Positions 1-64,000 of a stretch of DNA of 64,000 nucleotides are shown here, piece after piece; position 1 is the stretch's first letter, and each line of letters opens with the position of its first letter. The notes beneath the pieces were generated by a model. It saw nothing but the letters and a program-made list of their open reading frames with translations, searched no databases and was not told where the DNA came from. Location: assembly GCA_022448365.1 (NCBI GenBank), contig JAKVCS010000001.1:434001-498000 (forward strand). The letters run 5' to 3'. Made by a program: the position numbers and the translations under genes. Source of the DNA: Saccharospirillaceae bacterium (GTDB lineage Bacteria; Pseudomonadota; Gammaproteobacteria; Pseudomonadales; Oceanobacteraceae).

Positions 1-45
1 TTTATAACGCACATCCCCTGACAGACGACGTGATTGACGCCAGTC

Positions 46-2067
46 TTACGCTAGATATTGCTGTAATGCCTGGCGTAACGCGTCAAATTTAACCGGCTTG
101 GACAGATAGTCATTCATTCCGGCTTCTACACAGGCTTTTTTCTGTTCTGCCATCACATCCGCCGACAGTGCCAATACCGGCAAATCCAGATTCATCTCTC
201 GACGAATCTCGCGTGTCGCTTCAAGGCCATCCATTACCGGCATATGACAATCCATTAATACCAGATCAAAACGATCAGACTGCAGTTTCCGAAGCGCTTC
301 CTCACCGTTATCAGCAATGATGGTGTCACACCCCATCCGTTTCAGCATCTGACTGGCGACCTTCTGGTTAACCGGATTATCTTCTGCAAGAAGAATACGC
401 TTACCCTGCAATACACCCGTACCATCAGGTACGGGGCTGACTGTCCGAGAGTATGGGCTGATCACCTGTTGACGGTCATGATTCAACGCGATGTTTGTTA
501 ATAATTGTTCCAGATTTTTCTGGCCTATGGGCCAATCCCAATAAGCGCTTACACCATTTTTAAGCAGAACACTTGGGTCGAAATGAATGGTATCGGGATA
601 AGTCACGGCAATATGGATTTGCGCCCGTTGCAATATTTCCCAATCGTCCTGCAAAGACGCAAACAAGCGTTTCGACAGCACAAGAATGGCCGGAGATTCA
701 TTCTTAAGAGCATCCAACAAAGCGTTTTTATTAGAAAATTCTCGTTGTGGTGCACCCAACCCGCGCGCCACGGCAACCACGAGTGCCCGGTTAACACGCA
801 ATTCATCGGCAATCCAGATAGGTAATTCTGCAAAGGCCACTGTGCTGTCGGTATTAGCATCCGTTTCCTCACGACTGGCAACCTTCAGATGCAGATCGAG
901 CCAGAAATTCGAGCCCACCTCGGGTGAACTGATCACACCCACTTTGCCACTCATCAACTGCGCTAAGCGACGGCTGATACTTAACCCAAGCCCCGTACCG
1001 CCTGCCATTGTCGAGAGTTTTCCATGAGCAAAGGTGTATTCATCAAACAAATGCATCGCCTTGGATGCTTCGATCCCAATTCCAGTGTCTTCCACCGAAA
1101 AACGCAGATGAACGGTTTCTCCGCGACGAGCAACGACCACCAGACGCAATAACACGTGTCCTTGATTGGTAAATTTGATCGCATTGGTCAGAAAGTTCAT
1201 CAGGATCTGGCGGATTCGTACCGCATCACCGACCAGGACTTCAGGAATGCCATCTTCGACAAATGACTGCAACGCCAGCGACTTCTCTTTGGCTTTGGCT
1301 GAAACCATACGTAAAACGTCATCCGCCATGGCACGAACATTAAACGCTTCCTCTTCGATGGTGAGCTTTTCTGCTTCGATTTTAGAAATATCGAGGATAT
1401 CGTTGATTACCGCTAACAGGTGATCAGAAGATGATTGAATGACTTTCAAAAAGCCAAGCTGTTCTTCGCTCAATGATGTCTGCTCCATCAGCGATACCAT
1501 ACCGAGCAAACCATTCATGGGTGTCCGGATTTCGTGACTCATACTGGCAAGAAACCGGCTCTTGGCCAGACTCGCCTGATCGGCATCATCACGCTCTTGC
1601 TCCAGTAGGTCTCTGGCTTTAATTTGTTCGGTAATGTCCGTACTGATTACCAACAGGCTCTGCAGCTCATTGTCGACCACCACCGGCACCAACTGATTCG
1701 ACAACAACACTCTGCCACCGCCAGGCACCGGGACACTCATTTCGTACGATTGCGGTTGATGGCTTTCAACCGCGCTTCTCAGGCGAGCGAGAAAAGCTTG
1801 GGCAAATTCAGGGGAAAGATGCTCAGTGCTCAGGGTACCGATCAGATTCTCACGTTCGTAACCATTGAGTATGTGATTAACATCAAGGATGCGACCGGCT
1901 GAATCGATTTCAGTGACAATATCGGGAAGATGTTTCCAAAGCAGGGCAAAACGCTGACGCTCTTTATTAACCTGCTCAAGTTCTCTGCGGGCTCTTTGCA
2001 AGAACCCGGCAATGAAGACACACAAAAGCGCAATCAACAATGTTGACAATTGCCAGATCAGTTCCAT
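46..2067 (-). CDS. Hybrid sensor histidine kinase (PAS-HisKA-HATPase-REC)
   Basis: Membrane-anchored signalling kinase of 673 aa. One N-terminal transmembrane segment (about residues 5-24) is followed by a short linker and a PAS domain (about 40-150) ending in the usual DITEQ-type segment. The HisKA domain has the H-box SHEIRTPMNG with the phospho-accepting His near residue 178. A HATPase domain follows with N-, G1- and G2-box features (DTGIG, GTGLGLSI). A degenerate stretch (about 400-545) precedes a C-terminal receiver with acidic pocket, phospho-acceptor Asp near 606 (LVLMDCHMP) and the conserved Lys (LSKP). No periplasmic sensor domain is present, so input is probably cytoplasmic through PAS. 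It lies 48 bp downstream of an HTH/receiver-like gene on the same strand, and the two may be co-transcribed. The signal and the output partner cannot be read from sequence. Confidence 0.93.
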   Translation of the reverse strand: MELIWQLSTLLIALLCVFIAGFLQRARRELEQVNKERQRFALLWKHLPDIVTEIDSAGRILDVNHILNGYERENLIGTLSTEHLSPEFAQAFLARLRSAVESHQPQSYEMSVPVPGGGRVLLSNQLVPVVVDNELQSLLVISTDITEQIKARDLLEQERDDADQASLAKSRFLASMSHEIRTPMNGLLGMVSLMEQTSLSEEQLGFLKVIQSSSDHLLAVINDILDISKIEAEKLTIEEEAFNVRAMADDVLRMVSAKAKEKSLALQSFVEDGIPEVLVGDAVRIRQILMNFLTNAIKFTNQGHVLLRLVVVARRGETVHLRFSVEDTGIGIEASKAMHLFDEYTFAHGKLSTMAGGTGLGLSISRRLAQLMSGKVGVISSPEVGSNFWLDLHLKVASREETDANTDSTVAFAELPIWIADELRVNRALVVAVARGLGAPQREFSNKNALLDALKNESPAILVLSKRLFASLQDDWEILQRAQIHIAVTYPDTIHFDPSVLLKNGVSAYWDWPIGQKNLEQLLTNIALNHDRQQVISPYSRTVSPVPDGTGVLQGKRILLAEDNPVNQKVASQMLKRMGCDTIIADNGEEALRKLQSDRFDLVLMDCHMPVMDGLEATREIRREMNLDLPVLALSADVMAEQKKACVEAGMNDYLSKPVKFDALRQALQQYLA

Positions 2068-2115
2068 TGCTTCGGCCTCATGTCATTGATCACGCACAGC
2101 CAGAGTATTGGCTAC

Positions 2116-2661
2116 TCAGGCAGCGACGTCGCTGGTTAATCCATTAATCAGCTCCTGCTGATCATGGGGCCAGCTATAGTACATCCAACTGTGACTGTTT
2201 GCCGCTTCTTTATTGGTCGGAACATCAAAGCACAGGCACATAATGTCCCGCCCTTCGACGTCTTTGATGACTTTTTCAACCGAATGCCGATCTCGGTCAG
2301 CGGTTACCGCAATGGCTCCGGGTTGATGCTGGGCAATCTGGTAGCCAAACTGAACCGGATCGGAAGTGACAATGACATCCCACCCGGCACGGCGAACAAC
2401 CGATGCTATTTCAATCGACTTTTCATTGGATTCTGACAACAGCAACAGGGTTTTACCGCCCATCATCAAATCATCAGGGACCGGCATGTTATTGCCTTTG
2501 AGAAAACTCACGAAACTGTCGACCGGGATCCGGTTATCACCGCGCCCCGGAAGCTTGTAAGCATCCAGGTGACCACGCTCAATCCAGCGAATGACGGTCC
2601 GGAAATTAACGCCACAATATTTGGCGACCTCTCCGGTTGTTAAAGCTTGTTTATCCCTCAC
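2116..2661 (-). CDS. HTH (excisionase/MerR-like) protein with receiver-like C-terminus
   Basis: 181 aa. The N-terminal 60 residues form a winged helix-turn-helix of the excisionase/helix_turn_helix_17 type (LTTGEVAKYCGV, RWIERGHLDAYKLPGRG, then R-I-P-V). The remaining 120 residues alternate hydrophobic strands and helices like a response-regulator receiver (KTLLLLSES, WDVIVTSDP, GAIAVTADRD, IMCLCFDVP). No convincing phospho-acceptor Asp sits at the end of the third strand, so this is probably a pseudo-receiver. It is encoded upstream of the hybrid kinase on the same strand, so a role in that pathway is plausible but inferred. Similar HTH plus receiver-like proteins occur in marine Gammaproteobacteria. 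The DNA target is unknown. Confidence 0.8.
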   Translation of the reverse strand: MRDKQALTTGEVAKYCGVNFRTVIRWIERGHLDAYKLPGRGDNRIPVDSFVSFLKGNNMPVPDDLMMGGKTLLLLSESNEKSIEIASVVRRAGWDVIVTSDPVQFGYQIAQHQPGAIAVTADRDRHSVEKVIKDVEGRDIMCLCFDVPTNKEAANSHSWMYYSWPHDQQELINGLTSDVAA

Positions 2662-2909
2662 TGCGCACTCTCAATTTCTGCATGACTCTTAAAGCAAGTA
2701 TAGATAGCCCTGAGGCTTTTCAAGGAGAAAAAACGTAAATAGAAAAAGGGATATAAAAAAGCTGGCTTCAGTAGCGTTTTAAACTGAAGGATTTTCGCAA
2801 GCGGTTGCATTCTTTTACAAAGCGCTACATTTTACCGGTGACAATAAGAACAGCAGGCTCAGATAAAGCCTAGTCTTAAATAAAAGCAAGCGGATCAGTG
2901 AGGTGATCT

Positions 2910-4742
2910 ATGCAGTGGAATTTGTTGCTAGTGGATGATGAAGTCGGCATTTTGCAGGCTATTCGCCGCATGCTGAGACCGGAACAATATACTTTGTTCG
3001 AGGCAGGTAACACCGCTGAAGCGATGGAAATCCTGCAAGAGCAAGATATTCATCTGATGATTACCGATTTTAAAATGCCGGGGGGCGATGGTCTGAGTCT
3101 GTGTCGTAAGGTGCGTCAGATATCCCCGGCAACCTACCGTATTTTGCTGTCAGGACAGGTGGATTATCCGGAATTACAACAAGCCTGGCGTGACGGTGAC
3201 GTTCACCGCTTTGTCGCTAAGCCCTGGGACAATCTGCTGTTGACCAGCGACATCAAAGAGGGGCTAAAACAACATCACCTGTTGCGCAAAGCCCAGCTAC
3301 TGCGCCATACGATCCAGGATGAGCAGCCGCTGCTGCTGACTGATGTTAATTGGATTGTGCGCCTGGTAAACCGTCCAATGTGTGAAGCACTGGGGTTAAA
3401 CGAACAACAGCTGACCGGTAAAAATCTGTTTGCACCTCATATTTCAGCCATGCCGGTTGAATTAGAAACGGAAGTGACGCTGCAGGTTGAGGCAGATCAT
3501 TCATGGCTCGGCTTTTTTAATTTTCTGCAAAAGGACCAACAGAAGGTCCCGAGCTGGATGACGGTCACTTCCGTAAGCGACCAATTCCGGGTCTGCCTGT
3601 GTCGCTTTGTTGGCGACGATATCAGCCCACCATCGGATTTCAAGGATGAACTGAAACGTTACTCCGGTAGCCATCACCTCAACCGCCTGGAGCGTGATGC
3701 TCATGATTCCGATGATACTCTCGAGTTACTGGTCGTCAGTTTTGACCCCCAACAGGTTGATAACAAAGACTTGTCTTCTATTTGTTACGAACGTCTGCAA
3801 GCTGCGACCAACGAGCAATTCGAAATTTACTCTCCTCAGTTGCATGTCTTCCTGATTCTGGTCCCGGCCCGCGAAGGTATTGCAATCGCCCAGCAGCGCC
3901 ACATAAGCGATGATTTCCAAGACCCGATCAAATTCCGTGGCGAACGTCTGATCGTTCAACCTGGTGTCGTTATCGAACAAAAACGAGACGACCGACTCAA
4001 TTGGGACGAATGGTTGCGTCAGAGGCTGGGGTTGATTCCGGAGGCAATGCAACAGGAGCCGCAAAAGCCAGCGTTGCGACTGAGCGAAGCGGCCAAAGCA
4101 ACCTCACCGGCAGCGCCAGAACACCAGGCACTGCTGTTGTTTAGTCAACGCGGAGAGCTGGTTGCACTGAAGCCTGTTCAGAACAGCAGTGATACGGAAC
4201 ATTGGAGCGACTGGCTGACCACGATGAATACCGCCTGGAGGGCCAGCTACCCTGGACATATGACCGTCATTTTTGACGCTCAGGGGGCTTCTCTCGAACA
4301 CTGCCGTGCCTACCTTGATGCCATAGGGCATTTCAATATCGAGCATGACCTTCGCAGTATTGTGATCCTCGATGAAAACCAGCTTCTATGTCAGGACAAC
4401 GATGAACAGGTGTTGCGATCGGAGCTTCATCAAGCCAACTGTCAGCTGTTTATGGCCAACTTTGGACGCAGCTTTCTAAACTCGCGCCAGGTGCTCTCGC
4501 TGCCTATTCAAGGGGTAATGCTGGCGCCAGAGTTTTTATCAAACATGCGGCACAGTAAATCACTACCGCAAAGCCGGCGCCTGTTGCACCGTATCCATGA
4601 TCATGATCTGCTGATTTACGCTCCGGAAATCAATGTCACTGAGAGCCTGGCTGCCGCCCATCAGAGCAATGTTGACTGGCTCAGTGGTGATGTATTGTCT
4701 CGTCCACTGAGTGCCGACCAACTGCATTGGTTTGCGCAATAA
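2910..4742 (+). CDS. Response regulator with degenerate GGDEF and EAL-like domains
   Basis: 610 aa. An intact receiver (1-120) has the acidic pair at D9-D10, phospho-acceptor D53 (ITDFKMP) and conserved Lys near 104 in the FVAKPW context typical of RpfG-like receivers. A PAS-like segment (about 130-235) follows. Residues about 265-370 have the strand-helix spacing of a GGDEF domain (opening LELLVVSFD) without a GG(D/E)EF signature. Residues about 410-610 resemble an EAL domain in layout: FMANFGRSF where active enzymes have DDFGTGY, a GVE-like stretch near the end and SGDVLSRPL in place of QGYLFSRPL. The catalytic EAL and metal ligands are absent. I infer a phosphorylation-controlled binding protein rather than an active cyclic-di-GMP enzyme. 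Start supported by a GAGGTGA ribosome binding site. Confidence 0.85.
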   Translation: MQWNLLLVDDEVGILQAIRRMLRPEQYTLFEAGNTAEAMEILQEQDIHLMITDFKMPGGDGLSLCRKVRQISPATYRILLSGQVDYPELQQAWRDGDVHRFVAKPWDNLLLTSDIKEGLKQHHLLRKAQLLRHTIQDEQPLLLTDVNWIVRLVNRPMCEALGLNEQQLTGKNLFAPHISAMPVELETEVTLQVEADHSWLGFFNFLQKDQQKVPSWMTVTSVSDQFRVCLCRFVGDDISPPSDFKDELKRYSGSHHLNRLERDAHDSDDTLELLVVSFDPQQVDNKDLSSICYERLQAATNEQFEIYSPQLHVFLILVPAREGIAIAQQRHISDDFQDPIKFRGERLIVQPGVVIEQKRDDRLNWDEWLRQRLGLIPEAMQQEPQKPALRLSEAAKATSPAAPEHQALLLFSQRGELVALKPVQNSSDTEHWSDWLTTMNTAWRASYPGHMTVIFDAQGASLEHCRAYLDAIGHFNIEHDLRSIVILDENQLLCQDNDEQVLRSELHQANCQLFMANFGRSFLNSRQVLSLPIQGVMLAPEFLSNMRHSKSLPQSRRLLHRIHDHDLLIYAPEINVTESLAAAHQSNVDWLSGDVLSRPLSADQLHWFAQ

Positions 4743-4887
4743 ACCAATAGTTGCATGGGCTCTGGCTGAATGTCTGCGCCCTAACACTTTCCGACACGTT
4801 AGCTCTTCTCATTAGCACCTGCTGCGTTATGATAGTCGGCCTTAACAGCCGCTCAGGGCGGCTATGTGTTGTATCAGGAGCCCGTTA

Positions 4888-5148
4888 GTGAACAAAGATC
4901 AAGCCTACCACCAGATTGCCTTAGCCTGTCTGAAATCCCTGCGCGAATCGAATGCTGCTAACAGTAAAGATCAGGCACAGGAACTGTATGACGCAATTGA
5001 TGAAGGCTTTCAAAACCAGTTTGCTCTGGTAATGGCGGAACTTGAAGATGCCAAACAGCGTCTCAGCCTGATCAACCAACTCGACCCGAAGCAGCATTCT
5101 CTGGCCGATGCACAGGCCATCATTAATGCCCAGGGAACGGCGCACTGA
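4888..5148 (+). CDS. Small hypothetical protein
   Basis: 86 aa, soluble, rich in Gln, Ala, Leu and Asp, predicted mostly helical; no recognised domain. I chose the GTG at 4888 because an AGGAG ribosome binding site ends seven bases before it. An in-frame ATG at 4864 has no such site and would sit at the edge of a GC-rich hairpin (arms AGCCGC at 4847-4852 and GCGGCT at 4858-4863). That hairpin could be part of the 5' leader. The stop codon is 40 bp before the M16 peptidase gene, so the two could share a transcript. Function unknown. Confidence 0.7.
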   Translation: MNKDQAYHQIALACLKSLRESNAANSKDQAQELYDAIDEGFQNQFALVMAELEDAKQRLSLINQLDPKQHSLADAQAIINAQGTAH

Positions 5149-5188
5149 TCGCCTAATAAATATCACAGCGTAATTCACAGGAGCTGAT

Positions 5189-8041
5189 ATGCTGTCACCC
5201 CGTTATTGGACCTTTCTACTCATCGTCTTTGCAGCGATCGTCTTTTCTATGTACAAAAAACTGAACCAGCCAGATCTAATCGTTAGTCCATCGGATGCCT
5301 ACGATTATCGTTATCTCGAGCTGGATAACGGCTTGCGCACATTATTAGTACAAACGCCGGATTCAGAAAAAGCCGCTGCAGCCGTGTCCGTCGAAGTCGG
5401 GAGCGGCGATGACCCTAAAGGCCGCGAGGGTCTGGCGCACTTCCTTGAGCATATGCTGTTTCTTGGTACCGAGCCATTTCCCGATGCCGGTGAGTATCAG
5501 GCCTATATTTCCCGTAATGGTGGCTCACACAACGCCTTTACAGCTTATGGTCAGACGACCTACTTCTTCGACATCAATAACCGAGACATGAAAGGTGCAC
5601 TGGATCGTTTTGCACCTTTCTTTATTTCTCCGACGTTTGATGAACAGTTTGTTGAACGGGAAAAAAATGCCGTTCATGCGGAGTATAAGTCAAAATACAA
5701 AGACGATTTCCGTCGCGTCTACTCTGCTGAAAAACAGGCAATGAATCCTGAGCATCCTCTGGCTTCTTTTGCCACCGGCAATCTGGATACCCTATCCGAT
5801 CGCGAAGGCAGTAAAATCCGTGATGAATTATTAAAGTTTTATGCAGAACACTATTCATCAGACCGAATGACGTTGGTTCTTGCCGGCAATTACTCACTTG
5901 ACCAGTTAGAGCAATGGGCTGTTTCCCATTTCTCCGATGTTCCAAAACGTGAGACTCAACCGGTGAAGTCCAAAGCACCGTTGTTCACTGAAGGCCAGTT
6001 ACCGCTGGATATGAATATCGAACCGGTAAAGGAAATCCGTCGCCTGCAATTCACTTTCCCGCTACCACCATCAAAACACCTCTATGAATTTAAACCGATT
6101 CAGGTCATCAGTAATTTGCTTGGTCATGAAGGGGAAGGCAGTCTGCTGGAGTTTCTGAAAGACAAAGGCTGGGCCGAAAGTTTAAGCGCTGGCCGCTCTT
6201 TTGCGACAGATAATGAAACTACGATGGTGGTGCAGATCAGTCTGACAAAAAAAGGCTTGTTGCACACAGAGCAAGTTACCCAAGCGTTGATGCACTATAT
6301 CGACTTGCTGAAAGACAAGCCGTTACCGGGTTACTTGATTGAAGAACAGGCTCAATTAAGCGAACTGGCCTTTCGGTTCCAGGAAAAAAGCCGTTTATCG
6401 GATTATGTAGTGCGCCTGAGCAGCAATTTGTTGGTTTACCCGGCCCACGACAGCATCTACGGTGATTACAAGTGGCAGACTATCAGTCAGCCAACATTAA
6501 AACCATTCCTTGATGCTCTGAATTCAGACAATATGTTGCGAACCCTGATTGCACCGAATGTTGCAACGGATATTCAGGACCCTTGGTACGAAACCAATAT
6601 TCGATTACGTCCTGGTCGTTACAGCCGCCAGGATACTGAGACAACCGGTCTTGATCAGATGCACTTACCGGATGCCAATCCGTTTGTGCCGGAAAACTTC
6701 GAGCTGATTAGTGCGGCGAATCAGACAATACCTCAAGCACTGATCGATGAAGCAAACCGCTCATTGTGGTACTACGCCGATACCGATTTTAAACAACCGA
6801 AAGCACATGTCAGAGTGTTGCTTGAACAATACGACATACAAAATTCGGCGCGTGAACGCGTTCTGGCACGTCTATACAGCCGCACCGTTAATGAAGCGCT
6901 GAATACCTATAGCTACCCAGCCTATCTGGCCGGTTTAAGTTACAACCTGAGTACTACCGGCCAGGGTCTGCTGCTGCATATTGGCGGTTATCAGGATAAG
7001 TTACCGGAATTATTGAGCCGCATTCTGACAGAAATGCAAACGATTGAACTGGATGAGGATGCGTTCGTTCGCTACAAAAATTCGCTGCAGCGCGCATTGG
7101 AGAATCAGTTAAAAGGCAAACCGTATCACCGCACACTGGAGGAATTGAAGCACTGGTTGTATGAGCCAAGTTTTAATCAGCAACAGCTGCTAGCTGAGCT
7201 TGCATCGGTTGAACGCCAGGACGTATTAACGTTTGCTGAAAATTTCCACAAAAAGCTGGCTCAGGAAATTTATATTCACGGGAACCTGAACGAACAGCAG
7301 GCACATGATATGGCGGCGATGGTGAATCAGTATTTCCCGGCTAACAACCAACAATTATCTCCGGCAGAACTGCTACAGGCGCCGATTGGTCTGTTCCAGC
7401 AACAACTGCAGCTCGATCATCAGGATAATGCCTTTACTCTGTATATTCAGGGGAGTGACAGCAGCGATCGCAGCCGCGCCAGCTTCAGTCTGTTGGGGCA
7501 AATTTTATCGGCGCCGTATTATCAGTATATGCGCACCGAACAACAGTTGGGCTACATCGTATTTGCGACTCCTTATCCACAACAAACGGTGCCCGCACTG
7601 GCTTTCATTGTTCAGTCTCCGGAAACGGCACCGCAGCAGTTATTGCAGCATAGTGAAACTTTTTTCAAACAATATGAAGAAAAGTTAGCAGCATTAACAC
7701 CGGATGAGTTTGCCAGCTTTAAGCAGGGATTAGTCAATCTGTTATTGGAAAAACCGAAAAATCTGGCAGAAAAAGCCAGTCGTTTCTGGCGCGAACTGAA
7801 TCAACACCGTTATCAATTCAATACCATGGAGTCGATTGCTAAAGAAGTTGAAACGCTGACGCTGGATGAGATAACTACGCTGTATAAAAAAGCGATCAGT
7901 GAAAAGCAGCATCCATGGCTGATGATGGTTCAGGGTGGCGAATTGCAGGATGTCGCGCAGTTGTCTGAGATCGAACGCAATGAGCTGGCACGTTTTACTC
8001 TGCCCACAGCGGTTAAAAAATCAGCAGCCGATAAAAATTAA
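5189..8041 (+). CDS. Membrane-anchored M16 (pitrilysin/insulinase) zinc metallopeptidase
   Basis: 950 aa, the length of protease III. An N-terminal hydrophobic segment (about residues 6-21) without a clear cleavage site suggests a membrane-tethered periplasmic enzyme. The inverted zinc motif HFLEH covers residues 84-88 (H84, H88, catalytic E87), and the third ligand E165 in HAEYKSKY is 81 residues after H84, the pitrilysin spacing. The four-lobe arrangement of M16A peptidases fits the length, including a late R-Y-type substrate-binding region (EQQLGYIVFA). The family degrades small peptides and unfolded fragments in a closed chamber. A RBS (AGGAG) precedes the ATG. Possibly co-transcribed with the preceding small gene. 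Confidence 0.93.
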   Translation: MLSPRYWTFLLIVFAAIVFSMYKKLNQPDLIVSPSDAYDYRYLELDNGLRTLLVQTPDSEKAAAAVSVEVGSGDDPKGREGLAHFLEHMLFLGTEPFPDAGEYQAYISRNGGSHNAFTAYGQTTYFFDINNRDMKGALDRFAPFFISPTFDEQFVEREKNAVHAEYKSKYKDDFRRVYSAEKQAMNPEHPLASFATGNLDTLSDREGSKIRDELLKFYAEHYSSDRMTLVLAGNYSLDQLEQWAVSHFSDVPKRETQPVKSKAPLFTEGQLPLDMNIEPVKEIRRLQFTFPLPPSKHLYEFKPIQVISNLLGHEGEGSLLEFLKDKGWAESLSAGRSFATDNETTMVVQISLTKKGLLHTEQVTQALMHYIDLLKDKPLPGYLIEEQAQLSELAFRFQEKSRLSDYVVRLSSNLLVYPAHDSIYGDYKWQTISQPTLKPFLDALNSDNMLRTLIAPNVATDIQDPWYETNIRLRPGRYSRQDTETTGLDQMHLPDANPFVPENFELISAANQTIPQALIDEANRSLWYYADTDFKQPKAHVRVLLEQYDIQNSARERVLARLYSRTVNEALNTYSYPAYLAGLSYNLSTTGQGLLLHIGGYQDKLPELLSRILTEMQTIELDEDAFVRYKNSLQRALENQLKGKPYHRTLEELKHWLYEPSFNQQQLLAELASVERQDVLTFAENFHKKLAQEIYIHGNLNEQQAHDMAAMVNQYFPANNQQLSPAELLQAPIGLFQQQLQLDHQDNAFTLYIQGSDSSDRSRASFSLLGQILSAPYYQYMRTEQQLGYIVFATPYPQQTVPALAFIVQSPETAPQQLLQHSETFFKQYEEKLAALTPDEFASFKQGLVNLLLEKPKNLAEKASRFWRELNQHRYQFNTMESIAKEVETLTLDEITTLYKKAISEKQHPWLMMVQGGELQDVAQLSEIERNELARFTLPTAVKKSAADKN

Positions 8042-8058
8042 CCTTTTGTCATTACCTC

Positions 8059-8101
8059 TTCCGGCAAACCTGAACTGCTTCCAAGTACCGGTTTGTCGGA
8101 A
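8059..8101 (+). terminator. Inverted repeat after the M16 peptidase gene
   Basis: Twelve-base arms (TTCCGGCAAACC and GGTTTGTCGGAA, one G-U pair) around a 19-base loop lie 18 bp after the stop codon. Only a weak T-rich tract follows, so this may be a Rho-assisted terminator or 3' end stabiliser. The rest of the 8042-8337 interval shows no further gene or clear signal. Confidence 0.45.
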
Positions 8102-8337
8102 ATTTATTCCTCGCTCAACCCCCTCAGCCGCTGATCTGCCATGATGGCTGTATCGAATAGTGTCATCGTTTTGGTGGCACCAATATCGATTGATGATCTG
8201 CGATGTAATCTGTTGAATCCGGCACCTTCGAACCTATCGACAGAGCTTTGATGGCTCTACAATCCATAGGGAAATTGTTAGCGATGCCAGTGACAGCAGG
8301 CATCAGAGGGACACCACAATCCAACAGGGAAATCAGC

Positions 8338-9108
8338 ATGACACAAACCGCATTTATTACCGGTGCCGCTTCCGGTATTGGTAAAGCCACAGCAGAAGCT
8401 TTGTATCACCGTGGCTGGTCACTGGCATTGGCAGATATCAACCTGGTTGCTCTGCAGCAACAAACTGAGGATTGGGATCAACAACGGGTTTGTTGCTACG
8501 CATTGGATGTGACCAATATCGATCAATGCCAGCAAAGCGTCAATGAATTTGTTCAACAGCACGGCCAACAACTGAATCTGTTGCTTAATAGCGCCGGTAT
8601 TTTGCAAATAGATCGCTTCGAAGAAATCAGCAACCAGCGGCATCAGCAGATTATCAATATTAACGTAACGGGCGTGATTAACTGCTGCCAGGCCGCCTTT
8701 CCTTATCTCAAGCACACCGAAAATGCCGTGGTGATTAATATGAGCTCAGCTTCGGCAACCTATGGTGTTCCTATGCTGGCTTCTTATTCGGCATCCAAAT
8801 TTGCGGTCCGTGGCCTCACCGAAGGCTTGAGAATCGAATGGGAAGAGCACGGTATTAAAGTCTGTGATGTGATGCCACCGTTTGTGAATACGCATATGCT
8901 GCAATCGCAACAAAGCTCAGCGCCGGTATTGGAGAAACTGGGTGTACATATCGGTGCCAACGACGTCGTATCGGAAATTCTCAAGCAAATTGAACAACCA
9001 AAAACCCACCGTGCCGTTAGCCTGCAGTTCAAAGTTGCCTACTTCTTCAGCGAACTGCTACCAACGCGTATCACTGGCGGAATTATGCGATTATTGCATC
9101 GAGGCTGA
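8338..9108 (+). CDS. Short-chain dehydrogenase/reductase (SDR)
   Basis: 256 aa classical SDR. The cofactor loop is TGAASGIGKA near residue 8; the NAG-like motif reads NSAG, and the catalytic Ser-Tyr-Lys are visible (MSSASATYG, then YSASKFA). An Asp after the second strand (ADIN) suggests NAD(H) preference. The C-terminal third (about 190-256) has the hydrophobic tail common in SDRs acting on lipids or steroids. I chose the ATG at 8338 because AGGGA ends seven bases upstream and the Rossmann fold starts immediately; a longer reading to 8248 adds residues unlike the family. The substrate is not determinable. The gene stands alone and ends at a terminator. Confidence 0.9.
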   Translation: MTQTAFITGAASGIGKATAEALYHRGWSLALADINLVALQQQTEDWDQQRVCCYALDVTNIDQCQQSVNEFVQQHGQQLNLLLNSAGILQIDRFEEISNQRHQQIININVTGVINCCQAAFPYLKHTENAVVINMSSASATYGVPMLASYSASKFAVRGLTEGLRIEWEEHGIKVCDVMPPFVNTHMLQSQQSSAPVLEKLGVHIGANDVVSEILKQIEQPKTHRAVSLQFKVAYFFSELLPTRITGGIMRLLHRG

Positions 9109-9121
9109 CGATCACAGCAGC

Positions 9122-9154
9122 GCATAGGACTATCAATCCTATGCTCTTTTCTTT
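9122..9154 (+). terminator. Intrinsic terminator after the SDR gene
   Basis: Perfect eight-base arms GCATAGGA (9122-9129) and TCCTATGC (9137-9144) with a seven-base loop are followed by a T-rich tract (TCTTTTCTTT) on the plus strand. Confidence 0.75.
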
Positions 9155-9162
9155 ACCTGAAA

Positions 9163-9480
9163 TTATTCTTCCGGTGGCTGAGTGTTTGGCGGATTAATAT
9201 CCAGCAGGAAATGCCCGTAAACACATTTTCCACCGAGATCAATCACGATCACCATCGCCAGACCTTTGTATTGGCTATTGATCAGAATATGTTCATATTC
9301 ATCACCCATGCGATATACATGACTGACCTGCCCCTCGCGACAGTCTGCCACTCCGAAATCCTCAGAAGGAATGGCTTCGACATAGGCCCAGAAGTCCATA
9401 GGCGGTTCTCCACCTTCAACTCGCTTTGGCTCACTGCGGGTAGCATCAAATTCGGCTTTGCTTAATAAACGGGTTTGCAT
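9163..9480 (-). CDS. Hypothetical protein
   Basis: 105 aa, acidic, soluble, no signal peptide and no recognised domain. The central part (GDEYEHILINSQYKG, then VIVIDL) looks like a small beta-rich fold, and the C-terminus is Pro-rich. It converges with the SDR gene and diverges from the bufferin operon, sharing a 164-bp intergenic stretch with it. The codon pattern resembles neighbouring genes. I do not recognise the family. Confidence 0.65.
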   Translation of the reverse strand: MQTRLLSKAEFDATRSEPKRVEGGEPPMDFWAYVEAIPSEDFGVADCREGQVSHVYRMGDEYEHILINSQYKGLAMVIVIDLGGKCVYGHFLLDINPPNTQPPEE

Positions 9481-9574
9481 ACGACACCTGAAACATTATT
9501 TGCCGGGCATTTTATGGCAGTCACACAAGGATGCAATCAAATCTGAAGTTCTTTCGTCCCTTATTCGAAGCCGT

Positions 9575-9592
9575 ACTCACCCTGGTGTGAGT
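9575..9592. promoter_or_regulatory. Inverted repeat in the bufferin operon leader
   Basis: Arms ACTCAC (9575-9580) and GTGAGT (9587-9592) around a six-base centre lie about 52 bp before the bufA start. The repeat could be an operator or a 5'-leader hairpin. I could not assign a convincing ECF -35/-10 pair in 9481-9644; a CGAA at about 9565 is a weak -10 candidate only. Confidence 0.35.
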
Positions 9593-9644
9593 GATGGAAA
9601 CCGCGATCGCATTCAGCGCTCGCATTAATGATGAGGAACAGACA

Positions 9645-9920
9645 ATGAATAACAAACGATTACTATCAGCCACTCTGGCTGGTCTGGCGTCTCTGGCTGC
9701 AATTCCGGCACAAGCAGTGCCCGATACTCCCAAAGCCTGGGAAAAGTGTGCGGGGATTGCAAAGGCAGGTATGAATGACTGTGGCGCACTCGATGGCTCA
9801 CATGGCTGCGCAGGTCAGGCAAAAATGGACAATATGGACACTGAATGGGTCTACGTTCCTGAAGGTACCTGCGAAAAAATCACCGGGGGTCGTGTTGCTA
9901 AAGTAAAACCGGCAAAGTAA
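9645..9920 (+). CDS. bufA: Bufferin-type DUF2282 precursor peptide
   Basis: 91 aa secreted metallophore precursor. A signal peptide spans residues 1-24 (K4-R5, hydrophobic core, AQA cleavage motif). The mature part carries the DUF2282/BufA1 cysteine pattern: C35 (EKCAG), C46 (DCGAL), C55 (GCAGQ), C76 (TCEKI), followed by a Lys-rich tail. Members of this family are modified by DUF692 enzymes that turn core cysteines into thiooxazole groups, and they bind excess copper in the periplasm (established for Caulobacter bufferin). The ATG at 9645 is preceded by GAGGA; longer in-frame readings lack a ribosome binding site. First gene of a five-gene operon; the next start is 7 bp after its stop. Copper binding here is inferred from family. 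Confidence 0.9.
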
Positions 9921-9927
9921 GACAAGG

Positions 9928-10899
9928 ATGGTAAGCGTCAACAACACCCGGATAACCGCTGCAGAGGGCGTAGGCTTAGGCCTGCGTATTCCTCATTTAA
10001 GTTATATATTGCAACACCGCCCTGCCATTAACTGGTTTGAAGTGCCGGTCTGCAATTTTCTGAGAGCACCGTTCAATCGTGATTTATTGCATCAGATCAG
10101 CGCTCATTATCCACTCAGTTTTCATGGTGTGAGTCTGAATCTCGGTGGCAGTGACCAACTGAACCAGGAATATTTATCCGCGCTGAAACGGGCCGTTGAT
10201 GAATTTCAACCGGCACTGGTTTCTGAACACGCTTGCTTTACCGCGCATCAAGGACAGCATTTTCATGATTTGCTACCGGTTCCCTACACCCAACAAGGCG
10301 TAAAACACTTTGTGGACCGCCTTGATCAGGTACAAAATGTTCTCGGCCGGAAAATTCTGATTGAGAATGTCTCACGCTATTGTGCTTACCCTGAAAGCGA
10401 GATGAGTGAGGCCGAGTTTCTCGCAGCCATTTGCCACCACAGTGGCTGTGGACTGGTGCTTGATCTCAACAATATCTATGTCAATCAAATGAACTTTCCC
10501 AAAGACACTCACTTATCGCTGGAACATTTCATCCGGCATATTCCCTTAGACAGCATCGGTGAACTGCACCTGGCCGGTCATAGCCGCCAAGGGGAATATC
10601 TGGTGGATACTCACGGCAGCGAAATTTGTGATCCGGTCTGGGATCTCTATAGCGACTTTCTCAAATACTGGCGCAGCAACAGCACCAAACAGCATCGAAC
10701 CAAAACCGCTCCGCCCTGTCTGATTGAATGGGACAATAACTTACCGACGTTTTCGGTACTGCAACAACAAGGTGAAAAAGCGCAATTGCTGATGGAAAGT
10801 ACTTTGAACAGAAGCACCCCGGTTGAAAACAACAGGTTTAGAAACGACCGGATCAAAGACAACCACCAAGACAATGCCGCCAGGGAGCTTTTATTGTGA
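9928..10899 (+). CDS. bufB: DUF692 multinuclear iron-dependent oxidase (MbnB/BufB-like)
   Basis: 323 aa TIM-barrel enzyme expected to modify cysteines of the preceding peptide. The metal-site motifs of the DUF692/MNIO family appear in order: SEHACF near residue 100, ENVSRY near 150, DLNNIYVN near 177, HLAGHS near 213, DTHGSE near 227 and EWDNNLP near 267, supplying the His, Asp, Glu and Asn ligands of the iron cluster. The last 45 residues are a polar extension beyond the usual family end. The ATG almost touches an AAGG, an unusually short spacing, which suggests coupling to bufA translation. It overlaps bufC by 4 bp (GTGA). Confidence 0.92.
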   Translation: MVSVNNTRITAAEGVGLGLRIPHLSYILQHRPAINWFEVPVCNFLRAPFNRDLLHQISAHYPLSFHGVSLNLGGSDQLNQEYLSALKRAVDEFQPALVSEHACFTAHQGQHFHDLLPVPYTQQGVKHFVDRLDQVQNVLGRKILIENVSRYCAYPESEMSEAEFLAAICHHSGCGLVLDLNNIYVNQMNFPKDTHLSLEHFIRHIPLDSIGELHLAGHSRQGEYLVDTHGSEICDPVWDLYSDFLKYWRSNSTKQHRTKTAPPCLIEWDNNLPTFSVLQQQGEKAQLLMESTLNRSTPVENNRFRNDRIKDNHQDNAARELLL

Positions 10900-11432
10900 G
10901 CGTCGCTTACCAACAGAGCCTGGATCAATTTTGTCAGCAGACGTTGGCGCAGCATCCGGTGTATGCCAATAATCAACGGGCAAGCCATTATCAGGCGCTG
11001 GCAAATAATCTGCCACTGACTCACCACCTGTGTGGTGATGACGACTTTTATGCTCTGGCCGAATGTTTTCGACAGCATAACGACCAGCATCACTGGGATA
11101 TTAATACCCACGGTGAACAGTTCCCGTTATTGCTCGACCATCAGCAATACGGTGTCAAAGCCGATAGCAAAGACTGGTCATTACTCAGCCAGGTGGCAAC
11201 GTTCGAATATCAGCTGATTGCTCTGTATTACCAGCAAAAAACCGCTTGTATGCAACAATCTCTGCCTCACGCCGAGCAGTTATTGCCCGCATTGCAACAT
11301 TTTCATCCTTACCTCGATATCAGCGCAGCCGGCCAGCGGAACACGTGTTTTGATTTGATTTACCACCTCACCGATGATCATTTCAGTATCCGGGTCAGGG
11401 ACTCAGTAATGGCTGACTGTTCACATGACTGA
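10896..11432 (+). CDS. bufC: DUF2063-type MNIO partner protein (BufC-like), short
   Basis: 178 aa. The N-terminal two-thirds read as the DUF2063 helical domain: an opening SLDQFCQQTL helix, YQALANNLP, DDFYALAECF and the TFEYQL segment, which replaces the family's LEW stretch. In bufferin and related pathways this protein binds the precursor and presents it to the DUF692 enzyme. Typical BufC proteins are around 250 aa, so the second domain is reduced here to about 60 residues ending in ADCSHD. GTG start overlaps the bufB stop (GTGA), and its end overlaps the sigma factor gene by 8 bp. The assignment rests on order and pattern rather than a strong motif. Confidence 0.75.
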   Translation: MSVAYQQSLDQFCQQTLAQHPVYANNQRASHYQALANNLPLTHHLCGDDDFYALAECFRQHNDQHHWDINTHGEQFPLLLDHQQYGVKADSKDWSLLSQVATFEYQLIALYYQQKTACMQQSLPHAEQLLPALQHFHPYLDISAAGQRNTCFDLIYHLTDDHFSIRVRDSVMADCSHD

Positions 11433-11964
11433 ACATCATCACAACCGACTGCTACCAGAAGAGCTGCAACAGCTATTTCAATACGCAATGGTATTATGCC
11501 AACAGACGGATGATGCCCAGGACCTGCTTCAATCAGCGGTGGAACGTTATCTGTTAGCAATACGTCGTGGACATTCCATAACTAATAAAATGGCTTATCT
11601 TCGCAGCACTATCCGTAATCGATTTATTGATTCATATCGACATCAGCAGCGGTGGCCCAACGAATCCTTTGAAGAACAGCAGGACTACGATATTTCACCG
11701 GTCGATATCGAGCAGCTTCATATCGAGCAACAAATTCTTCAGCAAGTATGGCAAACACTGGCGCCTAAGGATCGGGATATTCTGTACCACTGGGCTGTCC
11801 TGGGTCATACCACAGACGAGGCCTGCGAAATTCTGAATATGCCCCGTGGTAGCTTCCTGTCGAGAATTCATCGCTTGCGTAAACGCTGCGAGCAACTGCA
11901 GCATGCAATGAATAAACCGACCAGTGGCAATTACCAACACACCTGTGGAGGACATGGCGAATGA
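11425..11964 (+). CDS. ECF-type RNA polymerase sigma factor
   Basis: 179 aa. Region sigma-2 runs over about residues 8-70 with the DAQDLLQSAVERYL helix (the D-A-x-D-L-x-Q pattern of ECF factors) and an RSTIRNRFIDSYR segment. Region sigma-4 (about 105-160) has LAPKDRDILYHWAV, then the helix-turn-helix TDEACEILNMPRGSFLSRIHRLRK. Sigma-1 and sigma-3 are absent, which is the ECF architecture. It is embedded in the bufferin operon (8-bp overlap with bufC, 4-bp overlap with the next gene), so it most likely directs transcription of its own operon in response to metal or thiol stress. A Cys and His-containing tail (HTCGGHG) follows the last helix. Confidence 0.92.
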   Translation: MTEHHHNRLLPEELQQLFQYAMVLCQQTDDAQDLLQSAVERYLLAIRRGHSITNKMAYLRSTIRNRFIDSYRHQQRWPNESFEEQQDYDISPVDIEQLHIEQQILQQVWQTLAPKDRDILYHWAVLGHTTDEACEILNMPRGSFLSRIHRLRKRCEQLQHAMNKPTSGNYQHTCGGHGE

Positions 11965-12653
11965 AACCGATACAACCCCCACCGGGTGATAAACCTTTTC
12001 GCGATACGGTTCGCCAGATTTGTCTGCAGCCTGAATTAGAGCAACAAAAATTACAGGAGTTATTGCAACTGCAAGACGAATTATTAGATAAGACACCTAA
12101 CAATAATTATAACCGGCAAAGTCTCTCGACTAACGCAGCTATCACTGAAAAGAAAGCGGCCAGATGGATTAATTGGATGGCATCACCTGTGAGTGGTTGG
12201 GTAGCCTCGGTGGTCATCGCCATTGGGTTGGTAATGTTCATGTTACAGCCTGATAACTACAGCGAGGAAATTGCCTATGAAGTGGTTAAAAATCATCTGA
12301 AGCTCAAACCACTGGATATACAAACCAATGCTATGGCGGATATTCAGGGCTATTTTTCTCAATTGGATTTCTCTCCTGCCCGATCCAGCTTGTTGGAAAC
12401 CACATTAACATTGACTGAAAGGTATCTGCTTGGTGGTCGCTACTGTTCGATCAAAGGCGTAACAGCAGCTCAATTGCGTTACCGCAAACATGATATTCAG
12501 ACGCTCTATCAGGTTCCTTACGACAAGGCGCTGCACGGAAATATTGCCGATATTGCACACCAACCAGAGCCGGAGACACTGCATCTTAAAGGCTTAAACA
12601 TTCAGCTCTGGCAGGAACATGGGTTATTAATGGTACTGGTGAGCAAACCATAA
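11961..12653 (+). CDS. Probable single-pass anti-sigma factor
   Basis: 230 aa. Residues 1-70 form a polar helical cytoplasmic part rich in Gln and Leu. One transmembrane segment (about 80-96, ASVVIAIGLVMFML) follows, then a 130-residue periplasmic domain with alternating strands and a Cys near residue 160 (RYCSIKG). The layout and the ATGA overlap with the sigma gene mark it as the cognate anti-sigma factor. The zinc anti-sigma motif HxxxCxxC is absent, and it is not the six-pass NrsF type used in Caulobacter. The periplasmic part is a candidate sensor of copper or of the bufferin itself; this is inference. Last gene of the operon. Confidence 0.7.
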   Translation: MKPIQPPPGDKPFRDTVRQICLQPELEQQKLQELLQLQDELLDKTPNNNYNRQSLSTNAAITEKKAARWINWMASPVSGWVASVVIAIGLVMFMLQPDNYSEEIAYEVVKNHLKLKPLDIQTNAMADIQGYFSQLDFSPARSSLLETTLTLTERYLLGGRYCSIKGVTAAQLRYRKHDIQTLYQVPYDKALHGNIADIAHQPEPETLHLKGLNIQLWQEHGLLMVLVSKP

Positions 12654-12661
12654 CAAGCCCA

Positions 12662-12690
12662 CAAAAAAAACGGCCATCAGGCCGTTTTTA
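12662..12690. terminator. Bidirectional terminator after the bufferin operon
   Basis: CGGCC and GGCCG arms with loop ATCA (12671-12684), flanked by A-tract on the left and T-tract on the right, extend the stem to AAAACGGCC. Both strands read hairpin plus U-run, so it serves the plus-strand bufferin operon and the convergent TIGR03545 gene. Confidence 0.9.
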
Positions 12691-12702
12691 TCTGACATTG
12701 GC

Positions 12703-14607
12703 TCAAAACAGACTTTTCAGCTTTTCTTTGGCTTTGCGCTCCAGCTCTTTCTGTTTTTTCTTTGCTTTCTCGTCGGCTTTGCGTTTTTCGGCTTCCAGTT
12801 TCCGCTTTGCTTTTTCCTCCTCAGCTTTGGCCTTTGCTTGCGCTTTAGCACGCTGCTGAGCCTCGAAATCTTTAAGTTTACTGTCTGCCATCTTTTGCAG
12901 TTCGGCCGTTTTTTCATCAAGCGAATTATCTAGCGAGTTCAGCTGTTGCAGGTCATCTGAATAATCGCCGAGGTAAGACTGCATTTTTTCCTGTAACCGT
13001 TTTTCCAGTTTCCTTTCCAGTTCATTTTGCTTATCTTTTAGGCGCTGCTTAAATGCCTGATTCAATCGCTTATCCAGATCGGAACCCAATTCAACATCGG
13101 GGGAAGTGATGCTGCCATTTGCCTTCGCATTAATATTGAATTGATTAATCTTCGCCAGTGCCAGATTTGTTTCTTTGGCAAAGCTGGTTTTCCCTTGTCC
13201 ACCAAACTGCGCCTGTGAAACTTGCGCATCGGCTTGCGCCTGAAGAGTTCCTGAAGAAACAACGGCCAGTCCTTGCACCTGAAACAAAGCGCTGTCGAGC
13301 TTGCTGCCAGCGATGCCTAAGTTAATATCACGCACCGTCCAGTCTTTCACCGTCAGGGTAACGTTATCGCGGTTTATTCCCTGCCGGTGATCCAGCACCA
13401 CATCGATATTCAGGTCTTCGATATCCGTCAGCTGCTGTCCCTGCAGAGTAATGTGCGCAGGACGGCCAAGCACGTCTTGCTGGTGAGTCATATCCAGCGC
13501 ATTAATTTCCAGTGATCCCCCCAACATCGGGGCGCTCATCGTGGCTTTGCGAATCAGGAATTCTGGCCATGGATCATCCGATGGAAAATGAATAAAACGT
13601 CCCGTCGAACGCTGTGCCGCAGCCGACGTACTGGCATCTGCGACCTCTTCTTCGTCAGAAGCCAGATACGGTTTCACTTTCTCATACCAGTACAGCGCCT
13701 TGTTCGCCCATTCACCAGCCTCGTTACCGAACAACAGTGCGCTCAGATTTGCTGCTCCCTGAGCATCAAACTGATATTTACCTTTAATTGTCGCGACGTC
13801 CTGTCCCGGTGCTTTCTTTAGTTCGCTCAATTTTTCGGCAAGCTCGCGGCGGCTGTTACTGATCACCGCTTTCGCTTGCGATACCGCATCTTTGTCCTGT
13901 CGGAATTGTTTCTTCAGCGCATCCAACTGTTGTTTGCGCTGCTTGAAGTCATCCAGTGATTTGATATCGGTAGACAACAACGCCTTTAATTCGTCCTCAT
14001 AACGCGCCAGCTGTTTGCTATCCGGAACCGCAGCTGTTGCCTGATCAATCGATGCTTTGCTGTCGTCGAATGCCTGCTGGACATCTTGACCAGCCTGTTC
14101 CGTCTTAAGTGGTTCACGTGCCAGAATCTCATCAACCGAAGGAACGCTGGCAATAGACGGTGACGAATCCTTCGCAGCGCCATCAGCGCCATCAGCGTTT
14201 GTTTCGCTGTCGTGTGTGTCGCTATCCATTTCATCAGTGATCTCCAGCTTTCCCGATTCTGAACGAGGGGTATTAAACTGCAGATTATTAACCGACAAAT
14301 CTTTTACAATGCCCTTGCCCAATAACACGGGGGCCAGTTCCAGTTGAGCAACAGCCTGATCAAGCTGAATCAGGTTCTCCATCGGCTTATCAGCATCAGC
14401 AATTTCCAGATTATCGAGCGTCACTCCCAAAGGGCTCAAACTGACATGAACATCTTCAACACTGACTTTTGCTCCGGCCGCCTGACTGCCAAAGTGCTCT
14501 ATGCTGCTTTTAATAATGGGTCCTGCGGCAAATAATAAAAAAGCCATCAACCCTGCCAGAGTGACCACAAATCCGATTAATCCTGACCAGCGAATCCACT
14601 GTTTCAT
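12703..14607 (-). CDS. TIGR03545 family membrane protein (AsmA-like)
   Basis: 634 aa. An N-terminal transmembrane helix (about 9-31) leads into an AsmA/DUF748-like repeat (VSVEDVHVSLSPLGVTLDNLEI), then an acidic linker, a coiled-coil region (about 190-270), a beta-rich middle with the TIGR03545 style segments, and a very Lys/Glu/Ala-rich coiled coil of about 90 residues at the end. The family is paired with TIGR03546 proteins in marine Gammaproteobacteria; its role is undetermined but the AsmA-like part suggests envelope lipid transport. The TIGR03546 gene lies 10 bp upstream on the same strand, so the two form one operon. Family call is from pattern memory. Confidence 0.82.
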   Translation of the reverse strand: MKQWIRWSGLIGFVVTLAGLMAFLLFAAGPIIKSSIEHFGSQAAGAKVSVEDVHVSLSPLGVTLDNLEIADADKPMENLIQLDQAVAQLELAPVLLGKGIVKDLSVNNLQFNTPRSESGKLEITDEMDSDTHDSETNADGADGAAKDSSPSIASVPSVDEILAREPLKTEQAGQDVQQAFDDSKASIDQATAAVPDSKQLARYEDELKALLSTDIKSLDDFKQRKQQLDALKKQFRQDKDAVSQAKAVISNSRRELAEKLSELKKAPGQDVATIKGKYQFDAQGAANLSALLFGNEAGEWANKALYWYEKVKPYLASDEEEVADASTSAAAQRSTGRFIHFPSDDPWPEFLIRKATMSAPMLGGSLEINALDMTHQQDVLGRPAHITLQGQQLTDIEDLNIDVVLDHRQGINRDNVTLTVKDWTVRDINLGIAGSKLDSALFQVQGLAVVSSGTLQAQADAQVSQAQFGGQGKTSFAKETNLALAKINQFNINAKANGSITSPDVELGSDLDKRLNQAFKQRLKDKQNELERKLEKRLQEKMQSYLGDYSDDLQQLNSLDNSLDEKTAELQKMADSKLKDFEAQQRAKAQAKAKAEEEKAKRKLEAEKRKADEKAKKKQKELERKAKEKLKSLF

Positions 14608-14617
14608 GCCTTACTCC

Positions 14618-15124
14618 TTAATCCGCCAGTGACTTATACAAACCGTAAAACTTGCTGGCCTTTAATATTTTCGAAATTTTCAGTTTCTCAAACCAGGCCA
14701 GTAATTTATCGCGGTAGGTATTTACCAGAATTCTGGAAATGATAAATACCGGAATAAAAGCCACCAACGATAACAACAAACCACCCAGCGTCAGTGTGTT
14801 ATTAAATGCCGTCATACGCCACCAATCGTTCTGATAAAGCTCGGTCCAGGTCGGTACTAAGTCGGGATTCTGAAGCAGACTTTCACCCAATTTCACAGAG
14901 TATGGATCAATCAGGTAGCCAAGGCCGGAGAAGAACGCCACACCAAGAAAGAATGCCGACAAATTAATTCTCAGAATAAAAGCCAACAGCAATACAATCA
15001 CATTGTGAAAGCTCATTAGTGGGGTCAATCCGACAATCACAGCCAGTGCGAATGCCAGAGCTATTTGTCCTGGCGCTGACTCTGAGTTCAGCGCTTTCAA
15101 CAGCTTGGCTAACATGGTGAGCAT
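14618..15124 (-). CDS. TIGR03546 family integral membrane protein
   Basis: 168 aa with three or four hydrophobic stretches (about 20-37, 40-62, 110-132) and a short basic cytoplasmic tail. It resembles the TIGR03546/DUF2062-like proteins (ALAVIVGLTPLMSFHNVIVLLLAF). It is the first gene of the operon with the TIGR03545 protein, 10 bp apart, and the pair probably forms a membrane complex. The residues ahead of the ATG at 15124 do not continue the family. Function is not known experimentally as far as I can state. Confidence 0.85.
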   Translation of the reverse strand: MLTMLAKLLKALNSESAPGQIALAFALAVIVGLTPLMSFHNVIVLLLAFILRINLSAFFLGVAFFSGLGYLIDPYSVKLGESLLQNPDLVPTWTELYQNDWWRMTAFNNTLTLGGLLLSLVAFIPVFIISRILVNTYRDKLLAWFEKLKISKILKASKFYGLYKSLAD

Positions 15125-15219
15125 AAGAGCATCCTTGGAAATTCGGTTATGCCGAGACTATAACGCGATATCATCAGAATTCCAGCTACTGATAACCTCG
15201 GTAGCTAATGATCATAGCC

Positions 15220-16083
15220 TCAGCGCAGAGAGGTGCGGTGAATTACCGTCGATAAAGCCACACCGGTTGTAATCAATACCATTGCCTCCAGCGCATGCTG
15301 GCTCAGTGTTTCACCAAGAAAAATCATGCCCATCAACAGAGAAATAACCGGAACCAGTAGCTGAAATTGTGCTGCTTTACTCAATCCCAGTCTGGGCAGA
15401 ATACGATACCAGAGGAAATACCCCAGCCCCGAAGCCACAACACCCGACACCAGGGCCAGCACCCAAGGTATCCAGTGCCAATGTGACCAGTCCTGTAACA
15501 ACAAAGGAGACAACAGCAATGTGATGACTGAAGCTGCCACAAATGCCTGTTGAACATCCTGTAGCGGCCGTTGCGATTGCTTCCCCAGCATCACAAACCA
15601 GCTCCAGCCTGATGCTGCAACCAACATCAGTCCAGCGGAAAACAGGTCAGGCGCCGCGGAATTGGGCAGTAACAGCCAGCTCAAGCCCGCCAATGAAATA
15701 ATAACCCCAGCCCATTGCACCAAGGATAGGCGCTCACCGAGTACGAAAGCCGCAAACTGGATTACAATCTGAATGGTGGCAAATAAGATAAAAGCACCAA
15801 CACCGGTGTCCAGTTGCAAATAGGCCCAGGAAAAACCCACAGCATAAATGGCCAGGGCCGCACCCAGTTTCCAGAAGTGTCCTTCTCGCCATGGCACGAG
15901 ATTGACCTCAGAGTTCGCTGGGACGAAGCGATACAGTAAAATACTCAGAATAAAGGCGCCACTTGAAAGACGGACAAGGGAAAATAACATCGGGTCGAAC
16001 TGGTGAACATCCAGCGCCCAGCGACATAGCAAAGAATTGGCGGCGAATGCCAACAACACAATGGTCAACTGAACATATAACAT
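15220..16083 (-). CDS. EamA-family (DMT) transporter
   Basis: 287 aa polytopic membrane protein with about ten transmembrane segments arranged as two EamA repeats (about 5-135 and 150-280), the drug/metabolite transporter layout. The second half has the typical SGVVASGLGYFLWYRILPRLG and VPVISLLMG stretches. Such carriers export amino acids, nucleobases or other metabolites; the substrate cannot be read. Monocistronic by appearance: 95 bp separate its stop from the TIGR03546 start on the same strand, and 87 bp lie between its start and the HDOD gene. Confidence 0.88.
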   Translation of the reverse strand: MLYVQLTIVLLAFAANSLLCRWALDVHQFDPMLFSLVRLSSGAFILSILLYRFVPANSEVNLVPWREGHFWKLGAALAIYAVGFSWAYLQLDTGVGAFILFATIQIVIQFAAFVLGERLSLVQWAGVIISLAGLSWLLLPNSAAPDLFSAGLMLVAASGWSWFVMLGKQSQRPLQDVQQAFVAASVITLLLSPLLLQDWSHWHWIPWVLALVSGVVASGLGYFLWYRILPRLGLSKAAQFQLLVPVISLLMGMIFLGETLSQHALEAMVLITTGVALSTVIHRTSLR

Positions 16084-16170
16084 AACAATTTCCGGGATAT
16101 TCTGATCAAATACTGCAGCAGGGCAGTGAGAACCGGAAATCAGCCAGAAGTTCAGCCGGATTTAACGGAA

Positions 16171-17004
16171 TCAGTTGTCTATTTCTGACAAAACCAGTCG
16201 CTCAACCAAATCATCTTTCATATCCAGATACTCATCCTCATCAATTTCAAGGTAAGCAGTTGCCTTATCAACCAGTTTAGCGAGCGCATCGCGCGACTCA
16301 AAGCTCCAATAACTCTGATATTCTGCGCTGATATCTTTCGCCAGAATCAACAAACTGTTGGCGGTTAAGACCTCTTTACTGACCGTCGCATTCCCCATCA
16401 ACGCAGCCTGAGCATGGGCTTGCAACAACAGGGCTTCACTGACGTCACCCGGCATGTACCATTCTTTCGCCAATCGCCCGGCAATTTCAAACCGATCAGT
16501 TGCAAAACTGTTTCGCTCTACCCGTCGGATAAAAGCAGCATTACAACTGTTGGCGTCACCGATAACAACATCGTAGTTTTCAAAACTGTCGAGCATCACC
16601 GCTACACCAATATCATGCATCATACCCAAGGTATACGCAGAATCGGCAGGCATAGATCGGGTACTGTGAGCCAGCTGATGACATACTGTTGCCACCTCTG
16701 TTGCCGCCTCCCAAAAACGCAGCAAACGCCCGTCCGGATCGATGGAGGTTCTCATAGCCACTGCCTGAACAAGACTCGAAACCCGTTCAATACCCAACGT
16801 TGCCACCGCGTGCTCAACCGATTCAATCAGGAACTGACGACGAAACAAAGGACTGTTCACCGTCGATAGCAGCACAGTATAAAGGCCGACATCGCGGCGG
16901 ATAAGGCGAATAAGTTCCGAGGTTTCAGGATTGGCATCAGACAGTAACTGCTGAATTTCCATCAGCAGTTCCGGGCGCGGTGGGATAATAAGCTTCTCAG
17001 TCAT
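16171..17004 (-). CDS. HDOD domain protein
   Basis: 277 aa. An HDOD domain covers about residues 10-200: opening RPELLMEIQQLL, then ELIRLIRRDVGL, LLSTVNSPLF, VEHAVATLGIERV and YTLGMMHDIGVAVMLD. The HD pair H-D is kept at the MHDIG position, but most other HD-phosphohydrolase ligands are missing, as is normal for HDOD proteins, which act as non-enzymatic signalling modules often linked to two-component or cyclic-di-GMP systems. A polar C-terminal helical part follows. It stands alone. Upstream (17005-17289) I see no gene. Confidence 0.87.
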   Translation of the reverse strand: MTEKLIIPPRPELLMEIQQLLSDANPETSELIRLIRRDVGLYTVLLSTVNSPLFRRQFLIESVEHAVATLGIERVSSLVQAVAMRTSIDPDGRLLRFWEAATEVATVCHQLAHSTRSMPADSAYTLGMMHDIGVAVMLDSFENYDVVIGDANSCNAAFIRRVERNSFATDRFEIAGRLAKEWYMPGDVSEALLLQAHAQAALMGNATVSKEVLTANSLLILAKDISAEYQSYWSFESRDALAKLVDKATAYLEIDEDEYLDMKDDLVERLVLSEIDN

Positions 17005-17289
17005 AATGCCTTTGATTTGTAATTATTCCTATCAAAAAGAGTTTAGTTACAAATCTGTGAAATGTATCTCTTTTTTCTGTTTATTGTGGTTAAGGAAGTT
17101 GTCTGTTTGCCGCACTTTTGTTGTCACCGGGCACACCACATCGCCCGAGTTATTTGCAAGCAACTGAAGATATGGCGTGCGAGTCACCGCAGAACAAAAC
17201 GATAAATTAGCGCAGTGGCGGAATATTTGGCGATTTACGATGACAACAACGGAGCAGATCACCCATGTAAGTCACGCGATTACCAGTGC

Positions 17290-17736
17290 TCAGTGGCAAT
17301 ACGCCTTCATTTTTTGTTTCAATCGTTCACGCCTGGCATGCTTCTTTCGCAGACTGCTGAGACTGCCTGCTGCCACTGGTTTCATCTGGTGACTGCGATA
17401 CTTCGAGCGTGCATTCTTACACCGACGTTTGTTAGCCGCTGAGCGTCGCGCTTCCCGTTCCCGTTCCAGACGCCGGTTTTTCTTACGGGACTTGGCTGCG
17501 GCTTCCTTTTCGCGCCAACGACCAGCAGGGGTCAGGCTTACTTTGGGTTTTACTGATTGAATTTCAGTGATGGGTTCAAGCTTGATAGTCTCTACTCTTA
17601 GAGTGTCTTTCCCCGATTGCTGCGCGGGTGGCGAATCCGAAAACTGCAGTCGCCCATGTTCATCGCGCCACTGATACACTTCCGCCATTACCGGGGTTAA
17701 CAACAGCAGCAATAACATCCCTGTTAACAATTTCAT
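17290..17736 (-). CDS. DUF4124 domain periplasmic protein
   Basis: 148 aa. A signal peptide (residues 1-18, ending VMA) precedes the DUF4124 motif EVYQWRDEHGRLQFSDSPP, a small beta domain common in proteobacterial secreted proteins. The rest is an Arg/Lys-rich, helical, charged tail ending with two Cys-containing segments (RRCKNA and AYCH). The gene starts 2 bp after recJ ends, so they are on one transcript. Its function is unknown; the basic tail may bind nucleic acid or peptidoglycan, which is speculation. Confidence 0.85.
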   Translation of the reverse strand: MKLLTGMLLLLLLTPVMAEVYQWRDEHGRLQFSDSPPAQQSGKDTLRVETIKLEPITEIQSVKPKVSLTPAGRWREKEAAAKSRKKNRRLEREREARRSAANKRRCKNARSKYRSHQMKPVAAGSLSSLRKKHARRERLKQKMKAYCH

Positions 17737-17738
17737 TG

Positions 17739-19463
17739 TCAGACATTTCCTATGTCAGTTTCCAGATATCTCACCAATAGTTGCACATTGATCTGACCAC
17801 GAAATTCGTTCACATCCAGCTGAAACGCAGCTGTCACCTGGTCAATATTCAGATTCGGCCAACGCTGCGGGTCAATGTTAAACTGGATAGCATCCAACAG
17901 TTGATCGCTCCCGTGTGGCTGCAACACCATTTTTAAATGCCGCTCACCAACGATGCGTTGCTGTAATACGCGGAAACGACCGTGAAACACAGGTTCGGGA
18001 AAGTTCTGCCCCCAAGGACCGGCCCAGCGCAGTTGCTGCGCCAGCTCAAGCGTATATTCCGACACCAGCAGTTCTCCATCGCTGTCAATATTTTGCTCAA
18101 GCTGACTGCTGCTTAGATGGCGCTCACACACATGATTAAAAGCCGTACTGAAGGCCTGATAACAACCAGAATTTAATGTCAGGCCCGCTGCCATAGCATG
18201 ACCACCAAATTTTTTGATCAGGCCCGGATACTGTTTATCAACTTCATCGAGCGCATCTCGCATGTGCAATCCGGCGATTGAGCGGGCAGATCCTTTCAGT
18301 TCCGGCTCGTCCGCATCACTATCCGCTGCAAAAGCAATTACCGGACGATGCACTTTATCCTTAATACGGGACGCGAGAATTCCAATAACCCCCTGGTGCC
18401 AGTCGGGCTGGTACAAACATACACCCACCGGCAAGTTATCCACGGAGAAGTCTTTCAGGTAATTCAGGGCTTCCTGCTGCATGCCCTGCTCTATTTCACG
18501 CCGGTTGCGATTCATTTCATCCAGCTCTTGAGCCATTGATACAGCCAGAGATGGATCATCGGTCAGCAGGCATTCTATCCCCAATGACATATCATCAAGC
18601 CGTCCTGCAGCATTCAACCGCGGTCCCAAAGCAAAACCAAAATCCGACGACACAATGGTTTGAGGTACTTTGCCAGCTAAACGCAATAACGCATCCATAC
18701 CTGCTTGAACCTGGCCAGCACGTATGCGGCGAAGCCCCTGCTCCACCAGAATCCGATTGTTGAAATCCAGCGGAACCACATCAGCAACTGTCGCCAGTGC
18801 CACCAAATCTAACAACTGTGCCATATTGACCGGCTGACTGAGATTGTGCGTCTCGTTCAAACGTGCGCGTAACGCCAGCATCACATAAAACACTACGGTG
18901 CAGCCACAAGCGGATTTACTGGCAAACTGGCACCCTGGCTGATTCGGATTAACAATCGCAGCGGCATCCGGTAGCTGTTCTCCCGGCAAATGGTGGTCGG
19001 TGACCAGCACCGGAATGCCACACTCCGCCGCCGCCGCGACACCCGCCACAGATGCAATGCCATTATCAACCGTCATAATCAGATCGGGTGACCTCTGGCG
19101 CGCAACCTCAACCAATTCAGGCGATAAGCCATAGCCAAAATCAAACCGATTGGGCACCAGATAATCGAGGTTGACCGCGCCTAATAAGCGCAATGCACGG
19201 ATAGCTAAGGCGGTACTGGTAGCCCCATCAACATCAAAATCACCTACGATCAGGAGCTTTTTCTGCTGCAGCACAACCGGCAGTAATAAATCCACTGCGG
19301 TGTTGATGCCTTTCAGAGTTTGCCAGGGCAAAAGCTGCTTTAATTGCAGCTCAAGCTCGTTAGCATGAACAACCCCTCGCGCGGCATAAATGCGCTGCAG
19401 TCGTTCAGGGATGTCGCCAAGCTGCCACTGATCGGGCACTGGCCGGGTAATAATCTTGGTCAT
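17739..19463 (-). CDS. recJ: Single-stranded-DNA-specific exonuclease RecJ
   Basis: 574 aa, the normal RecJ length. A 5'-3' ssDNA exonuclease of the DHH family used in RecF-pathway recombination, mismatch repair and base-excision repair. Motifs: GDFDVDGATSTA (D75, D77, D79), VDNGIAS (D133), TDHHLPG (D156-H157-H158), then SACGCTVVFY, the DHHA1 GGHAMAAG region near 430, and the C-terminal OB-like domain. Mn/Mg ligands are all present. It lies 12 bp after an ATP-dependent DNA ligase gene and 2 bp before a DUF4124 gene. In many Gammaproteobacteria recJ pairs with dsbC or thrC; that partner is absent here. Confidence 0.97.
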   Translation of the reverse strand: MTKIITRPVPDQWQLGDIPERLQRIYAARGVVHANELELQLKQLLPWQTLKGINTAVDLLLPVVLQQKKLLIVGDFDVDGATSTALAIRALRLLGAVNLDYLVPNRFDFGYGLSPELVEVARQRSPDLIMTVDNGIASVAGVAAAAECGIPVLVTDHHLPGEQLPDAAAIVNPNQPGCQFASKSACGCTVVFYVMLALRARLNETHNLSQPVNMAQLLDLVALATVADVVPLDFNNRILVEQGLRRIRAGQVQAGMDALLRLAGKVPQTIVSSDFGFALGPRLNAAGRLDDMSLGIECLLTDDPSLAVSMAQELDEMNRNRREIEQGMQQEALNYLKDFSVDNLPVGVCLYQPDWHQGVIGILASRIKDKVHRPVIAFAADSDADEPELKGSARSIAGLHMRDALDEVDKQYPGLIKKFGGHAMAAGLTLNSGCYQAFSTAFNHVCERHLSSSQLEQNIDSDGELLVSEYTLELAQQLRWAGPWGQNFPEPVFHGRFRVLQQRIVGERHLKMVLQPHGSDQLLDAIQFNIDPQRWPNLNIDQVTAAFQLDVNEFRGQINVQLLVRYLETDIGNV

Positions 19464-19475
19464 GGTGCGAGTATA

Positions 19476-20324
19476 TCACTCAGGCAACCGCTCCCGTAAG
19501 AAACGCGCGAACCGCGGCACACCCGAGTTGGTCACACCGTTAAATGAGAAAGTCACCAAGCTGCCTATCTGCGGCGGATAGCGACGCTCATGATCCGTGA
19601 ATCCGGTGCCCAGCCGAAACTCACGGCCATCACTGTCTCTTACCAGCAAAGACCCCATCATCCCCTGGTATTTCCCTTCTCCGGGAATATGCGCCAAAAC
19701 CGTTGCCTCTGCGTCGTACAATGGTTTCAGTTTGAGCAAATCGTTGCTGCGGTTCACCTGATAATAGGCACGCGAGTGACGCAACATCAGCCCCTCGCCA
19801 CCGCCAACCACGACCTGCGCCAAACGATCTTTAAGCTCCTGCTCTGAGTTCAGCTTTCTCTGATCAACCGCTTTCAGCCAGGGTTTACGCTGCTCTGCAA
19901 CCAGCGTACGCAAGACCCAGAGTCGTTCGTAAAACGGTGCCACCATATCCGGCAGGTCATAAACCATATATCGGACGTTGGCCCAATCAGCATCTTTCGG
20001 TTTTTTACGACGCACCAGGCCACTGATCTCGTCAAATCGTCCACGTCCTAACCAGAGTTCGCCATCTAACCGATCTTTGGGTAAAGCCGCTAAAAACCAT
20101 ACCGGTGCCGCGATTTTCTGACCGGAACGCGTACGTAGCTGCTGACCATCCCAGTAAGCACGGACACCATCCAGTTTTTCACTGACAAAATACTTATTCA
20201 CGTCAATACCCTGAATGTATTGCTGCGCCAGCATCAAAGGCGGTGCCATCGTCTGGTTAGAAACGGCATAAATTGGCCACAAACTGGCGAGGAAAAATAA
20301 CAAAATCGTTAAATAGGTTTCCAT
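19476..20324 (-). CDS. Exported ATP-dependent DNA ligase
   Basis: 282 aa, the size of the minimal periplasmic DNA ligases (Lig E type). An N-terminal hydrophobic signal (residues 2-19) suits export. Nucleotidyltransferase motifs: I, SEKLDGVRAYWDG, with the adenylated Lys; III, LDGELWLGRG; IIIa, YMVYDLP; IV, EGLMLRH; V, LLKLKP. A C-terminal OB fold (about 200-280) completes the minimal ligase. I chose the ATG at 20324 because GGGAGGG lies eight bases upstream and the signal peptide starts there; a longer reading to 20357 would prepend charged residues. Lig E enzymes seal nicks in DNA outside the cytoplasm and are linked to uptake or biofilm DNA. Next to recJ. Confidence 0.92.
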   Translation of the reverse strand: METYLTILLFFLASLWPIYAVSNQTMAPPLMLAQQYIQGIDVNKYFVSEKLDGVRAYWDGQQLRTRSGQKIAAPVWFLAALPKDRLDGELWLGRGRFDEISGLVRRKKPKDADWANVRYMVYDLPDMVAPFYERLWVLRTLVAEQRKPWLKAVDQRKLNSEQELKDRLAQVVVGGGEGLMLRHSRAYYQVNRSNDLLKLKPLYDAEATVLAHIPGEGKYQGMMGSLLVRDSDGREFRLGTGFTDHERRYPPQIGSLVTFSFNGVTNSGVPRFARFLRERLPE

Positions 20325-20524
20325 GGGGCTGCCCTCCCTGACAATCCATGACGACAATCGATATCACTCGACGCTCTGATTTGTTAATCTGGCAGTCATA
20401 AAGATAAGACTCTAGGCATCCTGTCAAGATTCAGACTTTTTGCCGAGAGCTTTTTACAGTTTTTTTGTTTTAAACCGACTGTAGTTATTAACCACTCAGG
20501 AAAAGTACCCACGACGGAATAATC

Positions 20525-20932
20525 ATGAGCTATTTTTTATTAGGTTTAGGCAGCAACATTGAACCAGAGAATAACCTCAGAAAAGCCTTGGAATTATTAC
20601 AACAGCAGGGGGAAGTTGTTTCCGCATCGCCCGCCGTTACAACCGAAGCAGTGGGTGATACTTTCCACTTTGCGTTTATGAATCAGCTGGTTATTTTGCA
20701 CAGCGAACAGCAGCCGAACTTTCTCAAAATAAAATTGCAAAATATCGAACGCGCACTTGGACGGGAAGCAAAAAATCCCGAAAGAAAAGAGAAAGACCGC
20801 ACAATTGACATTGATATTCTCTATCGTTCCGATGAGATGAACCTTTGCCTTAATGCCGAACTTGAGGACAGTTACAATCAACAAGTTCAGCAATTATGGC
20901 TGGAGCAAAATAACGGGATTACTCAGAACTGA
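20525..20932 (+). CDS. folK: Short 7,8-dihydro-6-hydroxymethylpterin pyrophosphokinase (HPPK-like)
   Basis: 135 aa versus about 160 for E. coli FolK. Present: LGLGSNIEPENNL at the start, the FAFMNQLVIL strand with substrate-binding Asn, LQNIERALGR, and the Mg/ATP-binding KDRTIDIDIL, equivalent to the RTLDLDIM stretch. Missing: the conserved PH...R.F..PL..I.P end, replaced by a Gln-rich tail. The gene converges with a folM-like gene, overlapping it by 14 bp, so both concern pterins. It may be a functional short HPPK or a non-canonical paralogue. The ATG has only a weak upstream site; the family start is right. Confidence 0.8.
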   Translation: MSYFLLGLGSNIEPENNLRKALELLQQQGEVVSASPAVTTEAVGDTFHFAFMNQLVILHSEQQPNFLKIKLQNIERALGREAKNPERKEKDRTIDIDILYRSDEMNLCLNAELEDSYNQQVQQLWLEQNNGITQN

Positions 20933-21647
20933 ACGTCTGGGTATACCGGTTTGCGACAAAACGACCGCCATCTACCCGCATCACATTGCCACATACCGCG
21001 TGACTGTTTGCCAGGTAATCACAGGCTTCGACTATGGCCTGGTATCCCAGCTCATGTTTAATTAATGATTGAGACAATACCTTGTTGCGATAGGCCTCGT
21101 TGTGCTCTGGTAAAAACTGAATCGGTCCGGGCTGAATAATATTAGTTCGCACCCGCGGTGATAAACGCTGCGCCATACTCAAAGCCCAATTCTGTAACGC
21201 CGCTTTGGATGCACAATACACCGCAAATTTCTCGTTGGGAATTTCGCTGTAAATGTCTGTAATCACGGTCATCCAACTATTTTCTGACCAGCTATCCTGC
21301 AATGCTTCTGTAATCGCCATTGGTGCCAGAGCATGAACCGCGAAGTGCTTCTGAAAATGCGCCGTCAAAGACTCACCGGCATCGGCCGCCACATGATCGG
21401 CGACAAAGCATGACGCGTTATGAATAACACCGCTGTAAGGTCCATATTGTTTGAGTTGCTGACACAGTTCTTGTAACTGCTGAGGATGCGATAGATCCGC
21501 CTGAATACAGGTTAATAACGGATGATCCGGTAATTCATTCACTGTATTAAAATGAGCGATTACCCGAAACTTCTGAGCCAGATAATGCTCTGCCAGTTGC
21601 TTACCAAGGCGCTTACCCGCACCGGAAATAAATACTGTATTCGTCAT
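20919..21647 (-). CDS. folM: FolM-like dihydromonapterin/dihydrofolate reductase (SDR)
   Basis: 242 aa SDR. The cofactor loop reads SGAGKRLGKQL, the FolM variant rather than the usual TGxxxGIG. HNASCF replaces NNAG, and the catalytic YCASKAAL is clear. The C-terminal region carries QPGPIQFLPEHNE and VCGNVMRVDGGRF, characteristic of FolM. FolM reduces dihydromonapterin to tetrahydromonapterin, the cofactor of phenylalanine hydroxylase in Pseudomonas, and has weak DHFR activity. Overlapping a folK-like gene on the other strand supports the pterin role. Confidence 0.88.
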   Translation of the reverse strand: MTNTVFISGAGKRLGKQLAEHYLAQKFRVIAHFNTVNELPDHPLLTCIQADLSHPQQLQELCQQLKQYGPYSGVIHNASCFVADHVAADAGESLTAHFQKHFAVHALAPMAITEALQDSWSENSWMTVITDIYSEIPNEKFAVYCASKAALQNWALSMAQRLSPRVRTNIIQPGPIQFLPEHNEAYRNKVLSQSLIKHELGYQAIVEACDYLANSHAVCGNVMRVDGGRFVANRYTQTFSSE

Positions 21648-21659
21648 ACCATCTCCAAA

Positions 21660-21695
21660 AAGAAAACCCCGTAACGGACATACCGCTACGGGGTT
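21660..21695 (-). terminator. Terminator of the penicillin-acylase gene
   Basis: Nine-base arms AACCCCGTA (21665-21673) and TACGGGGTT (21687-21695) with a 13-base loop; on the minus strand the hairpin is followed by TTTTCTTTTT. Confidence 0.85.
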
Positions 21696-21748
21696 ATTAT
21701 GGCTTGGTGGAATTTATTCGGCCACCGCTTTTATTGCATCAACAGCCC

Positions 21749-24301
21749 TTACTCAGTAGCAGCTTTCAGCAACGTCAGATTATTAAAATGCGCTTTCACT
21801 TTTTTATCTGAGTTGAAGGGTAAATTGCGATTTTTACGACTCAGCCATAAATTGATCCCGTCATCATAATGCGGCGACGCCGGATTGCCCGACTGACCAC
21901 CCGCCACCACTAAACTGAGCGGTTCTTCCTGACTGAAATCCACAATCATACGCATTGCCGGTACATTCCAGACCTTATAATCCGTTCCCAGGTCGTGCCC
22001 TGCGACATTCAGGGTGTTACGGTTGCCACCCGCGGGATAAGGGCCACGATCGGTATATCCAGCCAGTTTCCCGACCGCATAAGCCTCTACGCCGGACAGG
22101 TATTTCTGAAATTTGGTCGAATTGGTTTGCCAGTGATAGGTCAGCAGCTTGCCCCACTGCCAATCCGCAACCTCGTCTCCGAGCTGTTGCTCAAGGTGTA
22201 CATAGGCGTCCGCCGCAGCCCGCACAATAATATCGACTTCCTGCTCGACAACCTCTTCAGTGGATACATCATCCCAGAACGGCGCGCCTTCACGACCCAG
22301 TACATGATCCTGATACGCTGAATACGCACGGCCATTCACCGACATAAATACGTGCCATAAATGGCTGTCATCGGGGCCTAATTCATCAAGAAAAATTGCT
22401 CGGATCAAGCTGTGCTCCAGCGCCCCCCAGATTGCCGCATTGGCTGAGGTTTCACGCATCTCACCGTTAAATTCCATCATGCGCTCAAGAATAAAACGGG
22501 CATTTTCCTGCTCATCATCATCGAACAGCTGTAATGCCGTTTCAATATTCTTCCACTGATCCGCATCCGCCCAACGCTGCTGAACTTTGGCAATAAATAC
22601 ATCGCGACGGTCAGCCTGCATCGCTTCCATGCTGGCGTAATTATGCTTCTTCGACGTATTTAACATCTGAGCAATACGTTCATAACGTTCCGGGTAGTAC
22701 CAAGAGCTGGTCAAAGTCGGAGAAAAGCCCGGTTCAACCGTGCGATGATTGCCAGTACCCAGCCACCCTTGTTCCGGATTGACCTGACGTGGCGTATTGT
22801 CACCACCCCACGGACCCGTCCAATCGTATTCGCCAGTCCAGCCAGGACTTGGAAAATGACCAGTGCCTTTTTTGCGCAATGGATACGTGCCGGTAACCTG
22901 CCAGCCAATACTATCAGCATCGCCATACACAACGTTCAAATGAATAAAACCAACGCCATTTAGCGCTCGCTCGACCTGCTCAAGAGTCTTAGCCTGACCA
23001 AGACTGAAAAAGGATTCGATGGTCTTATCGGCATACTGCGCAGTCCAGGCCAACGCCAGACCGTATTCACTTTCAATTCTTGGCGGCACAATTTCATGCT
23101 TGGATTTTGCAGCCAGTGCGGTATTTAACAGCGGCCCATGGCGTGTCGATTGAACGACAAGCTCAACATCATCCTCCCCCTTGACCCTGATAACCTCAGT
23201 ACGCTCGTTTACCGGGTACCAGTTATCCTGATACAAATATTCCGTGACGCCGCTGTTATCACGCAGTTTCTCCAGAAAGATGTCCATGGTATCTGCCATT
23301 ACCATGGTTTCACCCCAGGCAATGTGGCCGTTGTAACCTGCAACCAGCGCAGGAACCCCCGCTAAAGTAATCCCCACTCCCGAATACTCTGGGCTTTTCA
23401 CTTCCATTAAGGTCCAGGTCGATGGATGGGTTAACAATAAGTGCGTGTCATTGGTCACCAGAGAGGCGCCATTTTGTGTTTTGTTTTTATGCACGGCCCA
23501 GTTATTTGACGCGGCAATTCCCTGACCGTTCACAGCCTTTAATTGCTGCTCTACCGCAGAAATACGCTGCAATTGTTGATTCAGTGCAGCAACCGTTTCA
23601 TCACTGAACTGTAATTGGGAAATCTTTTCTGCCTCGGAAAAATCGATATTTTCATCCGGATAAACCGGTGCCAGATAAGCGGCTTTTTGCCAACCAAACT
23701 TCTGAGCAAACTGCAGGAAACCCAATTCTTCATGCAGATTAAAACCAACACCGAGGTTCAATAACACAAAAATTCCGATGGTATTACTGGCGTGCCATGC
23801 TTCTGGCTGATAGCCACTGAGAGTCAGTTCCAGCGGTAAACGATCTTCATGCGAGTCAATATAGGCATTTACCCCATCAGTAAAGCGCTGCAGATGTGCT
23901 TTTATATCGTTATTCAGTTCAGCGTAACGCTGTTCAATAATTTCGGTCACCCCCAGGGTGCGCATGTAGATATCCATCTCCAGCGCCATTGGTCCGGCCA
24001 TTTCACTCAGGCGACCGCGGGATAACAGGTTCATTCCGACCATTTCAGCGAGACGGTCCTGAGCCATGGAGTAACCCATGCCATAGGCCAGATCACCAAT
24101 ATTATCCGCTTCAATCATGGGGACACCGTATGCATCACGGCGAATTTTTACGTCCTGAGTAATCCCGCTGGTTTCAACTTCGGTATTAACGTCGTCAAGA
24201 TTTCTTTCTGAAATGTAGTTAAACAGGCCATCACAACCGACTAATGCTGACCCTAATGCCACTACCCCAACTGCTCGACTGATTTTAGTAACCAGACTCA
24301 T
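21749..24301 (-). CDS. Penicillin acylase family lipoprotein
   Basis: 850 aa Ntn-hydrolase precursor. A lipoprotein signal ends at LVGC with lipidated Cys23. The alpha-subunit region has the VKIRRDAYGVPMIEADN start of the family. After a linker, SNNWAV (S265) supplies the nucleophilic Ser that becomes the beta-subunit N-terminus after self-cleavage. Downstream are NDTHLLLTHPS, GVPALVAGYNGHIAWGET and the GGQSGNPASPHYDDG signature near the C-terminus. Family members hydrolyse amide bonds of beta-lactams or acyl-homoserine lactones; the larger, lipoprotein form suggests a periplasmic acylase of the quorum-quenching/AHL type, but the substrate is inferred. ATG at 24301, monocistronic. Confidence 0.92.
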   Translation of the reverse strand: MSLVTKISRAVGVVALGSALVGCDGLFNYISERNLDDVNTEVETSGITQDVKIRRDAYGVPMIEADNIGDLAYGMGYSMAQDRLAEMVGMNLLSRGRLSEMAGPMALEMDIYMRTLGVTEIIEQRYAELNNDIKAHLQRFTDGVNAYIDSHEDRLPLELTLSGYQPEAWHASNTIGIFVLLNLGVGFNLHEELGFLQFAQKFGWQKAAYLAPVYPDENIDFSEAEKISQLQFSDETVAALNQQLQRISAVEQQLKAVNGQGIAASNNWAVHKNKTQNGASLVTNDTHLLLTHPSTWTLMEVKSPEYSGVGITLAGVPALVAGYNGHIAWGETMVMADTMDIFLEKLRDNSGVTEYLYQDNWYPVNERTEVIRVKGEDDVELVVQSTRHGPLLNTALAAKSKHEIVPPRIESEYGLALAWTAQYADKTIESFFSLGQAKTLEQVERALNGVGFIHLNVVYGDADSIGWQVTGTYPLRKKGTGHFPSPGWTGEYDWTGPWGGDNTPRQVNPEQGWLGTGNHRTVEPGFSPTLTSSWYYPERYERIAQMLNTSKKHNYASMEAMQADRRDVFIAKVQQRWADADQWKNIETALQLFDDDEQENARFILERMMEFNGEMRETSANAAIWGALEHSLIRAIFLDELGPDDSHLWHVFMSVNGRAYSAYQDHVLGREGAPFWDDVSTEEVVEQEVDIIVRAAADAYVHLEQQLGDEVADWQWGKLLTYHWQTNSTKFQKYLSGVEAYAVGKLAGYTDRGPYPAGGNRNTLNVAGHDLGTDYKVWNVPAMRMIVDFSQEEPLSLVVAGGQSGNPASPHYDDGINLWLSRKNRNLPFNSDKKVKAHFNNLTLLKAATE

Positions 24302-24483
24302 GGTGAATTCCTTGTTTTATCTAATTATTAGCGCCGTGGATTATGCCCCCTGGTTCATGGCGGTGACAGGGTGAATTCAGACAGAGTGGATCACCCCAAA
24401 CCCGCTAAAATGGCTTGGTAGCGACACATCAGGGAAGATACACATTGGGGTTTAGTCATTGCTGTCGCAGCATAAGCTTGATA

Positions 24484-24936
24484 CTAAACAGCGACTACCT
24501 CTGCCCTACCAACTTCATTTACGATGGGGCTTGCGCTACAAATGACTTCTAAACATTCATCAGCAGTAATTAATAAGTGCGACCATTCGCCCTCATTGCC
24601 CATGAAAAAGGTCAGCGGACTTTCGTTGTGCCAGCCATGGCCCTTTATTTTAACCGTGTTTGACCTCGGTCGATCAAGGCTCCAGACTTCTGTTAACCCA
24701 TGCTCATCGAGACAACGGAATCCGCAAACAGATTCGAATAATAGCTCGAATACCGTTTTCGATTCTTCGTGAAACACGCGAGCAACCAGCTCGTGGTGTT
24801 CGTGTTTTGCGTCGCCTCTGACGATGTACTTTACCTTGTTCGGTTTTTCCAGAGTCCACTCTTTGGTCCCCCAAGATAAATCGATCAACCACAAATTGCC
24901 CTCTTCAAAGGGTGTAGACCAGCTATCAAATTCCAT
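24484..24936 (-). CDS. Hypothetical protein beside the tRNA array
   Basis: 150 aa, soluble, acidic and rich in Trp, Glu and His, no signal peptide and no recognised domain. Repeated strand-like segments (LWLIDLSW, KYIVRGD, VFELLFES) suggest a beta-sandwich or immunity-type fold; this is only impression. It sits directly downstream of the initiator tRNA terminators, a common place for acquired genes, and its neighbours show no functional link. I do not recognise the family. Confidence 0.6.
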   Translation of the reverse strand: MEFDSWSTPFEEGNLWLIDLSWGTKEWTLEKPNKVKYIVRGDAKHEHHELVARVFHEESKTVFELLFESVCGFRCLDEHGLTEVWSLDRPRSNTVKIKGHGWHNESPLTFFMGNEGEWSHLLITADECLEVICSASPIVNEVGRAEVVAV

Positions 24937-24975
24937 TCAGCTACCTATGTCCTGGTAATGTATAAATTTCAGGCC

Positions 24976-24998
24976 TAAGAACCAGCTCTCGGCTGGTT
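24976..24998 (-). terminator. Terminator copy 1 downstream of tRNA remnants
   Basis: Arms AACCAGC (24980-24986) and GCTGGTT (24992-24998); on the minus strand followed by CTTAGGCC, so the U-run is weaker than in copy 3. Confidence 0.6.
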
Positions 24999-25096
24999 AA
25001 CCTTGAAATTGGTTGCGGGGCAGGATTCGATCGGGGGCGCCTAGCTCGACGGCCGTTCTGATCACCGTTCTCGAGCAATTTATAAATTTCAGACCT

Positions 25097-25118
25097 AAAA
25101 GACCAGCTCGCGGCTGGT
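25097..25118 (-). terminator. Terminator copy 2 downstream of tRNA remnants
   Basis: Arms ACCAGC (25102-25107) and GCTGGT (25113-25118) with a U-rich continuation (CTTTTAGG) on the minus strand; an imperfect copy of the terminator behind the intact tRNA. Confidence 0.6.
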
Positions 25119-25216
25119 GAATCTTTAAATTGGTTGCGGGGGCCGGATTCGATCGGGGGCGCCTAGCTCGACGGCCGTTCTGATCGTCGTTTTCGGGCCA
25201 TTCATAAATTTCAGAC

Positions 25217-25242
25217 CCAAAAAAACCAGCTCGCGGCTGGTT
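25217..25242 (-). terminator. Terminator of the initiator tRNA pair
   Basis: Seven-base arms AACCAGC (25224-25230) and GCTGGTT (25236-25242), loop TCGCG, followed on the minus strand by a run of T; 11 bp beyond the tRNA 3' end. Confidence 0.9.
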
Positions 25243-25253
25243 AATCTTCAAAT

Positions 25254-25330
<77 letters not shown>

Positions 25331-25454
25331 TCAATTTTGTAGTCGGTACTGATATATGAGCAATCCATAATAACAGTGGTAGTGAGCATACTACCCGACG
25401 TTGTACTTCTGAACTTATAACCTTCTTTCTACTATCAAAATGACAACGTAAAGT

Positions 25455-25531
<77 letters not shown>

Positions 25532-25544
25532 TCAGAGGCTGCGC

Positions 25545-25573
25545 ATGTTACGGATATCCCATCATTGTGTCAA
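25545..25573 (-). promoter_or_regulatory. Sigma-70 promoter of the initiator tRNA genes
   Basis: On the minus strand TTGACA (25568-25573), 17-bp spacer, TAACAT (25545-25550). The -35 is perfect and the spacing ideal; transcription should begin about seven bases before the tRNA. The spacer and flanks hold no obvious GC-rich discriminator. Confidence 0.85.
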
Positions 25574-25766
25574 CACTAACTTTTTGAAAAACCAAGTTTT
25601 TTTCATTCCAGTAAGTAGTTCCCGCAATTAACTAATTACACAATAGAAATATTTCTGAAAAATTGCATAAAAATGCCTTTGCCCGTCTAGTCTAATACTA
25701 CATCTGGTGGTAGCTTAATTTCTGGACATTAAAGAATAACAATAATGACAAAAGCATCATATTAAT

Positions 25767-26816
25767 ATGAGTCAACATACACCCAATACAATGACAACGG
25801 CGGCACTGCAGCCTTTGCTCCGACTATTGGAAAGTAAGGGCTTTTCCGGCAATGAATTGCTGACTTCTGCAGGCCTGGATGCCAATGCCGTTACCGGTTC
25901 CAATCAGCGTATTTCGATCCATAATTTTGATCGGATTCTTGAGCAATGCAGCCGCTTACTGGACGAACCGGCCATCGGACTGAACGCCGGGCAGCGCCTC
26001 GAATTGCACAGCTTTTACTTATTAGGGTTTCTGGTAAGCAGCTGTCAGACGGGTCGTGAAGCGCTGGCGATTATGCGTCGCTATTATTCGTTGATCAGTG
26101 ATTCACGCTCGCCCGATTTTTACATCGGTCAGGAGTCGGTCAAGGTTGTCTTTTACCTTACTGACGGCAGTACCTTCGGCAATCAGGCACGAGCGGAATT
26201 TATTGCAGCGGGCATTCACAGTGTTGGGAAAGCTATCGGTGGAAGTTATTACAAACTTCAGGGGATTGGTTTCCGTTGCCCTCCGCCAACTTATCGCGAC
26301 CAGTTAGACCAATTTTTTGGGGTAAAGGTAGAGTTCAACCAGCCGCAAAACTGGATCAACACGTGCGGCAAACATCTGGACGCACCCTTGGCATACGCCA
26401 ATCCAGTACTTTATAACGCATTGCGCAATCAGGCAGAGAAGGCTATTTCCCGTTTCAGTTGGTTAAAGGCCTTCAGTCAAAAAGTTATGCACGTGTTGCA
26501 TCAATGGCCGGAGTCTGTGCCGATTACTAAGGGCGCCGTTGCCGAGCTGTTAAATACCAGCAGCCGAACCCTGACGCGCCGCTTACAGGAAGAGGATTGC
26601 CAATTCTCTTCACTGGTCAAAGAAGTGAGACTGGAAAAAGCAAAACAGGCTTTGCAACACAATCATACCGATGTGCAACAACTGGCGCTGGACCTCGGAT
26701 TTTCTGACCGCCGTGGCTTTGAGCGAGCCTTCAAACAGTGGACTGGGGAAACGCCGGCGTCCTATCGTCGTAACTACCGGTCGGGTGCCCGAGAGGGAGT
26801 AGCAGTCGCTAGTTAA
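25767..26816 (+). CDS. AraC-family transcriptional regulator (Arabinose_bd type)
   Basis: 349 aa. An N-terminal ligand-binding domain of the OruR/ArgR type (PF12625-like, about 15-200; LLRLLESKGFSGNELLTSAGL start) is followed by a C-terminal AraC HTH pair (about 250-340): the first helix-turn-helix is AVAELLNTSSRTLTRRLQEE, the second VQQLALDLGFSDRRGFERAFKQWTGETPASYRR. Regulators of this group control amino-acid or fatty-acid/alkane catabolism; the target is not adjacent, since the next gene is on the other strand. No strong ribosome binding site precedes the ATG; an ATG eight codons on is possible. Confidence 0.9.
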   Translation: MSQHTPNTMTTAALQPLLRLLESKGFSGNELLTSAGLDANAVTGSNQRISIHNFDRILEQCSRLLDEPAIGLNAGQRLELHSFYLLGFLVSSCQTGREALAIMRRYYSLISDSRSPDFYIGQESVKVVFYLTDGSTFGNQARAEFIAAGIHSVGKAIGGSYYKLQGIGFRCPPPTYRDQLDQFFGVKVEFNQPQNWINTCGKHLDAPLAYANPVLYNALRNQAEKAISRFSWLKAFSQKVMHVLHQWPESVPITKGAVAELLNTSSRTLTRRLQEEDCQFSSLVKEVRLEKAKQALQHNHTDVQQLALDLGFSDRRGFERAFKQWTGETPASYRRNYRSGAREGVAVAS

Positions 26817-26844
26817 ACCAAAACGCACAGCGCCAAATCAATAC

Positions 26845-26868
26845 AGCCCGGTCCATCCGGGCTTTTTT
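26845..26868 (+). terminator. Terminator of the AraC gene
   Basis: Seven-base arms AGCCCGG (26845-26851) and CCGGGCT (26857-26863) followed by TTTTTT; lies between convergent genes. Confidence 0.9.
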
Positions 26869-26878
26869 GTATTTAGCT

Positions 26879-27817
26879 TCAGGTAGTCAAAGGCGTCTGG
26901 TTGTGACGACTGCGCTTAGCGTATAACTCATCAACGATAAACTGACGAAACCATTGGTGAAACGGGTCTTTATGGAGACGCGCATGCCAGAACATAATCA
27001 CTTCCATGTCCGGTACCTCAAATGGAGGTGGCAACACCACAAAATCATCTTGGTTGACGTACCTTTTTATAAAATGCTGTGGTACCAAAATTATATGATC
27101 AGTATTAGCGATGATCCCGAGTGCCGCAAAGAAGTGAGAAACCCGCACCGCTATGTCGCGCTGTAAACCCTGCGTTTTCAGTAAACGATCGACTTCGGTC
27201 AAACCATGTCCGGTCGAACTGATAATAATGTGCTTCAGTGACAGATATTGCTTCAGGTTTATACCAGCAGCAAACGGATGTCCCCTTCGCACCAGTGCAT
27301 ACATCGGCTCACGTGCCATAACCCGCTGGTATATTTCGCCGCCAGAAATGTGGCCGCCACCAATAATCAGATCAACTTTATTCTGCTCGAGATCGCTGAG
27401 TGTATCTTTTGGCCATTCAAGTGCCGTCAGCTTAACCCCAGGCGCTGCGCTGGTCAGCATCGGTATCAGCCTCGGTAATATTGAATGGGTACCGTAGTCG
27501 GAAGTCGCCAGACGAACACTGCCAAGAAATCGTTGAGGATCAAAGGTCTGTGGCTGAAGCAGAGCTTCGGCCTGGCTCAACAGAGCATTCAATGGTTCAA
27601 CCAACTCAATCGCTGCAGGAGTCAGTGTTAATTGCTTGCCAACACTGACCAACAGTGGGTCATCAAATGCCTGCCGCAAACGAGCGAGACTACGACTGAC
27701 CGCAGACTGTGTCAGATTCAATTGCTGCGCTGCTCGGGTCACGTGGCATTCATCGAGCAACACCTTAAGGACCACCAGCGAGTTCATATCAAACTTTCGC
27801 AACAAACGTAAATCCAT
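26879..27817 (-). CDS. LysR-family transcriptional regulator
   Basis: 312 aa. Winged HTH in residues 8-70 (MNSLVVLKVLLDECHVTRAAQQLNLTQS in sense, here cited as the segment ending AVSRSLARLR), then a LysR substrate-binding domain (95-300). It is divergent from a hot-dog thioesterase gene with 113 bp between their starts, the usual layout for a LysR regulator and its target. A 15-bp palindrome at 27835-27849 lies 17 bp upstream of its start and is a likely binding site. The inducer is unknown. Confidence 0.92.
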   Translation of the reverse strand: MDLRLLRKFDMNSLVVLKVLLDECHVTRAAQQLNLTQSAVSRSLARLRQAFDDPLLVSVGKQLTLTPAAIELVEPLNALLSQAEALLQPQTFDPQRFLGSVRLATSDYGTHSILPRLIPMLTSAAPGVKLTALEWPKDTLSDLEQNKVDLIIGGGHISGGEIYQRVMAREPMYALVRRGHPFAAGINLKQYLSLKHIIISSTGHGLTEVDRLLKTQGLQRDIAVRVSHFFAALGIIANTDHIILVPQHFIKRYVNQDDFVVLPPPFEVPDMEVIMFWHARLHKDPFHQWFRQFIVDELYAKRSRHNQTPLTT

Positions 27818-27834
27818 TAAGCAGCAACTCCATG

Positions 27835-27849
27835 ATGATTCAGAATCAT
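27835..27849. promoter_or_regulatory. Palindrome between divergent LysR and thioesterase genes
   Basis: Arms ATGATTC and GAATCAT around a single A. It contains a T-N11-A core typical of LysR boxes and sits in the shared promoter region. Confidence 0.55.
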
Positions 27850-27930
27850 AGTAACAATATCAATTATGAATTTCACTTATCAATGTAATAACCCGACAAT
27901 GGCACCATCGAGTAATCGGGAAAACAGTTT

Positions 27931-28368
27931 ATGAATCAGGCTCTGTATAACAAAGAATTTGAAGTTCGCTGGGCAGACTGTGATGCAAACAATCATATGC
28001 GCCACAGTGCGTATGCTGATATGGCCGCTCATGCCCGAATTGGCTATCTTACTGAAATAGGCATCGGTCCAGAGTGGCTCAGCGAGAACAACGCAGGCCC
28101 GGTGCTATTCAAAGAAACGACAGAGTATTTTCGTGAAGTAAAAATGAACGAAGTGCTATCCATTACAGTCGAGGCCGGAGAACCAACGGGTTCTGATAAG
28201 ACCGTCACTCTGGTCAACAACATCTACAAAGAAAGCGGCGAACTGGCAGCACGCGTCAGTGTATTGTTTGCCTGGATGGACATCATAGCGCGAAAGGTAA
28301 TCGTGGTACCGGAAAAAGTCCGTCAAGCAGACGCCTTCAGGAATCCAGACGAAACAGCGCAGCCATAG
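27931..28368 (+). CDS. Acyl-CoA thioesterase (hot-dog fold, 4HBT-like)
   Basis: 145 aa, the normal single hot-dog length. The motif FEVRWADCDANNHMRHSAYADMAAHARI near residues 9-36 is cited by its key residues: Asp at the D-C-D-A-N-N-H-M turn is the catalytic acid of the 4-hydroxybenzoyl-CoA type thioesterases. Strands follow with VKMNEVLSITVE and ARVSVLFAWMD. It hydrolyses acyl-CoA thioesters; chain length is unknown. It is divergent from the LysR gene, which probably regulates it. Confidence 0.9.
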   Translation: MNQALYNKEFEVRWADCDANNHMRHSAYADMAAHARIGYLTEIGIGPEWLSENNAGPVLFKETTEYFREVKMNEVLSITVEAGEPTGSDKTVTLVNNIYKESGELAARVSVLFAWMDIIARKVIVVPEKVRQADAFRNPDETAQP

Positions 28369-28421
28369 CAACCAAAAATTTCAAATAATAAAAGTGGTCA
28401 TTTTAAACTGTGTTAATAAAT

Positions 28422-28442
28422 GAATCAGGTTCAATCTGATTC
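28422..28442. other. Inverted repeat in the thioesterase-pfpI intergenic region
   Basis: Arms GAATCAG and CTGATTC with seven bases between, 54 bp after the thioesterase stop. No T-run follows, so it is unlikely to be an intrinsic terminator; the half sites resemble those of the LysR palindrome at 27835. The rest of 28369-28630 is AT-rich without a clear promoter. Confidence 0.35.
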
Positions 28443-28630
28443 TAATGCGGGGCATCCGGTAATGAATCGTTTTGACTTGTAAAACTCATTCGGAAAATAA
28501 GTTCACATAAAAAGGAATAATGACGTTATCGCGATAATACTAAACCACGAATAACAGAATTCGTGCATTCGCAATTCCAACCTATCATTCTCAGTCATTC
28601 ATTAATTTGTAGCAGATTAAGGTGATTTAA

Positions 28631-29359
28631 ATGCAAATAGCTATAGTACTTTACCAAGGAATTACCGCTCTTGACGCAGTAGGCCCTTACGAAGTTTTGC
28701 GCTTTATTCCCGATGCAGACATACGATTTGTAAGTGATAAACCACAACCGATCACGACAGATAGTGGCGTATTGGTTATGGGAGCAACACATTCCTATTC
28801 AGAAACCCTTAATCCAGATATTGTCTTAGTCCCAGGGTCATCCGCTAATACAACGACAGCCATGGCCGATGGTAAACTGATCGAATGGCTGCAATCTGTT
28901 CATCAAACAACGAAGCTGACTCTTTCTGTGTGTTCCGGTGCCTTAGTTCTCGCTGCGGCTGGGATTATTGAAGGAAAGCCAGCAACAACACATTGGATAG
29001 CCCAGAAAAAGCTAAGCGCATTCGGAGCCTACCCACAACCGAATGAAAGAATCGTACAATCCGGAAAAGTCATCACAGCTGCTGGAGTATCTGCAGGTAT
29101 CGATTTGGCTTTATCAATCGTACAGGAGCTCTATGGTAAAGAAAGAGCCGAGATTATTCAGCTTCTTATAGAGTACGACCCAACTCCCCCAATAGACTCA
29201 GGCCACCCCACTAAAGCGTCAAAAAATGTTTATAACCTGGCAAAGTTGCAAATGATAAACGAAGCAAAAAATCGAAGAAACATGTTGTCAATCCCTTTGA
29301 TACTATGGCGCCATACAATAAAGAGGGTGCGAAATAAAATCGCAAAAAGCAGAATCTGA
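28631..29359 (+). CDS. DJ-1/PfpI family protein (isonitrile hydratase-like)
   Basis: 242 aa. A DJ-1/PfpI glutamine-amidotransferase-like fold covers residues 1-185: IVLYQGITALDAVGPYE (D15 in the position of the isonitrile hydratase acid), then the nucleophile elbow SVCSGALVLAAAG with Cys near 101, and TTHW after it. The arrangement matches isonitrile hydratase InhA, which forms N-substituted formamides from isonitriles; it could equally be an AraC-like regulator's amidase part without HTH. A 55-residue basic C-terminal extension (KNRRNMLSIPLILWRHTIKR) is unusual. Start has a TAAGG upstream. The base composition is more AT-rich than neighbours. Confidence 0.85.
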   Translation: MQIAIVLYQGITALDAVGPYEVLRFIPDADIRFVSDKPQPITTDSGVLVMGATHSYSETLNPDIVLVPGSSANTTTAMADGKLIEWLQSVHQTTKLTLSVCSGALVLAAAGIIEGKPATTHWIAQKKLSAFGAYPQPNERIVQSGKVITAAGVSAGIDLALSIVQELYGKERAEIIQLLIEYDPTPPIDSGHPTKASKNVYNLAKLQMINEAKNRRNMLSIPLILWRHTIKRVRNKIAKSRI

Positions 29360-29453
29360 GATAATTCTCGTCAGGATCGTATGATCGCAACTTACAAAAC
29401 CATTCCGTAATAAAAATCAACCATCAAAAAATGTAATAATCAAAGGAGCTTAC

Positions 29454-29822
29454 ATGCTGATTACAGGTGCTTTTATAGCAATATTTTTAGGCTTTGTGCA
29501 TTCTTATCTTGGTGAACGCTATATTCTGATCCGGCTATTTAGACAGGATTTACCAAAGCTACTTGGTGATGACTGGTTTACTAAGAGAATTCTTAGATTT
29601 GCCTGGCATTTAACAACCGTGGCCTGGTTTGGCTTCGCAGGTATTCTGTTCATTCTCTCCAACCCCGGCGAACATATTCAGAGGCAAATACTGATGGTTA
29701 TTGCAGCTGTATTTTTAGTGAGTGGTGTTTTTTCAGCGGCTTTTACCAAAGGCAAACATGTTTCCTGGATATTTTTCTGGGCAATCTCCGGCCTTAGTTT
29801 ATATGTCGCCCTAAGCAGTTAA
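29454..29822 (+). CDS. Small integral membrane protein
   Basis: 122 aa with four hydrophobic segments (about 2-19, 44-65, 76-97 and 102-120) and a cytoplasmic charged loop (RLFRQDLPKLLGDDW). AAAGGAG precedes the ATG by six bases. It follows the DJ-1 gene by 94 bp on the same strand and might be co-transcribed. No family motif recognised; the pattern with four helices and the HSYLGERYI opening resembles small conserved membrane proteins of Proteobacteria. Confidence 0.75.
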   Translation: MLITGAFIAIFLGFVHSYLGERYILIRLFRQDLPKLLGDDWFTKRILRFAWHLTTVAWFGFAGILFILSNPGEHIQRQILMVIAAVFLVSGVFSAAFTKGKHVSWIFFWAISGLSLYVALSS

Positions 29823-29975
29823 CGGGTTATTATTCAATCAGGCAAACTGACGCTGAATGATTCCGCTATATCACCGATAACACGTATCATAACGAAGGCA
29901 CCGCGAAGATTCAGTCATGAGCAACTTCGGGGTGCGCTTCACATCAGAGTCTATTAACGAACGCGTCAGGCTACT

Positions 29976-32579
29976 TCAGCCATGAAATATCAGTTCGTCA
30001 CCTTTCACATCGGCTCTTATGGTTTGTCCGGCAACAAATTTTCCGCCGAGAATATCCTGTGCCAATGGATTTTCGATCCATTGTTGAATCGCACGTTTCA
30101 GAGGACGGGCGCCAAACACCGGATCGTAACCGACATCCACCAATTTACTGATGGCGGCGTCGGTAAGTTCCAGCGACAAATCACGTTCACGCAGTCGTTG
30201 ATGCAGCAATTGCAACTGGATCTCTGCAATTCCACGTATCTGTTCTTTCTGCAGTGGATGGAACACCACAGCCTCATCGATACGGTTAATAAATTCTGGG
30301 CGGAAGTGAGTTCCGACAATTCCCATCACCGCCTCACGCATGTCTTCATAATCAGGCGCACTGCCCTCGTCCGCTGACGCACCGGCCAAAGTTTGAATGA
30401 CATCAGAACCCAGGTTAGAGGTCATCACTAATACGGTGTTTTTGAAATCGACTTTACGACCCTGCCCATCGGTCAGCTGACCGTCATCCAACACCTGTAA
30501 CAGGATATTAAAAACATCCGGATGGGCCTTTTCCACCTCATCGAGCAGAATCACGGAGTACGGTTTACGACGCACGGCTTCGGTTAAATACCCCCCCTCT
30601 TCATAACCGACATAACCCGGAGGTGCGCCAATTAAGCGGGCAACTGAATGCTTCTCCATGTATTCCGACATATCAATACGCACCATGGCGTCTTTACTGT
30701 CGAACAAGAAAGTGGCCAGCGCCTTACACAACTCGGTTTTACCAACACCGGTTGGCCCAAGAAACAGGAACGAACCGTTCGGGCGATTCGGATCACTTAA
30801 ACCAGCGCGAGAACGACGCACCGCATTGGATACTGCAGCAATTGCCTGCTGCTGACCAACGACAGAATCATGCAGCACCTGCTCCATACGCAATAGTTTA
30901 TCGCGTTCACCCTCCAGCATTTTTGTTACCGGTACGCCAGTCCATTTAGATACTACTTCTGCAATTTCATCTTCAGTCACCTTATTACGCAACAGACTGA
31001 ATTCCTGAGCGCCAGCTGCTTCTGCTTCGTTAGCGGAGGCCAGTTTTTTTTCCAACTCAGGAATGGTGCCATACTGCAGTTCCGACATTTTCTGCAAATC
31101 ACCGCCGCGACGCGCGGCTTCTAGGTCAAGCTTGGCTTGCTCCAGCAGCTCTTTGGACTTCGATGCACCTTCGAGCAATGCTTTTTCTTTCTTCCATACT
31201 TCTTCTAATTCAACGTAGGCGCTACCAGCTTTATTAATTTCCTCATTGAGGCCCGATAAGCGCTTACGTGCCGCATCGTCTTTTTCTTTTTTAAGGGCTT
31301 CCCGCTCAATTTTCAGCTGAATTAAACGACGCTCCAGTTTATCCATTTCCTGCGGTTTGGAATCAATTTCCATGCGAATCACAGAAGCCGCTTCGTCAAT
31401 CAGATCGATGGCTTTATCCGGCAGCTGACGATCGGTGATATATCGCTGTGAGAGTTTAGCGGCGGCAATAATAGCGCTATCCGTAATCTGTACACCGTGA
31501 TGCACTTCGTAACGTTCCTTTAAGCCACGCAGAATGGCAACCGTATCTTCTTCAGACGGTTCATCCACCAGCACTTTCTGAAAACGGCGCTCCAGTGCGG
31601 CGTCTTTTTCGATGTATTCACGGTATTCATCCAGCGTGGTGGCACCAACGCAATGCAACTCGCCACGCGCCAGTGCTGGCTTAAGCATATTGCCCGCATC
31701 CATCGCACCGTCGCCTTTACCAGCGCCAACCATGGTATGCAATTCGTCGACAAACAAAATGATGCGACCGTCGTGCTTGGCAACGTCTTTTAATACCGCT
31801 TTTAATCGCTCTTCAAACTCTCCACGATATTTGGCACCCGCGACCAGCGCCCCCATATCCAATGAAAGGATACGCTTGTCCTTCAGGTTTTCAGGCACTT
31901 CGCCGTTAATGATGCGCTGCGCCAGGCCCTCAACCACCGCGGTTTTGCCAACGCCAGGCTGACCGATGAGTACCGGATTATTTTTTGTTCGGCGTTGCAA
32001 TACCTGAACGGTACGACGAATCTCGTCGTCCCGACCAATCACCGGATCCAGCTTGCCTTGCTCAGCCCGTTCGGTCAGATCGATGCAATATTTATCCAAC
32101 GACTGACGATTATCTTCGGCATTGGCATCGCTGACGGCATCGCCACCCCGCATGTCTTCAATCGCATTTTCTAGAGCTTTGGCGTTCAAACCGACATCGG
32201 TCAGTACTTTGCCTGCGGCACCTCTGTCCTGAAGAGCGACTAATAGAAATATCTCACTCGAGACAAACTGATCACCGCGTTTTTGCGCGTCTTTATCAGC
32301 CAGGTTGAGTAATCGCCCCAGCTCCTGAGCTAATTGAATGTTGCCATCCGGCGAACTGACGATTGGCTGGTCATTCATTACTGCACGCAGCGCACGTTCA
32401 AGTTCCGACACATTAACGCCAGCGCGGCGAATAACATCCTTAATGGAGCTACTGGTTTGTTCCAAAAGTGCCAGCAGTACGTGCACCGTATCAATCTGAT
32501 TGTGGTCCTGACCCAATGCCAGGCTCTGACTCTCGGCCAGTGCATTCTGTAAACTGGTAGTCAAACGATCCATACGCAT
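29976..32579 (-). CDS. clpB: ATP-dependent disaggregase ClpB
   Basis: 867 aa, full-length. N-terminal Clp_N domain (1-145), first AAA module with Walker [14 protein letters not shown] (about 205) and [23 protein letters not shown] region, the coiled-coil middle domain (about 405-530, absent from ClpA), second AAA module with Walker [15 protein letters not shown] and the D2-small domain with [12 protein letters not shown] near the end. It works with DnaK to recover aggregated proteins after heat stress. A sigma-32-like promoter lies about 57-84 bp upstream. GAGGAG precedes the first ATG by ten bases; the second ATG two codons on is possible. Confidence 0.98.
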
Positions 32580-32635
32580 AATTCACACACTCCTCTTATC
32601 GATCGACTTCATCATAATTTCTCTGCCTGAAACAT

Positions 32636-32663
32636 ATCTGCGGATTAATTAATTAATTTCAAG
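32636..32663 (-). promoter_or_regulatory. Sigma-32-type heat-shock promoter of clpB
   Basis: On the minus strand CTTGAAA (32657-32663), 13-bp spacer, CCGCAGAT (32636-32643) against the consensus CTTGAA-N(13-17)-CCCCATNT. The -35 is perfect and the -10 differs at two positions. Confidence 0.7.
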
Positions 32664-32851
32664 ACTTTTAATGGAAACTTTATTTTTTCTAATCATTACA
32701 GCCACTGCAGGATGCCGCGATGCAAAAAGTCGTGACAGGATGCTTTATAATCCCGACTTTGTATTCTTTATCTACCTCTTATATTGCCCCGCTTCATTGA
32801 ATTTAAAGACCCAGAGGTCGTATTCACGAGGTAAATCATCCGGAGCTTCCT

Positions 32852-33736
32852 GTGTCAGACCACCCAGCCGCCCATTCAGTCAGTCACGCCAAGCGCGACG
32901 CCATACGCACGGGTGCTCTATTTTTGATCGGCGGCGAAGCCTTGCTGGCTGTCATGGGTGCGCTGATTAAATATGTGTCAGATGAGCTGTCGACCGAACA
33001 AATTGTCTTTTTCCGAAATCTGGCCGGACTCATCATTCTGATTCCATTGATTCTGCGCCAGGGTCCGTCATTGCTGAAAACCCGAGTCTGGCACTGGCAC
33101 CTGATGCGCGGTCTGGTCGGCGTAACCGCCATGTATTGCTACTTCTGGGCAATTGCTAACATGCCATTAACCGAAGCATTTCTGGTAAAACTCTCCAGCC
33201 CCCTGTTTATGCCTCTGATCGCCTGGGTATGGCTGTCAGAAAAGTCAGGCAAAAATAGTCTGCTGGCTCTGCTCGTGGGTTTTACCGGCGTGGCGTTTAT
33301 TCTTCGTCCTGGCGGTGATGAAGGCTTCTCTTACGTGGCATTAGTCGGTCTGTTGGGGGCATTTCTGGCTGCCCTCGCCAAAGTAACGATTCGCAAATTA
33401 TCGGTAACCCGCGAACCAAGCCAGCGAATTGTGTTTTATTTCGGTGTGATTGCAACCACGGTGTCGTTGCCCGCCGCTTTGACAAACTGGAACCCGGTGC
33501 CGCCGTCTTACTGGGCACTGTTATTGGTGCTGGGTGCCGTTGCCACCTTTGGCCAGCTGGCACTCACTAAAGCTTACAAGATTGCCCCAACCGGCAGTGT
33601 CGGCGTTTATGCGTACAGCGCGGTTGTTTACGGCGCGTTTATGGGCTGGTTATTCTGGGATGAGATACCTCTATGGAGCACCTGGATAGGCGCAGCTCTG
33701 ATCATCAGTTCTGGGCTTATCAATTTGCGTAGGTAG
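32852..33736 (+). CDS. EamA-family (DMT) transporter
   Basis: 294 aa with ten hydrophobic segments in two EamA repeats (about 15-145 and 160-292). The segment ELSTEQIVFFRNLAGL and the later TKAYKIAPTGSVGVYAYSAVV are typical of YedA/S-adenosylmethionine carrier-like DMT proteins. GTG start at 32852 is supported by GGAG six bases upstream. A perfect TATAAT at 32746-32751 may be its -10 box. Substrate unknown. Confidence 0.88.
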   Translation: MSDHPAAHSVSHAKRDAIRTGALFLIGGEALLAVMGALIKYVSDELSTEQIVFFRNLAGLIILIPLILRQGPSLLKTRVWHWHLMRGLVGVTAMYCYFWAIANMPLTEAFLVKLSSPLFMPLIAWVWLSEKSGKNSLLALLVGFTGVAFILRPGGDEGFSYVALVGLLGAFLAALAKVTIRKLSVTREPSQRIVFYFGVIATTVSLPAALTNWNPVPPSYWALLLVLGAVATFGQLALTKAYKIAPTGSVGVYAYSAVVYGAFMGWLFWDEIPLWSTWIGAALIISSGLINLRR

Positions 33737-33880
33737 CGGTAATTCCCTGCGATTATTTCCTCTAAATTAATACTGAATGGCGAGAAACCGGTAGGAAATA
33801 ACAAAAAACAACGTCATTGTTTCCTGGAAATACAATATAGTAAATATAATCACAACGTTTATCTGAATGAGTCAACAATC

Positions 33881-34786
33881 ATGTCTCGTATCGATTCCCT
33901 GCAAACCTTCGTCTCCGTCGTGCGTTCGCGTAATTTTACCTCGGCAGCTGATTCACTGGGTGTAACCCCGTCTGCTGTCAGTAAGCAGATCAGTGGACTG
34001 GAAGAGCGACTGGGGGTTCGCCTGCTCAACCGCACCACCCGCTCAGTCAGCCCGACCGAAGCGGGTCAGATGTTTTACCAGCATTGCGAGAACATCCTTG
34101 AATCCATTACTGAAGCCGAAAAGCTGGTCACTGACTTTGATGTGACGCCGCGGGGCCGATTGCGAATCACCGCCATGTCAAACTTCGGTCGCCGCGAGCT
34201 GGCTAGAATTTTCAATGATTTTTCCGAACAGTTCCCGGATATCAGCTTCGAACTGCACATCTCAGATCGCCCGCTGGATATCGTAAAGGAGGGCTATGAC
34301 TTTGCTTTGCGTATCGGCACGCTGGAAGATTCGCGTTTAATCGCAAAGCCAGTAGCAGAGCAAAAGATTGCCATTTGTGCCTCACCAGAATACCTAAACC
34401 GCTGGGGAACACCGCAAACCTTCGAAGATATCAACCAACACCGCATCCTGGTCGTTGCCAATGCCGAATACGCCCGCATCAACTGGTTGCGTCAGTTTGA
34501 GAAAGATCACGGTTTTACCTTACAAAACATCGAGCGGAAGTTAACCGTTAATGACATTGACCTTGTCTATGAAGCCTGCCTGAAAGGCATGGGGATTACC
34601 GCATTACCAACTTACATAGCCGAACGTCATCTGGAGAATGGTGAATTGGTGCAACTGTTTACCGAAGTGGAGATACCGGTTAGAACCATCAAGGTAGTGT
34701 TCCCGCAAAACCGCTATTTAGCTAATAAAAGTCGGGCGTTTCTCGACTTTATTACCAACTACTTCAGCGATGAAATTCAGCAATAA
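33881..34786 (+). CDS. LysR-family transcriptional regulator
   Basis: 301 aa. HTH in residues 5-65 (SLQTFVSVVRSRNFTSAADSLG, then SAVSKQISGLEERLGVRLLNRTTR), substrate-binding domain 90-295 of the CrgA/DsdC-like group (CrgA type: GRLRITAMSNFGRRELARIF). No divergent gene nearby: the upstream DMT gene runs the same way 144 bp before it. Target unknown. Confidence 0.93.
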   Translation: MSRIDSLQTFVSVVRSRNFTSAADSLGVTPSAVSKQISGLEERLGVRLLNRTTRSVSPTEAGQMFYQHCENILESITEAEKLVTDFDVTPRGRLRITAMSNFGRRELARIFNDFSEQFPDISFELHISDRPLDIVKEGYDFALRIGTLEDSRLIAKPVAEQKIAICASPEYLNRWGTPQTFEDINQHRILVVANAEYARINWLRQFEKDHGFTLQNIERKLTVNDIDLVYEACLKGMGITALPTYIAERHLENGELVQLFTEVEIPVRTIKVVFPQNRYLANKSRAFLDFITNYFSDEIQQ

Positions 34787-34788
34787 AA

Positions 34789-34816
34789 AACCCGCCAGCG
34801 ATGCCGCGGACGGGTT
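34789..34816 (-). terminator. Terminator between LysR and thioesterase genes
   Basis: Arms AACCCG (34789-34794) and CGGGTT (34811-34816); on the minus strand followed by a T-tract, so it mainly ends the 34836-35300 gene. Confidence 0.7.
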
Positions 34817-34835
34817 ACATCATCTTTATTACCGA

Positions 34836-35300
34836 TCAGTCAACTTCAGCGATCGGCTCTAACAAGTTGAGCTGTCTTGGAGCACAGCGTTCCAGGAATA
34901 TCTTCGGAATACGGGCAATCTTACGCTCGTCGTAGTCAAAGAAAACAATACCGGTTTTCGCCTTAGCGACTATTTTATCTTCGGCGTGATTTTCAACCTG
35001 ATACACCACATCACAACCGTATTTGTTAAAGTCGTGCAGTCCCACGCGAATGGTTAAGAGTTCACCGACAAAAGATTCCGCCATAAAGGAAACCACCACG
35101 TCGGTGACCATGATTCCCAAACCGGCAATATTAAACTCACCGAAATCATGTTCACGCATAAAGCGCAAGCGTGCTTCGTGCAGTAAAGACACCATCCGGT
35201 CGTTACCGACATGGTTGCCGTAATTGATATCTGACACCCGAACATCCAGCACTGTACTGAAGCTGAAACAATCCGGTAAATCGAGCTTAACTCGCGCCAC
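34836..35300 (-). CDS. Acyl-CoA thioesterase (4HBT family)
   Basis: 154 aa hot-dog protein. The N-terminal VRVSDINYGNHVGNDRMVSLLHEAR carries the Asp-...-His active turn (D-I-N-Y-G-N-H) of the YbgC/4HBT thioesterases. Strands IMVTDVVVSFMAE, GELLTIRVGLHDF and KAKTGIVFFDYD follow. It is monocistronic and ends at the shared terminator. The substrate is an acyl-CoA of unknown type. Confidence 0.9.
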   Translation of the reverse strand: MARVKLDLPDCFSFSTVLDVRVSDINYGNHVGNDRMVSLLHEARLRFMREHDFGEFNIAGLGIMVTDVVVSFMAESFVGELLTIRVGLHDFNKYGCDVVYQVENHAEDKIVAKAKTGIVFFDYDERKIARIPKIFLERCAPRQLNLLEPIAEVD

Positions 35301-35529
35301 AAGCTACTCCGTTATTTGAATTTATCTTTCCGATGCCGGTCGAAGATGGACTAATCTGTCTTTATTCGGTGATTGGTCTGAAGGGCCTAAGTCAATACGG
35401 TGTGTAAGGCTTTGTAAAAGGCCCGACAGTAACATGAAGCAAAGATGACAGCCCTGTCGAGATACCGTAGCATCAAGGGGCGGCATGATACCCGTGCTCA
35501 GGTGTCAGCACAAACAACAATAAGGAATT

Positions 35530-37764
35530 ATGGCGACAACTATGCGTTTTACTTTTATCAGCAAAGCATCAGCCTTTTTACTGACAACACTTTTGTCATT
35601 GAGTGCATCAGCCACCATCGAAAGCATTGAGCCTGGAACTCCTTTCAAGAAACTGGAACCAAGTCGCAACCATTCGCTGACCAGCCAGCAAATCATGCAG
35701 AACCTGCTGCGCAACCATTACGCCCATCAACGCCTGGACGACAAAATGTCGTCTAAAGTTCTGGATATTCTGCTGGAAGACATCGACAGCACGCGCAGTT
35801 ATTTTCTTGCTGGCGACGTGCAAGAGTTTGAAAAATACCGTAAAGAACTGGATGACGCCCTGGCACGCAGTGATATGCGTCCTGGCTTTCTGATTTTTAA
35901 CCGTTTTCAACAACGAGTTTCTGAGCGCTTATCGTTTTTAATGACGGAATTAAAAGCCAATGCAAAAGCGTACCGGTTTGATCAGGACGAATCGCTGGAA
36001 CTGGATCGAGAAGAAGCTCAATGGGCAACCAGCCAGGCTGAACTGAACGAGTTGTGGCGCAAACGTCTTAAAAACTCGATGCTGAATTTAAAACTGGCAG
36101 GCAAAGAAAAAGACGACATTATTGAACTGTTAACTAAACGTTATCAGAATCAGCTGAACCGGGTACATCAATCCAAACCGGAAGATGCCTATCAAACCTT
36201 TATGAACGCCGTGACGCGTTCATTTGATCCACACACTCAGTACTTTTCTCCGCGTAATACCGAGAACTTTAATATCAATATGAGCCTGTCATTGCAGGGG
36301 ATCGGTGCGGTATTACAAACCGAAGACGAACATACCAAAGTCGTGCGCCTGGTTCCGGCAGGTCCGGCAGATAAAGCTGGTAATCTGGAACCTGCGGATA
36401 AAATTGTTGGCGTCGGCCAAAATGCCGATGGCGAGATGGTTGATGTGATCGGCTGGCGCCTGGATGAAGTGGTTGATTTGATTCGTGGTACCAAGGGAAC
36501 CACAGTCCGACTGGAAATCCTGCCAGCCAGTGGCAATGGCAGTGAAAGCAAAGTCGTTTCGATTGTTCGTGATGAGGTTAAGCTGGAAGAGCAATCAGCT
36601 CAGAAAGATATTATTGAATTACAAGACGGCAATTCAGAAAACCCAACAGTACGCAAAGTAGGCGTTATTGATATCCCAACCTTCTACATTGATTTCCAGG
36701 GCCGTATGGAAAACAAACCGGATTATCGCTCAACCACCCGCGATGTCGCCAAACTGATTCAGGAGTTAAAAGTTGAAGGCGTTGAAGGCCTGATTATCGA
36801 TCTTCGTAACAACGGCGGTGGTTCGCTGGAAGAAGCCATTCACCTGACGGGTCTGTTTATTCCCACCGGCCCGGTAGTTCAGGTTCGCAGTATTCGTGGT
36901 CATGTTGAAGTTCTGAAAGATCAGGACCCAGAGGTATTATATGATGGCCCGATCACCGTTCTGGTGAATCGCTTAAGTGCATCGGCATCGGAGATCTTCG
37001 CTGGCGCGATTCAGGATTATGGTCGCGGCATCGTTGTGGGCGGCCAGACCTTTGGTAAAGGCACCGTACAATCGCTGCGTCGTTTACACCACGGCCAATT
37101 GAAGATTACCCAGGCTAAGTTCTACCGCGTTTCCGGAGACAGCACTCAGCATCAAGGGGTGATCCCTGATATTTTGTTCCCATCACTGTTCGATAAAGAC
37201 AAAATCGGCGAAAGTGCCCTGGACGAAGCACTGGCCTGGGACACCATCCGTCCGGCGGAACATAAGAAAAGTGGCGAAGTAAATCGTCTCGTGCCGTCAC
37301 TACGGAATAAACATCATCAACGTATCGCCGATAACCCCGACTTTCAGTTTATGCGCTCACAAAAGGCATTAATTACCGAACTGCGTGATAAAACTCAGGT
37401 ATCTCTGAACGAAAAAGTCCGCAAGGAAGAACGTCAAGCCAATGATGATCGTCGTTTAGCACTGGAGAATACCCGCCGCAAAGCCAAAGGGCTGGAACTG
37501 CTCGATAGCCTGGAGGATGACGAAGAGAAAGAAACCTCTCAGTCCGGCAAGGATAAGAAATCCACCGATCAAGCTGACAACAAACAAAACGGCGACACAG
37601 ATACCAAAGATGAGGCAACGGCTAAAGACGGATCTGAAACCGATGATGAAAAGAAAGACGAGGAAGAAGACGCCATACTGGTAGAGGCCGGTCAGATTCT
37701 GCTCGACTATATTCAACTGAGCAGCCCAAATCAAAAGGCGGCGATTGCCCAACGCCTGAATTAA
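35530..37764 (+). CDS. prc: Tail-specific (carboxy-terminal processing) protease Prc
   Basis: 744 aa. A signal peptide covers residues about 1-28. N-terminal helical domain and DUF3340-type C-terminal region flank a PDZ domain (about 245-340; GIGAVLQTE start). The S41 protease core contains GLIIDLRNNGGGSLEEA, catalytic Ser485 in NRLSASASEI and Lys510 in TFGKGTVQSL, 25 residues apart as in E. coli Prc. The periplasmic enzyme cleaves C-termini of MepS and penicillin-binding protein 3 in E. coli. It is longer than E. coli Prc (682 aa) because of a highly charged Lys/Asp/Glu linker at about 655-720. ATG at 35530; a second ATG four codons on is possible. Confidence 0.96.
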   Translation: MATTMRFTFISKASAFLLTTLLSLSASATIESIEPGTPFKKLEPSRNHSLTSQQIMQNLLRNHYAHQRLDDKMSSKVLDILLEDIDSTRSYFLAGDVQEFEKYRKELDDALARSDMRPGFLIFNRFQQRVSERLSFLMTELKANAKAYRFDQDESLELDREEAQWATSQAELNELWRKRLKNSMLNLKLAGKEKDDIIELLTKRYQNQLNRVHQSKPEDAYQTFMNAVTRSFDPHTQYFSPRNTENFNINMSLSLQGIGAVLQTEDEHTKVVRLVPAGPADKAGNLEPADKIVGVGQNADGEMVDVIGWRLDEVVDLIRGTKGTTVRLEILPASGNGSESKVVSIVRDEVKLEEQSAQKDIIELQDGNSENPTVRKVGVIDIPTFYIDFQGRMENKPDYRSTTRDVAKLIQELKVEGVEGLIIDLRNNGGGSLEEAIHLTGLFIPTGPVVQVRSIRGHVEVLKDQDPEVLYDGPITVLVNRLSASASEIFAGAIQDYGRGIVVGGQTFGKGTVQSLRRLHHGQLKITQAKFYRVSGDSTQHQGVIPDILFPSLFDKDKIGESALDEALAWDTIRPAEHKKSGEVNRLVPSLRNKHHQRIADNPDFQFMRSQKALITELRDKTQVSLNEKVRKEERQANDDRRLALENTRRKAKGLELLDSLEDDEEKETSQSGKDKKSTDQADNKQNGDTDTKDEATAKDGSETDDEKKDEEEDAILVEAGQILLDYIQLSSPNQKAAIAQRLN

Positions 37765-37787
37765 TTTCAATGTTGATTAACTTCATT

Positions 37788-37815
37788 AAAAGCGCTCATC
37801 GTTGAGCGCTTTTTT
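37788..37815 (+). terminator. Terminator of prc
   Basis: Arms AAAAGCGCTCA and TGAGCGCTTTT with a short loop, followed by T-run. Confidence 0.92.
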
Positions 37816-37928
37816 GTGCCTGCGGAATTTTAAAGCGTAAGCAATTTCAAACAGTTGTTTGAAATATACCCGGCGCTCTGCCATCATCGACCAACTAAAA
37901 CTAAGCGCAGACAACAAGAGATCAGCTT

Positions 37929-38684
37929 ATGTATCAGGATATCGACTACAGCCTGGAAAACGGCATTGCTTTAATCACGATCAATCGCCCAAAAGTACTG
38001 AACGCGATTCGTGTACAAACCTACAAAGATGTGATTGCCGCACTGCAGGAAAGTGAAAAGAATAACGATGTAAAAGTAATTGTGATCACCGGTGCCGAAG
38101 GCAAGTTTACGGCGGGGAATGATCTGCGCGACCTGCTTCCAGACGGAGATCTGGCTGGTGTTCAACAAGGTGTTGCCGGTATTTTTGACACGTTGGCTGC
38201 CATGGAGAAGCCACTGATTTTAGCTCAGGAGGGCGTTGCTGTTGGTATTGGAGCCAATCTGCTGTTGCACGCCGATTTAGCCTACGCAGGCAACAGTATC
38301 CGCTACAGCCTGCCGTTTGCCAAAATTGGGGTTGCTGCCGAGGGTGCTTCTTCGGTGATGCTGAAGGAAGCCATTGGTGCTAAAAACGCCGCCGATCTGC
38401 TGTTCACCGGCCGTTTCTTTAAAGCGGCCGAAGCAGAAAAATGGGGGCTGATCAATGCCGCTGTTGAAGACGGTACGGCATTAGAGCACGCGATGAAAGC
38501 AGCACAAGCATTACTGAAAAACTCTCAGGATGCTTTGCGTGCCATTAAACAGCTGGGGAAAGCCGAAGGTCACCGTGAGCGCGTAAACGCCGCTGTGGAA
38601 GCTGAGATGGTCGCATTCTCCGCCTTGTTGCAAACTCCAGAAACGCAGATGCGCATCAATCACGTGCTGAAAGGCGGCAAGTAA
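37929..38684 (+). CDS. Enoyl-CoA hydratase/isomerase family protein
   Basis: 251 aa crotonase-fold protein. The oxyanion-hole segments are NRPKVLNAI, EGKFTAGNDLRDLL (first) and AVGIGANLLLHADLAYA (second). The two catalytic Glu of enoyl-CoA hydratase 1 are not clearly present: the second position reads GVAAEGASS, leaving one acid, which suits an enoyl-CoA isomerase or a related enzyme. Length fits the family. It follows prc's terminator and ends at its own. Confidence 0.9.
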   Translation: MYQDIDYSLENGIALITINRPKVLNAIRVQTYKDVIAALQESEKNNDVKVIVITGAEGKFTAGNDLRDLLPDGDLAGVQQGVAGIFDTLAAMEKPLILAQEGVAVGIGANLLLHADLAYAGNSIRYSLPFAKIGVAAEGASSVMLKEAIGAKNAADLLFTGRFFKAAEAEKWGLINAAVEDGTALEHAMKAAQALLKNSQDALRAIKQLGKAEGHRERVNAAVEAEMVAFSALLQTPETQMRINHVLKGGK

Positions 38685-38701
38685 GCCTTATCCATCAGGA
38701 C

Positions 38702-38730
38702 AAAAGGCGCTGATTGTCAGCGCCTTTTTA
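38702..38730 (+). terminator. Terminator of the crotonase gene
   Basis: Arms AAAAGGCGCTGA (38702-38713) and TCAGCGCCTTTT (38717-38728) with loop TTG and trailing T-run. Confidence 0.93.
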
Positions 38731-38915
38731 ATACCAGTCTTTTCGACCAAACCGTTTACCTTCAAAACAATCATCACGATGACAAGTCAATGATTTTTTA
38801 GTGTCATTAATTGTCGATACATTTGCAAAAGTTTGCCAATTCTTCACAAAAACTATCTTTCCTCAGCTCTGCTCCCGGCGTAGTCTCAATTGTGAAACGT
38901 TCAGGAGGAATACCA

Positions 38916-39254
38916 ATGCATATTGAAATTCAATCACGCAACGTTAAGCTGACTCGCGGACTGCGTAGATTATTGAATAGACGGGTTGAGTTTGCATTTA
39001 ACCGTTTTAAAGACAGAATACAGAGAGTAAAAATTCAGCTCAGTGACATCAATGGACAGAAAGGCGGCCTTGATAAAGAATGCCAATTCCACCTGACGTT
39101 ACCTGACCAACCCGATGTGATCGTTAAAGGCACCTCAGATAAACTTGAAAGTGCCATATCCACAACAGCAACCCGAAGCGCCAAGACACTGGCACGCAAA
39201 CTGAAACGCAAACCTTCGTTTACAGCCCTGAAATACAACACTGTCGATGCCTGA
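38916..39254 (+). CDS. HPF/RaiA-like ribosome-associated protein
   Basis: 112 aa. The opening MHIEIQSRNVKLTRGLRRLL and RVKIQLSDINGQKGG match the beta-alpha-beta HPF/RaiA (sigma-54 modulation) fold; the middle has VIVKGTSDKLESAI and the end is Lys-rich. Such proteins bind ribosomes in stationary phase. It is divergent in detail from standard HPF, so it may be a paralogue with another target. I chose the ATG at 38916 because an AGGAGGA sits six bases before it; 35 extra codons upstream have no support. Confidence 0.8.
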   Translation: MHIEIQSRNVKLTRGLRRLLNRRVEFAFNRFKDRIQRVKIQLSDINGQKGGLDKECQFHLTLPDQPDVIVKGTSDKLESAISTTATRSAKTLARKLKRKPSFTALKYNTVDA

Positions 39255-39268
39255 CCTCTCTCAAACTC

Positions 39269-39296
39269 GCCATTGGAGCATGATTGCTTCAATGGC
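39269..39296. terminator. Hairpin between convergent HPF-like and lipoprotein genes
   Basis: Twelve-base arms (GCCATTGGAGCA and TGCTTCAATGGC, one G-U) with tetraloop TGAT. No strong T-run, so a Rho-independent terminator is uncertain. Confidence 0.5.
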
Positions 39297-39326
39297 TGAT
39301 GAGTCTGCCCTGCGGGCGGCTATTAT

Positions 39327-39905
39327 TTATTGCCGGACACCAAGAACCGAACGCAACTGCGCATCAGAAAACATGTAATTCCATAGTTTATCCAGGACTT
39401 CATTCACCCACTGCTGGTTATACTCCGCATTGGGGGATGCGGCCAAACGGCGACGTTCGTTAACAGTAAACGGTTTGGTGAATTTCTCTGCCTCAGTGAT
39501 CACTGTTAACTGTAGCTCCATTTCCATGCCACATTGATTAACCAGAACCCCCTCGTTACAGCTGAAATCAAATTGATTTATATCCAGTTGCACTTTAATT
39601 GGTTGCAATGGACTTGATCCACCAAAACCCAGTTGTGCTAGTGAACCCTGCAAGCGTCTGGTAAGTGTGTCAGATAAATCCTGTTGCACCAGCAAAGGAG
39701 AATTTTCCGGCAAACGTCCGCCACGGTGACCAATGCGCTTGCCCTGCTGCAAACGCTGATCAACCACACGCACCAGCGCATCTCTTTGTGGACTTATGGT
39801 ACCTGCGGTGATTGGGTAGTTCTCGTTCAACTCAATGGTTTGTGGTGCCAGAACACAACCGCTTAACGACAGTAATGCCAGACTTGTTGCCATCAATTTA
39901 CCCAT
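39327..39905 (-). CDS. YajG-like outer membrane lipoprotein
   Basis: 192 aa. The lipoprotein signal ends LSGC (Cys near residue 15) after MGKLMATSLALL. The mature part resembles the YajG family: DALVRVVDQRLQQGKRIGHRGG, then LTRRLQGSL, IKVQLDINQFDF. Function is unknown; YajG is an uncharacterised conserved envelope lipoprotein. I chose ATG at 39905, which overlaps the yaaA stop by 8 bp with AAAGGA upstream; a longer reading would lie in yaaA. Expected to be translationally coupled. Confidence 0.85.
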   Translation of the reverse strand: MGKLMATSLALLSLSGCVLAPQTIELNENYPITAGTISPQRDALVRVVDQRLQQGKRIGHRGGRLPENSPLLVQQDLSDTLTRRLQGSLAQLGFGGSSPLQPIKVQLDINQFDFSCNEGVLVNQCGMEMELQLTVITEAEKFTKPFTVNERRRLAASPNAEYNQQWVNEVLDKLWNYMFSDAQLRSVLGVRQ

Positions 39906-40686
39906 TAGGGATATCCTTTTCAGCACGTTTAAACACCCAGGTATCGGCATTAGAATCTTCGCCACTGAAGCGGTATCCAGCAATATCAAACGCTTTTAAT
40001 TCTTCTACGTTGTCTATGCCGTTTTTCATTATGTATGCAGCCATCAAACCACGCGCCTTTTTCGCATAGAAACTGATGATTTTATACTGACCATTTTTCT
40101 CGTCTTTAAATACGGGCGTAATTAAATCACCCTGTAATTGCTTCTGTTTTACCGACTTAAAGTACTCATTGGACGCGAGATTAACGATGGTTTTATGGCT
40201 GTGTGTTTCAAGCTCGGTATTCAACGCATCAGTAATAATGGTGCCCCAAAATTCGTAAAGGTTTTTACCACGTGGATTCTCAAGCTTGGTACCCATTTCC
40301 AGACGGTACGGCTGAATTAAATCCAATGGCCGCAATAAACCGTACAAACCGCTGAGAATACGTAAATGTTGTTGCGAGAACTCCAGCGTCTGCTGGCTGA
40401 AAGTTTCGGCTTCCAGACCTGTGTATACATCACCTTTAAAAGCCAACACCGCTGCCTTGGCATTGTCTGCAGTAAACGGCAGCAGCCAGTCGTGATAGCG
40501 CTTTACATTCAGCTCAGACAATGCCGGGCTGAGTTTCATTAATGCGCCAACTTCGTCTGGAGAATAGGGTTTTAACACATCCACCAGTGCCGCAGAATGA
40601 TCCAGAAAATCAGCCTGGGTTGCAGTTTTAGTGGTCGGTGGCGTGTCAAAATCCAATGTTTTAGCAGGCGACAACAAAGTCAGCAT
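39898..40686 (-). CDS. yaaA: Peroxide stress protein YaaA
   Basis: 262 aa, the DUF328 family length. Opening MLTLLSPAKTLDFDTPP and signature RILSGLYGLLRPLDLIQPYRLEMG are unmistakable, with LENPRGKNLYEFWG and VNLASNEYFKSV downstream. YaaA limits free iron and oxidative DNA damage in E. coli during peroxide stress. The lipoprotein gene follows with an 8-bp overlap. Confidence 0.96.
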   Translation of the reverse strand: MLTLLSPAKTLDFDTPPTTKTATQADFLDHSAALVDVLKPYSPDEVGALMKLSPALSELNVKRYHDWLLPFTADNAKAAVLAFKGDVYTGLEAETFSQQTLEFSQQHLRILSGLYGLLRPLDLIQPYRLEMGTKLENPRGKNLYEFWGTIITDALNTELETHSHKTIVNLASNEYFKSVKQKQLQGDLITPVFKDEKNGQYKIISFYAKKARGLMAAYIMKNGIDNVEELKAFDIAGYRFSGEDSNADTWVFKRAEKDIPNG

Positions 40687-40792
40687 AACAACATATCCTT
40701 CTTAATAACCCGGTCGGGAAGCAATTCGTTAAGATGGACGATATCATACCAGTCCTGTCGCTCTGCCTGAATCCGTTAACCGGCGAAAAACC

Positions 40793-41464
40793 ATGAAGTG
40801 TATTAATCGACCCGATTACATCAGCCTATGTTTCGATCAACCGCAGCAGATACTCAGCTCTGCGGTATTCAACGGAGGCTTCGGCGAGGCGCACTCGCTG
40901 TTAAACCTAAAGGTGAACCAATACGCCAAACCACCATTTGAGCCACCGGCACAAACCCTGAGTGCCAAGGCCCGCGAGTTGCAGCTACCGCTGCCGGTAA
41001 CCGCAATGATGACCGCAGCATCAATGAAGTCGCTGCGTCATCGAAAAATATGCATTGCCAACCATACCGTTCAGGCCTGGGTAACCTGCGGTTTGAGTAA
41101 TCTGTTGCGACCAGGTGACCCGGTTCAGGAAGTGACGGACATACCGGAACACGGCACTATTAATATCTGGCTACACTGCGGCACACCATTAACACCAGCA
41201 GCACTGGCCGAAGCGCTGATTCTGCTGACCGAAGCGAAAACAACGGCGGTTCGAGACTTTCAGCTCAAAAGTCGCGAAACCGATCGGGATGCCAGTGGCA
41301 CCGGTACCGACAGTCACGCTGTACTCTGCCCCATTGCAGTAAAAAATACCCGCGCCAGTGAATATTGCGGTAAACACACACAACTGGGTGAAGCCATCGG
41401 TTTGGCGGTTTATCAAGCTGTGAGTGAGTCCATTCAGGCCTGTCTAAACAACCTTAAGGCATGA
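40793..41464 (+). CDS. cbiZ: CbiZ-like adenosylcobinamide amidohydrolase
   Basis: 223 aa. The CbiZ signatures are present: MMTAASM, VTCGLSNLLRPGD, GTINIWL, ALILLTEAKTTAVRD, DASGTGTDSHAVLC and CGKHTQLGEAIG. CbiZ cleaves the aminopropanol arm of adenosylcobinamide to adenosylcobyric acid, salvaging B12 precursors. There are no other cobalamin genes in the window, so it acts alone here. Weak ribosome binding site before the ATG. Function by family. Confidence 0.85.
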   Translation: MKCINRPDYISLCFDQPQQILSSAVFNGGFGEAHSLLNLKVNQYAKPPFEPPAQTLSAKARELQLPLPVTAMMTAASMKSLRHRKICIANHTVQAWVTCGLSNLLRPGDPVQEVTDIPEHGTINIWLHCGTPLTPAALAEALILLTEAKTTAVRDFQLKSRETDRDASGTGTDSHAVLCPIAVKNTRASEYCGKHTQLGEAIGLAVYQAVSESIQACLNNLKA

Positions 41465-41770
41465 TCCAACCTACCGTGCTGATTTCCCACCCAAATTGGG
41501 TAACCCAATGGCAGTTCAGGCCATTTCATAACGCCTCTTGTGCCAATGAGGCATTCCTCAAGCCTTGCGACACTGTATGACGACTGACCTGCATCGGTGT
41601 TGTTTCATTGACTCCCGGCAAGGTGTTACAAATAACGTGTTAGAAACAAAATGTGGCGTCGGGTATGCACACAGCACAATCGCAACCGGCAGTGTCAGTC
41701 AGCAGATAAAGTTAATAACCAGAAACAATAAATCCTGTAACAACAAACCGAACAACAAAAGGGCGTTTTC
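41465..41770. other. Intergenic region without a supported gene
   Basis: About 300 bp after cbiZ. It has a short hairpin with GCCTC/GAGGC arms (41533-41552) and several short palindromic words but no T-tract, clear promoter or reliable ORF; a partial reading frame in it is not conserved-looking. Confidence 0.5.
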
Positions 41771-43093
41771 ATGGCAAAAGATATTCAGGGTCTGGGTCTC
41801 GGCCTCGCCAGCAAATTTGCTGGCAGCCAATTTGCAGAAAAATACAAGCTGCGTAAATCTGCAGAGAAGATGGCTTACCTGTCGACCAAAACGGGTTTTA
41901 AAATGGCAGGAGAGTTGTTGAAACGCGCCAACAATAAGAAAAAAGTCGACAATAATATGTTGTTGCCAGCACCCGCCAAAAAAAATGTGTTATTCGATCT
42001 GAGCCTTACTGAAGAGCAACAGATGATCAAAGACACGGTACGTGCTTACACTACCGATGTCATCCGAGACCTGGCTCTGGATGCGGATGAAAACAAGGCC
42101 CTGCCGCAAGACTATCTCACCAACCTGATGGACATCGGCCTGAACTATTTTTCAGTACCAGAGGCATTAGGAGGTGCGGCACAAAGTTATAGCCCCACCA
42201 CCAGCGCCATCATTGCAGAAGAGCTGGCGTGGGGAGATATGGGGCTGGCGTACGCGGCACTGGCACCCACTGCGGTCGCCAACGCCATTGTTCGTTGGGG
42301 CACGGCAGAACAAAAGAAAAATTATCTGCCGCGGTATCTGGAAGAGACGCCGGTTAAAGCGGCAATCGCAGTTCAGGAAGCGCATCCATTATTCGATGCC
42401 AATAAACTGAGTTGCAGCGCCAAGAAAACCAAAAAAGGATATCTGATCAACGGCCAGAAAACCCTGGTGCCGTTTGCTGGCGATGCCGATTTATATCTGG
42501 TTGCAGCCATGCTGAAAGGCAAACCTGCGGTCTTTATTGTGCCGGGTAAAAGTGCCGGTATTCACTTTAAAAAAGTACCAGCCATGGGGTTACGTGGTGC
42601 AACCACCGGCCAACTGACCTTAAAAAATGTTGAGCTGGCCTCGGACGCATTGTTAGGCAGTGAAGGGTTCAGCGCCTCACCATCCAACTACCAGGAATTT
42701 ATCGATCTGGGGCAATTACATTGGTGTGCGCTGGCCATTGGTACCGCTCAGGCTGCGCTGGATTACGTAATCACCTACTGTAATGAACGAGAAGCCTTTG
42801 GCGAACCCATCAGCCACCGTCAGTCGGTTGCATTTTTGATTGCTGATATCGGTATTGAACTGGATGCCATGCGCCTGTTGACGTGGCGTGCGGCAGCTTT
42901 GGCAGAAGAAGGGAAATCGTTCCATCGCGAAGCGTTTCTGGCACATACCTTGTGCGCCGAAAAAGCCATGAAAATTGGTACCGATGCGGTCCAATTGCTG
43001 GGCGGCCATGGCTTTACCAAGGAACACCCTGCTGAACGCTGGTATCGGGATTTACGGGTACTGGCCTGTAACACCAGCGGCATGCACCTGTGA
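41771..43093 (+). CDS. Acyl-CoA dehydrogenase-like protein lacking the catalytic Glu
   Basis: 440 aa. An N-terminal extension of about 75 residues (helical, basic; AKDIQGLGLGLASKFAG) precedes an ACAD fold: LTEEQQMIKDTVRAY, GLNYFSVPEALGGAA, EELAWGDMGLAYAAL, then the C-terminal helical domain QSVAFLIADIGIELDAMRLL. Two family features are altered: the FAD/substrate loop TEPGxGSD is replaced by QEAHPLFDANK, and the end of the last helix pair reads RVLACNTSGMHL where active members have YEGT-like with the catalytic Glu. It ends there. I infer a non-catalytic partner or a relaxed enzyme. Followed 178 bp later by a canonical ACAD. Confidence 0.85.
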   Translation: MAKDIQGLGLGLASKFAGSQFAEKYKLRKSAEKMAYLSTKTGFKMAGELLKRANNKKKVDNNMLLPAPAKKNVLFDLSLTEEQQMIKDTVRAYTTDVIRDLALDADENKALPQDYLTNLMDIGLNYFSVPEALGGAAQSYSPTTSAIIAEELAWGDMGLAYAALAPTAVANAIVRWGTAEQKKNYLPRYLEETPVKAAIAVQEAHPLFDANKLSCSAKKTKKGYLINGQKTLVPFAGDADLYLVAAMLKGKPAVFIVPGKSAGIHFKKVPAMGLRGATTGQLTLKNVELASDALLGSEGFSASPSNYQEFIDLGQLHWCALAIGTAQAALDYVITYCNEREAFGEPISHRQSVAFLIADIGIELDAMRLLTWRAAALAEEGKSFHREAFLAHTLCAEKAMKIGTDAVQLLGGHGFTKEHPAERWYRDLRVLACNTSGMHL

Positions 43094-43271
43094 TTGAAAG
43101 TAACTGCATTGCCGTAACAGGGTTCACAGTCGGTCGGGATGGCTTAGGTATTTATTGAAGCATCCCCCTTACTGAATAACAGCTCACACAGATCAAATGA
43201 GTGCCCTTCTCTGGCGAATGCGTTAACCCTTCATAGGTGTTTAAGAAAAAGAATTAATAGGAATAAAAGAA

Positions 43272-44492
43272 ATGATTAATTTAGAAGTTCCAAAAAAGTT
43301 TCAGCCGTTGGTAAACCAGGCGCGTCAGGTTGCGGAAAATGTCTTCCGTCCTATTTCACGTAAATACGATGCCAGCGAGCATGCCTATCCGGTAGAACTG
43401 GATATGCTCGCCGCCATTATGGATGGTATGAACGACGCGGTGGCGCAAACCGGTATCGGTGAAGGCGCTGGCGCTGGTAAATTAAAACAAGACGCTAAAA
43501 AATCGGAAGGTATTCAGAATGGTACCAACCTGTCGACGGTTCTTGGACTGCAGGAGCTGTGCTGGGGTGACGTCGGTTTATCTCTGACATTGCCGCGTCA
43601 GGGGTTAGGTAACGCAGCCATTGCCGCTGTGGCTAACGATGAGCAAATGGCTCGATTTGGTCATAAGTGGGCCGCCATGGCAATTACTGAACCCGGCTTT
43701 GGTTCTGACTCCGCGGCAGTGCGCACCACCGCGGTTAAAGATGGTGATGACTACATCATTAACGGTGAGAAAATCTACGTCACGTCTGGAGAACGAGCTG
43801 ATGCGGTAGTGGTATGGGCCAGTGTCGATCGCTCATTGGGCCGGGCTGCGATTAAATCGTTTGTCGTAGAAAAAGGCACCCCGGGTATGGAAGTAGTACG
43901 ATTGGAAAAGAAGCTGGGTATTAAAGCATCGGATACCGCGGCTATTGTATTCAGTGATTGTCGTGTGCCCGCAGCCAACCTGCTGGGATCACCAGAGGTC
44001 AATGTCGAGAAAGGTTTTGCCGGTGTTATGCAGACCTTCGACAATACGCGCCCGGTGGTTGCCGCCATGGCAGTGGGTGTAGCCAAAGCATCCATTGATC
44101 GTACCCGTGAAATTCTCAGTAAAATGGGCGTAAAGGCCGACTATGCAACATCGGTAAAAAATGCCAGCCAAATAGAAGCGACGTTATATCGCTACGAGGC
44201 CGAATGGGAAGCATCACGATTGTTAACCCTGAAAGCTGCTTGGATGGCAGACAATGGTAAGCCGAATTCAAAAGAAGCATCAATGGCAAAAGCCAAAGCA
44301 GGCCGTGTAGCCAATGAAATTACTCTCGGGTGTGTCGAGTTACTGGGCACTCTGGGTTACTGCGAAGATGAGTTGCTGGAAAAGTGGGCGCGTGATTCAA
44401 AAATCCTCGATATTTTTGAAGGCACACAACAGATACAGCAGTTAATTGTCGCACGACGACTGTTAAATAAATCCTCTGCTGAGCTGAAATAA
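43272..44492 (+). CDS. Acyl-CoA dehydrogenase
   Basis: 406 aa. N-terminal helical domain with LQELCWGDVGLSLTLPRQGLG, the middle strand domain ITEPGFGSDSAAVRTTA (FAD/substrate loop), SGERADAVVVWASV and C-terminal helices ending DIFEGTQQIQQL, where the Glu of IFEGT is the catalytic base. All canonical ACAD motifs are present. It oxidises acyl-CoA to enoyl-CoA in beta-oxidation and passes electrons to ETF. Upstream is a related, degenerate copy; downstream a FATP-like acyl-CoA ligase, so the three probably form a fatty-acid or hydrocarbon catabolism unit. Confidence 0.93.
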   Translation: MINLEVPKKFQPLVNQARQVAENVFRPISRKYDASEHAYPVELDMLAAIMDGMNDAVAQTGIGEGAGAGKLKQDAKKSEGIQNGTNLSTVLGLQELCWGDVGLSLTLPRQGLGNAAIAAVANDEQMARFGHKWAAMAITEPGFGSDSAAVRTTAVKDGDDYIINGEKIYVTSGERADAVVVWASVDRSLGRAAIKSFVVEKGTPGMEVVRLEKKLGIKASDTAAIVFSDCRVPAANLLGSPEVNVEKGFAGVMQTFDNTRPVVAAMAVGVAKASIDRTREILSKMGVKADYATSVKNASQIEATLYRYEAEWEASRLLTLKAAWMADNGKPNSKEASMAKAKAGRVANEITLGCVELLGTLGYCEDELLEKWARDSKILDIFEGTQQIQQLIVARRLLNKSSAELK

Positions 44493-44540
44493 ACTGCGAT
44501 TACAAGCCTCTGTCTGTCCTCGCACAGGCTTTACGTATTT

Positions 44541-44572
44541 CTGCTATAGGCTTTAACAAAAGCCTATGGCAG
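44541..44572 (+). terminator. Hairpin between acyl-CoA dehydrogenase and CoA ligase genes
   Basis: Thirteen-base arms from CTGCTATAGGCTT to AAGCCTATGGCAG with loop TAACAA and one G-U pair. The following bases (ACTCGTTTCT) are only moderately T-rich, so it may be a terminator or an mRNA-stabilising element between the genes. Confidence 0.5.
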
Positions 44573-44632
44573 ACTCGTTTCTATACTGAAAAAACTCATC
44601 CCCCAGCTAAAACAACAATAAAAGGATCTGCT

Positions 44633-46456
44633 ATGTCTGATGCTGCAAAAACCGTTTCTTTAGGGAATATTGTTAGTCAATTAATACGCCAGCTTCCGGA
44701 TATGCCTACCACCCTAAAAGGGGTAGCAGCTCTGGCAGGTACGAAACCGAATAAAAACAAGTCCATTGGTCTGTTGCTGGAAAAGCACGCAAAGAATCAG
44801 CCGAATCATATTGCTGTTCGCTATCAGTCGATCACTTACACCTACGGTGAATTAAATAAACAGGCCAATCGCCTGGCACATTTGATTGCCAGTCAGGGCG
44901 TGGGGATGGGTGATACTGTGGGTATTTTACTGGAGAATCGCCCGGAAACGTTAATCGCCGTATTAGCCACGGTAAAGCTGGGCGCTATCGCCAGTATGAT
45001 GAACACCTCACAACGCGGTGAAGTGCTGTTGCACAGCATTACACTGGTGTCGCCCAAGTTGATGCTGGTTGGCGAAGAGATGCTGGAAAATATGGCCACG
45101 GTGGAACAACAGCTACCGGTTGAACTGACAACGCAACTTTATTACGTCAGAGACACGGGCCATAAAGAAGCCCCCGCGCACTATCAGGATATCGAACCAC
45201 TCTGCGCACAGCACACAGGCGATAACCCCGCGTCCACCAAACAGGTAAAAATGCATCAACCGTGCTATTACATTTTTACGTCCGGTACGACAGGACTGCC
45301 AAAAGCGTCTGTTATGAGTCATTACCGCTGGCATAAATCGATGGCAGGAATGGGTCTGGCATCGATGAAACTGAAAAAAGATGACGTGTTGTATGTCTCC
45401 CTGCCGCTCTATCATAACAATGCCTTAACGGTTTCTCTGGCTGCGGTGTTGGGTGCCGGTGCCTGTATTGCCATTTCACGTAAATTCAGTGTCAGCCGCT
45501 TCTGGGATGAAGTTCGCGATTACGGAGCAACCGCGTTCTGTTACATCGGTGAATTGTGTCGCTACCTGCTAAACACACAACCAGCGGCCAATGATCAGGA
45601 TCATAAAATCCGGGTCGTTATTGGTAACGGGTTACGTCCGGATATCTGGATGGAATTCAAACAGCGTTTTGGTATTCAACACATTAACGAATTTTATGGC
45701 GCCAGCGAATGCAACCTGGTGTTTACCAATGTCTTTAATCTGGATAAGACCGCTGGCTTCTGCCCCCTGCCTTACAACATTGTCGAATACGATATCGAAC
45801 AAGATGCACCTGTGCGTAATAACAAGAACTACATGAATCCGGTAAAAGCAGGCAGCACCGGATTATTAATCACTGAGGTCAATGACAAACAGCCGTTTGA
45901 AGGTTATACCGATGAAGAAGCCACGAATAAAAAACTGTTTCGTGATGTGTTCAAAAAAGGGGATTGCTGGTTTAACACCGGAGACATGGTGTTAAATCAG
46001 GGTTACGGCCATATCGCGTTCGCCGACCGCCTGGGCGATACCTTCCGCTGGAAAGGCGAAAACGTTGCCACAACAGAGGTCGAATCGGTATTAATGGATT
46101 ATCCCGACATTGAACATGCCGTCGCTTATGGTGTAGAAGTTCCCTACACCGATGGCCGTGCAGGCATGGCGGCCTTGACGCTGAACACTTCCGCAGACAA
46201 GGTCAATTGGGGCGCAGTCACCCGGCATCTGCGCGAAAAACTGCCCACCTATGCCATTCCTTTATTTTTACGTATCCGCGAACAGGAAGAGATTACCGGT
46301 ACGTTTAAATACCGCAAAGTTGAGCTGAAAAAAGAAGCGTATCACCTTGATCAGGTGTCTGAGCCAGTACTGGTATTAGCCAATAAAGCGCCCAGCTACG
46401 AAGCGCTCAAAACCGATGCTGAAAGTCAGATTAACAGTGGTGAATTCGCACTCTGA
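44633..46456 (+). CDS. Long-chain acyl-CoA synthetase (FATP/FadD6-like)
   Basis: 607 aa AMP-forming ligase. P-loop-like AMP motif YIFTSGTTGLPKASVM near residue 213, EFYGASECN near 360, NTGDMVLNQGYGHIAFADRLGDTFRWKGENV near 450, and C-terminal KYRKVELK near 565. The FATP subgroup activates very long-chain fatty acids and bile acids; the EFYGASE variant is typical. RBS AAGGA precedes the ATG. It comes 140 bp after the ACAD gene on the same strand; a hairpin separates them, so co-transcription is plausible but not certain. Confidence 0.93.
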   Translation: MSDAAKTVSLGNIVSQLIRQLPDMPTTLKGVAALAGTKPNKNKSIGLLLEKHAKNQPNHIAVRYQSITYTYGELNKQANRLAHLIASQGVGMGDTVGILLENRPETLIAVLATVKLGAIASMMNTSQRGEVLLHSITLVSPKLMLVGEEMLENMATVEQQLPVELTTQLYYVRDTGHKEAPAHYQDIEPLCAQHTGDNPASTKQVKMHQPCYYIFTSGTTGLPKASVMSHYRWHKSMAGMGLASMKLKKDDVLYVSLPLYHNNALTVSLAAVLGAGACIAISRKFSVSRFWDEVRDYGATAFCYIGELCRYLLNTQPAANDQDHKIRVVIGNGLRPDIWMEFKQRFGIQHINEFYGASECNLVFTNVFNLDKTAGFCPLPYNIVEYDIEQDAPVRNNKNYMNPVKAGSTGLLITEVNDKQPFEGYTDEEATNKKLFRDVFKKGDCWFNTGDMVLNQGYGHIAFADRLGDTFRWKGENVATTEVESVLMDYPDIEHAVAYGVEVPYTDGRAGMAALTLNTSADKVNWGAVTRHLREKLPTYAIPLFLRIREQEEITGTFKYRKVELKKEAYHLDQVSEPVLVLANKAPSYEALKTDAESQINSGEFAL

Positions 46457-46484
46457 CCAGGTTCAAGACACGGTTCAGGAGAAG

Positions 46485-46549
46485 CGTCCCCCAGGCCAAC
46501 ACCATCAGAAAGGCCCAGCAGAATACAAATGGGCCTCGGACGGGGGACG
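46485..46549. other. Structured segment before purE
   Basis: Outer arms CGTCCCCC (46485-46492) and GGGGGACG (46542-46549) enclose an inner AGGCCCA (46511-46517) and TGGGCCT (46530-46536) stem. It lies just after the CoA-ligase stop and before the purE promoter. A terminator-like or leader structure is possible; there is no T-tract. Confidence 0.4.
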
Positions 46550-46661
46550 ACTCAGCAACATTAATAACATTATCTTTTGCAGAATCGCACAAAATCCTGA
46601 CCAAGTGGTTACCCAGAAACGGAGAAAATTTGCCATCCAGCCTCAGTATTTGAGTGCTTTA

Positions 46662-46670
46662 TGCTAGAAT
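46662..46670 (+). promoter_or_regulatory. Extended -10 promoter of purE
   Basis: TGC-TAGAAT (TG at 46662, hexamer 46665-46670) followed by GC-rich discriminator. No good -35 is seen at 17 bp, as often with extended -10 promoters. Sits 90 bp before the purE start. Confidence 0.5.
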
Positions 46671-46760
46671 GCGCGCCTTTCAAATCTCAGCAGCGGTATC
46701 TGCAGATTGTCAGACACCCAGCCTGAGTTAAATACGCATTACACAGCAAAAGGTGTCTCC

Positions 46761-47255
46761 ATGACTGTACCCGTCGGAATTATTATGGGCTCCAAGAGCG
46801 ATTGGCCAACCATGCAACATGCGGCCGATATGCTGGACAAACTGGGCGTTGCCTACGAAGTCAAGGTCGTTTCGGCCCACCGCACTCCGGATTTGCTGTT
46901 TAGCTACGCCAAAGAAGCTCAGGGGCGTGGTATCAAAGTTATTATCGCTGGTGCTGGCGGTGCTGCTCACTTGCCCGGTATGGCGGCTTCACAAACGTCT
47001 TTACCTGTATTAGGTGTACCGGTTAAAAGCCGCGCGTTAAATGGTATCGATTCGCTGCTGTCGATTGCACAAATGCCGGGTGGCGTGGCCGTAGGCACCC
47101 TCGCTATTGGTGATGCCGGAGCTAAAAATGCCGGCCTGCTGGCAGCACAGATTCTGGCAACCTCGGATGATGAGCTGCTGAAACGGGTTGATGCTTTCCG
47201 CGCGGAACAAACCGAGACGGTATTGTCACAACCAGACCCTCGCGACGCTGAGTAA
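46761..47255 (+). CDS. purE: 5-(carboxyamino)imidazole ribonucleotide mutase PurE
   Basis: 164 aa. Signature [13 protein letters not shown] at the start, VSAHRTPD and [13 protein letters not shown] are the class I PurE active-site motifs, the last including the substrate loop. It converts N5-CAIR to CAIR in purine synthesis. I chose ATG at 46761 because an AAGG precedes it and the family starts there; an upstream in-frame reading to 46707 adds unlike residues. Followed by purK 85 bp later. Confidence 0.97.
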
Positions 47256-47340
47256 TCTATCGACCCGATCAGGCGGCTATTGTGATGAGACACAGTCAGC
47301 CTGACCTCCCTATTCCATTGATGAGCAAACGAGACACCCG

Positions 47341-48414
47341 ATGAAAATTGGTATCTTAGGAAACGGCCAGTTAGGCCAGATGTTAGAGTCCAGTGTTACC
47401 GATCTGAGTGATCTGGCAATCTCCCTGTACGATCTGCGCGCCCATGAAGAAGGTAAGCTGAACGCCTTTGTCAACGAGGTCGATATCGTTTCCTACGAAA
47501 CCGAAAACATTCCGGCGCACATCGTGGAACTGCTGGAACCGGTTGAAGACAAGGTATTCCCGAGCCTGAAAGCACTCAAAGTATTCCAGAACCGTTTACT
47601 GGAAAAGAATGCGTTACGCGCTGCCGGTATCGATACCGCTGATTTCTGTGCGGTCAACTCGCTGGAAGACGTACACACCGCGATTGAAACCCTCGGTCTG
47701 CCGATTGTGATGAAAACCACCACCGAAGGTTACGACGGCAAAGGTCAGTTTGTATTACGCACTGCGGAAGATGCCGCCCCCGCCTGGAACACCATTGGCA
47801 ACCGCGAACTTATCGCCGAAGCTTTCGTCCCGTTCCTGCGCGAAACCTCCGTGATCGCCAGTCGCGATCGCGACGGTAACGTTAACGTCTGGCCAATGAC
47901 CGAAAACGTACACCACGAAGGCATCCTGCGTTATTCCCTGTATCCGGCCACGGGCCTGTCTGACGACAAAGCACAAATCGCAGAACGTTATATCCGTGAC
48001 CTGGCCAACAGCCTGGATTATGTCGGCACCATGACCCTGGAGCTGTTTGAAACCGAACAGGGCCTGGTCGCCAATGAAGTGGCACCTCGCGTTCACAACT
48101 CCGGCCACTGGTCGATTGAGGGCGCCGAAGCCAGCCAGTTCCGTAACCATATGCTGGCGTTAAGTGGTAAACCACTGGGCAATACCGACTCCAAATACCC
48201 GGCAGTAGCCATGTTAAATGTGATTGGTGAAGAGGATTCTTCATTAAAAGCCGACAGCCTCAGCAACGCTTACCGTCACTCTTATGGTAAAGAAGCACGT
48301 CCGGCCCGGAAGCTTGGGCACATTACCGTCGTTGCCGACAGCGTTGAAGAACGTGACCTGACAATTGATGCCTTAGTCGACGTCATGCCGGAAGGTGTGT
48401 GGAATAAAGGGTAA
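47341..48414 (+). CDS. purK: N5-carboxyaminoimidazole ribonucleotide synthase PurK
   Basis: 357 aa ATP-grasp enzyme. N-terminal GILGNGQLGQML, middle GLPIVMKTTTEGYDGKGQF (ATP-grasp loop), EAFVPFLRETSVIA, and VANEVAPRVHNSGHWS near residue 240. It uses ATP and bicarbonate to make N5-CAIR, the substrate of PurE upstream. Slightly divergent from E. coli in the first 100 residues. Confidence 0.96.
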   Translation: MKIGILGNGQLGQMLESSVTDLSDLAISLYDLRAHEEGKLNAFVNEVDIVSYETENIPAHIVELLEPVEDKVFPSLKALKVFQNRLLEKNALRAAGIDTADFCAVNSLEDVHTAIETLGLPIVMKTTTEGYDGKGQFVLRTAEDAAPAWNTIGNRELIAEAFVPFLRETSVIASRDRDGNVNVWPMTENVHHEGILRYSLYPATGLSDDKAQIAERYIRDLANSLDYVGTMTLELFETEQGLVANEVAPRVHNSGHWSIEGAEASQFRNHMLALSGKPLGNTDSKYPAVAMLNVIGEEDSSLKADSLSNAYRHSYGKEARPARKLGHITVVADSVEERDLTIDALVDVMPEGVWNKG

Positions 48415-48473
48415 CTGAGGTAACATAACACCCGGTTAACCCAGTTATTTTGAGATTATTAGAGACAGTTGAG

Positions 48474-49019
48474 ATGGCAAAATCTCTGCAAGAACAGCTT
48501 TTAGCGGCTGGCCTGGTCGACAAGAAAAAGGCCAAAAAGAACGCCAAAGCAATGAAAAAGCAGGAACACCTGCAACGTACCGGCCAGGAAAATGAGCTGG
48601 ATGTTGCCAAGCAAAAAGCGGAACAAGCACGCCAGAAAAAGGCCGAGCAGGATCGCGAGCTGAATCTGAAGCGTGAAGAAGAAGCGCAGCAAAAAGCCAT
48701 TCAGGCGCAGATTAAACAGCTGATTGATACCAACGCCATCCGCAGCGAAAAAGGCGACATCAAATACCAGTTTGTTGGCGCCGACAACAAGATCAAACAA
48801 CTGTACGTTGATCAGGCCATCTGGGATCGCCTGAGTCGTGGTCAACTGGCAATTATTGCCCAGGGAAAAAGCCACGCGGTGATTCCCGTGCCGGTAACCG
48901 AGAAAATCCGTCAGCGTGATGAAAAACTCTTTATCTATATCGCAGAAAACCAGAGCGCCGAACTGGAAGAAGACGATCCGTATGCGGCATACCAGATCCC
49001 AGATGATCTGATGTGGTAA
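48474..49019 (+). CDS. DUF2058 (YaiL-like) protein
   Basis: 181 aa. MAKSLQEQLLAAGLVDKKKAKK start, a highly charged coiled-coil (about 20-75) rich in Lys, Gln and Glu, then QIKQLIDTNAIRSEKGDIKYQFVGADNKIKQ, and ends with EDDPYAAYQIPDDLMW, all typical of the DUF2058/YaiL family, a nucleoprotein-associated family of unknown role. ATG at 48474 follows purK by 59 bp. Confidence 0.9.
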   Translation: MAKSLQEQLLAAGLVDKKKAKKNAKAMKKQEHLQRTGQENELDVAKQKAEQARQKKAEQDRELNLKREEEAQQKAIQAQIKQLIDTNAIRSEKGDIKYQFVGADNKIKQLYVDQAIWDRLSRGQLAIIAQGKSHAVIPVPVTEKIRQRDEKLFIYIAENQSAELEEDDPYAAYQIPDDLMW

Positions 49020-49032
49020 CAGGAGCGAGCTC

Positions 49033-49560
49033 ATGGAAAAACGAATGGTCGTGGCACAACTTGAGTGCCCTGCCCGTCAGGTACCTTCCGGCGTTCCGAC
49101 TCTGATTCCGGCTGGCACCTTTGTCACCATCAATCAGGCGCTGGGCGGCAACTACACGGTAACGGTTAACGGCAATATGATGCGCGTTGATGGTACCGAC
49201 GCTGCTGCACTGGGCCTGGAAGCGGAAGACATTCAGTTTGAAGACCGCGGTGATAACGCCGTTCATAAAGATCAGATTGAACAGGCACTACGTACGATTT
49301 TTGATCCGGAAATTCCGATTAACCTGCTCGATCTGGGTTTAATTTACGGCATTGATATCGACGGCAGCAAAGCGCATATCCGCATGACGTTAACCGCTCC
49401 GACCTGCGGCATGGGTCCGGTGTTAATTTCCGATGTAAAATACCGTGTGGCGAAAGTGCCGAATGTATCCGAGGTGGAAGTTGAACTGGTGTTTGATCCG
49501 CCCTGGAGCAAAGACATGATGACGGAAGAAGCCCAGCTGGAAGCGGGTTTGTTCTTCTGA
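49033..49560 (+). CDS. sufT: Iron-sulfur assembly protein SufT
   Basis: 175 aa, DUF59-containing. N-terminal beta region (IPAGTFVTINQALGGNYTVT) is the long SufT type, followed by the MIP18/DUF59 core FDPEIPINLLDLGLIYGIDI and TAPTCGMGPVLISDV with the conserved Cys. It helps mature Fe-S proteins, probably in carrier or scaffold function. AGGAGCGAGCTC sits before the ATG. 13 bp after the DUF2058 gene, so co-transcribed, and ended by a strong terminator. Confidence 0.93.
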   Translation: MEKRMVVAQLECPARQVPSGVPTLIPAGTFVTINQALGGNYTVTVNGNMMRVDGTDAAALGLEAEDIQFEDRGDNAVHKDQIEQALRTIFDPEIPINLLDLGLIYGIDIDGSKAHIRMTLTAPTCGMGPVLISDVKYRVAKVPNVSEVEVELVFDPPWSKDMMTEEAQLEAGLFF

Positions 49561-49581
49561 GGCAAGCAAGTCTTTGATAAA

Positions 49582-49612
49582 AAAACAGCGGCGAGTTTGC
49601 CGCTGTTTTTTA
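49582..49612 (+). terminator. Terminator of the purE-sufT region
   Basis: Nine-base arms AACAGCGGC (49584-49592) and GCCGCTGTT (49599-49607) with loop GAGTTT, T-run after. Confidence 0.93.
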
Positions 49613-49683
49613 GTTGTGATGCAGTCACCTTAACGACTCAGAAATCCAAATTCGCGATTATAAAAAGTCGTGCGTAGAAACCG

Positions 49684-50505
49684 TTATTTCCATACACCCT
49701 GCGTGGCAACGACACCCGCATAATCCAGAAATGAACGCGCTGGCCGACCGAGTATTGTCTCCACAGTATTCGTGATCGATTCATTGCGACCATCCAGTAC
49801 GTTGACGAATAACTCATGAATTAACCAGGCCATATCATCCGCCATCCCATGCTGTTTGGCAGCTTCAAGGTAGGCGTCCACAGGCACCGGAATGAAGGCA
49901 ATGTCACGATCCACAACCTGGCTGATGTGCCCGACGCAGTACTCAAATGTCAGTAGCTCAGGGCCGGTAACTTCAAACAACTGATTCTGTAATGCCGGAT
50001 CGGTTAACGCAGTAACCGCAACGTCGGCGATGTCATCCACATCAATAAAAGGCTCTGTTGCGTTCGGCTGTGGCAGCACCAGCTCACCCGCTTGGATACC
50101 GTCGAGCATAAAGCTCTCACTGAAGTTCTGCATGAACCAGCTGGCACGCACAATATTCCAGCTCAGGCCGCTATTGATGACCGCGTTTTCTGCCCGCTGC
50201 GCCCCATCCTCGCCACGACCCGATAATAACACCAGATGTTTAACTCCCTGCTGCCGTGCAACGTCAACAAGTTCACGAAGATCATCTTCTGCTTGCGGAA
50301 TTGCCAAATCCGGGTGATAGGTCACATAAGCCGCGCTAACCCCCTGTAAGGCAGCAAACCAACTACTGCGGTCGCTCCAGTCAAAAGGTATCTCGCTGGT
50401 ACGCGATAACCCGCGGGTTGAGTAACCCAAACGGTCCAATCGCGATAACACCCGTGCGCCGGTTTTACCTGTTGCGCCGATTACGGCAATTATTTCTGTA
50501 GCCAT
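49684..50505 (-). CDS. NmrA-like NAD(P)-binding protein
   Basis: 273 aa. N-terminal Rossmann motif VIGATGKTGARVLSRL (GxxGxxG) is the NmrA/atypical SDR fold, with LVLLSGRGEDGAQRAENAV and the segment SWNIVRASWFMQNF typical of azoreductase/QorB-like members. It lacks the Ser-Tyr-Lys triad, so it may be a redox sensor or NADPH-quinone reductase (QOR2). An AraC regulator is divergent (141 bp apart), suggesting regulation by it. Confidence 0.88.
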   Translation of the reverse strand: MATEIIAVIGATGKTGARVLSRLDRLGYSTRGLSRTSEIPFDWSDRSSWFAALQGVSAAYVTYHPDLAIPQAEDDLRELVDVARQQGVKHLVLLSGRGEDGAQRAENAVINSGLSWNIVRASWFMQNFSESFMLDGIQAGELVLPQPNATEPFIDVDDIADVAVTALTDPALQNQLFEVTGPELLTFEYCVGHISQVVDRDIAFIPVPVDAYLEAAKQHGMADDMAWLIHELFVNVLDGRNESITNTVETILGRPARSFLDYAGVVATQGVWK

Positions 50506-50645
50506 TACTTCACCTTCCAGATAATTAATGAGTGGCTACCAGTGTAAAACTGCGCAACTTGATATTACTTTGCTGTATCGCCATACTTTTTGGCAGTTCG
50601 TCCAAATCAGACTTTACCGTTAGCCGATGGAAGCGAGAGTAGCCG

Positions 50646-51662
50646 ATGAGCGACCAGCATGTGTCTGGGCAAGGCGTCAATAATTACCGGGAAATACCGC
50701 GCGCCTCCGATACGCTTGGTGACACGTTATATTCATTACGACTTGATGGTGTCATTTACGCCAGCTCAGAATTAATCTCTCCCTGGGGCATTGCCATGCC
50801 AGCCCTAAGTGGGAAGATGATGTTCCACATCGTTACCGAAGGTGGCTGCTGGCTGCGCTTTAAAGATGGTGAAAGTCATTATCTGAAACCGGGTGAGCTG
50901 GCACTCATTCCACGTGGTGAAGGTCATTGTATATCTGATACCACGAAACAACGTTGTGCGCCTTTTTTCGATATTCCGGTAATCCGCTTATCCGATCGAT
51001 TTGAATTAATTCGTTATGGCGGTCGCTCTCAGGCAAATAACACACATTCCAGCAACGGCCCGCCGGATACTCGCCTGACCTGTGGTGTATTAAATTTTGA
51101 CCAAGTGCTGGGGAAGAAATTAATAAATCAATTACCACAGATTATTCACATCACCAGCGACGATGACACCTCAACGCAACACTTACAGACGCTTCTGCAA
51201 TTAATGGGGCAGGAAGCACGCACACTATCGCCCGGCGGTGAAACCGTAATTGCCAATCTGGCCGATATCATTGTTATTCAGGCGTTACGCCATTGGCTTA
51301 GCCATTCACCGCAAGCCAACATCGGTTGGCTGGGAGCACTGAAAGACCCGAAACTGGGAAAAGCTCTGACCGCAATTCACAACAGTCCGGAAACCAGCTG
51401 GACCGTTCAGCAACTGGCACAACAAGCGGGGATGTCACGTTCTGGCTTTTCCGCGCGTTTTACCGAGGTTATCGGTACCTCGGTTAAGCAATATGTTACC
51501 GACTGGCGCATGAATTTAGCCCGACTACGAATTATGCAATCGGACGTTACCCTGGCGCAGTTGGCTGATGAACTGGGTTATCAATCGGAAGCGGCATTTT
51601 CACGCGCGTATAAACGGGTTGTCGGAGAACCGCCGATGCGAGCGCGAGCGACGGCGGAATAG
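50646..51662 (+). CDS. AraC-family regulator with cupin_6 domain
   Basis: 338 aa. An N-terminal cupin-like ligand-binding domain (about 20-200, PF12852 type; YASSELISPWGIAMPALSGKM and LKPGELALIPRGEGHCI) is followed by a 60-residue linker and AraC HTH (about 240-335): TVQQLAQQAGMSRSGFSARF and LAQLADELGYQSEAAFSRAYKRVVGEPP. Such regulators often sit divergently to an oxidoreductase, here the NmrA-like gene. Inducer unknown. Confidence 0.92.
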   Translation: MSDQHVSGQGVNNYREIPRASDTLGDTLYSLRLDGVIYASSELISPWGIAMPALSGKMMFHIVTEGGCWLRFKDGESHYLKPGELALIPRGEGHCISDTTKQRCAPFFDIPVIRLSDRFELIRYGGRSQANNTHSSNGPPDTRLTCGVLNFDQVLGKKLINQLPQIIHITSDDDTSTQHLQTLLQLMGQEARTLSPGGETVIANLADIIVIQALRHWLSHSPQANIGWLGALKDPKLGKALTAIHNSPETSWTVQQLAQQAGMSRSGFSARFTEVIGTSVKQYVTDWRMNLARLRIMQSDVTLAQLADELGYQSEAAFSRAYKRVVGEPPMRARATAE

Positions 51663-51711
51663 GCACTCTGGCTTGGTCCGACAATCACGAGAAAGTCAGT
51701 AACGGTAATCC

Positions 51712-52293
51712 TCAGTTGAACGACACCGGTACTTCAGCATAATTGTCTAAGCAGGTTTGGTTGTCGTCTTTATCACTGCAGAAGGTCGCCATAATAAAGC
51801 CCGATTGCGGCAAACTCTGTGAATCAAATGTCAGCGATAGCGGGAAGGTCACATTAATGTTCAGTGTCATCACGCGCGCTCCGACATCCCTGGTTTACGT
51901 GACTGCCAACGTATCACAGGTTACCGACAAAGACGTCAGGTACTTACAGCCGAGCACATAAGAGATATCGCCTCTCATGGGGGGCAATGGAAAGCTGAAT
52001 CCTGTCAGTGAAAACAGCGGGTCTGTCAGAACCTCACGCTCGACTGGCTCATCATCGAAATAAAATTTTAAGCGCTCATCCGATGGCTGCCCTTCATAAA
52101 CACGACTTGTCGAATTCACCGTCAGGCCAATATAAAACCTGCCGCTGTCCATATTGGTATGCAACTGCGCCTTACCATCAGATACTTCGGCGTTACCTGT
52201 TACCCGCATGGAATCGATTTTACTGAGGCTGTTATTACCGTTGGTGCCCGTTACTTCGATACGGGTCGCGTTGTTCCGTAAAGACTTAGCAAG
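51712..52293 (-). pseudogene. Decayed secreted-protein gene with in-frame stop
   Basis: A single frame on the minus strand, bounded by a TGA at 52294, runs from 52293 to 51712 and is broken by one TAA at 51895-51897. Both halves translate into a similar beta-rich style (e.g. SGRFYIGLTVNSTSRV, LNINVTFPLSLTFDSQ). The upper half has only a weak ATG at 52209 with no ribosome binding site and no signal peptide, so the 5' end is missing. It may be a truncated exported protein. An alternative is two unrelated short ORFs. Confidence 0.5.
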
Positions 52294-52308
52294 TCAAGCT
52301 GAAGCGGG

Positions 52309-52524
52309 TTACTTCCAGCCCTGCCGCCATTGAGCATCATCCTTCAGATCTTGCCAATCGATTGCGCACTCGTTGTGTGTCATCACCGCTTCAATTAAGC
52401 AGTGGATAACGTCACCTTCCTCGTCAAACTCGACTTCGGTAATCATAAAGTGCTTTTCTTTGTTTTTCGGTTTAACGGCAGTCCATTTGCTGTTGAGAAG
52501 TTTTTTCGGATTAATTCTGTTCAA
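52309..52524 (-). CDS. TIGR02450-type tryptophan-rich small protein
   Basis: 71 aa with the TTG start at 52524, or 92 aa if an ATG at 52587 is used. The conserved body NRINPKKLLNSKWTAVKP, KNKEKHFMITEVEFDEEG, and CAIDWQDLKDDAQWRQGW at the C-terminus matches the Trp-rich TIGR02450/DUF2389 family of unknown function. I chose TTG because AGGGG precedes it by six bases and the family begins with N-R-I-N-P. Monocistronic. Confidence 0.8.
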   Translation of the reverse strand: MNRINPKKLLNSKWTAVKPKNKEKHFMITEVEFDEEGDVIHCLIEAVMTHNECAIDWQDLKDDAQWRQGWK

Positions 52525-52689
52525 GGGTATCCCCTGTGGTTTCATGACAGCCCGGCACATCGAAGAATCATAGTAATGACACCTCACTGACTCAGATAGA
52601 ATGTTCTCAGGTGAAAGGTGTCATGGTCAAGGAAGACGAAACAGAGTCCAGGCATATCTGAGAATCGGTTAATTCAAATCAACCGATCT

Positions 52690-53544
52690 TCAGACAAACG
52701 AAATATCTGCCACTTTAATCACAGTGCCGGAGACCCAGATATTTGTGATAACGTCATCTTCAGTTTCTGCGGAGGCAACAATTTCGCTGGGCCGGCCTAA
52801 CAACCTTCCCTGCGAAATAGTGATCGGATTTTCTGTTGAACAAACCCGGTGCTTGTACAAGTAGGCTGCCGTCGGGCCAGCCGCACTGCCAGTGGCGATA
52901 TCTTCAACAGAACCATCGTTATCCCAGGTTCGTCCCTCAAAATTATTGATATCAAAGATATAAACGAACTTAGCCCCGAAACTCTCCAACAAACTTTCAA
53001 AATCAGAGACAGAGATTTTTGCATTCTCCAAACCACTTGAAACAGGAACAATTAAGTACGGCAAGCCGGTCGAAATTACTTCCAGAGGATAGTCCGTTAA
53101 GTTCATCGTATCCAGATTGAGAGCAACACGTACTTTTTCCGTTTGATCGACATTGAGTACACCCAGAAACTCGGGCTTCCCCTGATCCATCGAGGCTTTG
53201 AAATACTTGTCAGTCACTTCAGTTTTGACATGTACGGTCTTTCGGTTCAACACAATATCCCAATCATGGTGGTTATTGTTACCGTATTCGTCATGTAAAT
53301 GTGCCGCTAAACCAACCACGGGATGACCAGCAAAGTCTAACTCTTCATCAACTGTGAATATTCTGGCCCTGACCGAAGAATCCGTGATGCGTTCAGAGAT
53401 GAATATTGATTCAAATTGTCTCATCTCTTGCGTTAGTGCCAGCATTTGCCGGGCATCCAGTGATTCATAATCGTAGAAAATGGTCAGGCCGTTACCTGAA
53501 AGCCGCTGTTTAGCAAATACATCAACCAGTTTACATTTCATCAT
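52690..53544 (-). CDS. PhzF-like isomerase
   Basis: 284 aa PhzF/DAP epimerase-like fold. Opening CKLVDVFAKQRLSGNGLTIF, active-site Glu in MRQFESIFI, and GSVEDIATGSAAGPTAAYL near 215 are the family signatures (D-I-A-T-G-S-A-A). The middle part is divergent. Phenazine synthesis requires phzABCDEG, absent here, so a housekeeping or detoxification role is more likely. A palindrome TGTCTCATGAGACA is 165 bp upstream. ATG at 53544. Confidence 0.88.
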   Translation of the reverse strand: MMKCKLVDVFAKQRLSGNGLTIFYDYESLDARQMLALTQEMRQFESIFISERITDSSVRARIFTVDEELDFAGHPVVGLAAHLHDEYGNNNHHDWDIVLNRKTVHVKTEVTDKYFKASMDQGKPEFLGVLNVDQTEKVRVALNLDTMNLTDYPLEVISTGLPYLIVPVSSGLENAKISVSDFESLLESFGAKFVYIFDINNFEGRTWDNDGSVEDIATGSAAGPTAAYLYKHRVCSTENPITISQGRLLGRPSEIVASAETEDDVITNIWVSGTVIKVADISFV

Positions 53545-53708
53545 ATTCTCTTTACTTATCTGGGTTCACAAAGGTGGGTTGCTGTTTCTTGACAATCAGA
53601 CAGACTATTTTTGATGTTGCTTTTCATTCTATTCTCCCAGTAACTGGTCACTGCGTCTGGATACGGAGGAAAGACAACCAAAGCCCCATTGGAATGCATG
53701 GAATTCTA

Positions 53709-53722
53709 TGTCTCATGAGACA
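53709..53722. promoter_or_regulatory. Perfect palindrome upstream of phzF-like gene
   Basis: TGTCTCATGAGACA, 14 bp, self-complementary, in the 254-bp region (53545-53798) between the PhzF-like start and the flavodoxin-like gene end. Candidate operator for either gene; no regulator match known. Confidence 0.4.
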
Positions 53723-53798
53723 GATTTATCAAACATGATGTTGTATTTTTCTGTTCTCATGAATCTAAAATTCTGGCTGGTTACGCGTTCGTTATTTA

Positions 53799-54371
53799 CT
53801 AAATACTCGCAGCCAATCTGGTAACTTTTTCGTGCCAACCTTCGATATCCTTATGCTTCGACGATATTACCGGACCAAAATATGTAGTCCGGTTGTTCTT
53901 GATACCAGAAAAATCTAACACGGTTCTCTTTAAATGCTTGTAAATCACATTACCTTGAATGTATTTATACCAGAAAACCGGAGTATCAAGCGTAACAATC
54001 ATTTCCGCCGTTTTACCTTTCAATAGCTTCTTGGGTATCGCCTTACCTTCTTCGTATTTAAACGCAAAACCCGGAAGAAACGTCCTGTCTATGAGTCCTT
54101 TGAACTTTGCCGGTACCGTACCCCACCAAACAGGAGAGAGAATGACTATGTGTTCAGCCCATGAAATCAGTGCTTGTGTATTCACTAAATCAGGTTCCAG
54201 CTGCTGAATCGTTTGATAACCCTCCTTCAAGTCTGGAGTGAAATCCAGGTCACCAATGTGAATCACCTTCACTTCATATTGACTATTAACGCTATCCGTA
54301 TACTGGTTCGCTAATGACTTGGTTAAGCTATCAGTTTTAGGATTTGCGTTTATCACCAGTACTCTTTTCAC
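53799..54371 (-). CDS. NAD(P)H dehydrogenase (quinone)/flavodoxin-fold protein
   Basis: 190 aa. Flavodoxin_2 fold: VLVINANPKTDSLTKSL, ISWAEHIVILSPVWWGTVPAKFKGLIDRTF (the P-V-W-W loop binds FMN/FAD). It resembles MdaB/YwrO-type quinone reductases. GTG start at 54371 is preceded by GAGGTG. Its promoter region carries an operator palindrome 20 bp upstream and the divergent TetR gene, so repression by that TetR is likely. Role: two-electron reduction of quinones or electrophiles. Confidence 0.9.
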   Translation of the reverse strand: MKRVLVINANPKTDSLTKSLANQYTDSVNSQYEVKVIHIGDLDFTPDLKEGYQTIQQLEPDLVNTQALISWAEHIVILSPVWWGTVPAKFKGLIDRTFLPGFAFKYEEGKAIPKKLLKGKTAEMIVTLDTPVFWYKYIQGNVIYKHLKRTVLDFSGIKNNRTTYFGPVISSKHKDIEGWHEKVTRLAASI

Positions 54372-54390
54372 AGTTCACCTCACAAGACAA

Positions 54391-54412
54391 AACTGGGTCA
54401 AGCGACCCAGTT
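54391..54412. promoter_or_regulatory. TetR operator 1
   Basis: Arms AACTGGGTC (54391-54399) and GACCCAGTT (54404-54412), a perfect palindrome with a four-base centre, 20 bp upstream of the flavoprotein start. It shares its half site with the second operator 59 bp away. Confidence 0.75.
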
Positions 54413-54449
54413 ATTGAGACTAGAGCCATACAAACAGATTGTCAATATA

Positions 54450-54471
54450 AACTGGGTCGATTGACCCATTG
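54450..54471. promoter_or_regulatory. TetR operator 2
   Basis: Left arm AACTGGGTC (54450-54458), four-base centre, right arm GACCCATT (54463-54470), nearly identical to operator 1. It lies 57 bp upstream of the tetR TTG start. Confidence 0.7.
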
Positions 54472-54527
54472 AGATTCGTAATATAACCTGAGCCTCAATC
54501 AGAATATTTGATCTAAAGGGTAACCAG

Positions 54528-55136
54528 TTGAGTAATCGAGGTGTTGAAACCAAAGGACAGATTATGGACGCAGCCCTGTCCGTATTAAAAGTCTCAGGTG
54601 TGGAAGGCCTTACGATGCGTGGCGTTGCTGCGACAGCAGGCCGGAGTCTCAATAATATCCAGCATCATTTTAAGAATAAACAGGTTCTTTTAAACGCCTT
54701 AACAGAACACTACTTCGACCAGTGTAATGACACACTTCAACAATATTCTCCTGGAAAACTGCCCACTGATCCGAAACAAGAACTGTATAACCTTATTCTG
54801 TTCGTACTAAAACAAACGGAGCAAATCAACGATGCCTGTATCGTGTTCAGGGAGCTTTGGGCTGTATCAATGCGCGATAGAGAGATTGAAGATAAACTCA
54901 ACCAGTTTTATTCCGCATCAGTGGAAAAGTTATGTTCATTCTGGGAGCAGTATGATGAAAATAACGCAGCACATGCGGCTGCAATACTGCTACCGTACAT
55001 TGAAGGCTACTCCATACAACACAAAGCGCTACCGATTACTACCGATGAAATTGCGAAGATGCTTACGGATATTATTTATTCTGTGCTGACACGAGAAATC
55101 AATGCCGCGGGCGAACCCTCCCACATTCCGTTTTAG
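54528..55136 (+). CDS. TetR-family transcriptional regulator
   Basis: 202 aa. N-terminal HTH (about 8-55): KGQIMDAALSVLKVSGVEGLTMRGVAATAGRS in the usual pattern, recognition helix NNIQHHFKNK. The C-terminal ligand domain is helical (about 70-195). TTG start at 54528 follows AAGGG by seven bases. It is divergent from the flavodoxin-like oxidoreductase, and two matching palindromic operators lie between them, which indicates autoregulation and repression of that enzyme. Ligand unknown, perhaps a quinone. Confidence 0.93.
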   Translation: MSNRGVETKGQIMDAALSVLKVSGVEGLTMRGVAATAGRSLNNIQHHFKNKQVLLNALTEHYFDQCNDTLQQYSPGKLPTDPKQELYNLILFVLKQTEQINDACIVFRELWAVSMRDREIEDKLNQFYSASVEKLCSFWEQYDENNAAHAAAILLPYIEGYSIQHKALPITTDEIAKMLTDIIYSVLTREINAAGEPSHIPF

Positions 55137-55189
55137 GCTTAATCTCCATCATTTAATTATAACCGATGCTCTTGCTGATCGTGCCCAGC

Positions 55190-55555
55190 TTACACATTCT
55201 GGGCGAAACGCCATAGTACACCGCTTGGATCGAATACCACGAATTCAAGCATGCCCCAGGGCTGCTGATTAACTTCAGAAATTTTAACCTTATATTTATC
55301 CGCTATCCGTGAATCTTTAATAGATTGATGCCAACAATAAACATCTTCTACAAGCATGTGCATCATGAAGTTCTCAGCGCTACTCTTTTGATAAAAATCC
55401 TGAAGTAAGAAGCTGGAACTTCCATGATGGAAATAAGCAATACCATCGGTGTCTGATGCCAAAGTAAAGCCCATATCCGCATAAAAGGCTTTCGATAAAT
55501 CAAAGTCCTTTGCCGGTACGAATGCCTTTATTTCGATTGTATTCAGATTGCTCAA
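55190..55555 (-). CDS. VOC-family (glyoxalase-like) protein
   Basis: 121 aa, one VOC unit: IEIKAFVPAKDFDLSKAFYADMGF, then YFHHGSSSFLLQDFY and GMLEFVVFDPSGVLWRFAQ. Metal-ligand Glu of the last strand is present (LEFVV), while the first His is replaced by Lys/Glu in IEIKAF. Members bind antibiotics or metal cofactors, or are isomerases; function not specified. Convergent with the tetR gene. Confidence 0.85.
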   Translation of the reverse strand: MSNLNTIEIKAFVPAKDFDLSKAFYADMGFTLASDTDGIAYFHHGSSSFLLQDFYQKSSAENFMMHMLVEDVYCWHQSIKDSRIADKYKVKISEVNQQPWGMLEFVVFDPSGVLWRFAQNV

Positions 55556-55662
55556 TGCTCAACTCTCCTTTCGGTTCTTATGGTCGTTATGTTGTATTGG
55601 TTAGAATAGCATTACCTCTTTCTGACATAACGGCACCAGCCATAAAGGGCATGAAATGCCCT

Positions 55663-57726
55663 CTATCGATTCGGCCCGTTATAGCTTGGGTCGTGTGCAT
55701 CCATAATAGCCTTAGCTATCGCTTTCAGATCCGTTTGGTAACCATCATCCAACGTGTACGTGTCCAGGTCGATACCATAGATCGCATCGATCCAGATGTA
55801 TTCGACCAAATCCTTTAGCAGTTGACCTCCATGCCCTTTGTAGTCTGTGAATAGTGAACTTTCGCTGTTACCCTCAAAATTGTCTATATCGGTCAGGTTG
55901 CCCGCCTCAAACCGGGTTCGTAACTCATTTACCCCTGCACCGTATGGAATGGTGTAGATGACTACGCCCGGATACTGCGAACGCAGGTCGTCGACTGCTG
56001 GTAACACCAAGGTGTTGTAAAACAGCTCCCAGATTTCGCTGTATTCTGCTGCGTCAGCATAGTCGGTGGGATAATCAATCCATGGTATGCCAATGAAGAA
56101 TTCAGTATCTGGATTTTGTGCCAGTGCGTAGTCAAACCAGCTTTTCCAGCCGTCCAGCGACAATATCGGGTCGCCGTCAGGTGTGAGTGCTGAGTCACCG
56201 TCTGCGGTGAGCTGCCAATCGCAACAGGTCATACCAAATACGTCGACATCGCCGGCATTCAGTACCGCTTGTATATTATTGCGATGCTCCGCATCCTTCC
56301 ATAGTGACAAAGGTGTACCCGAGGCACCGCCTGAAAACTCGACGCTCTGACTATGACCGTCAACGCCCGTGCGTGAAGCGTGAAAAGGCATCTCATCGGC
56401 AAACGGCCGGAAGAAACTGTGGCCCATCATCATCATTTTATCGCCGGGAATAAGCGTGGGCTTGGCAGCAAACGGAGGCTGTGGATTATCCGCGAGAATC
56501 CGGCCAATAAACGCATCCACGATGTCCTGCGCGGGTGATACATAATTGGTGGGCACGTGGGTTTCACCTGGCAATAAACTCACTTGATGCGGACTGTTTG
56601 GCTGATTATTCACCGACTCTGTAAGCTCTTCCCAGACATACTCACAATTGGTCAGACCGCGCACGGCGGCTTCAGGTACAGCCGATTGATGGCCGATGCA
56701 GAATGGGTCCTGATCACCGCCAATAAACAATACCGGCACGTCATCGAAGCCAGCGTCAATACGGTCTTCTGCGGCTGAACCTTGGTCAATATCAGCAAAA
56801 TAGCCAATTTTATCCGACGCCTTTTTCGAGTCGTAGCCGCTTTGATAGGGGGAGTTCCCTGCAAATTCGTCCAGTAATGGCAGCGCTCGCTCGCCCAGAT
56901 AGAAATCCGAGACGATTCCGGTTAACTCGATGCCTTCAGCTGCATAGCTTATCGCCAGATTAAAGGCGCCAATGCCACCAGCACTGGTGCCATGAGCAAA
57001 TACATGGGTCGTTGGATAATTCGCTACGGTGTAATCCAGCGCAGCCATGGTCGCCTGCATACCGTTGACTTCAGCAGCAGGATCGGGGTGATTCAGATAA
57101 GGGGTTCCCAGGCCAGAATACAAATCATGGTCACACATTGAAACCAACAGCAAGCGGTAGCCCTCCTGCAGACGCCGGGTCAGGGTAATGTCCTGACGCT
57201 CTCCATTTTCAGTCGTTCTTGTTTGCAATTGAGTGACGAGGAAGTCGTTAAAGGTTTCTTCGTGATTCCAGGAGTCTTCCGTTTGCCCGTTAGTGCCGAA
57301 GTAGGCGCCGTTTTCGCCGTAATAACCACTCCCACCACCGTGTAAATAAACCCACAGAGGGGCTTCATCATTGGCACTACCATTGACAGGATTGACAACC
57401 ATGAAGGTGTAGTAACCACTGAGGCCACATTCGTAAGTGCTGTTGCGATAGAATTCAAATTCAAACGTTTCAGCCGTATCAGTTTGAGTAAGACTGTCGG
57501 CGGCGTTAATACCAGCCGTTGTCCGAACTACCGGCAACGCGTTTGACGGATCGCTTGCACCGCTTGAGTACTCCTCATCCGCCGTATTTTCATCACCCGC
57601 GTCACTGGCACTGCCTTCATCACACCCTGCGATCATTAACCAGACTGGCAGACAGAGAATGATCATTCTGAGAACAGACAGGGTTCGTACCCCAGACGTT
57701 CGATCGGCGTTGTTAGTCAACATCAT
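55663..57726 (-). CDS. Two-domain lipoprotein hydrolase (alpha/beta plus SGNH-like)
   Basis: 687 aa. A lipoprotein signal ends MIAGC with Cys35. An acidic linker is followed by an alpha/beta-hydrolase domain (about 95-400): oxyanion HGGG near 129 and nucleophile elbow HGTSAGG (S248), as in esterase/carboxylesterase folds. A second domain (about 425-660) starts MMMMGHSFF, the block-I position of an SGNH/GDSL hydrolase, and ends with TDYKGHGGQL, a D..H-type block V. I chose the ATG at 57726 because GAGGAG lies eight bases upstream; a longer reading to 57789 starts with TTG and prepends a basic stretch. Exported esterase or polysaccharide deacetylase is a guess. Confidence 0.8.
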   Translation of the reverse strand: MMLTNNADRTSGVRTLSVLRMIILCLPVWLMIAGCDEGSASDAGDENTADEEYSSGASDPSNALPVVRTTAGINAADSLTQTDTAETFEFEFYRNSTYECGLSGYYTFMVVNPVNGSANDEAPLWVYLHGGGSGYYGENGAYFGTNGQTEDSWNHEETFNDFLVTQLQTRTTENGERQDITLTRRLQEGYRLLLVSMCDHDLYSGLGTPYLNHPDPAAEVNGMQATMAALDYTVANYPTTHVFAHGTSAGGIGAFNLAISYAAEGIELTGIVSDFYLGERALPLLDEFAGNSPYQSGYDSKKASDKIGYFADIDQGSAAEDRIDAGFDDVPVLFIGGDQDPFCIGHQSAVPEAAVRGLTNCEYVWEELTESVNNQPNSPHQVSLLPGETHVPTNYVSPAQDIVDAFIGRILADNPQPPFAAKPTLIPGDKMMMMGHSFFRPFADEMPFHASRTGVDGHSQSVEFSGGASGTPLSLWKDAEHRNNIQAVLNAGDVDVFGMTCCDWQLTADGDSALTPDGDPILSLDGWKSWFDYALAQNPDTEFFIGIPWIDYPTDYADAAEYSEIWELFYNTLVLPAVDDLRSQYPGVVIYTIPYGAGVNELRTRFEAGNLTDIDNFEGNSESSLFTDYKGHGGQLLKDLVEYIWIDAIYGIDLDTYTLDDGYQTDLKAIAKAIMDAHDPSYNGPNR

Positions 57727-57801
57727 ATTGGCAACTCCTCGCTGCATGGCTTTACGTACTAAACGCGCAAGCCGTCGAGTGGTTGACAATGGATGATAAA
57801 A

Positions 57802-57835
57802 AAACCGCCTGCTATCGTAGATAACAGACGGTTTT
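57802..57835 (-). terminator. Terminator of the RND pump operon
   Basis: Fourteen-base arms AACCGCCTGCTATC and GATAACAGACGGTT with two G-U pairs and loop GTAG; on the minus strand followed by a run of eight T. It lies between the permease stop and the lipoprotein gene start. Confidence 0.9.
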
Positions 57836-57868
57836 AAACTAAACCACTTATCGTTCAGGCGTTAAGAA

Positions 57869-60800
57869 TTAACGCTCAGCTTCTTTGCGTTTGTCTTTAT
57901 CAAAGGCGGTCATCGCCATGTAGAACACCGGGGTAAACAGCAGACCAAAGAAGGTCACCCCCAACATACCGGCGAACACTGCATTCCCCATGGCCTGGCG
58001 CATTTCTGCGCCGGCACCGGTTGCCAGCACCAGAGGTACGACACCCGCGGTAAACGCAATGGACGTCATCAGAATCGGACGTAAACGCAATCGACAAGCT
58101 TCCAGAATCGCGTCCAATCGCGATAAACCACCCCGGTTACGATCACGAGCAAATTCCACCATTAAAATGGCGTTTTTACAGGCCAGTGCCACCAATACAA
58201 TCAAGGCGATTCGGGTAAAGATATTGTTATCACCACCATCGATAGCGACGCCTAACAGTGCCGATAAAATGGTCATGGGTACGATTAAAATAATCGCCAT
58301 TGGCAAGGTCAGACTCTCATACGTTGCTGCTAACACCAGGAAGACCAACAGCACCACCAGCGGAAAGATATAGACCATAGTGTTACCGGCCAGAATCTGC
58401 TGATAAGTGACTTCGGTCCATTCGTAGGCAATACCATCCGGCAGGTTTTCATCCAGAATTTTGCTCATCGCAGCCAGCGCCTGATCTGAGCTGTAACCCG
58501 GTGATGGATTACCGTTCAATTCGGCACTCATATAACCGTTGTAGCGCATAACCCGATCCGGCCCTGTGGTTGGTTTGATTTCTACCATCGCCCCCAGAGG
58601 CACCATCTCACCGGCCGCATTACGCACTTCTAAGCGCAGAATATGTTCCGGGTCTAAGCGGTATTGTGCATCCGCCTGAGCATTAACCTGATAAGTCCGG
58701 CCAAACAGGTTGAAGTCATTCACATACACAGAACCCAGATAAATCTGCAACGCATCAAACACTTCACTCAGTGGCACGCCCTGTAGCAATGCCTGCTCGC
58801 GGTCAACACTGATATCCAGCTGCGGTACCTGAATACGGAAACTGGAGAATAATCCAGTTAATGCCGGGTCTTGCCAGCCCATGCCCTGAACTTTTTGCAG
58901 CGCTGCAAATAAGGCATCAAAACCTAAGTTGCCGCGATCTTCCAGCTGCACTTTAAAACCACCAGTGGTACCCAGTCCCAAAATGGGAGGTGGTGGGAAT
59001 ACCGCCACAAACGCTTCATCAATGGCGCCATATTGAGCATTCAGTGCACCTGCAATGGCAAACGCATTTTGTGATGGGTCACCTTTGCGCGCTTCAAACG
59101 ATTTTAAAGGCAGGAATACAATGGCGGCGTTCGATGAATTAACAAAGCCGTTAGCAGATAAACCTGGAAAACCAATGGCATTGGCCACACCTGGATTTGC
59201 CAGGGCGATGCCGGTCATTTCACGCACCACTTGTTCGGTACGATCAAGGCTGGAAGCGTCCGGCAATTGCGCAATCGCCACCAGGTACTGTTTATCCTGT
59301 GCCGGGATAAAACCACCCGGCACATCGTTAAACACTTTCCCGGTTAACGCTAATAGACCGAAATACACCAGACCAACAATGGCACCAAAACGAATCAAAC
59401 GGCGCACGGCACCTTCATACAGGTCCGAGCTTTTATCGAATAAACGGTTGAATGGACGGAATAACCAGGCACCAAAGATTTTATCCATGCCGCGGGTTAA
59501 TGCGTCTGGTTTGTCGTCATGACCTTTCAACAAAATGGCTGACAGCGCCGGAGATAAAGTCAGCGAGTTAAAGGCTGAAATTAACGTTGAAATGGTGATT
59601 GTCAAAGCGAACTGTTTATAGAACTGGCCACTTAACCCCTGAATAAAGGCAGTTGGAATAAAGACCGCACACAGTACCAGTGCAATGGCAATAATTGGCC
59701 CGGTTACTTCAGTCATCGCTTGTTTGGTAGCTTCAACCGGTGACAAACCATTGCCGATATTACGCTCGACATTTTCAACCACCACGATGGCGTCATCCAC
59801 CACGATACCAATCGCCAATACTAAGCCGAACAACGACAGCGTATTAATCGATACACCTAACCATTGCATCACCGCAAAGGTACCAATTAATGACACCGGT
59901 ACCGCAATTAACGGAATAATCGACGCACGCCAGGTTTGCAGGAATAAAATAACCACCAATACCACCAGCACAATCGCTTCCAGCAGTGTGGTGATTACCG
60001 CATCAATCGACCCACGTACAAAGACCGTAGGATCGTATGCAATCTCATAGCTCATACCGGCCGGGAAGTTTTCTGACAGCTCCGCCATTTTTGCCCGTAC
60101 CGCATCCGACAGCGCAATGGCGTTCGAACCCGGGCGCTGAAAAATCGGAATGGCAATCGCATTCTGGCCGTCTAACAACGAGCGCAATGCATAGGTATTT
60201 TCACCGAGTTCAACACGAGCAACGTCTTTTAAGCGGGTAATAGCGCCCTGTTCACCGACACGAATTACGATGTTCTGGAATTCTTCTACCGTGCTTAAAC
60301 GCCCCTGCACATTCAGCAAAATCTGAAACTGATTTTCACGCACCATAGGTTGTGCGCCCAGAGTACCCGCCGCCACCTGACGGTTTTGCTGGCGTACTGC
60401 GGTTATGACATCACCCGCGGTTAAACGGCGTTCCGCCAGCGCTTCTGGTTGTAACCACAAACGCATGGAATAAGAACCACCACCAAACAGCTGAACATTA
60501 CCCACACCTTCAACCGCTTTTAGTTCGTCTTCGATATAAATATCGCCATAGTTGGCCAGATAACTGTTATCACGCGAGCCATCCGGCGAAAAAATATGCA
60601 CCACCATGGTGAGGTTCGGTGAGGCTTTTTCGACGGTGACACCGAAACGTTGTACTTCCTGCGGTAAGCGCGGTAATGCCGTATTAACACGGTTCTGAAC
60701 CTGTTGCTGTGCCCGGTCTAAATCGGTGCCCAGCTTCAGGGTAATGGTTAATGTCATGCGGCCATCAGCGGTCGACTGCGACGACTGATACAACATATTG

Positions 60801-61024
60801 TCGAGGCCGGCCATTTCCTGCTCCAGCGGTGACGCTACGGTATCGGCAATCACCTTCGGGTTAGCACCAGGATAGTTAGCGGTTACTACCACCGTTGGTG
60901 GCACCACTTCCGGGTATTCGCTTACCGGTAACTGGAATAATGAAATGCTGCCACCGATTAAAATCAGCAACGACAATACCGATGCAAAAATCGGCCGGTT
61001 AATAAAAAAGTGACTGAAATTCAT
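57869..61024 (-). CDS. RND efflux permease (HAE1 family)
   Basis: 1051 aa, 12 transmembrane segments with two large periplasmic loops (about 40-335 and 570-870). N-terminal NFSHFFINRPIFASVLSLL, the proton-relay segment GIVVDDAIVVVENVERN with the two Asp of TM4, and the C-terminal FARDRNRGGLSRLDAILEACRLRLRPILMTSIAF are typical of MexF/OqxB-type multidrug pumps. It transports hydrophobic drugs out through an adaptor and outer-membrane channel. The adaptor gene is 24 bp upstream on the same strand; no OMF gene is present, so it must use an unlinked TolC-like channel. Confidence 0.95.
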   Translation of the reverse strand: MNFSHFFINRPIFASVLSLLILIGGSISLFQLPVSEYPEVVPPTVVVTANYPGANPKVIADTVASPLEQEMAGLDNMLYQSSQSTADGRMTLTITLKLGTDLDRAQQQVQNRVNTALPRLPQEVQRFGVTVEKASPNLTMVVHIFSPDGSRDNSYLANYGDIYIEDELKAVEGVGNVQLFGGGSYSMRLWLQPEALAERRLTAGDVITAVRQQNRQVAAGTLGAQPMVRENQFQILLNVQGRLSTVEEFQNIVIRVGEQGAITRLKDVARVELGENTYALRSLLDGQNAIAIPIFQRPGSNAIALSDAVRAKMAELSENFPAGMSYEIAYDPTVFVRGSIDAVITTLLEAIVLVVLVVILFLQTWRASIIPLIAVPVSLIGTFAVMQWLGVSINTLSLFGLVLAIGIVVDDAIVVVENVERNIGNGLSPVEATKQAMTEVTGPIIAIALVLCAVFIPTAFIQGLSGQFYKQFALTITISTLISAFNSLTLSPALSAILLKGHDDKPDALTRGMDKIFGAWLFRPFNRLFDKSSDLYEGAVRRLIRFGAIVGLVYFGLLALTGKVFNDVPGGFIPAQDKQYLVAIAQLPDASSLDRTEQVVREMTGIALANPGVANAIGFPGLSANGFVNSSNAAIVFLPLKSFEARKGDPSQNAFAIAGALNAQYGAIDEAFVAVFPPPPILGLGTTGGFKVQLEDRGNLGFDALFAALQKVQGMGWQDPALTGLFSSFRIQVPQLDISVDREQALLQGVPLSEVFDALQIYLGSVYVNDFNLFGRTYQVNAQADAQYRLDPEHILRLEVRNAAGEMVPLGAMVEIKPTTGPDRVMRYNGYMSAELNGNPSPGYSSDQALAAMSKILDENLPDGIAYEWTEVTYQQILAGNTMVYIFPLVVLLVFLVLAATYESLTLPMAIILIVPMTILSALLGVAIDGGDNNIFTRIALIVLVALACKNAILMVEFARDRNRGGLSRLDAILEACRLRLRPILMTSIAFTAGVVPLVLATGAGAEMRQAMGNAVFAGMLGVTFFGLLFTPVFYMAMTAFDKDKRKEAER

Positions 61025-61048
61025 CTGCGCATATCTCCCGAATCAGTA

Positions 61049-62248
61049 CTATTCGACCAGCGCCACGGCGCTGCTCTTCACAGAATTTTCGATGCGGGTC
61101 AGCGGAATTTTTTTATCCAGCACTGAGATGTCAACGTCCACTTCCCGTGGCTCAATCGGCATGCCAGGGCCAACGCGGGCCGGACCATTAACCGCAATAC
61201 GGTCACCTTCTTTTAATCCGGTTTTAATCACACGTAAGCTGCCGATACGGGTACCCAAAGTTACCAGGCGATATGCCAGTTTATTTTCGACATCAACCGT
61301 TAATACAAAACGGTTTTTCAGATCGGTGCCAATCGCCGTTTCCGGTACCAGAATGCTGCTGGTTTGCTGGTGAGGGGCAATACGCACACGGGCAAACGCC
61401 CCCGGACGTAATTTGTTGCTGTCGGTTGGGAACGTGCCACGCACTCGCAGAGTGCCGGTATTAAAATCAACACGGTTATCGATAAAGTCGAGTACACCCA
61501 TGTGGCCGTAATCGTCTTCACCGGTTAATTGCAAATACACCGCCAATTGAGTGTCGGCAGTAACATCAGCGAACTGAGCATTCCAGGTACGTTCATCGAT
61601 ATCAAAATAAGCGTGAACCTGTTCCGTCGATACCAGATTGGTTAATACACTGGCATTGGCATTAACCGTGTTGCCCGGTTGGATAAAGGCATTCGAGGTG
61701 TTGCCATTTAATGGCGAGCGAATCTCGGTAAATTCCAGATTCAGGCGCGCAGCTTCCAATGCGGCTTCAACCGAAGCCAGCTCTGCACGACGTTGTTGCG
61801 CCTGAAATATCCGGGCGTCAGCCTCTTCCGCAGAGATGGCTTTGTTTTTACGCAAACTGGAGCTGCGGCGTTCTTCTAACTCAGCCTGTTTTAAGGCGGC
61901 TTTCGCGGCATCACGCTGAGCTTTTAAACGATTCACCTCTGCAGCAAACGGACGAGGGTCCAATTTTACCAACAGGTCGCCTTGATCAACCCGGCTGCCT
62001 TCGGTGAATTCGATGGATTCAATCACACCGCTGACGCGAGGACGCAATTCAACAGTCTGAGGCGCCTGCAAACGGGTGGTGAAATTACTCCAATCGACCA
62101 CATCTGCAGTAACAACACGGGCAACATCAATCGGTTGCAATGGTTGCTGCGTCGCGCCTTGTGGAGTATCCGCCTGCTCTGATGAGCAGGATGCCAACAA
62201 TACCGCTGCACTCAACATGGCTACCAACGGTAATTTGAATGATTTCAT
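61049..62248 (-). CDS. RND periplasmic adaptor (MFP) lipoprotein
   Basis: 399 aa. Lipoprotein signal ending LASC (C21). Barrel-sandwich and lipoyl segments: VELRPRVSGVIESIEFTEGSRV, DQGDLLVKLDPRPF, the alpha-hairpin (about 100-165) and IRSPLNGNTSNAFIQPGNTV. Membrane-proximal domain at the C-terminus. It links the permease to an outer-membrane channel. First gene of the operon; a 16-bp palindrome lies about 95-110 bp upstream. Confidence 0.95.
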   Translation of the reverse strand: MKSFKLPLVAMLSAAVLLASCSSEQADTPQGATQQPLQPIDVARVVTADVVDWSNFTTRLQAPQTVELRPRVSGVIESIEFTEGSRVDQGDLLVKLDPRPFAAEVNRLKAQRDAAKAALKQAELEERRSSSLRKNKAISAEEADARIFQAQQRRAELASVEAALEAARLNLEFTEIRSPLNGNTSNAFIQPGNTVNANASVLTNLVSTEQVHAYFDIDERTWNAQFADVTADTQLAVYLQLTGEDDYGHMGVLDFIDNRVDFNTGTLRVRGTFPTDSNKLRPGAFARVRIAPHQQTSSILVPETAIGTDLKNRFVLTVDVENKLAYRLVTLGTRIGSLRVIKTGLKEGDRIAVNGPARVGPGMPIEPREVDVDISVLDKKIPLTRIENSVKSSAVALVE

Positions 62249-62559
62249 AGCTTAAATTTCCCTGAAAAGGGCCTCCCAATTGATGGAGCACACTTTACGC
62301 GCGCGGAAAGTTGCCAACAATGCATCCTTTTAGCATCGATTTGTTCCATAAATGGAACTAAAGATAGGGCATATCAGGTCAGATTGAATGCAAAGCCGGG
62401 CACTCTACACTATTAATATTTATAACAACAGATAGCCGCTTGACTGACAGCTGGCTATTACGCGCCAACTGCAGTCCTTTAGTGGGATTAATCAGGGGAG
62501 AATTCGTCAGGCATCGGTACTGACTATTGAGCGAATCGGACTGTGCTGACGCCGGATCG
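62249..62559. other. Intergenic region between the RND operon and cmoB
   Basis: About 310 bp without a gene. It holds the GTTCCAT/ATGGAAC palindrome (62343-62358), an AT-rich stretch (62408-62430) that could contain the RND promoter, and an ATAGCC/GGCTAT inverted repeat near 62431-62457. No regulator gene. Confidence 0.6.
62343..62358. promoter_or_regulatory. Palindrome upstream of the RND operon
   Basis: Arms GTTCCAT (62343-62349) and ATGGAAC (62352-62358) with centre AA, 95 bp before the adaptor start. A probable regulator-binding site; the regulator is not in the window vicinity. Confidence 0.5.
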
Positions 62560-63558
62560 TTATGCTTCTGCGATTACCACCGCTCGCAACGGCGCTGGAT
62601 AACCTTCGGCGGTTTTATTGGTATCAGCCGGATCAAGAAAGTCTTTCAGCGAATTGTATTGCATCCATTCAGTGCTGCGCTGTTCATCGAGCGAAGTCTG
62701 GTTTAAATCCACCACTCGCGCATTTTTAAAACCAATGCGGCGACACCAGAGCAATAACGTTTCGGTTGATGGCAGAAACCAAACGTTGCGCATCATGGCA
62801 TATCGGTCTTCCGGCATCAGCGTATCGCCCAAACCCCCGTCGATCACCAGGGTTTCCAACACCAGTTCACCGCCGGGTCGCAATGCATCCTTTAATTCCT
62901 GCAAATGCTCTAGCGGCGACTTACGGTGATACAGGACGCCCATGGAGAAGACGGTATCAAACGCTTTTAACCGAGGCGGTACGTCTTCCATTTTTAATGG
63001 CAATAAGTCAGCCCGTACCGGTTCAGATTGAGTGGACTGCAAATACCGCTTCATCGCCTGAAACTGCATCAGAAACAAACGGGATGGGTCCACACCAACA
63101 ACACGATAAGCGCCCTCACCTAACATGCGCCACATGTGGTAGCCAGAGCCACAACCAACGTCCAGCACGACCCGGTTTTTTAAGGACGATAAATGCGGAA
63201 GAACCCGCTCCCACTTCCAGTCCGAACGCCACTCGGTATCGATGTGCGTGGCGAAGAACTGAAACGGACCTTTACGCCAGGGCATCAATCCCTTTAAGCC
63301 GTCCAGTACTTGCTGCTGTTGCTGGTCGTTGATGGCTTCGCTGGATAAACGCAAGTCATGAGCGGTTAATTCAGCAGACACACCAGCAACCACTGGCAAG
63401 CTGTTCAGTGCCTTCAGCCAACGTGGCTGATCACCGTGTTCCTTAGCGACCAGGATCTCCTGCAGTTGTTGTGGCAATACATCGGCCCAGGGAGCCAATT
63501 TACCTTCACGCATGAAATCGGTGAGTTCTTCGAACCAGGAGAGGATATTTTCACTCAT
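62560..63558 (-). CDS. cmoB: tRNA U34 carboxymethyltransferase CmoB
   Basis: 332 aa, typical length. SAM-binding VVLDVGCGSGYHMWRMLG near residue 120, FSMGVLYHRKSPLEHLQ near 205, and the CmoB-specific WRSDWKWERVLPHL ahead. It transfers a carboxymethyl group from carboxy-SAM to hydroxyuridine 34 of tRNA, making cmo5U. I chose ATG at 63558; an in-frame TTG at 63567 is possible. cmoA ends ten bases upstream, so the two are co-transcribed and work in sequence. Confidence 0.96.
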   Translation of the reverse strand: MSENILSWFEELTDFMREGKLAPWADVLPQQLQEILVAKEHGDQPRWLKALNSLPVVAGVSAELTAHDLRLSSEAINDQQQQQVLDGLKGLMPWRKGPFQFFATHIDTEWRSDWKWERVLPHLSSLKNRVVLDVGCGSGYHMWRMLGEGAYRVVGVDPSRLFLMQFQAMKRYLQSTQSEPVRADLLPLKMEDVPPRLKAFDTVFSMGVLYHRKSPLEHLQELKDALRPGGELVLETLVIDGGLGDTLMPEDRYAMMRNVWFLPSTETLLLWCRRIGFKNARVVDLNQTSLDEQRSTEWMQYNSLKDFLDPADTNKTAEGYPAPLRAVVIAEA

Positions 63559-63567
63559 GAAATACAA

Positions 63568-64000
63568 CTATTTAACCGCTAAAAATGACACAAAATTAAA
63601 ACACTGATACCAGCGGATGACGTTAGAGAAACCCGCCTGTTTTAATCGCTGGGTATGTGTGTCTTCGGTTTCCGGAAGTAACACATTTTCGATGGCAGCC
63701 CGCTTCTGCGCGATCTCTAAGTCGGAGTAGCCATTGGCGCGTTTAAAATCGTGATGCAGGTCGGTTTGCAGCTGTTGCTCGGTTGTGTCGAAACACAACT
63801 TCTCCGACAAAATCAGCGCACCACCCGGATTGGTTGACGCCGCCACGTGCGTTAATAAATCCAGTCGCTGATCCAGTGGAATAAACTGCAGCACAAAATT
63901 AAGCGCCGTCACCGAGGCGTTGTTCATTGGGTAAGAACAGATATCGTCACACACCAGATCAACGTCAATCGGTGAATCGTCCAGTGCCACGTAATGACCC
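63568..64000 (-). CDS. cmoA: Carboxy-SAM synthase CmoA (3' part)
   Basis: At least 143 residues of the C-terminal part; the frame is open through the window edge, so about 100 N-terminal residues with the SAM-binding GxGxG loop are outside. Visible: ICSYPMNNASVTALNFVLQFIP, GGALILSEKL and HHDFKRANGYSDLEIAQKR, then ENVLLPETEDTHTQRLKQAGFSNV, typical of CmoA. It makes carboxy-SAM from SAM and prephenate for CmoB. Confidence 0.93.
   Translation of the reverse strand, partial: GHYVALDDSPIDVDLVCDDICSYPMNNASVTALNFVLQFIPLDQRLDLLTHVAASTNPGGALILSEKLCFDTTEQQLQTDLHHDFKRANGYSDLEIAQKRAAIENVLLPETEDTHTQRLKQAGFSNVIRWYQCFNFVSFLAVK

Follow-up and report, generated by a model that had tools for sequence, protein, structure and literature searches.

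A bufferin-type operon with a putative sigma factor switch and a candidate single-pass membrane anti-sigma factor of its own

The regulation of bufferin production is known in few cases only, and the locus described here raises the question of which regulator controls such an operon and to which signal it responds. In the window analysed, a stretch of 64,000 nucleotides from a Saccharospirillaceae bacterium, five genes lie on the plus strand at 9645-12653. An earlier note had read them as five overlapping or nearly touching genes that point to a self-amplifying metal-stress circuit, one that may differ from the one described. All five ORFs are present, the first pair being separated by a gap of 7 bp and the following ones overlapping by 4, 8 and 4 bp. 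The features of the region are:

9533..9558, plus strand: putative ECF promoter GCAATCA-N15-CGTC, exact match (GCAATCA at 9533-9539, CGTC at 9555-9558)
9645..9920, plus strand: bufA-like gene, DUF2282 (Buf1) precursor, 91 aa (PF10048, 84 bits, cut-off 22.4)
9928..10899, plus strand: bufB-like gene, MNIO (DUF692) enzyme, 323 aa (PF05114, MbnB_TglH_ChrH, 293.6 bits, cut-off 25)
10896..11432, plus strand: bufC-like gene, short DUF2063 partner, 178 aa (PF09836, 35.9 bits, cut-off 27.2)
11425..11964, plus strand: ECF sigma factor (Sigma70_r2 30.9 bits, cut-off 24; r4_2 31.7, cut-off 25.7)
11961..12653, plus strand: putative anti-sigma factor, single-pass membrane protein (family alignments, AF2 model)
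12668..12690, plus strand: hairpin with a T-run at a convergent gene boundary, likely transcript end (read from the sequence; missed by the terminator scan, whose rule requires the T-run after the stem)

The first four products score above their Pfam cut-offs, in agreement with the families that had been named for them. The DUF2282 precursor has a signal sequence, as judged by eye, and none of its four cysteines (C35, C46, C55 and C76) varies among the 62 precursors aligned, the window's included. The best NCBIfam model of the MNIO enzyme is MNIO_BufB, whose cut-off of 310 bits it misses slightly with 304.9. In an alignment of 59 MNIOs, 18 H/D/E/N/Q/R/C positions reach at least 95% conservation, and the enzyme has all of them. 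In the DUF2063 partner the model shows a helical domain, and the short C-terminal part is only a beta hairpin of low confidence. The ECF protein consists of sigma-70 regions 2 and 4 only (TIGR02937, 59 bits, cut-off 42.9). No DoxX gene lies within the five-gene operon 9645-12653, as had been observed before. Judging by its genes, the operon would yield a peptide that traps copper, bufferins being marked by copper binding and a thiooxazole on the central Cys.

The same five genes in the same order are found within the genus (G002, locus L008) and, within the family, in a second genus (G011, L009). In a search that went outward from the membrane protein alone, a contiguous DUF2282-MNIO-DUF2063-ECF series precedes it in 55 of 80 named loci. 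At least one bufferin gene precedes it in 62 of the 80, a sum over locus classes without L124, where the MNIO label is spurious. Because the order recurs in G002, G011 and these 55 loci, the five-gene arrangement is beyond chance. The membrane-protein gene lies directly 3' of the ECF gene in 77 pairs, with the two ORFs touching or overlapping in 68 of them, although the choice of the most upstream ORF starts favours overlap. Genomes with the membrane protein carry DUF2282 in 16 of 18 cases as against 56 of 275 others (p = 4e-9, the two counts being taken as covering the same 293 genomes, and overstated, like the other p-value below, because the named loci are non-independent, 23 of 80 titles being Shewanella). 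As judged from sequence, the combination of bufferin operon, ECF gene and predicted single-pass membrane protein is widespread.

The motif GCAATCA-N15-CGT(C/T) is located 5' of the operon, the window site lying about 87 bp before the first gene. Taken alone this site is not significant, since the 64-kb window holds 2 matches at up to one mismatch against 1.63 expected, and the weight of the promoter evidence comes from conservation of the motif before the same operon elsewhere. With up to one mismatch it occurs upstream in 63 of 77 loci, compared with 3 of 385 shuffles, 3 of 74 adjacent stretches and none of 77 reversed controls; loci that begin with DUF2282 carry it in 59 of 61 cases. Among DUF2282 operons from genomes with no membrane-protein match it is present in 1 of 38 (Fisher p = 2e-17 against 63 of 77). 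In G007, G049 and G091 the ECF pair lies away from the DUF2282-MNIO-DUF2063 operon and both places carry the motif; of the three G091 loci with DUF2282, two are without it over their 3 kb. At the same threshold it is absent from 11 of 15 loci whose first labelled gene is the ECF gene and from the sole MNIO-first locus, and in L134 and L141 it stands further up, before an unlabelled gene. One locus (L261) has the operon and an exact motif, yet the membrane-protein match is absent from its genome.

Within the 3.92-Mb genome of the window (G000), the strict form TGCAATCAA-N14-CGTY has one match, at the operon, and its reversed-pattern control also has one; the count is not exhaustive, because the true G002 site, where C replaces the first T, escapes the strict form. 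The looser GCAATCA-N15-CGTC matches five times, against 2 for the reversed control. The genome-wide counts cover these two forms. The four loose matches away from the window fall inside ORFs or overlap them (L016, L020, L023 and L025) and were therefore taken as chance, so a wider regulon in G000 was not retained. A scan for sigma-70-like sites lists none on the plus strand from 9100 to 9645. Of the paper titles found for the motif together with ECF and anti-sigma, none concerned such operons.

Comparison across genomes shows the gene order, the conservation of the motif and the association of the motif with the sigma pair, unlinked cases included; we infer that this motif is recognised by the ECF factor. 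The comparative promoter evidence strongly supports an autoregulated sigma circuit, because the motif is present in 59 of 61 against 1 of 38 loci, is found at both places in trans and occurs once in its strict form in G000. Taking the explanation as a whole, it is quite probable that the cluster is of the bufferin type (captophorin) with its own ECF switch: the ECF factor would read its own promoter and transcribe bufABC, itself and the anti-sigma, and the membrane protein would restrain it. In the proposed mechanism, the sigma factor would read TGCAATCAAA-N13-CGTC before the first gene, and the precursor, the modifying enzymes, the ECF factor and the anti-sigma would be transcribed as one unit. 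The last gene would yield a single-pass inner-membrane protein whose N-terminal helices hold the sigma factor. Its periplasmic domain would receive an envelope signal and release the sigma factor, starting a positive loop that would end once new anti-sigma accumulates. With less weight, we suggest that Cys162, perhaps together with His112 and Glu107, may read the signal, either copper in the periplasm or a change of thiol/redox state.

In the fifth protein, the only hydrophobic segment (residues 72-99) separates an N-terminal region with two predicted helices from a conserved periplasmic domain of about residues 100-230; the AF2 model of the protein has a mean pLDDT of 85.9. A single hydrophobic segment is present in 61 of 62 aligned relatives. 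The periplasmic domain carries His112 and Cys162, and one cysteine is highly conserved across the family alignments: the peptide RYCSI is invariant in 19 of 19 members of alignment A3, which was found by profile and is less biased than A4, where the invariance is partly built in by the use of the peptide for the scan. Cys21 is the sole other cysteine of the window protein, and 38 of 62 members have no additional one. No Pfam family is matched at E<=10, nor does any Pfam or NCBIfam anti-sigma family match. The earlier view that the putative anti-sigma is of another type than NrsF holds, as there is no PF06532 match at E<=10 and one span instead of six; G000 as a whole has no NrsF match. The membrane protein also lacks the cytoplasmic zinc-binding His/Cys motif that defines the ZAS type (MseR, HrsE, RsrA).

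Weaker resemblances were found to two other families. The window protein does not match DUF3379 (PF11859) at E<=10, whereas 13 of 62 relatives do so distantly (best E 2.6e-7). The bufferin operon L249 has the same gene order, and the position after its ECF gene is taken by a DUF3379 protein (91 bits, cut-off 33.2); by eye this protein has a Cys-rich N-terminal motif, unlike that of the window. A fold search gave RseB/MucB, in their C-terminal domain, as the six best matches (Z 6.1-6.3 over 78-86 residues, identity 4-10%), values below Z 8 that do not settle kinship. RseB and MucB are soluble proteins in their own right that partner RseA/MucA, in contrast to the single-pass protein here. Foldseek with the model found no match at E<=0.001, and the four solved structures matched by sequence (E 0.036-1.1) bear unrelated names and were discarded. 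The periplasmic domain thus appears distantly like DUF3379 and, weakly by fold, like the RseB/MucB C-terminal domain. From its position, its topology, the overlap with the sigma gene and the distant DUF3379 relation, the membrane protein is probably the anti-sigma factor.

A bufferin operon does not need a cognate sigma factor, since among the DUF2282 loci of genomes without the membrane protein 26 of 40 fetched are labelled with DoxX and not with ECF, and the motif is absent from 37 of 38 scored. The present operon might likewise be an ordinary one under a housekeeping promoter or another regulator, with the ECF factor and membrane protein travelling along and acting elsewhere; RpoQ control of the Cupriavidus gig operon, too, is an assumption (PMC10304878). 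We consider this very improbable, for the motif goes with the sigma pair rather than with the bufferin genes (59 of 61 against 1 of 38), is kept at both places when pair and operon are unlinked and, in strict form, has no second match in G000, and no sigma-70-like plus-strand site is listed before the operon. That the fifth protein is a positive factor or an unrelated membrane protein would fit its place outside every Pfam and NCBIfam anti-sigma family. It is nevertheless an unlikely reading in view of the 77 mostly overlapping pairs with the gene directly 3' of ECF, the one segment in 61 of 62 relatives, the distant DUF3379 match in 13 of 62 and a single relative (L213) that has no ECF label beside it and has lost the N-terminal region and the cysteine.

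With the autoregulated circuit retained, the signal need not be copper, because relatives of the sigma pair also adjoin operons without bufferin genes. The bufferin itself as signal is weakened as well, since relatives with the same cysteine adjoin other cargo. The circuit could instead respond to envelope thiol/oxidative stress, bufferin being one of several outputs, a reading that falls short of probable but deserves serious weight. A DoxX gene adjoins pair relatives in L065 and L145 (PF07681 above cut-off), the L134 pair is near a thioredoxin-domain gene with the motif in front, the L142 and L143 pairs stand beside small proteins with a signal-like start, and a single conserved cysteine is able to act as a redox switch; moreover, msr genes are reported to be controlled by Neisseria sigmaE and Haemophilus RpoE2 (PMC2893595, PMC7907618). 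On the other hand, the cargo consists mostly of bufferin genes (62 of 80 loci) and bufferins reportedly enhance growth under copper stress (PMC12452194), while thiols are also perturbed by copper, which makes the two signals hard to separate. More tentatively, the periplasmic domain might be a direct sensor of Cu(I) or thiol state, in which metal binding or oxidation at Cys162, with His112 and Glu107, would suffice to free the sigma factor; we regard this as possible but doubtful. If true, a membrane anti-sigma would sense periplasmic copper directly, maybe with a one-operon regulon making a periplasmic copper buffer.

The autoregulated circuit would represent a second, widespread way of controlling DUF2282 operons. 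Its motif is defined and it has a candidate residue for sensing, so that the question of the bufferin-operon signal becomes directly testable. The short motif offers a means of finding bufferin genes under such control, and a membrane-protein family thinly covered by Pfam gains a probable anti-sigma function.

Sigma factor and NrsF genes have been published in DUF2282 bufferin clusters, and the main text of that survey uses the word anti-sigma once, for NrsF (PMC12452194). In the open-access main texts covered, the present kind of anti-sigma was not found described for such operons, and no paper on DUF3379 was found. A published ECF reclassification may already list the sigma group.

The earlier note had compared the locus with a Caulobacter gig operon. 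The Caulobacter counterpart is CC3254-CC3257, which we take to be a DUF2282/DUF692/DUF2063/DoxX operon. The name gig belongs to Cupriavidus and Legionella; in Caulobacter, as proposed here, an ECF/anti-sigma pair (sigmaF/NrsF) drives the bufferin-type operon through a shared promoter, but sigF-nrsF is a separate operon described as lacking strong autoregulation, NrsF spans the membrane six times and has two conserved cysteines, and the promoter is GTAACC-N16-CGAA (PMC3511200). Cupriavidus metallidurans likewise has a bufferin-type operon, gigPABT, induced by Cu and Au, beside genes for an ECF factor and a predicted membrane-bound anti-sigma (rpoQ-rsqA), although in divergent transcription units (PMC10304878).

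A close parallel in layout is the gonophorin-type cluster of Neisseria. The sigmaE operon NMB2140-NMB2145 is polycistronic and autoregulated, with the anti-sigma MseR as last gene directly after ECF, a small regulon and a -10 motif that starts with CGTC (PMC2893595), and its gonococcal counterpart includes DUF692 and DUF2063 genes (PMC2954202). It differs in its precursor, of the EGKCG type instead of DUF2282 (PMC12668002), in its DoxX gene, in the ZAS type of MseR, and in a -35 motif GTMAGBWTT with a spacer of 12-13 nt and the additional control of msrA/msrB (PMC2893595). The earlier proposal of a self-amplifying circuit that may be unlike the described one stands in part: control by its own sigma factor is well backed by comparative promoter evidence and the membrane protein differs from NrsF, whereas a control pair in the same transcript was already known from Neisseria. 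Since an autoregulated MNIO operon with sigma and anti-sigma is known there, the present operon is a new variant of this one-operon control and not a new kind.

In the operon (9645-12653, + strand), five genes run in one direction with overlaps or very short gaps between neighbours; the features used below are as follows.

Features of the operon and its genome
9532-9558: motif upstream of the first operon gene, TGCAATCAAATCTGAAGTTCTTTCGTC
First operon gene, + strand: DUF2282 precursor (91 aa; signal sequence; four Cys)
Second operon gene, + strand: MNIO/DUF692 enzyme
10896-11432, + strand: short DUF2063 partner, 178 aa
Fourth operon gene, + strand: ECF sigma factor
11961-12653, + strand: fifth operon gene, 230-aa protein, putative single-pass anti-sigma
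Contig C3, about 304747-308532 (loci L001 and L011): second MNIO operon of the genome

We take the flanking genes to lie outside the operon, namely an upstream short-chain dehydrogenase, a 105-aa opposite-strand ORF and a converging downstream gene with a DUF748 match below the Pfam cut-off; a hairpin read from the sequence (12668-12690) lies at the convergent boundary downstream. The 105-aa ORF (9163-9480, - strand), divergent from the operon, belongs to no known Pfam family and keeps its place in the same-genus genome G002. The MNIO agrees with an alignment of 59 MNIOs at all 18 polar or Cys positions conserved in 95% or more of them, and none of 62 DUF2282 precursors deviates at any of the four Cys. 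The DUF2063 partner is short, at 178 aa versus 242-307 aa in 48 of the 58 labelled relatives longer than 120 aa (counted by hand); its model predicts the helical domain but only a low-confidence beta hairpin at the place expected for the recognition domain.

That the sigma factor would read the promoter of its own operon is supported chiefly by motif comparisons. The pattern upstream of the operon recurs, again with a 15-base spacer, ahead of the operons of L008 and L009 (from G002 and G011) and ahead of the ECF gene of L010. We scored GCAATCA-N(14-16)-CGTC, allowing at most one mismatch, in the 77 scorable upstream stretches of the 80 loci found from the 230-aa protein (L066-L145). The motif is present in 63 of 77 (26 exact) versus 3 of 385 shuffles, 3 of 74 adjacent stretches and 0 of 77 reversed sequences; by first gene, it precedes 59/61 DUF2282, 4/15 ECF and 0/1 MNIO. 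As a specificity control we used 40 DUF2282 loci, drawn from 39 of the 56 genomes of the order that have DUF2282 and no match to the 230-aa protein. Only one of the 38 scorable loci (L262 and L265 were out for want of a DUF2282 label) carries the motif: L261 (about 5091-5400), a bufferin operon much like the one studied here, with an exact motif, no sigma gene beside it and no membrane-protein match in its genome.

In three genomes (G049, G091 and, as far as its 690 contigs show, G007) the ECF pair is unlinked from a bufferin operon, and the motif stands alike at the pair and at a separate DUF2282-MNIO-DUF2063 operon; two further DUF2282 loci of G091 lack it. The strict form TGCAATCAA-N14-CGTY has a single match in the window's genome, at the operon (reversed control, one). 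Over seven genomes it gives 11 matches (reversed control, three) while missing the true G002 site, where the first T is C; nine stand ahead of a bufferin operon, an ECF pair or DoxX with an ECF pair behind it, and two lie inside coding ORFs. The operon's DUF2282 gene is the only one in its genome. The second MNIO operon, made up of an EGKCG-repeat precursor, MNIO, DUF2063 and a DoxX-like gene, has neither a sigma gene beside it nor a strict-form match. In 59 aligned sites upstream of the genes in L066-L145, the -10 block is CGTC 28 times and CGTT 31 times, and by hand count the best site has CGTT in 22 of 23 Shewanella loci; this difference may mirror changes in region 2 of the sigma factor.

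Relatives of the 230-aa protein turn up in 4 of 44 genomes at family level, in 18 of 293 at order level (one a 73-aa fragment) and, by a search with the broader profile A4, in 30 of 369 at class level, where the last rows are weak. DUF2282 is found in 16 of the 18 order genomes with the protein versus 56 of the 275 without it (Fisher test), and NrsF matches in 11 of 293, eight of them over the cut-off. A scan of a named genome collection gave 127 relatives, and 55 of the best 80 loci hold contiguous DUF2282-MNIO-DUF2063-ECF-230-aa protein genes. The remaining 25 comprise 15 with ECF alone, two with DUF2282 and ECF, two with DUF2282, MNIO and ECF, four single partial sets (one, L124, resting on a spurious MNIO label) and two at contig edges with nothing labelled upstream. 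The two DUF2282-MNIO-ECF loci have long MNIO ORFs (585 aa, L118 3541-5298; 515 aa, L130 948-2495) and no separate DUF2063 gene before ECF, which suggests that these are perhaps MNIO-DUF2063 fusions. The 80 titles are mostly Gammaproteobacteria, alongside MAGs assigned by title to Betaproteobacteria, Hyphomicrobiales, Methyloligella, Bacteriovorax and Oligoflexales. They are not independent samples: 23 are Shewanella, and several records duplicate genomes that also have a G handle (e.g., L066 and L050). A side branch of the ECF/anti-sigma pair (L142 and L143; at class level L215-L219, L221 and L222) stands with no labelled bufferin genes in its neighbourhood; the pair follows a small ORF (120-149 aa), whose start in L142 and L143 is signal-like and which there matches no Pfam family over the cut-off.

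The 230-aa protein has no Pfam match at E<=10. A single hydrophobic segment is found in 61 of 62 aligned family members, and the AF2 model (mean pLDDT 85.9, much lower at residues 41-80) predicts a pair of helices at the N-terminus, then a membrane helix and a compact domain in the periplasm. Within that domain, Glu107, Asn111, His112, Arg160, Tyr161, Cys162, Ser163, Trp217 and Glu219 are among the conserved positions. Invariance of the RYCSI block in A4 is partly circular, as this block was the scan peptide; in the profile-search alignment A3, Cys162 and His112 are invariant (19/19). Two distant relatives (L224, L225) have Cys at the aligned place with differing neighbours, and a third (L213 1516-2031, - strand), which has no ECF-labelled neighbour, starts with its membrane helix, lacks the N-terminal cytoplasmic region and has Ala for the conserved Cys. 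In fold comparison the six best matches of the modelled domain are all RseB or MucB C-terminal domains (Z 6.1-6.3, 78-86 residues, 4-10% identity) and the next is unrelated (Z 5.3), a likeness that is suggestive only. Pfam DUF3379 weakly matches 13 of the 62 members (best 2.6e-7), the window protein not among them. A bufferin operon from the same taxonomic order (L249 1-3687; DUF2282-MNIO-DUF2063-DoxX-ECF-DUF3379) encodes a full DUF3379 protein after ECF, probably another kind of anti-sigma for bufferin operons.

Most likely, the anti-sigma would use its N-terminal helices to keep the sigma factor at the membrane, releasing it when a signal from the periplasm acts on the domain that surrounds Cys162. 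Transcription of the whole operon by RNA polymerase would follow, raising the output of bufferin and its enzymes, of the sigma factor and lastly of new anti-sigma. Copper is the obvious candidate signal, because bufferins are reported to improve growth when copper is in excess (PMC12452194). A signal of thiol or redox type is a real alternative, since relatives of the ECF pair adjoin DoxX or small-protein genes or stand near a thioredoxin-domain gene.

The nearest precedent for such a circuit, as far as the available excerpts go, is the autoregulated sigmaE operon of Neisseria, with MseR encoded immediately behind the sigma gene; it differs from the operon studied here in its EGKCG precursor, its DoxX gene and its anti-sigma of the ZAS type (PMC2893595, PMC2954202, PMC12668002). 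In Caulobacter, sigF-nrsF forms a separate operon with the promoter GTAACC-N16-CGAA and a six-span NrsF (PMC3511200), and in Cupriavidus rpoQ-rsqA is divergent (PMC10304878). According to the MNIO survey, sigma factors and NrsF occur in DUF2282 clusters, its section 14 and the available passages naming no other anti-sigma (PMC12452194), and the captophorin paper mentions transcriptional regulators in a supplementary table (PMC12668002, PMC13097082). Taken together, these comparisons indicate that the system is a new and widespread regulatory variant of an operon kind that is already known.
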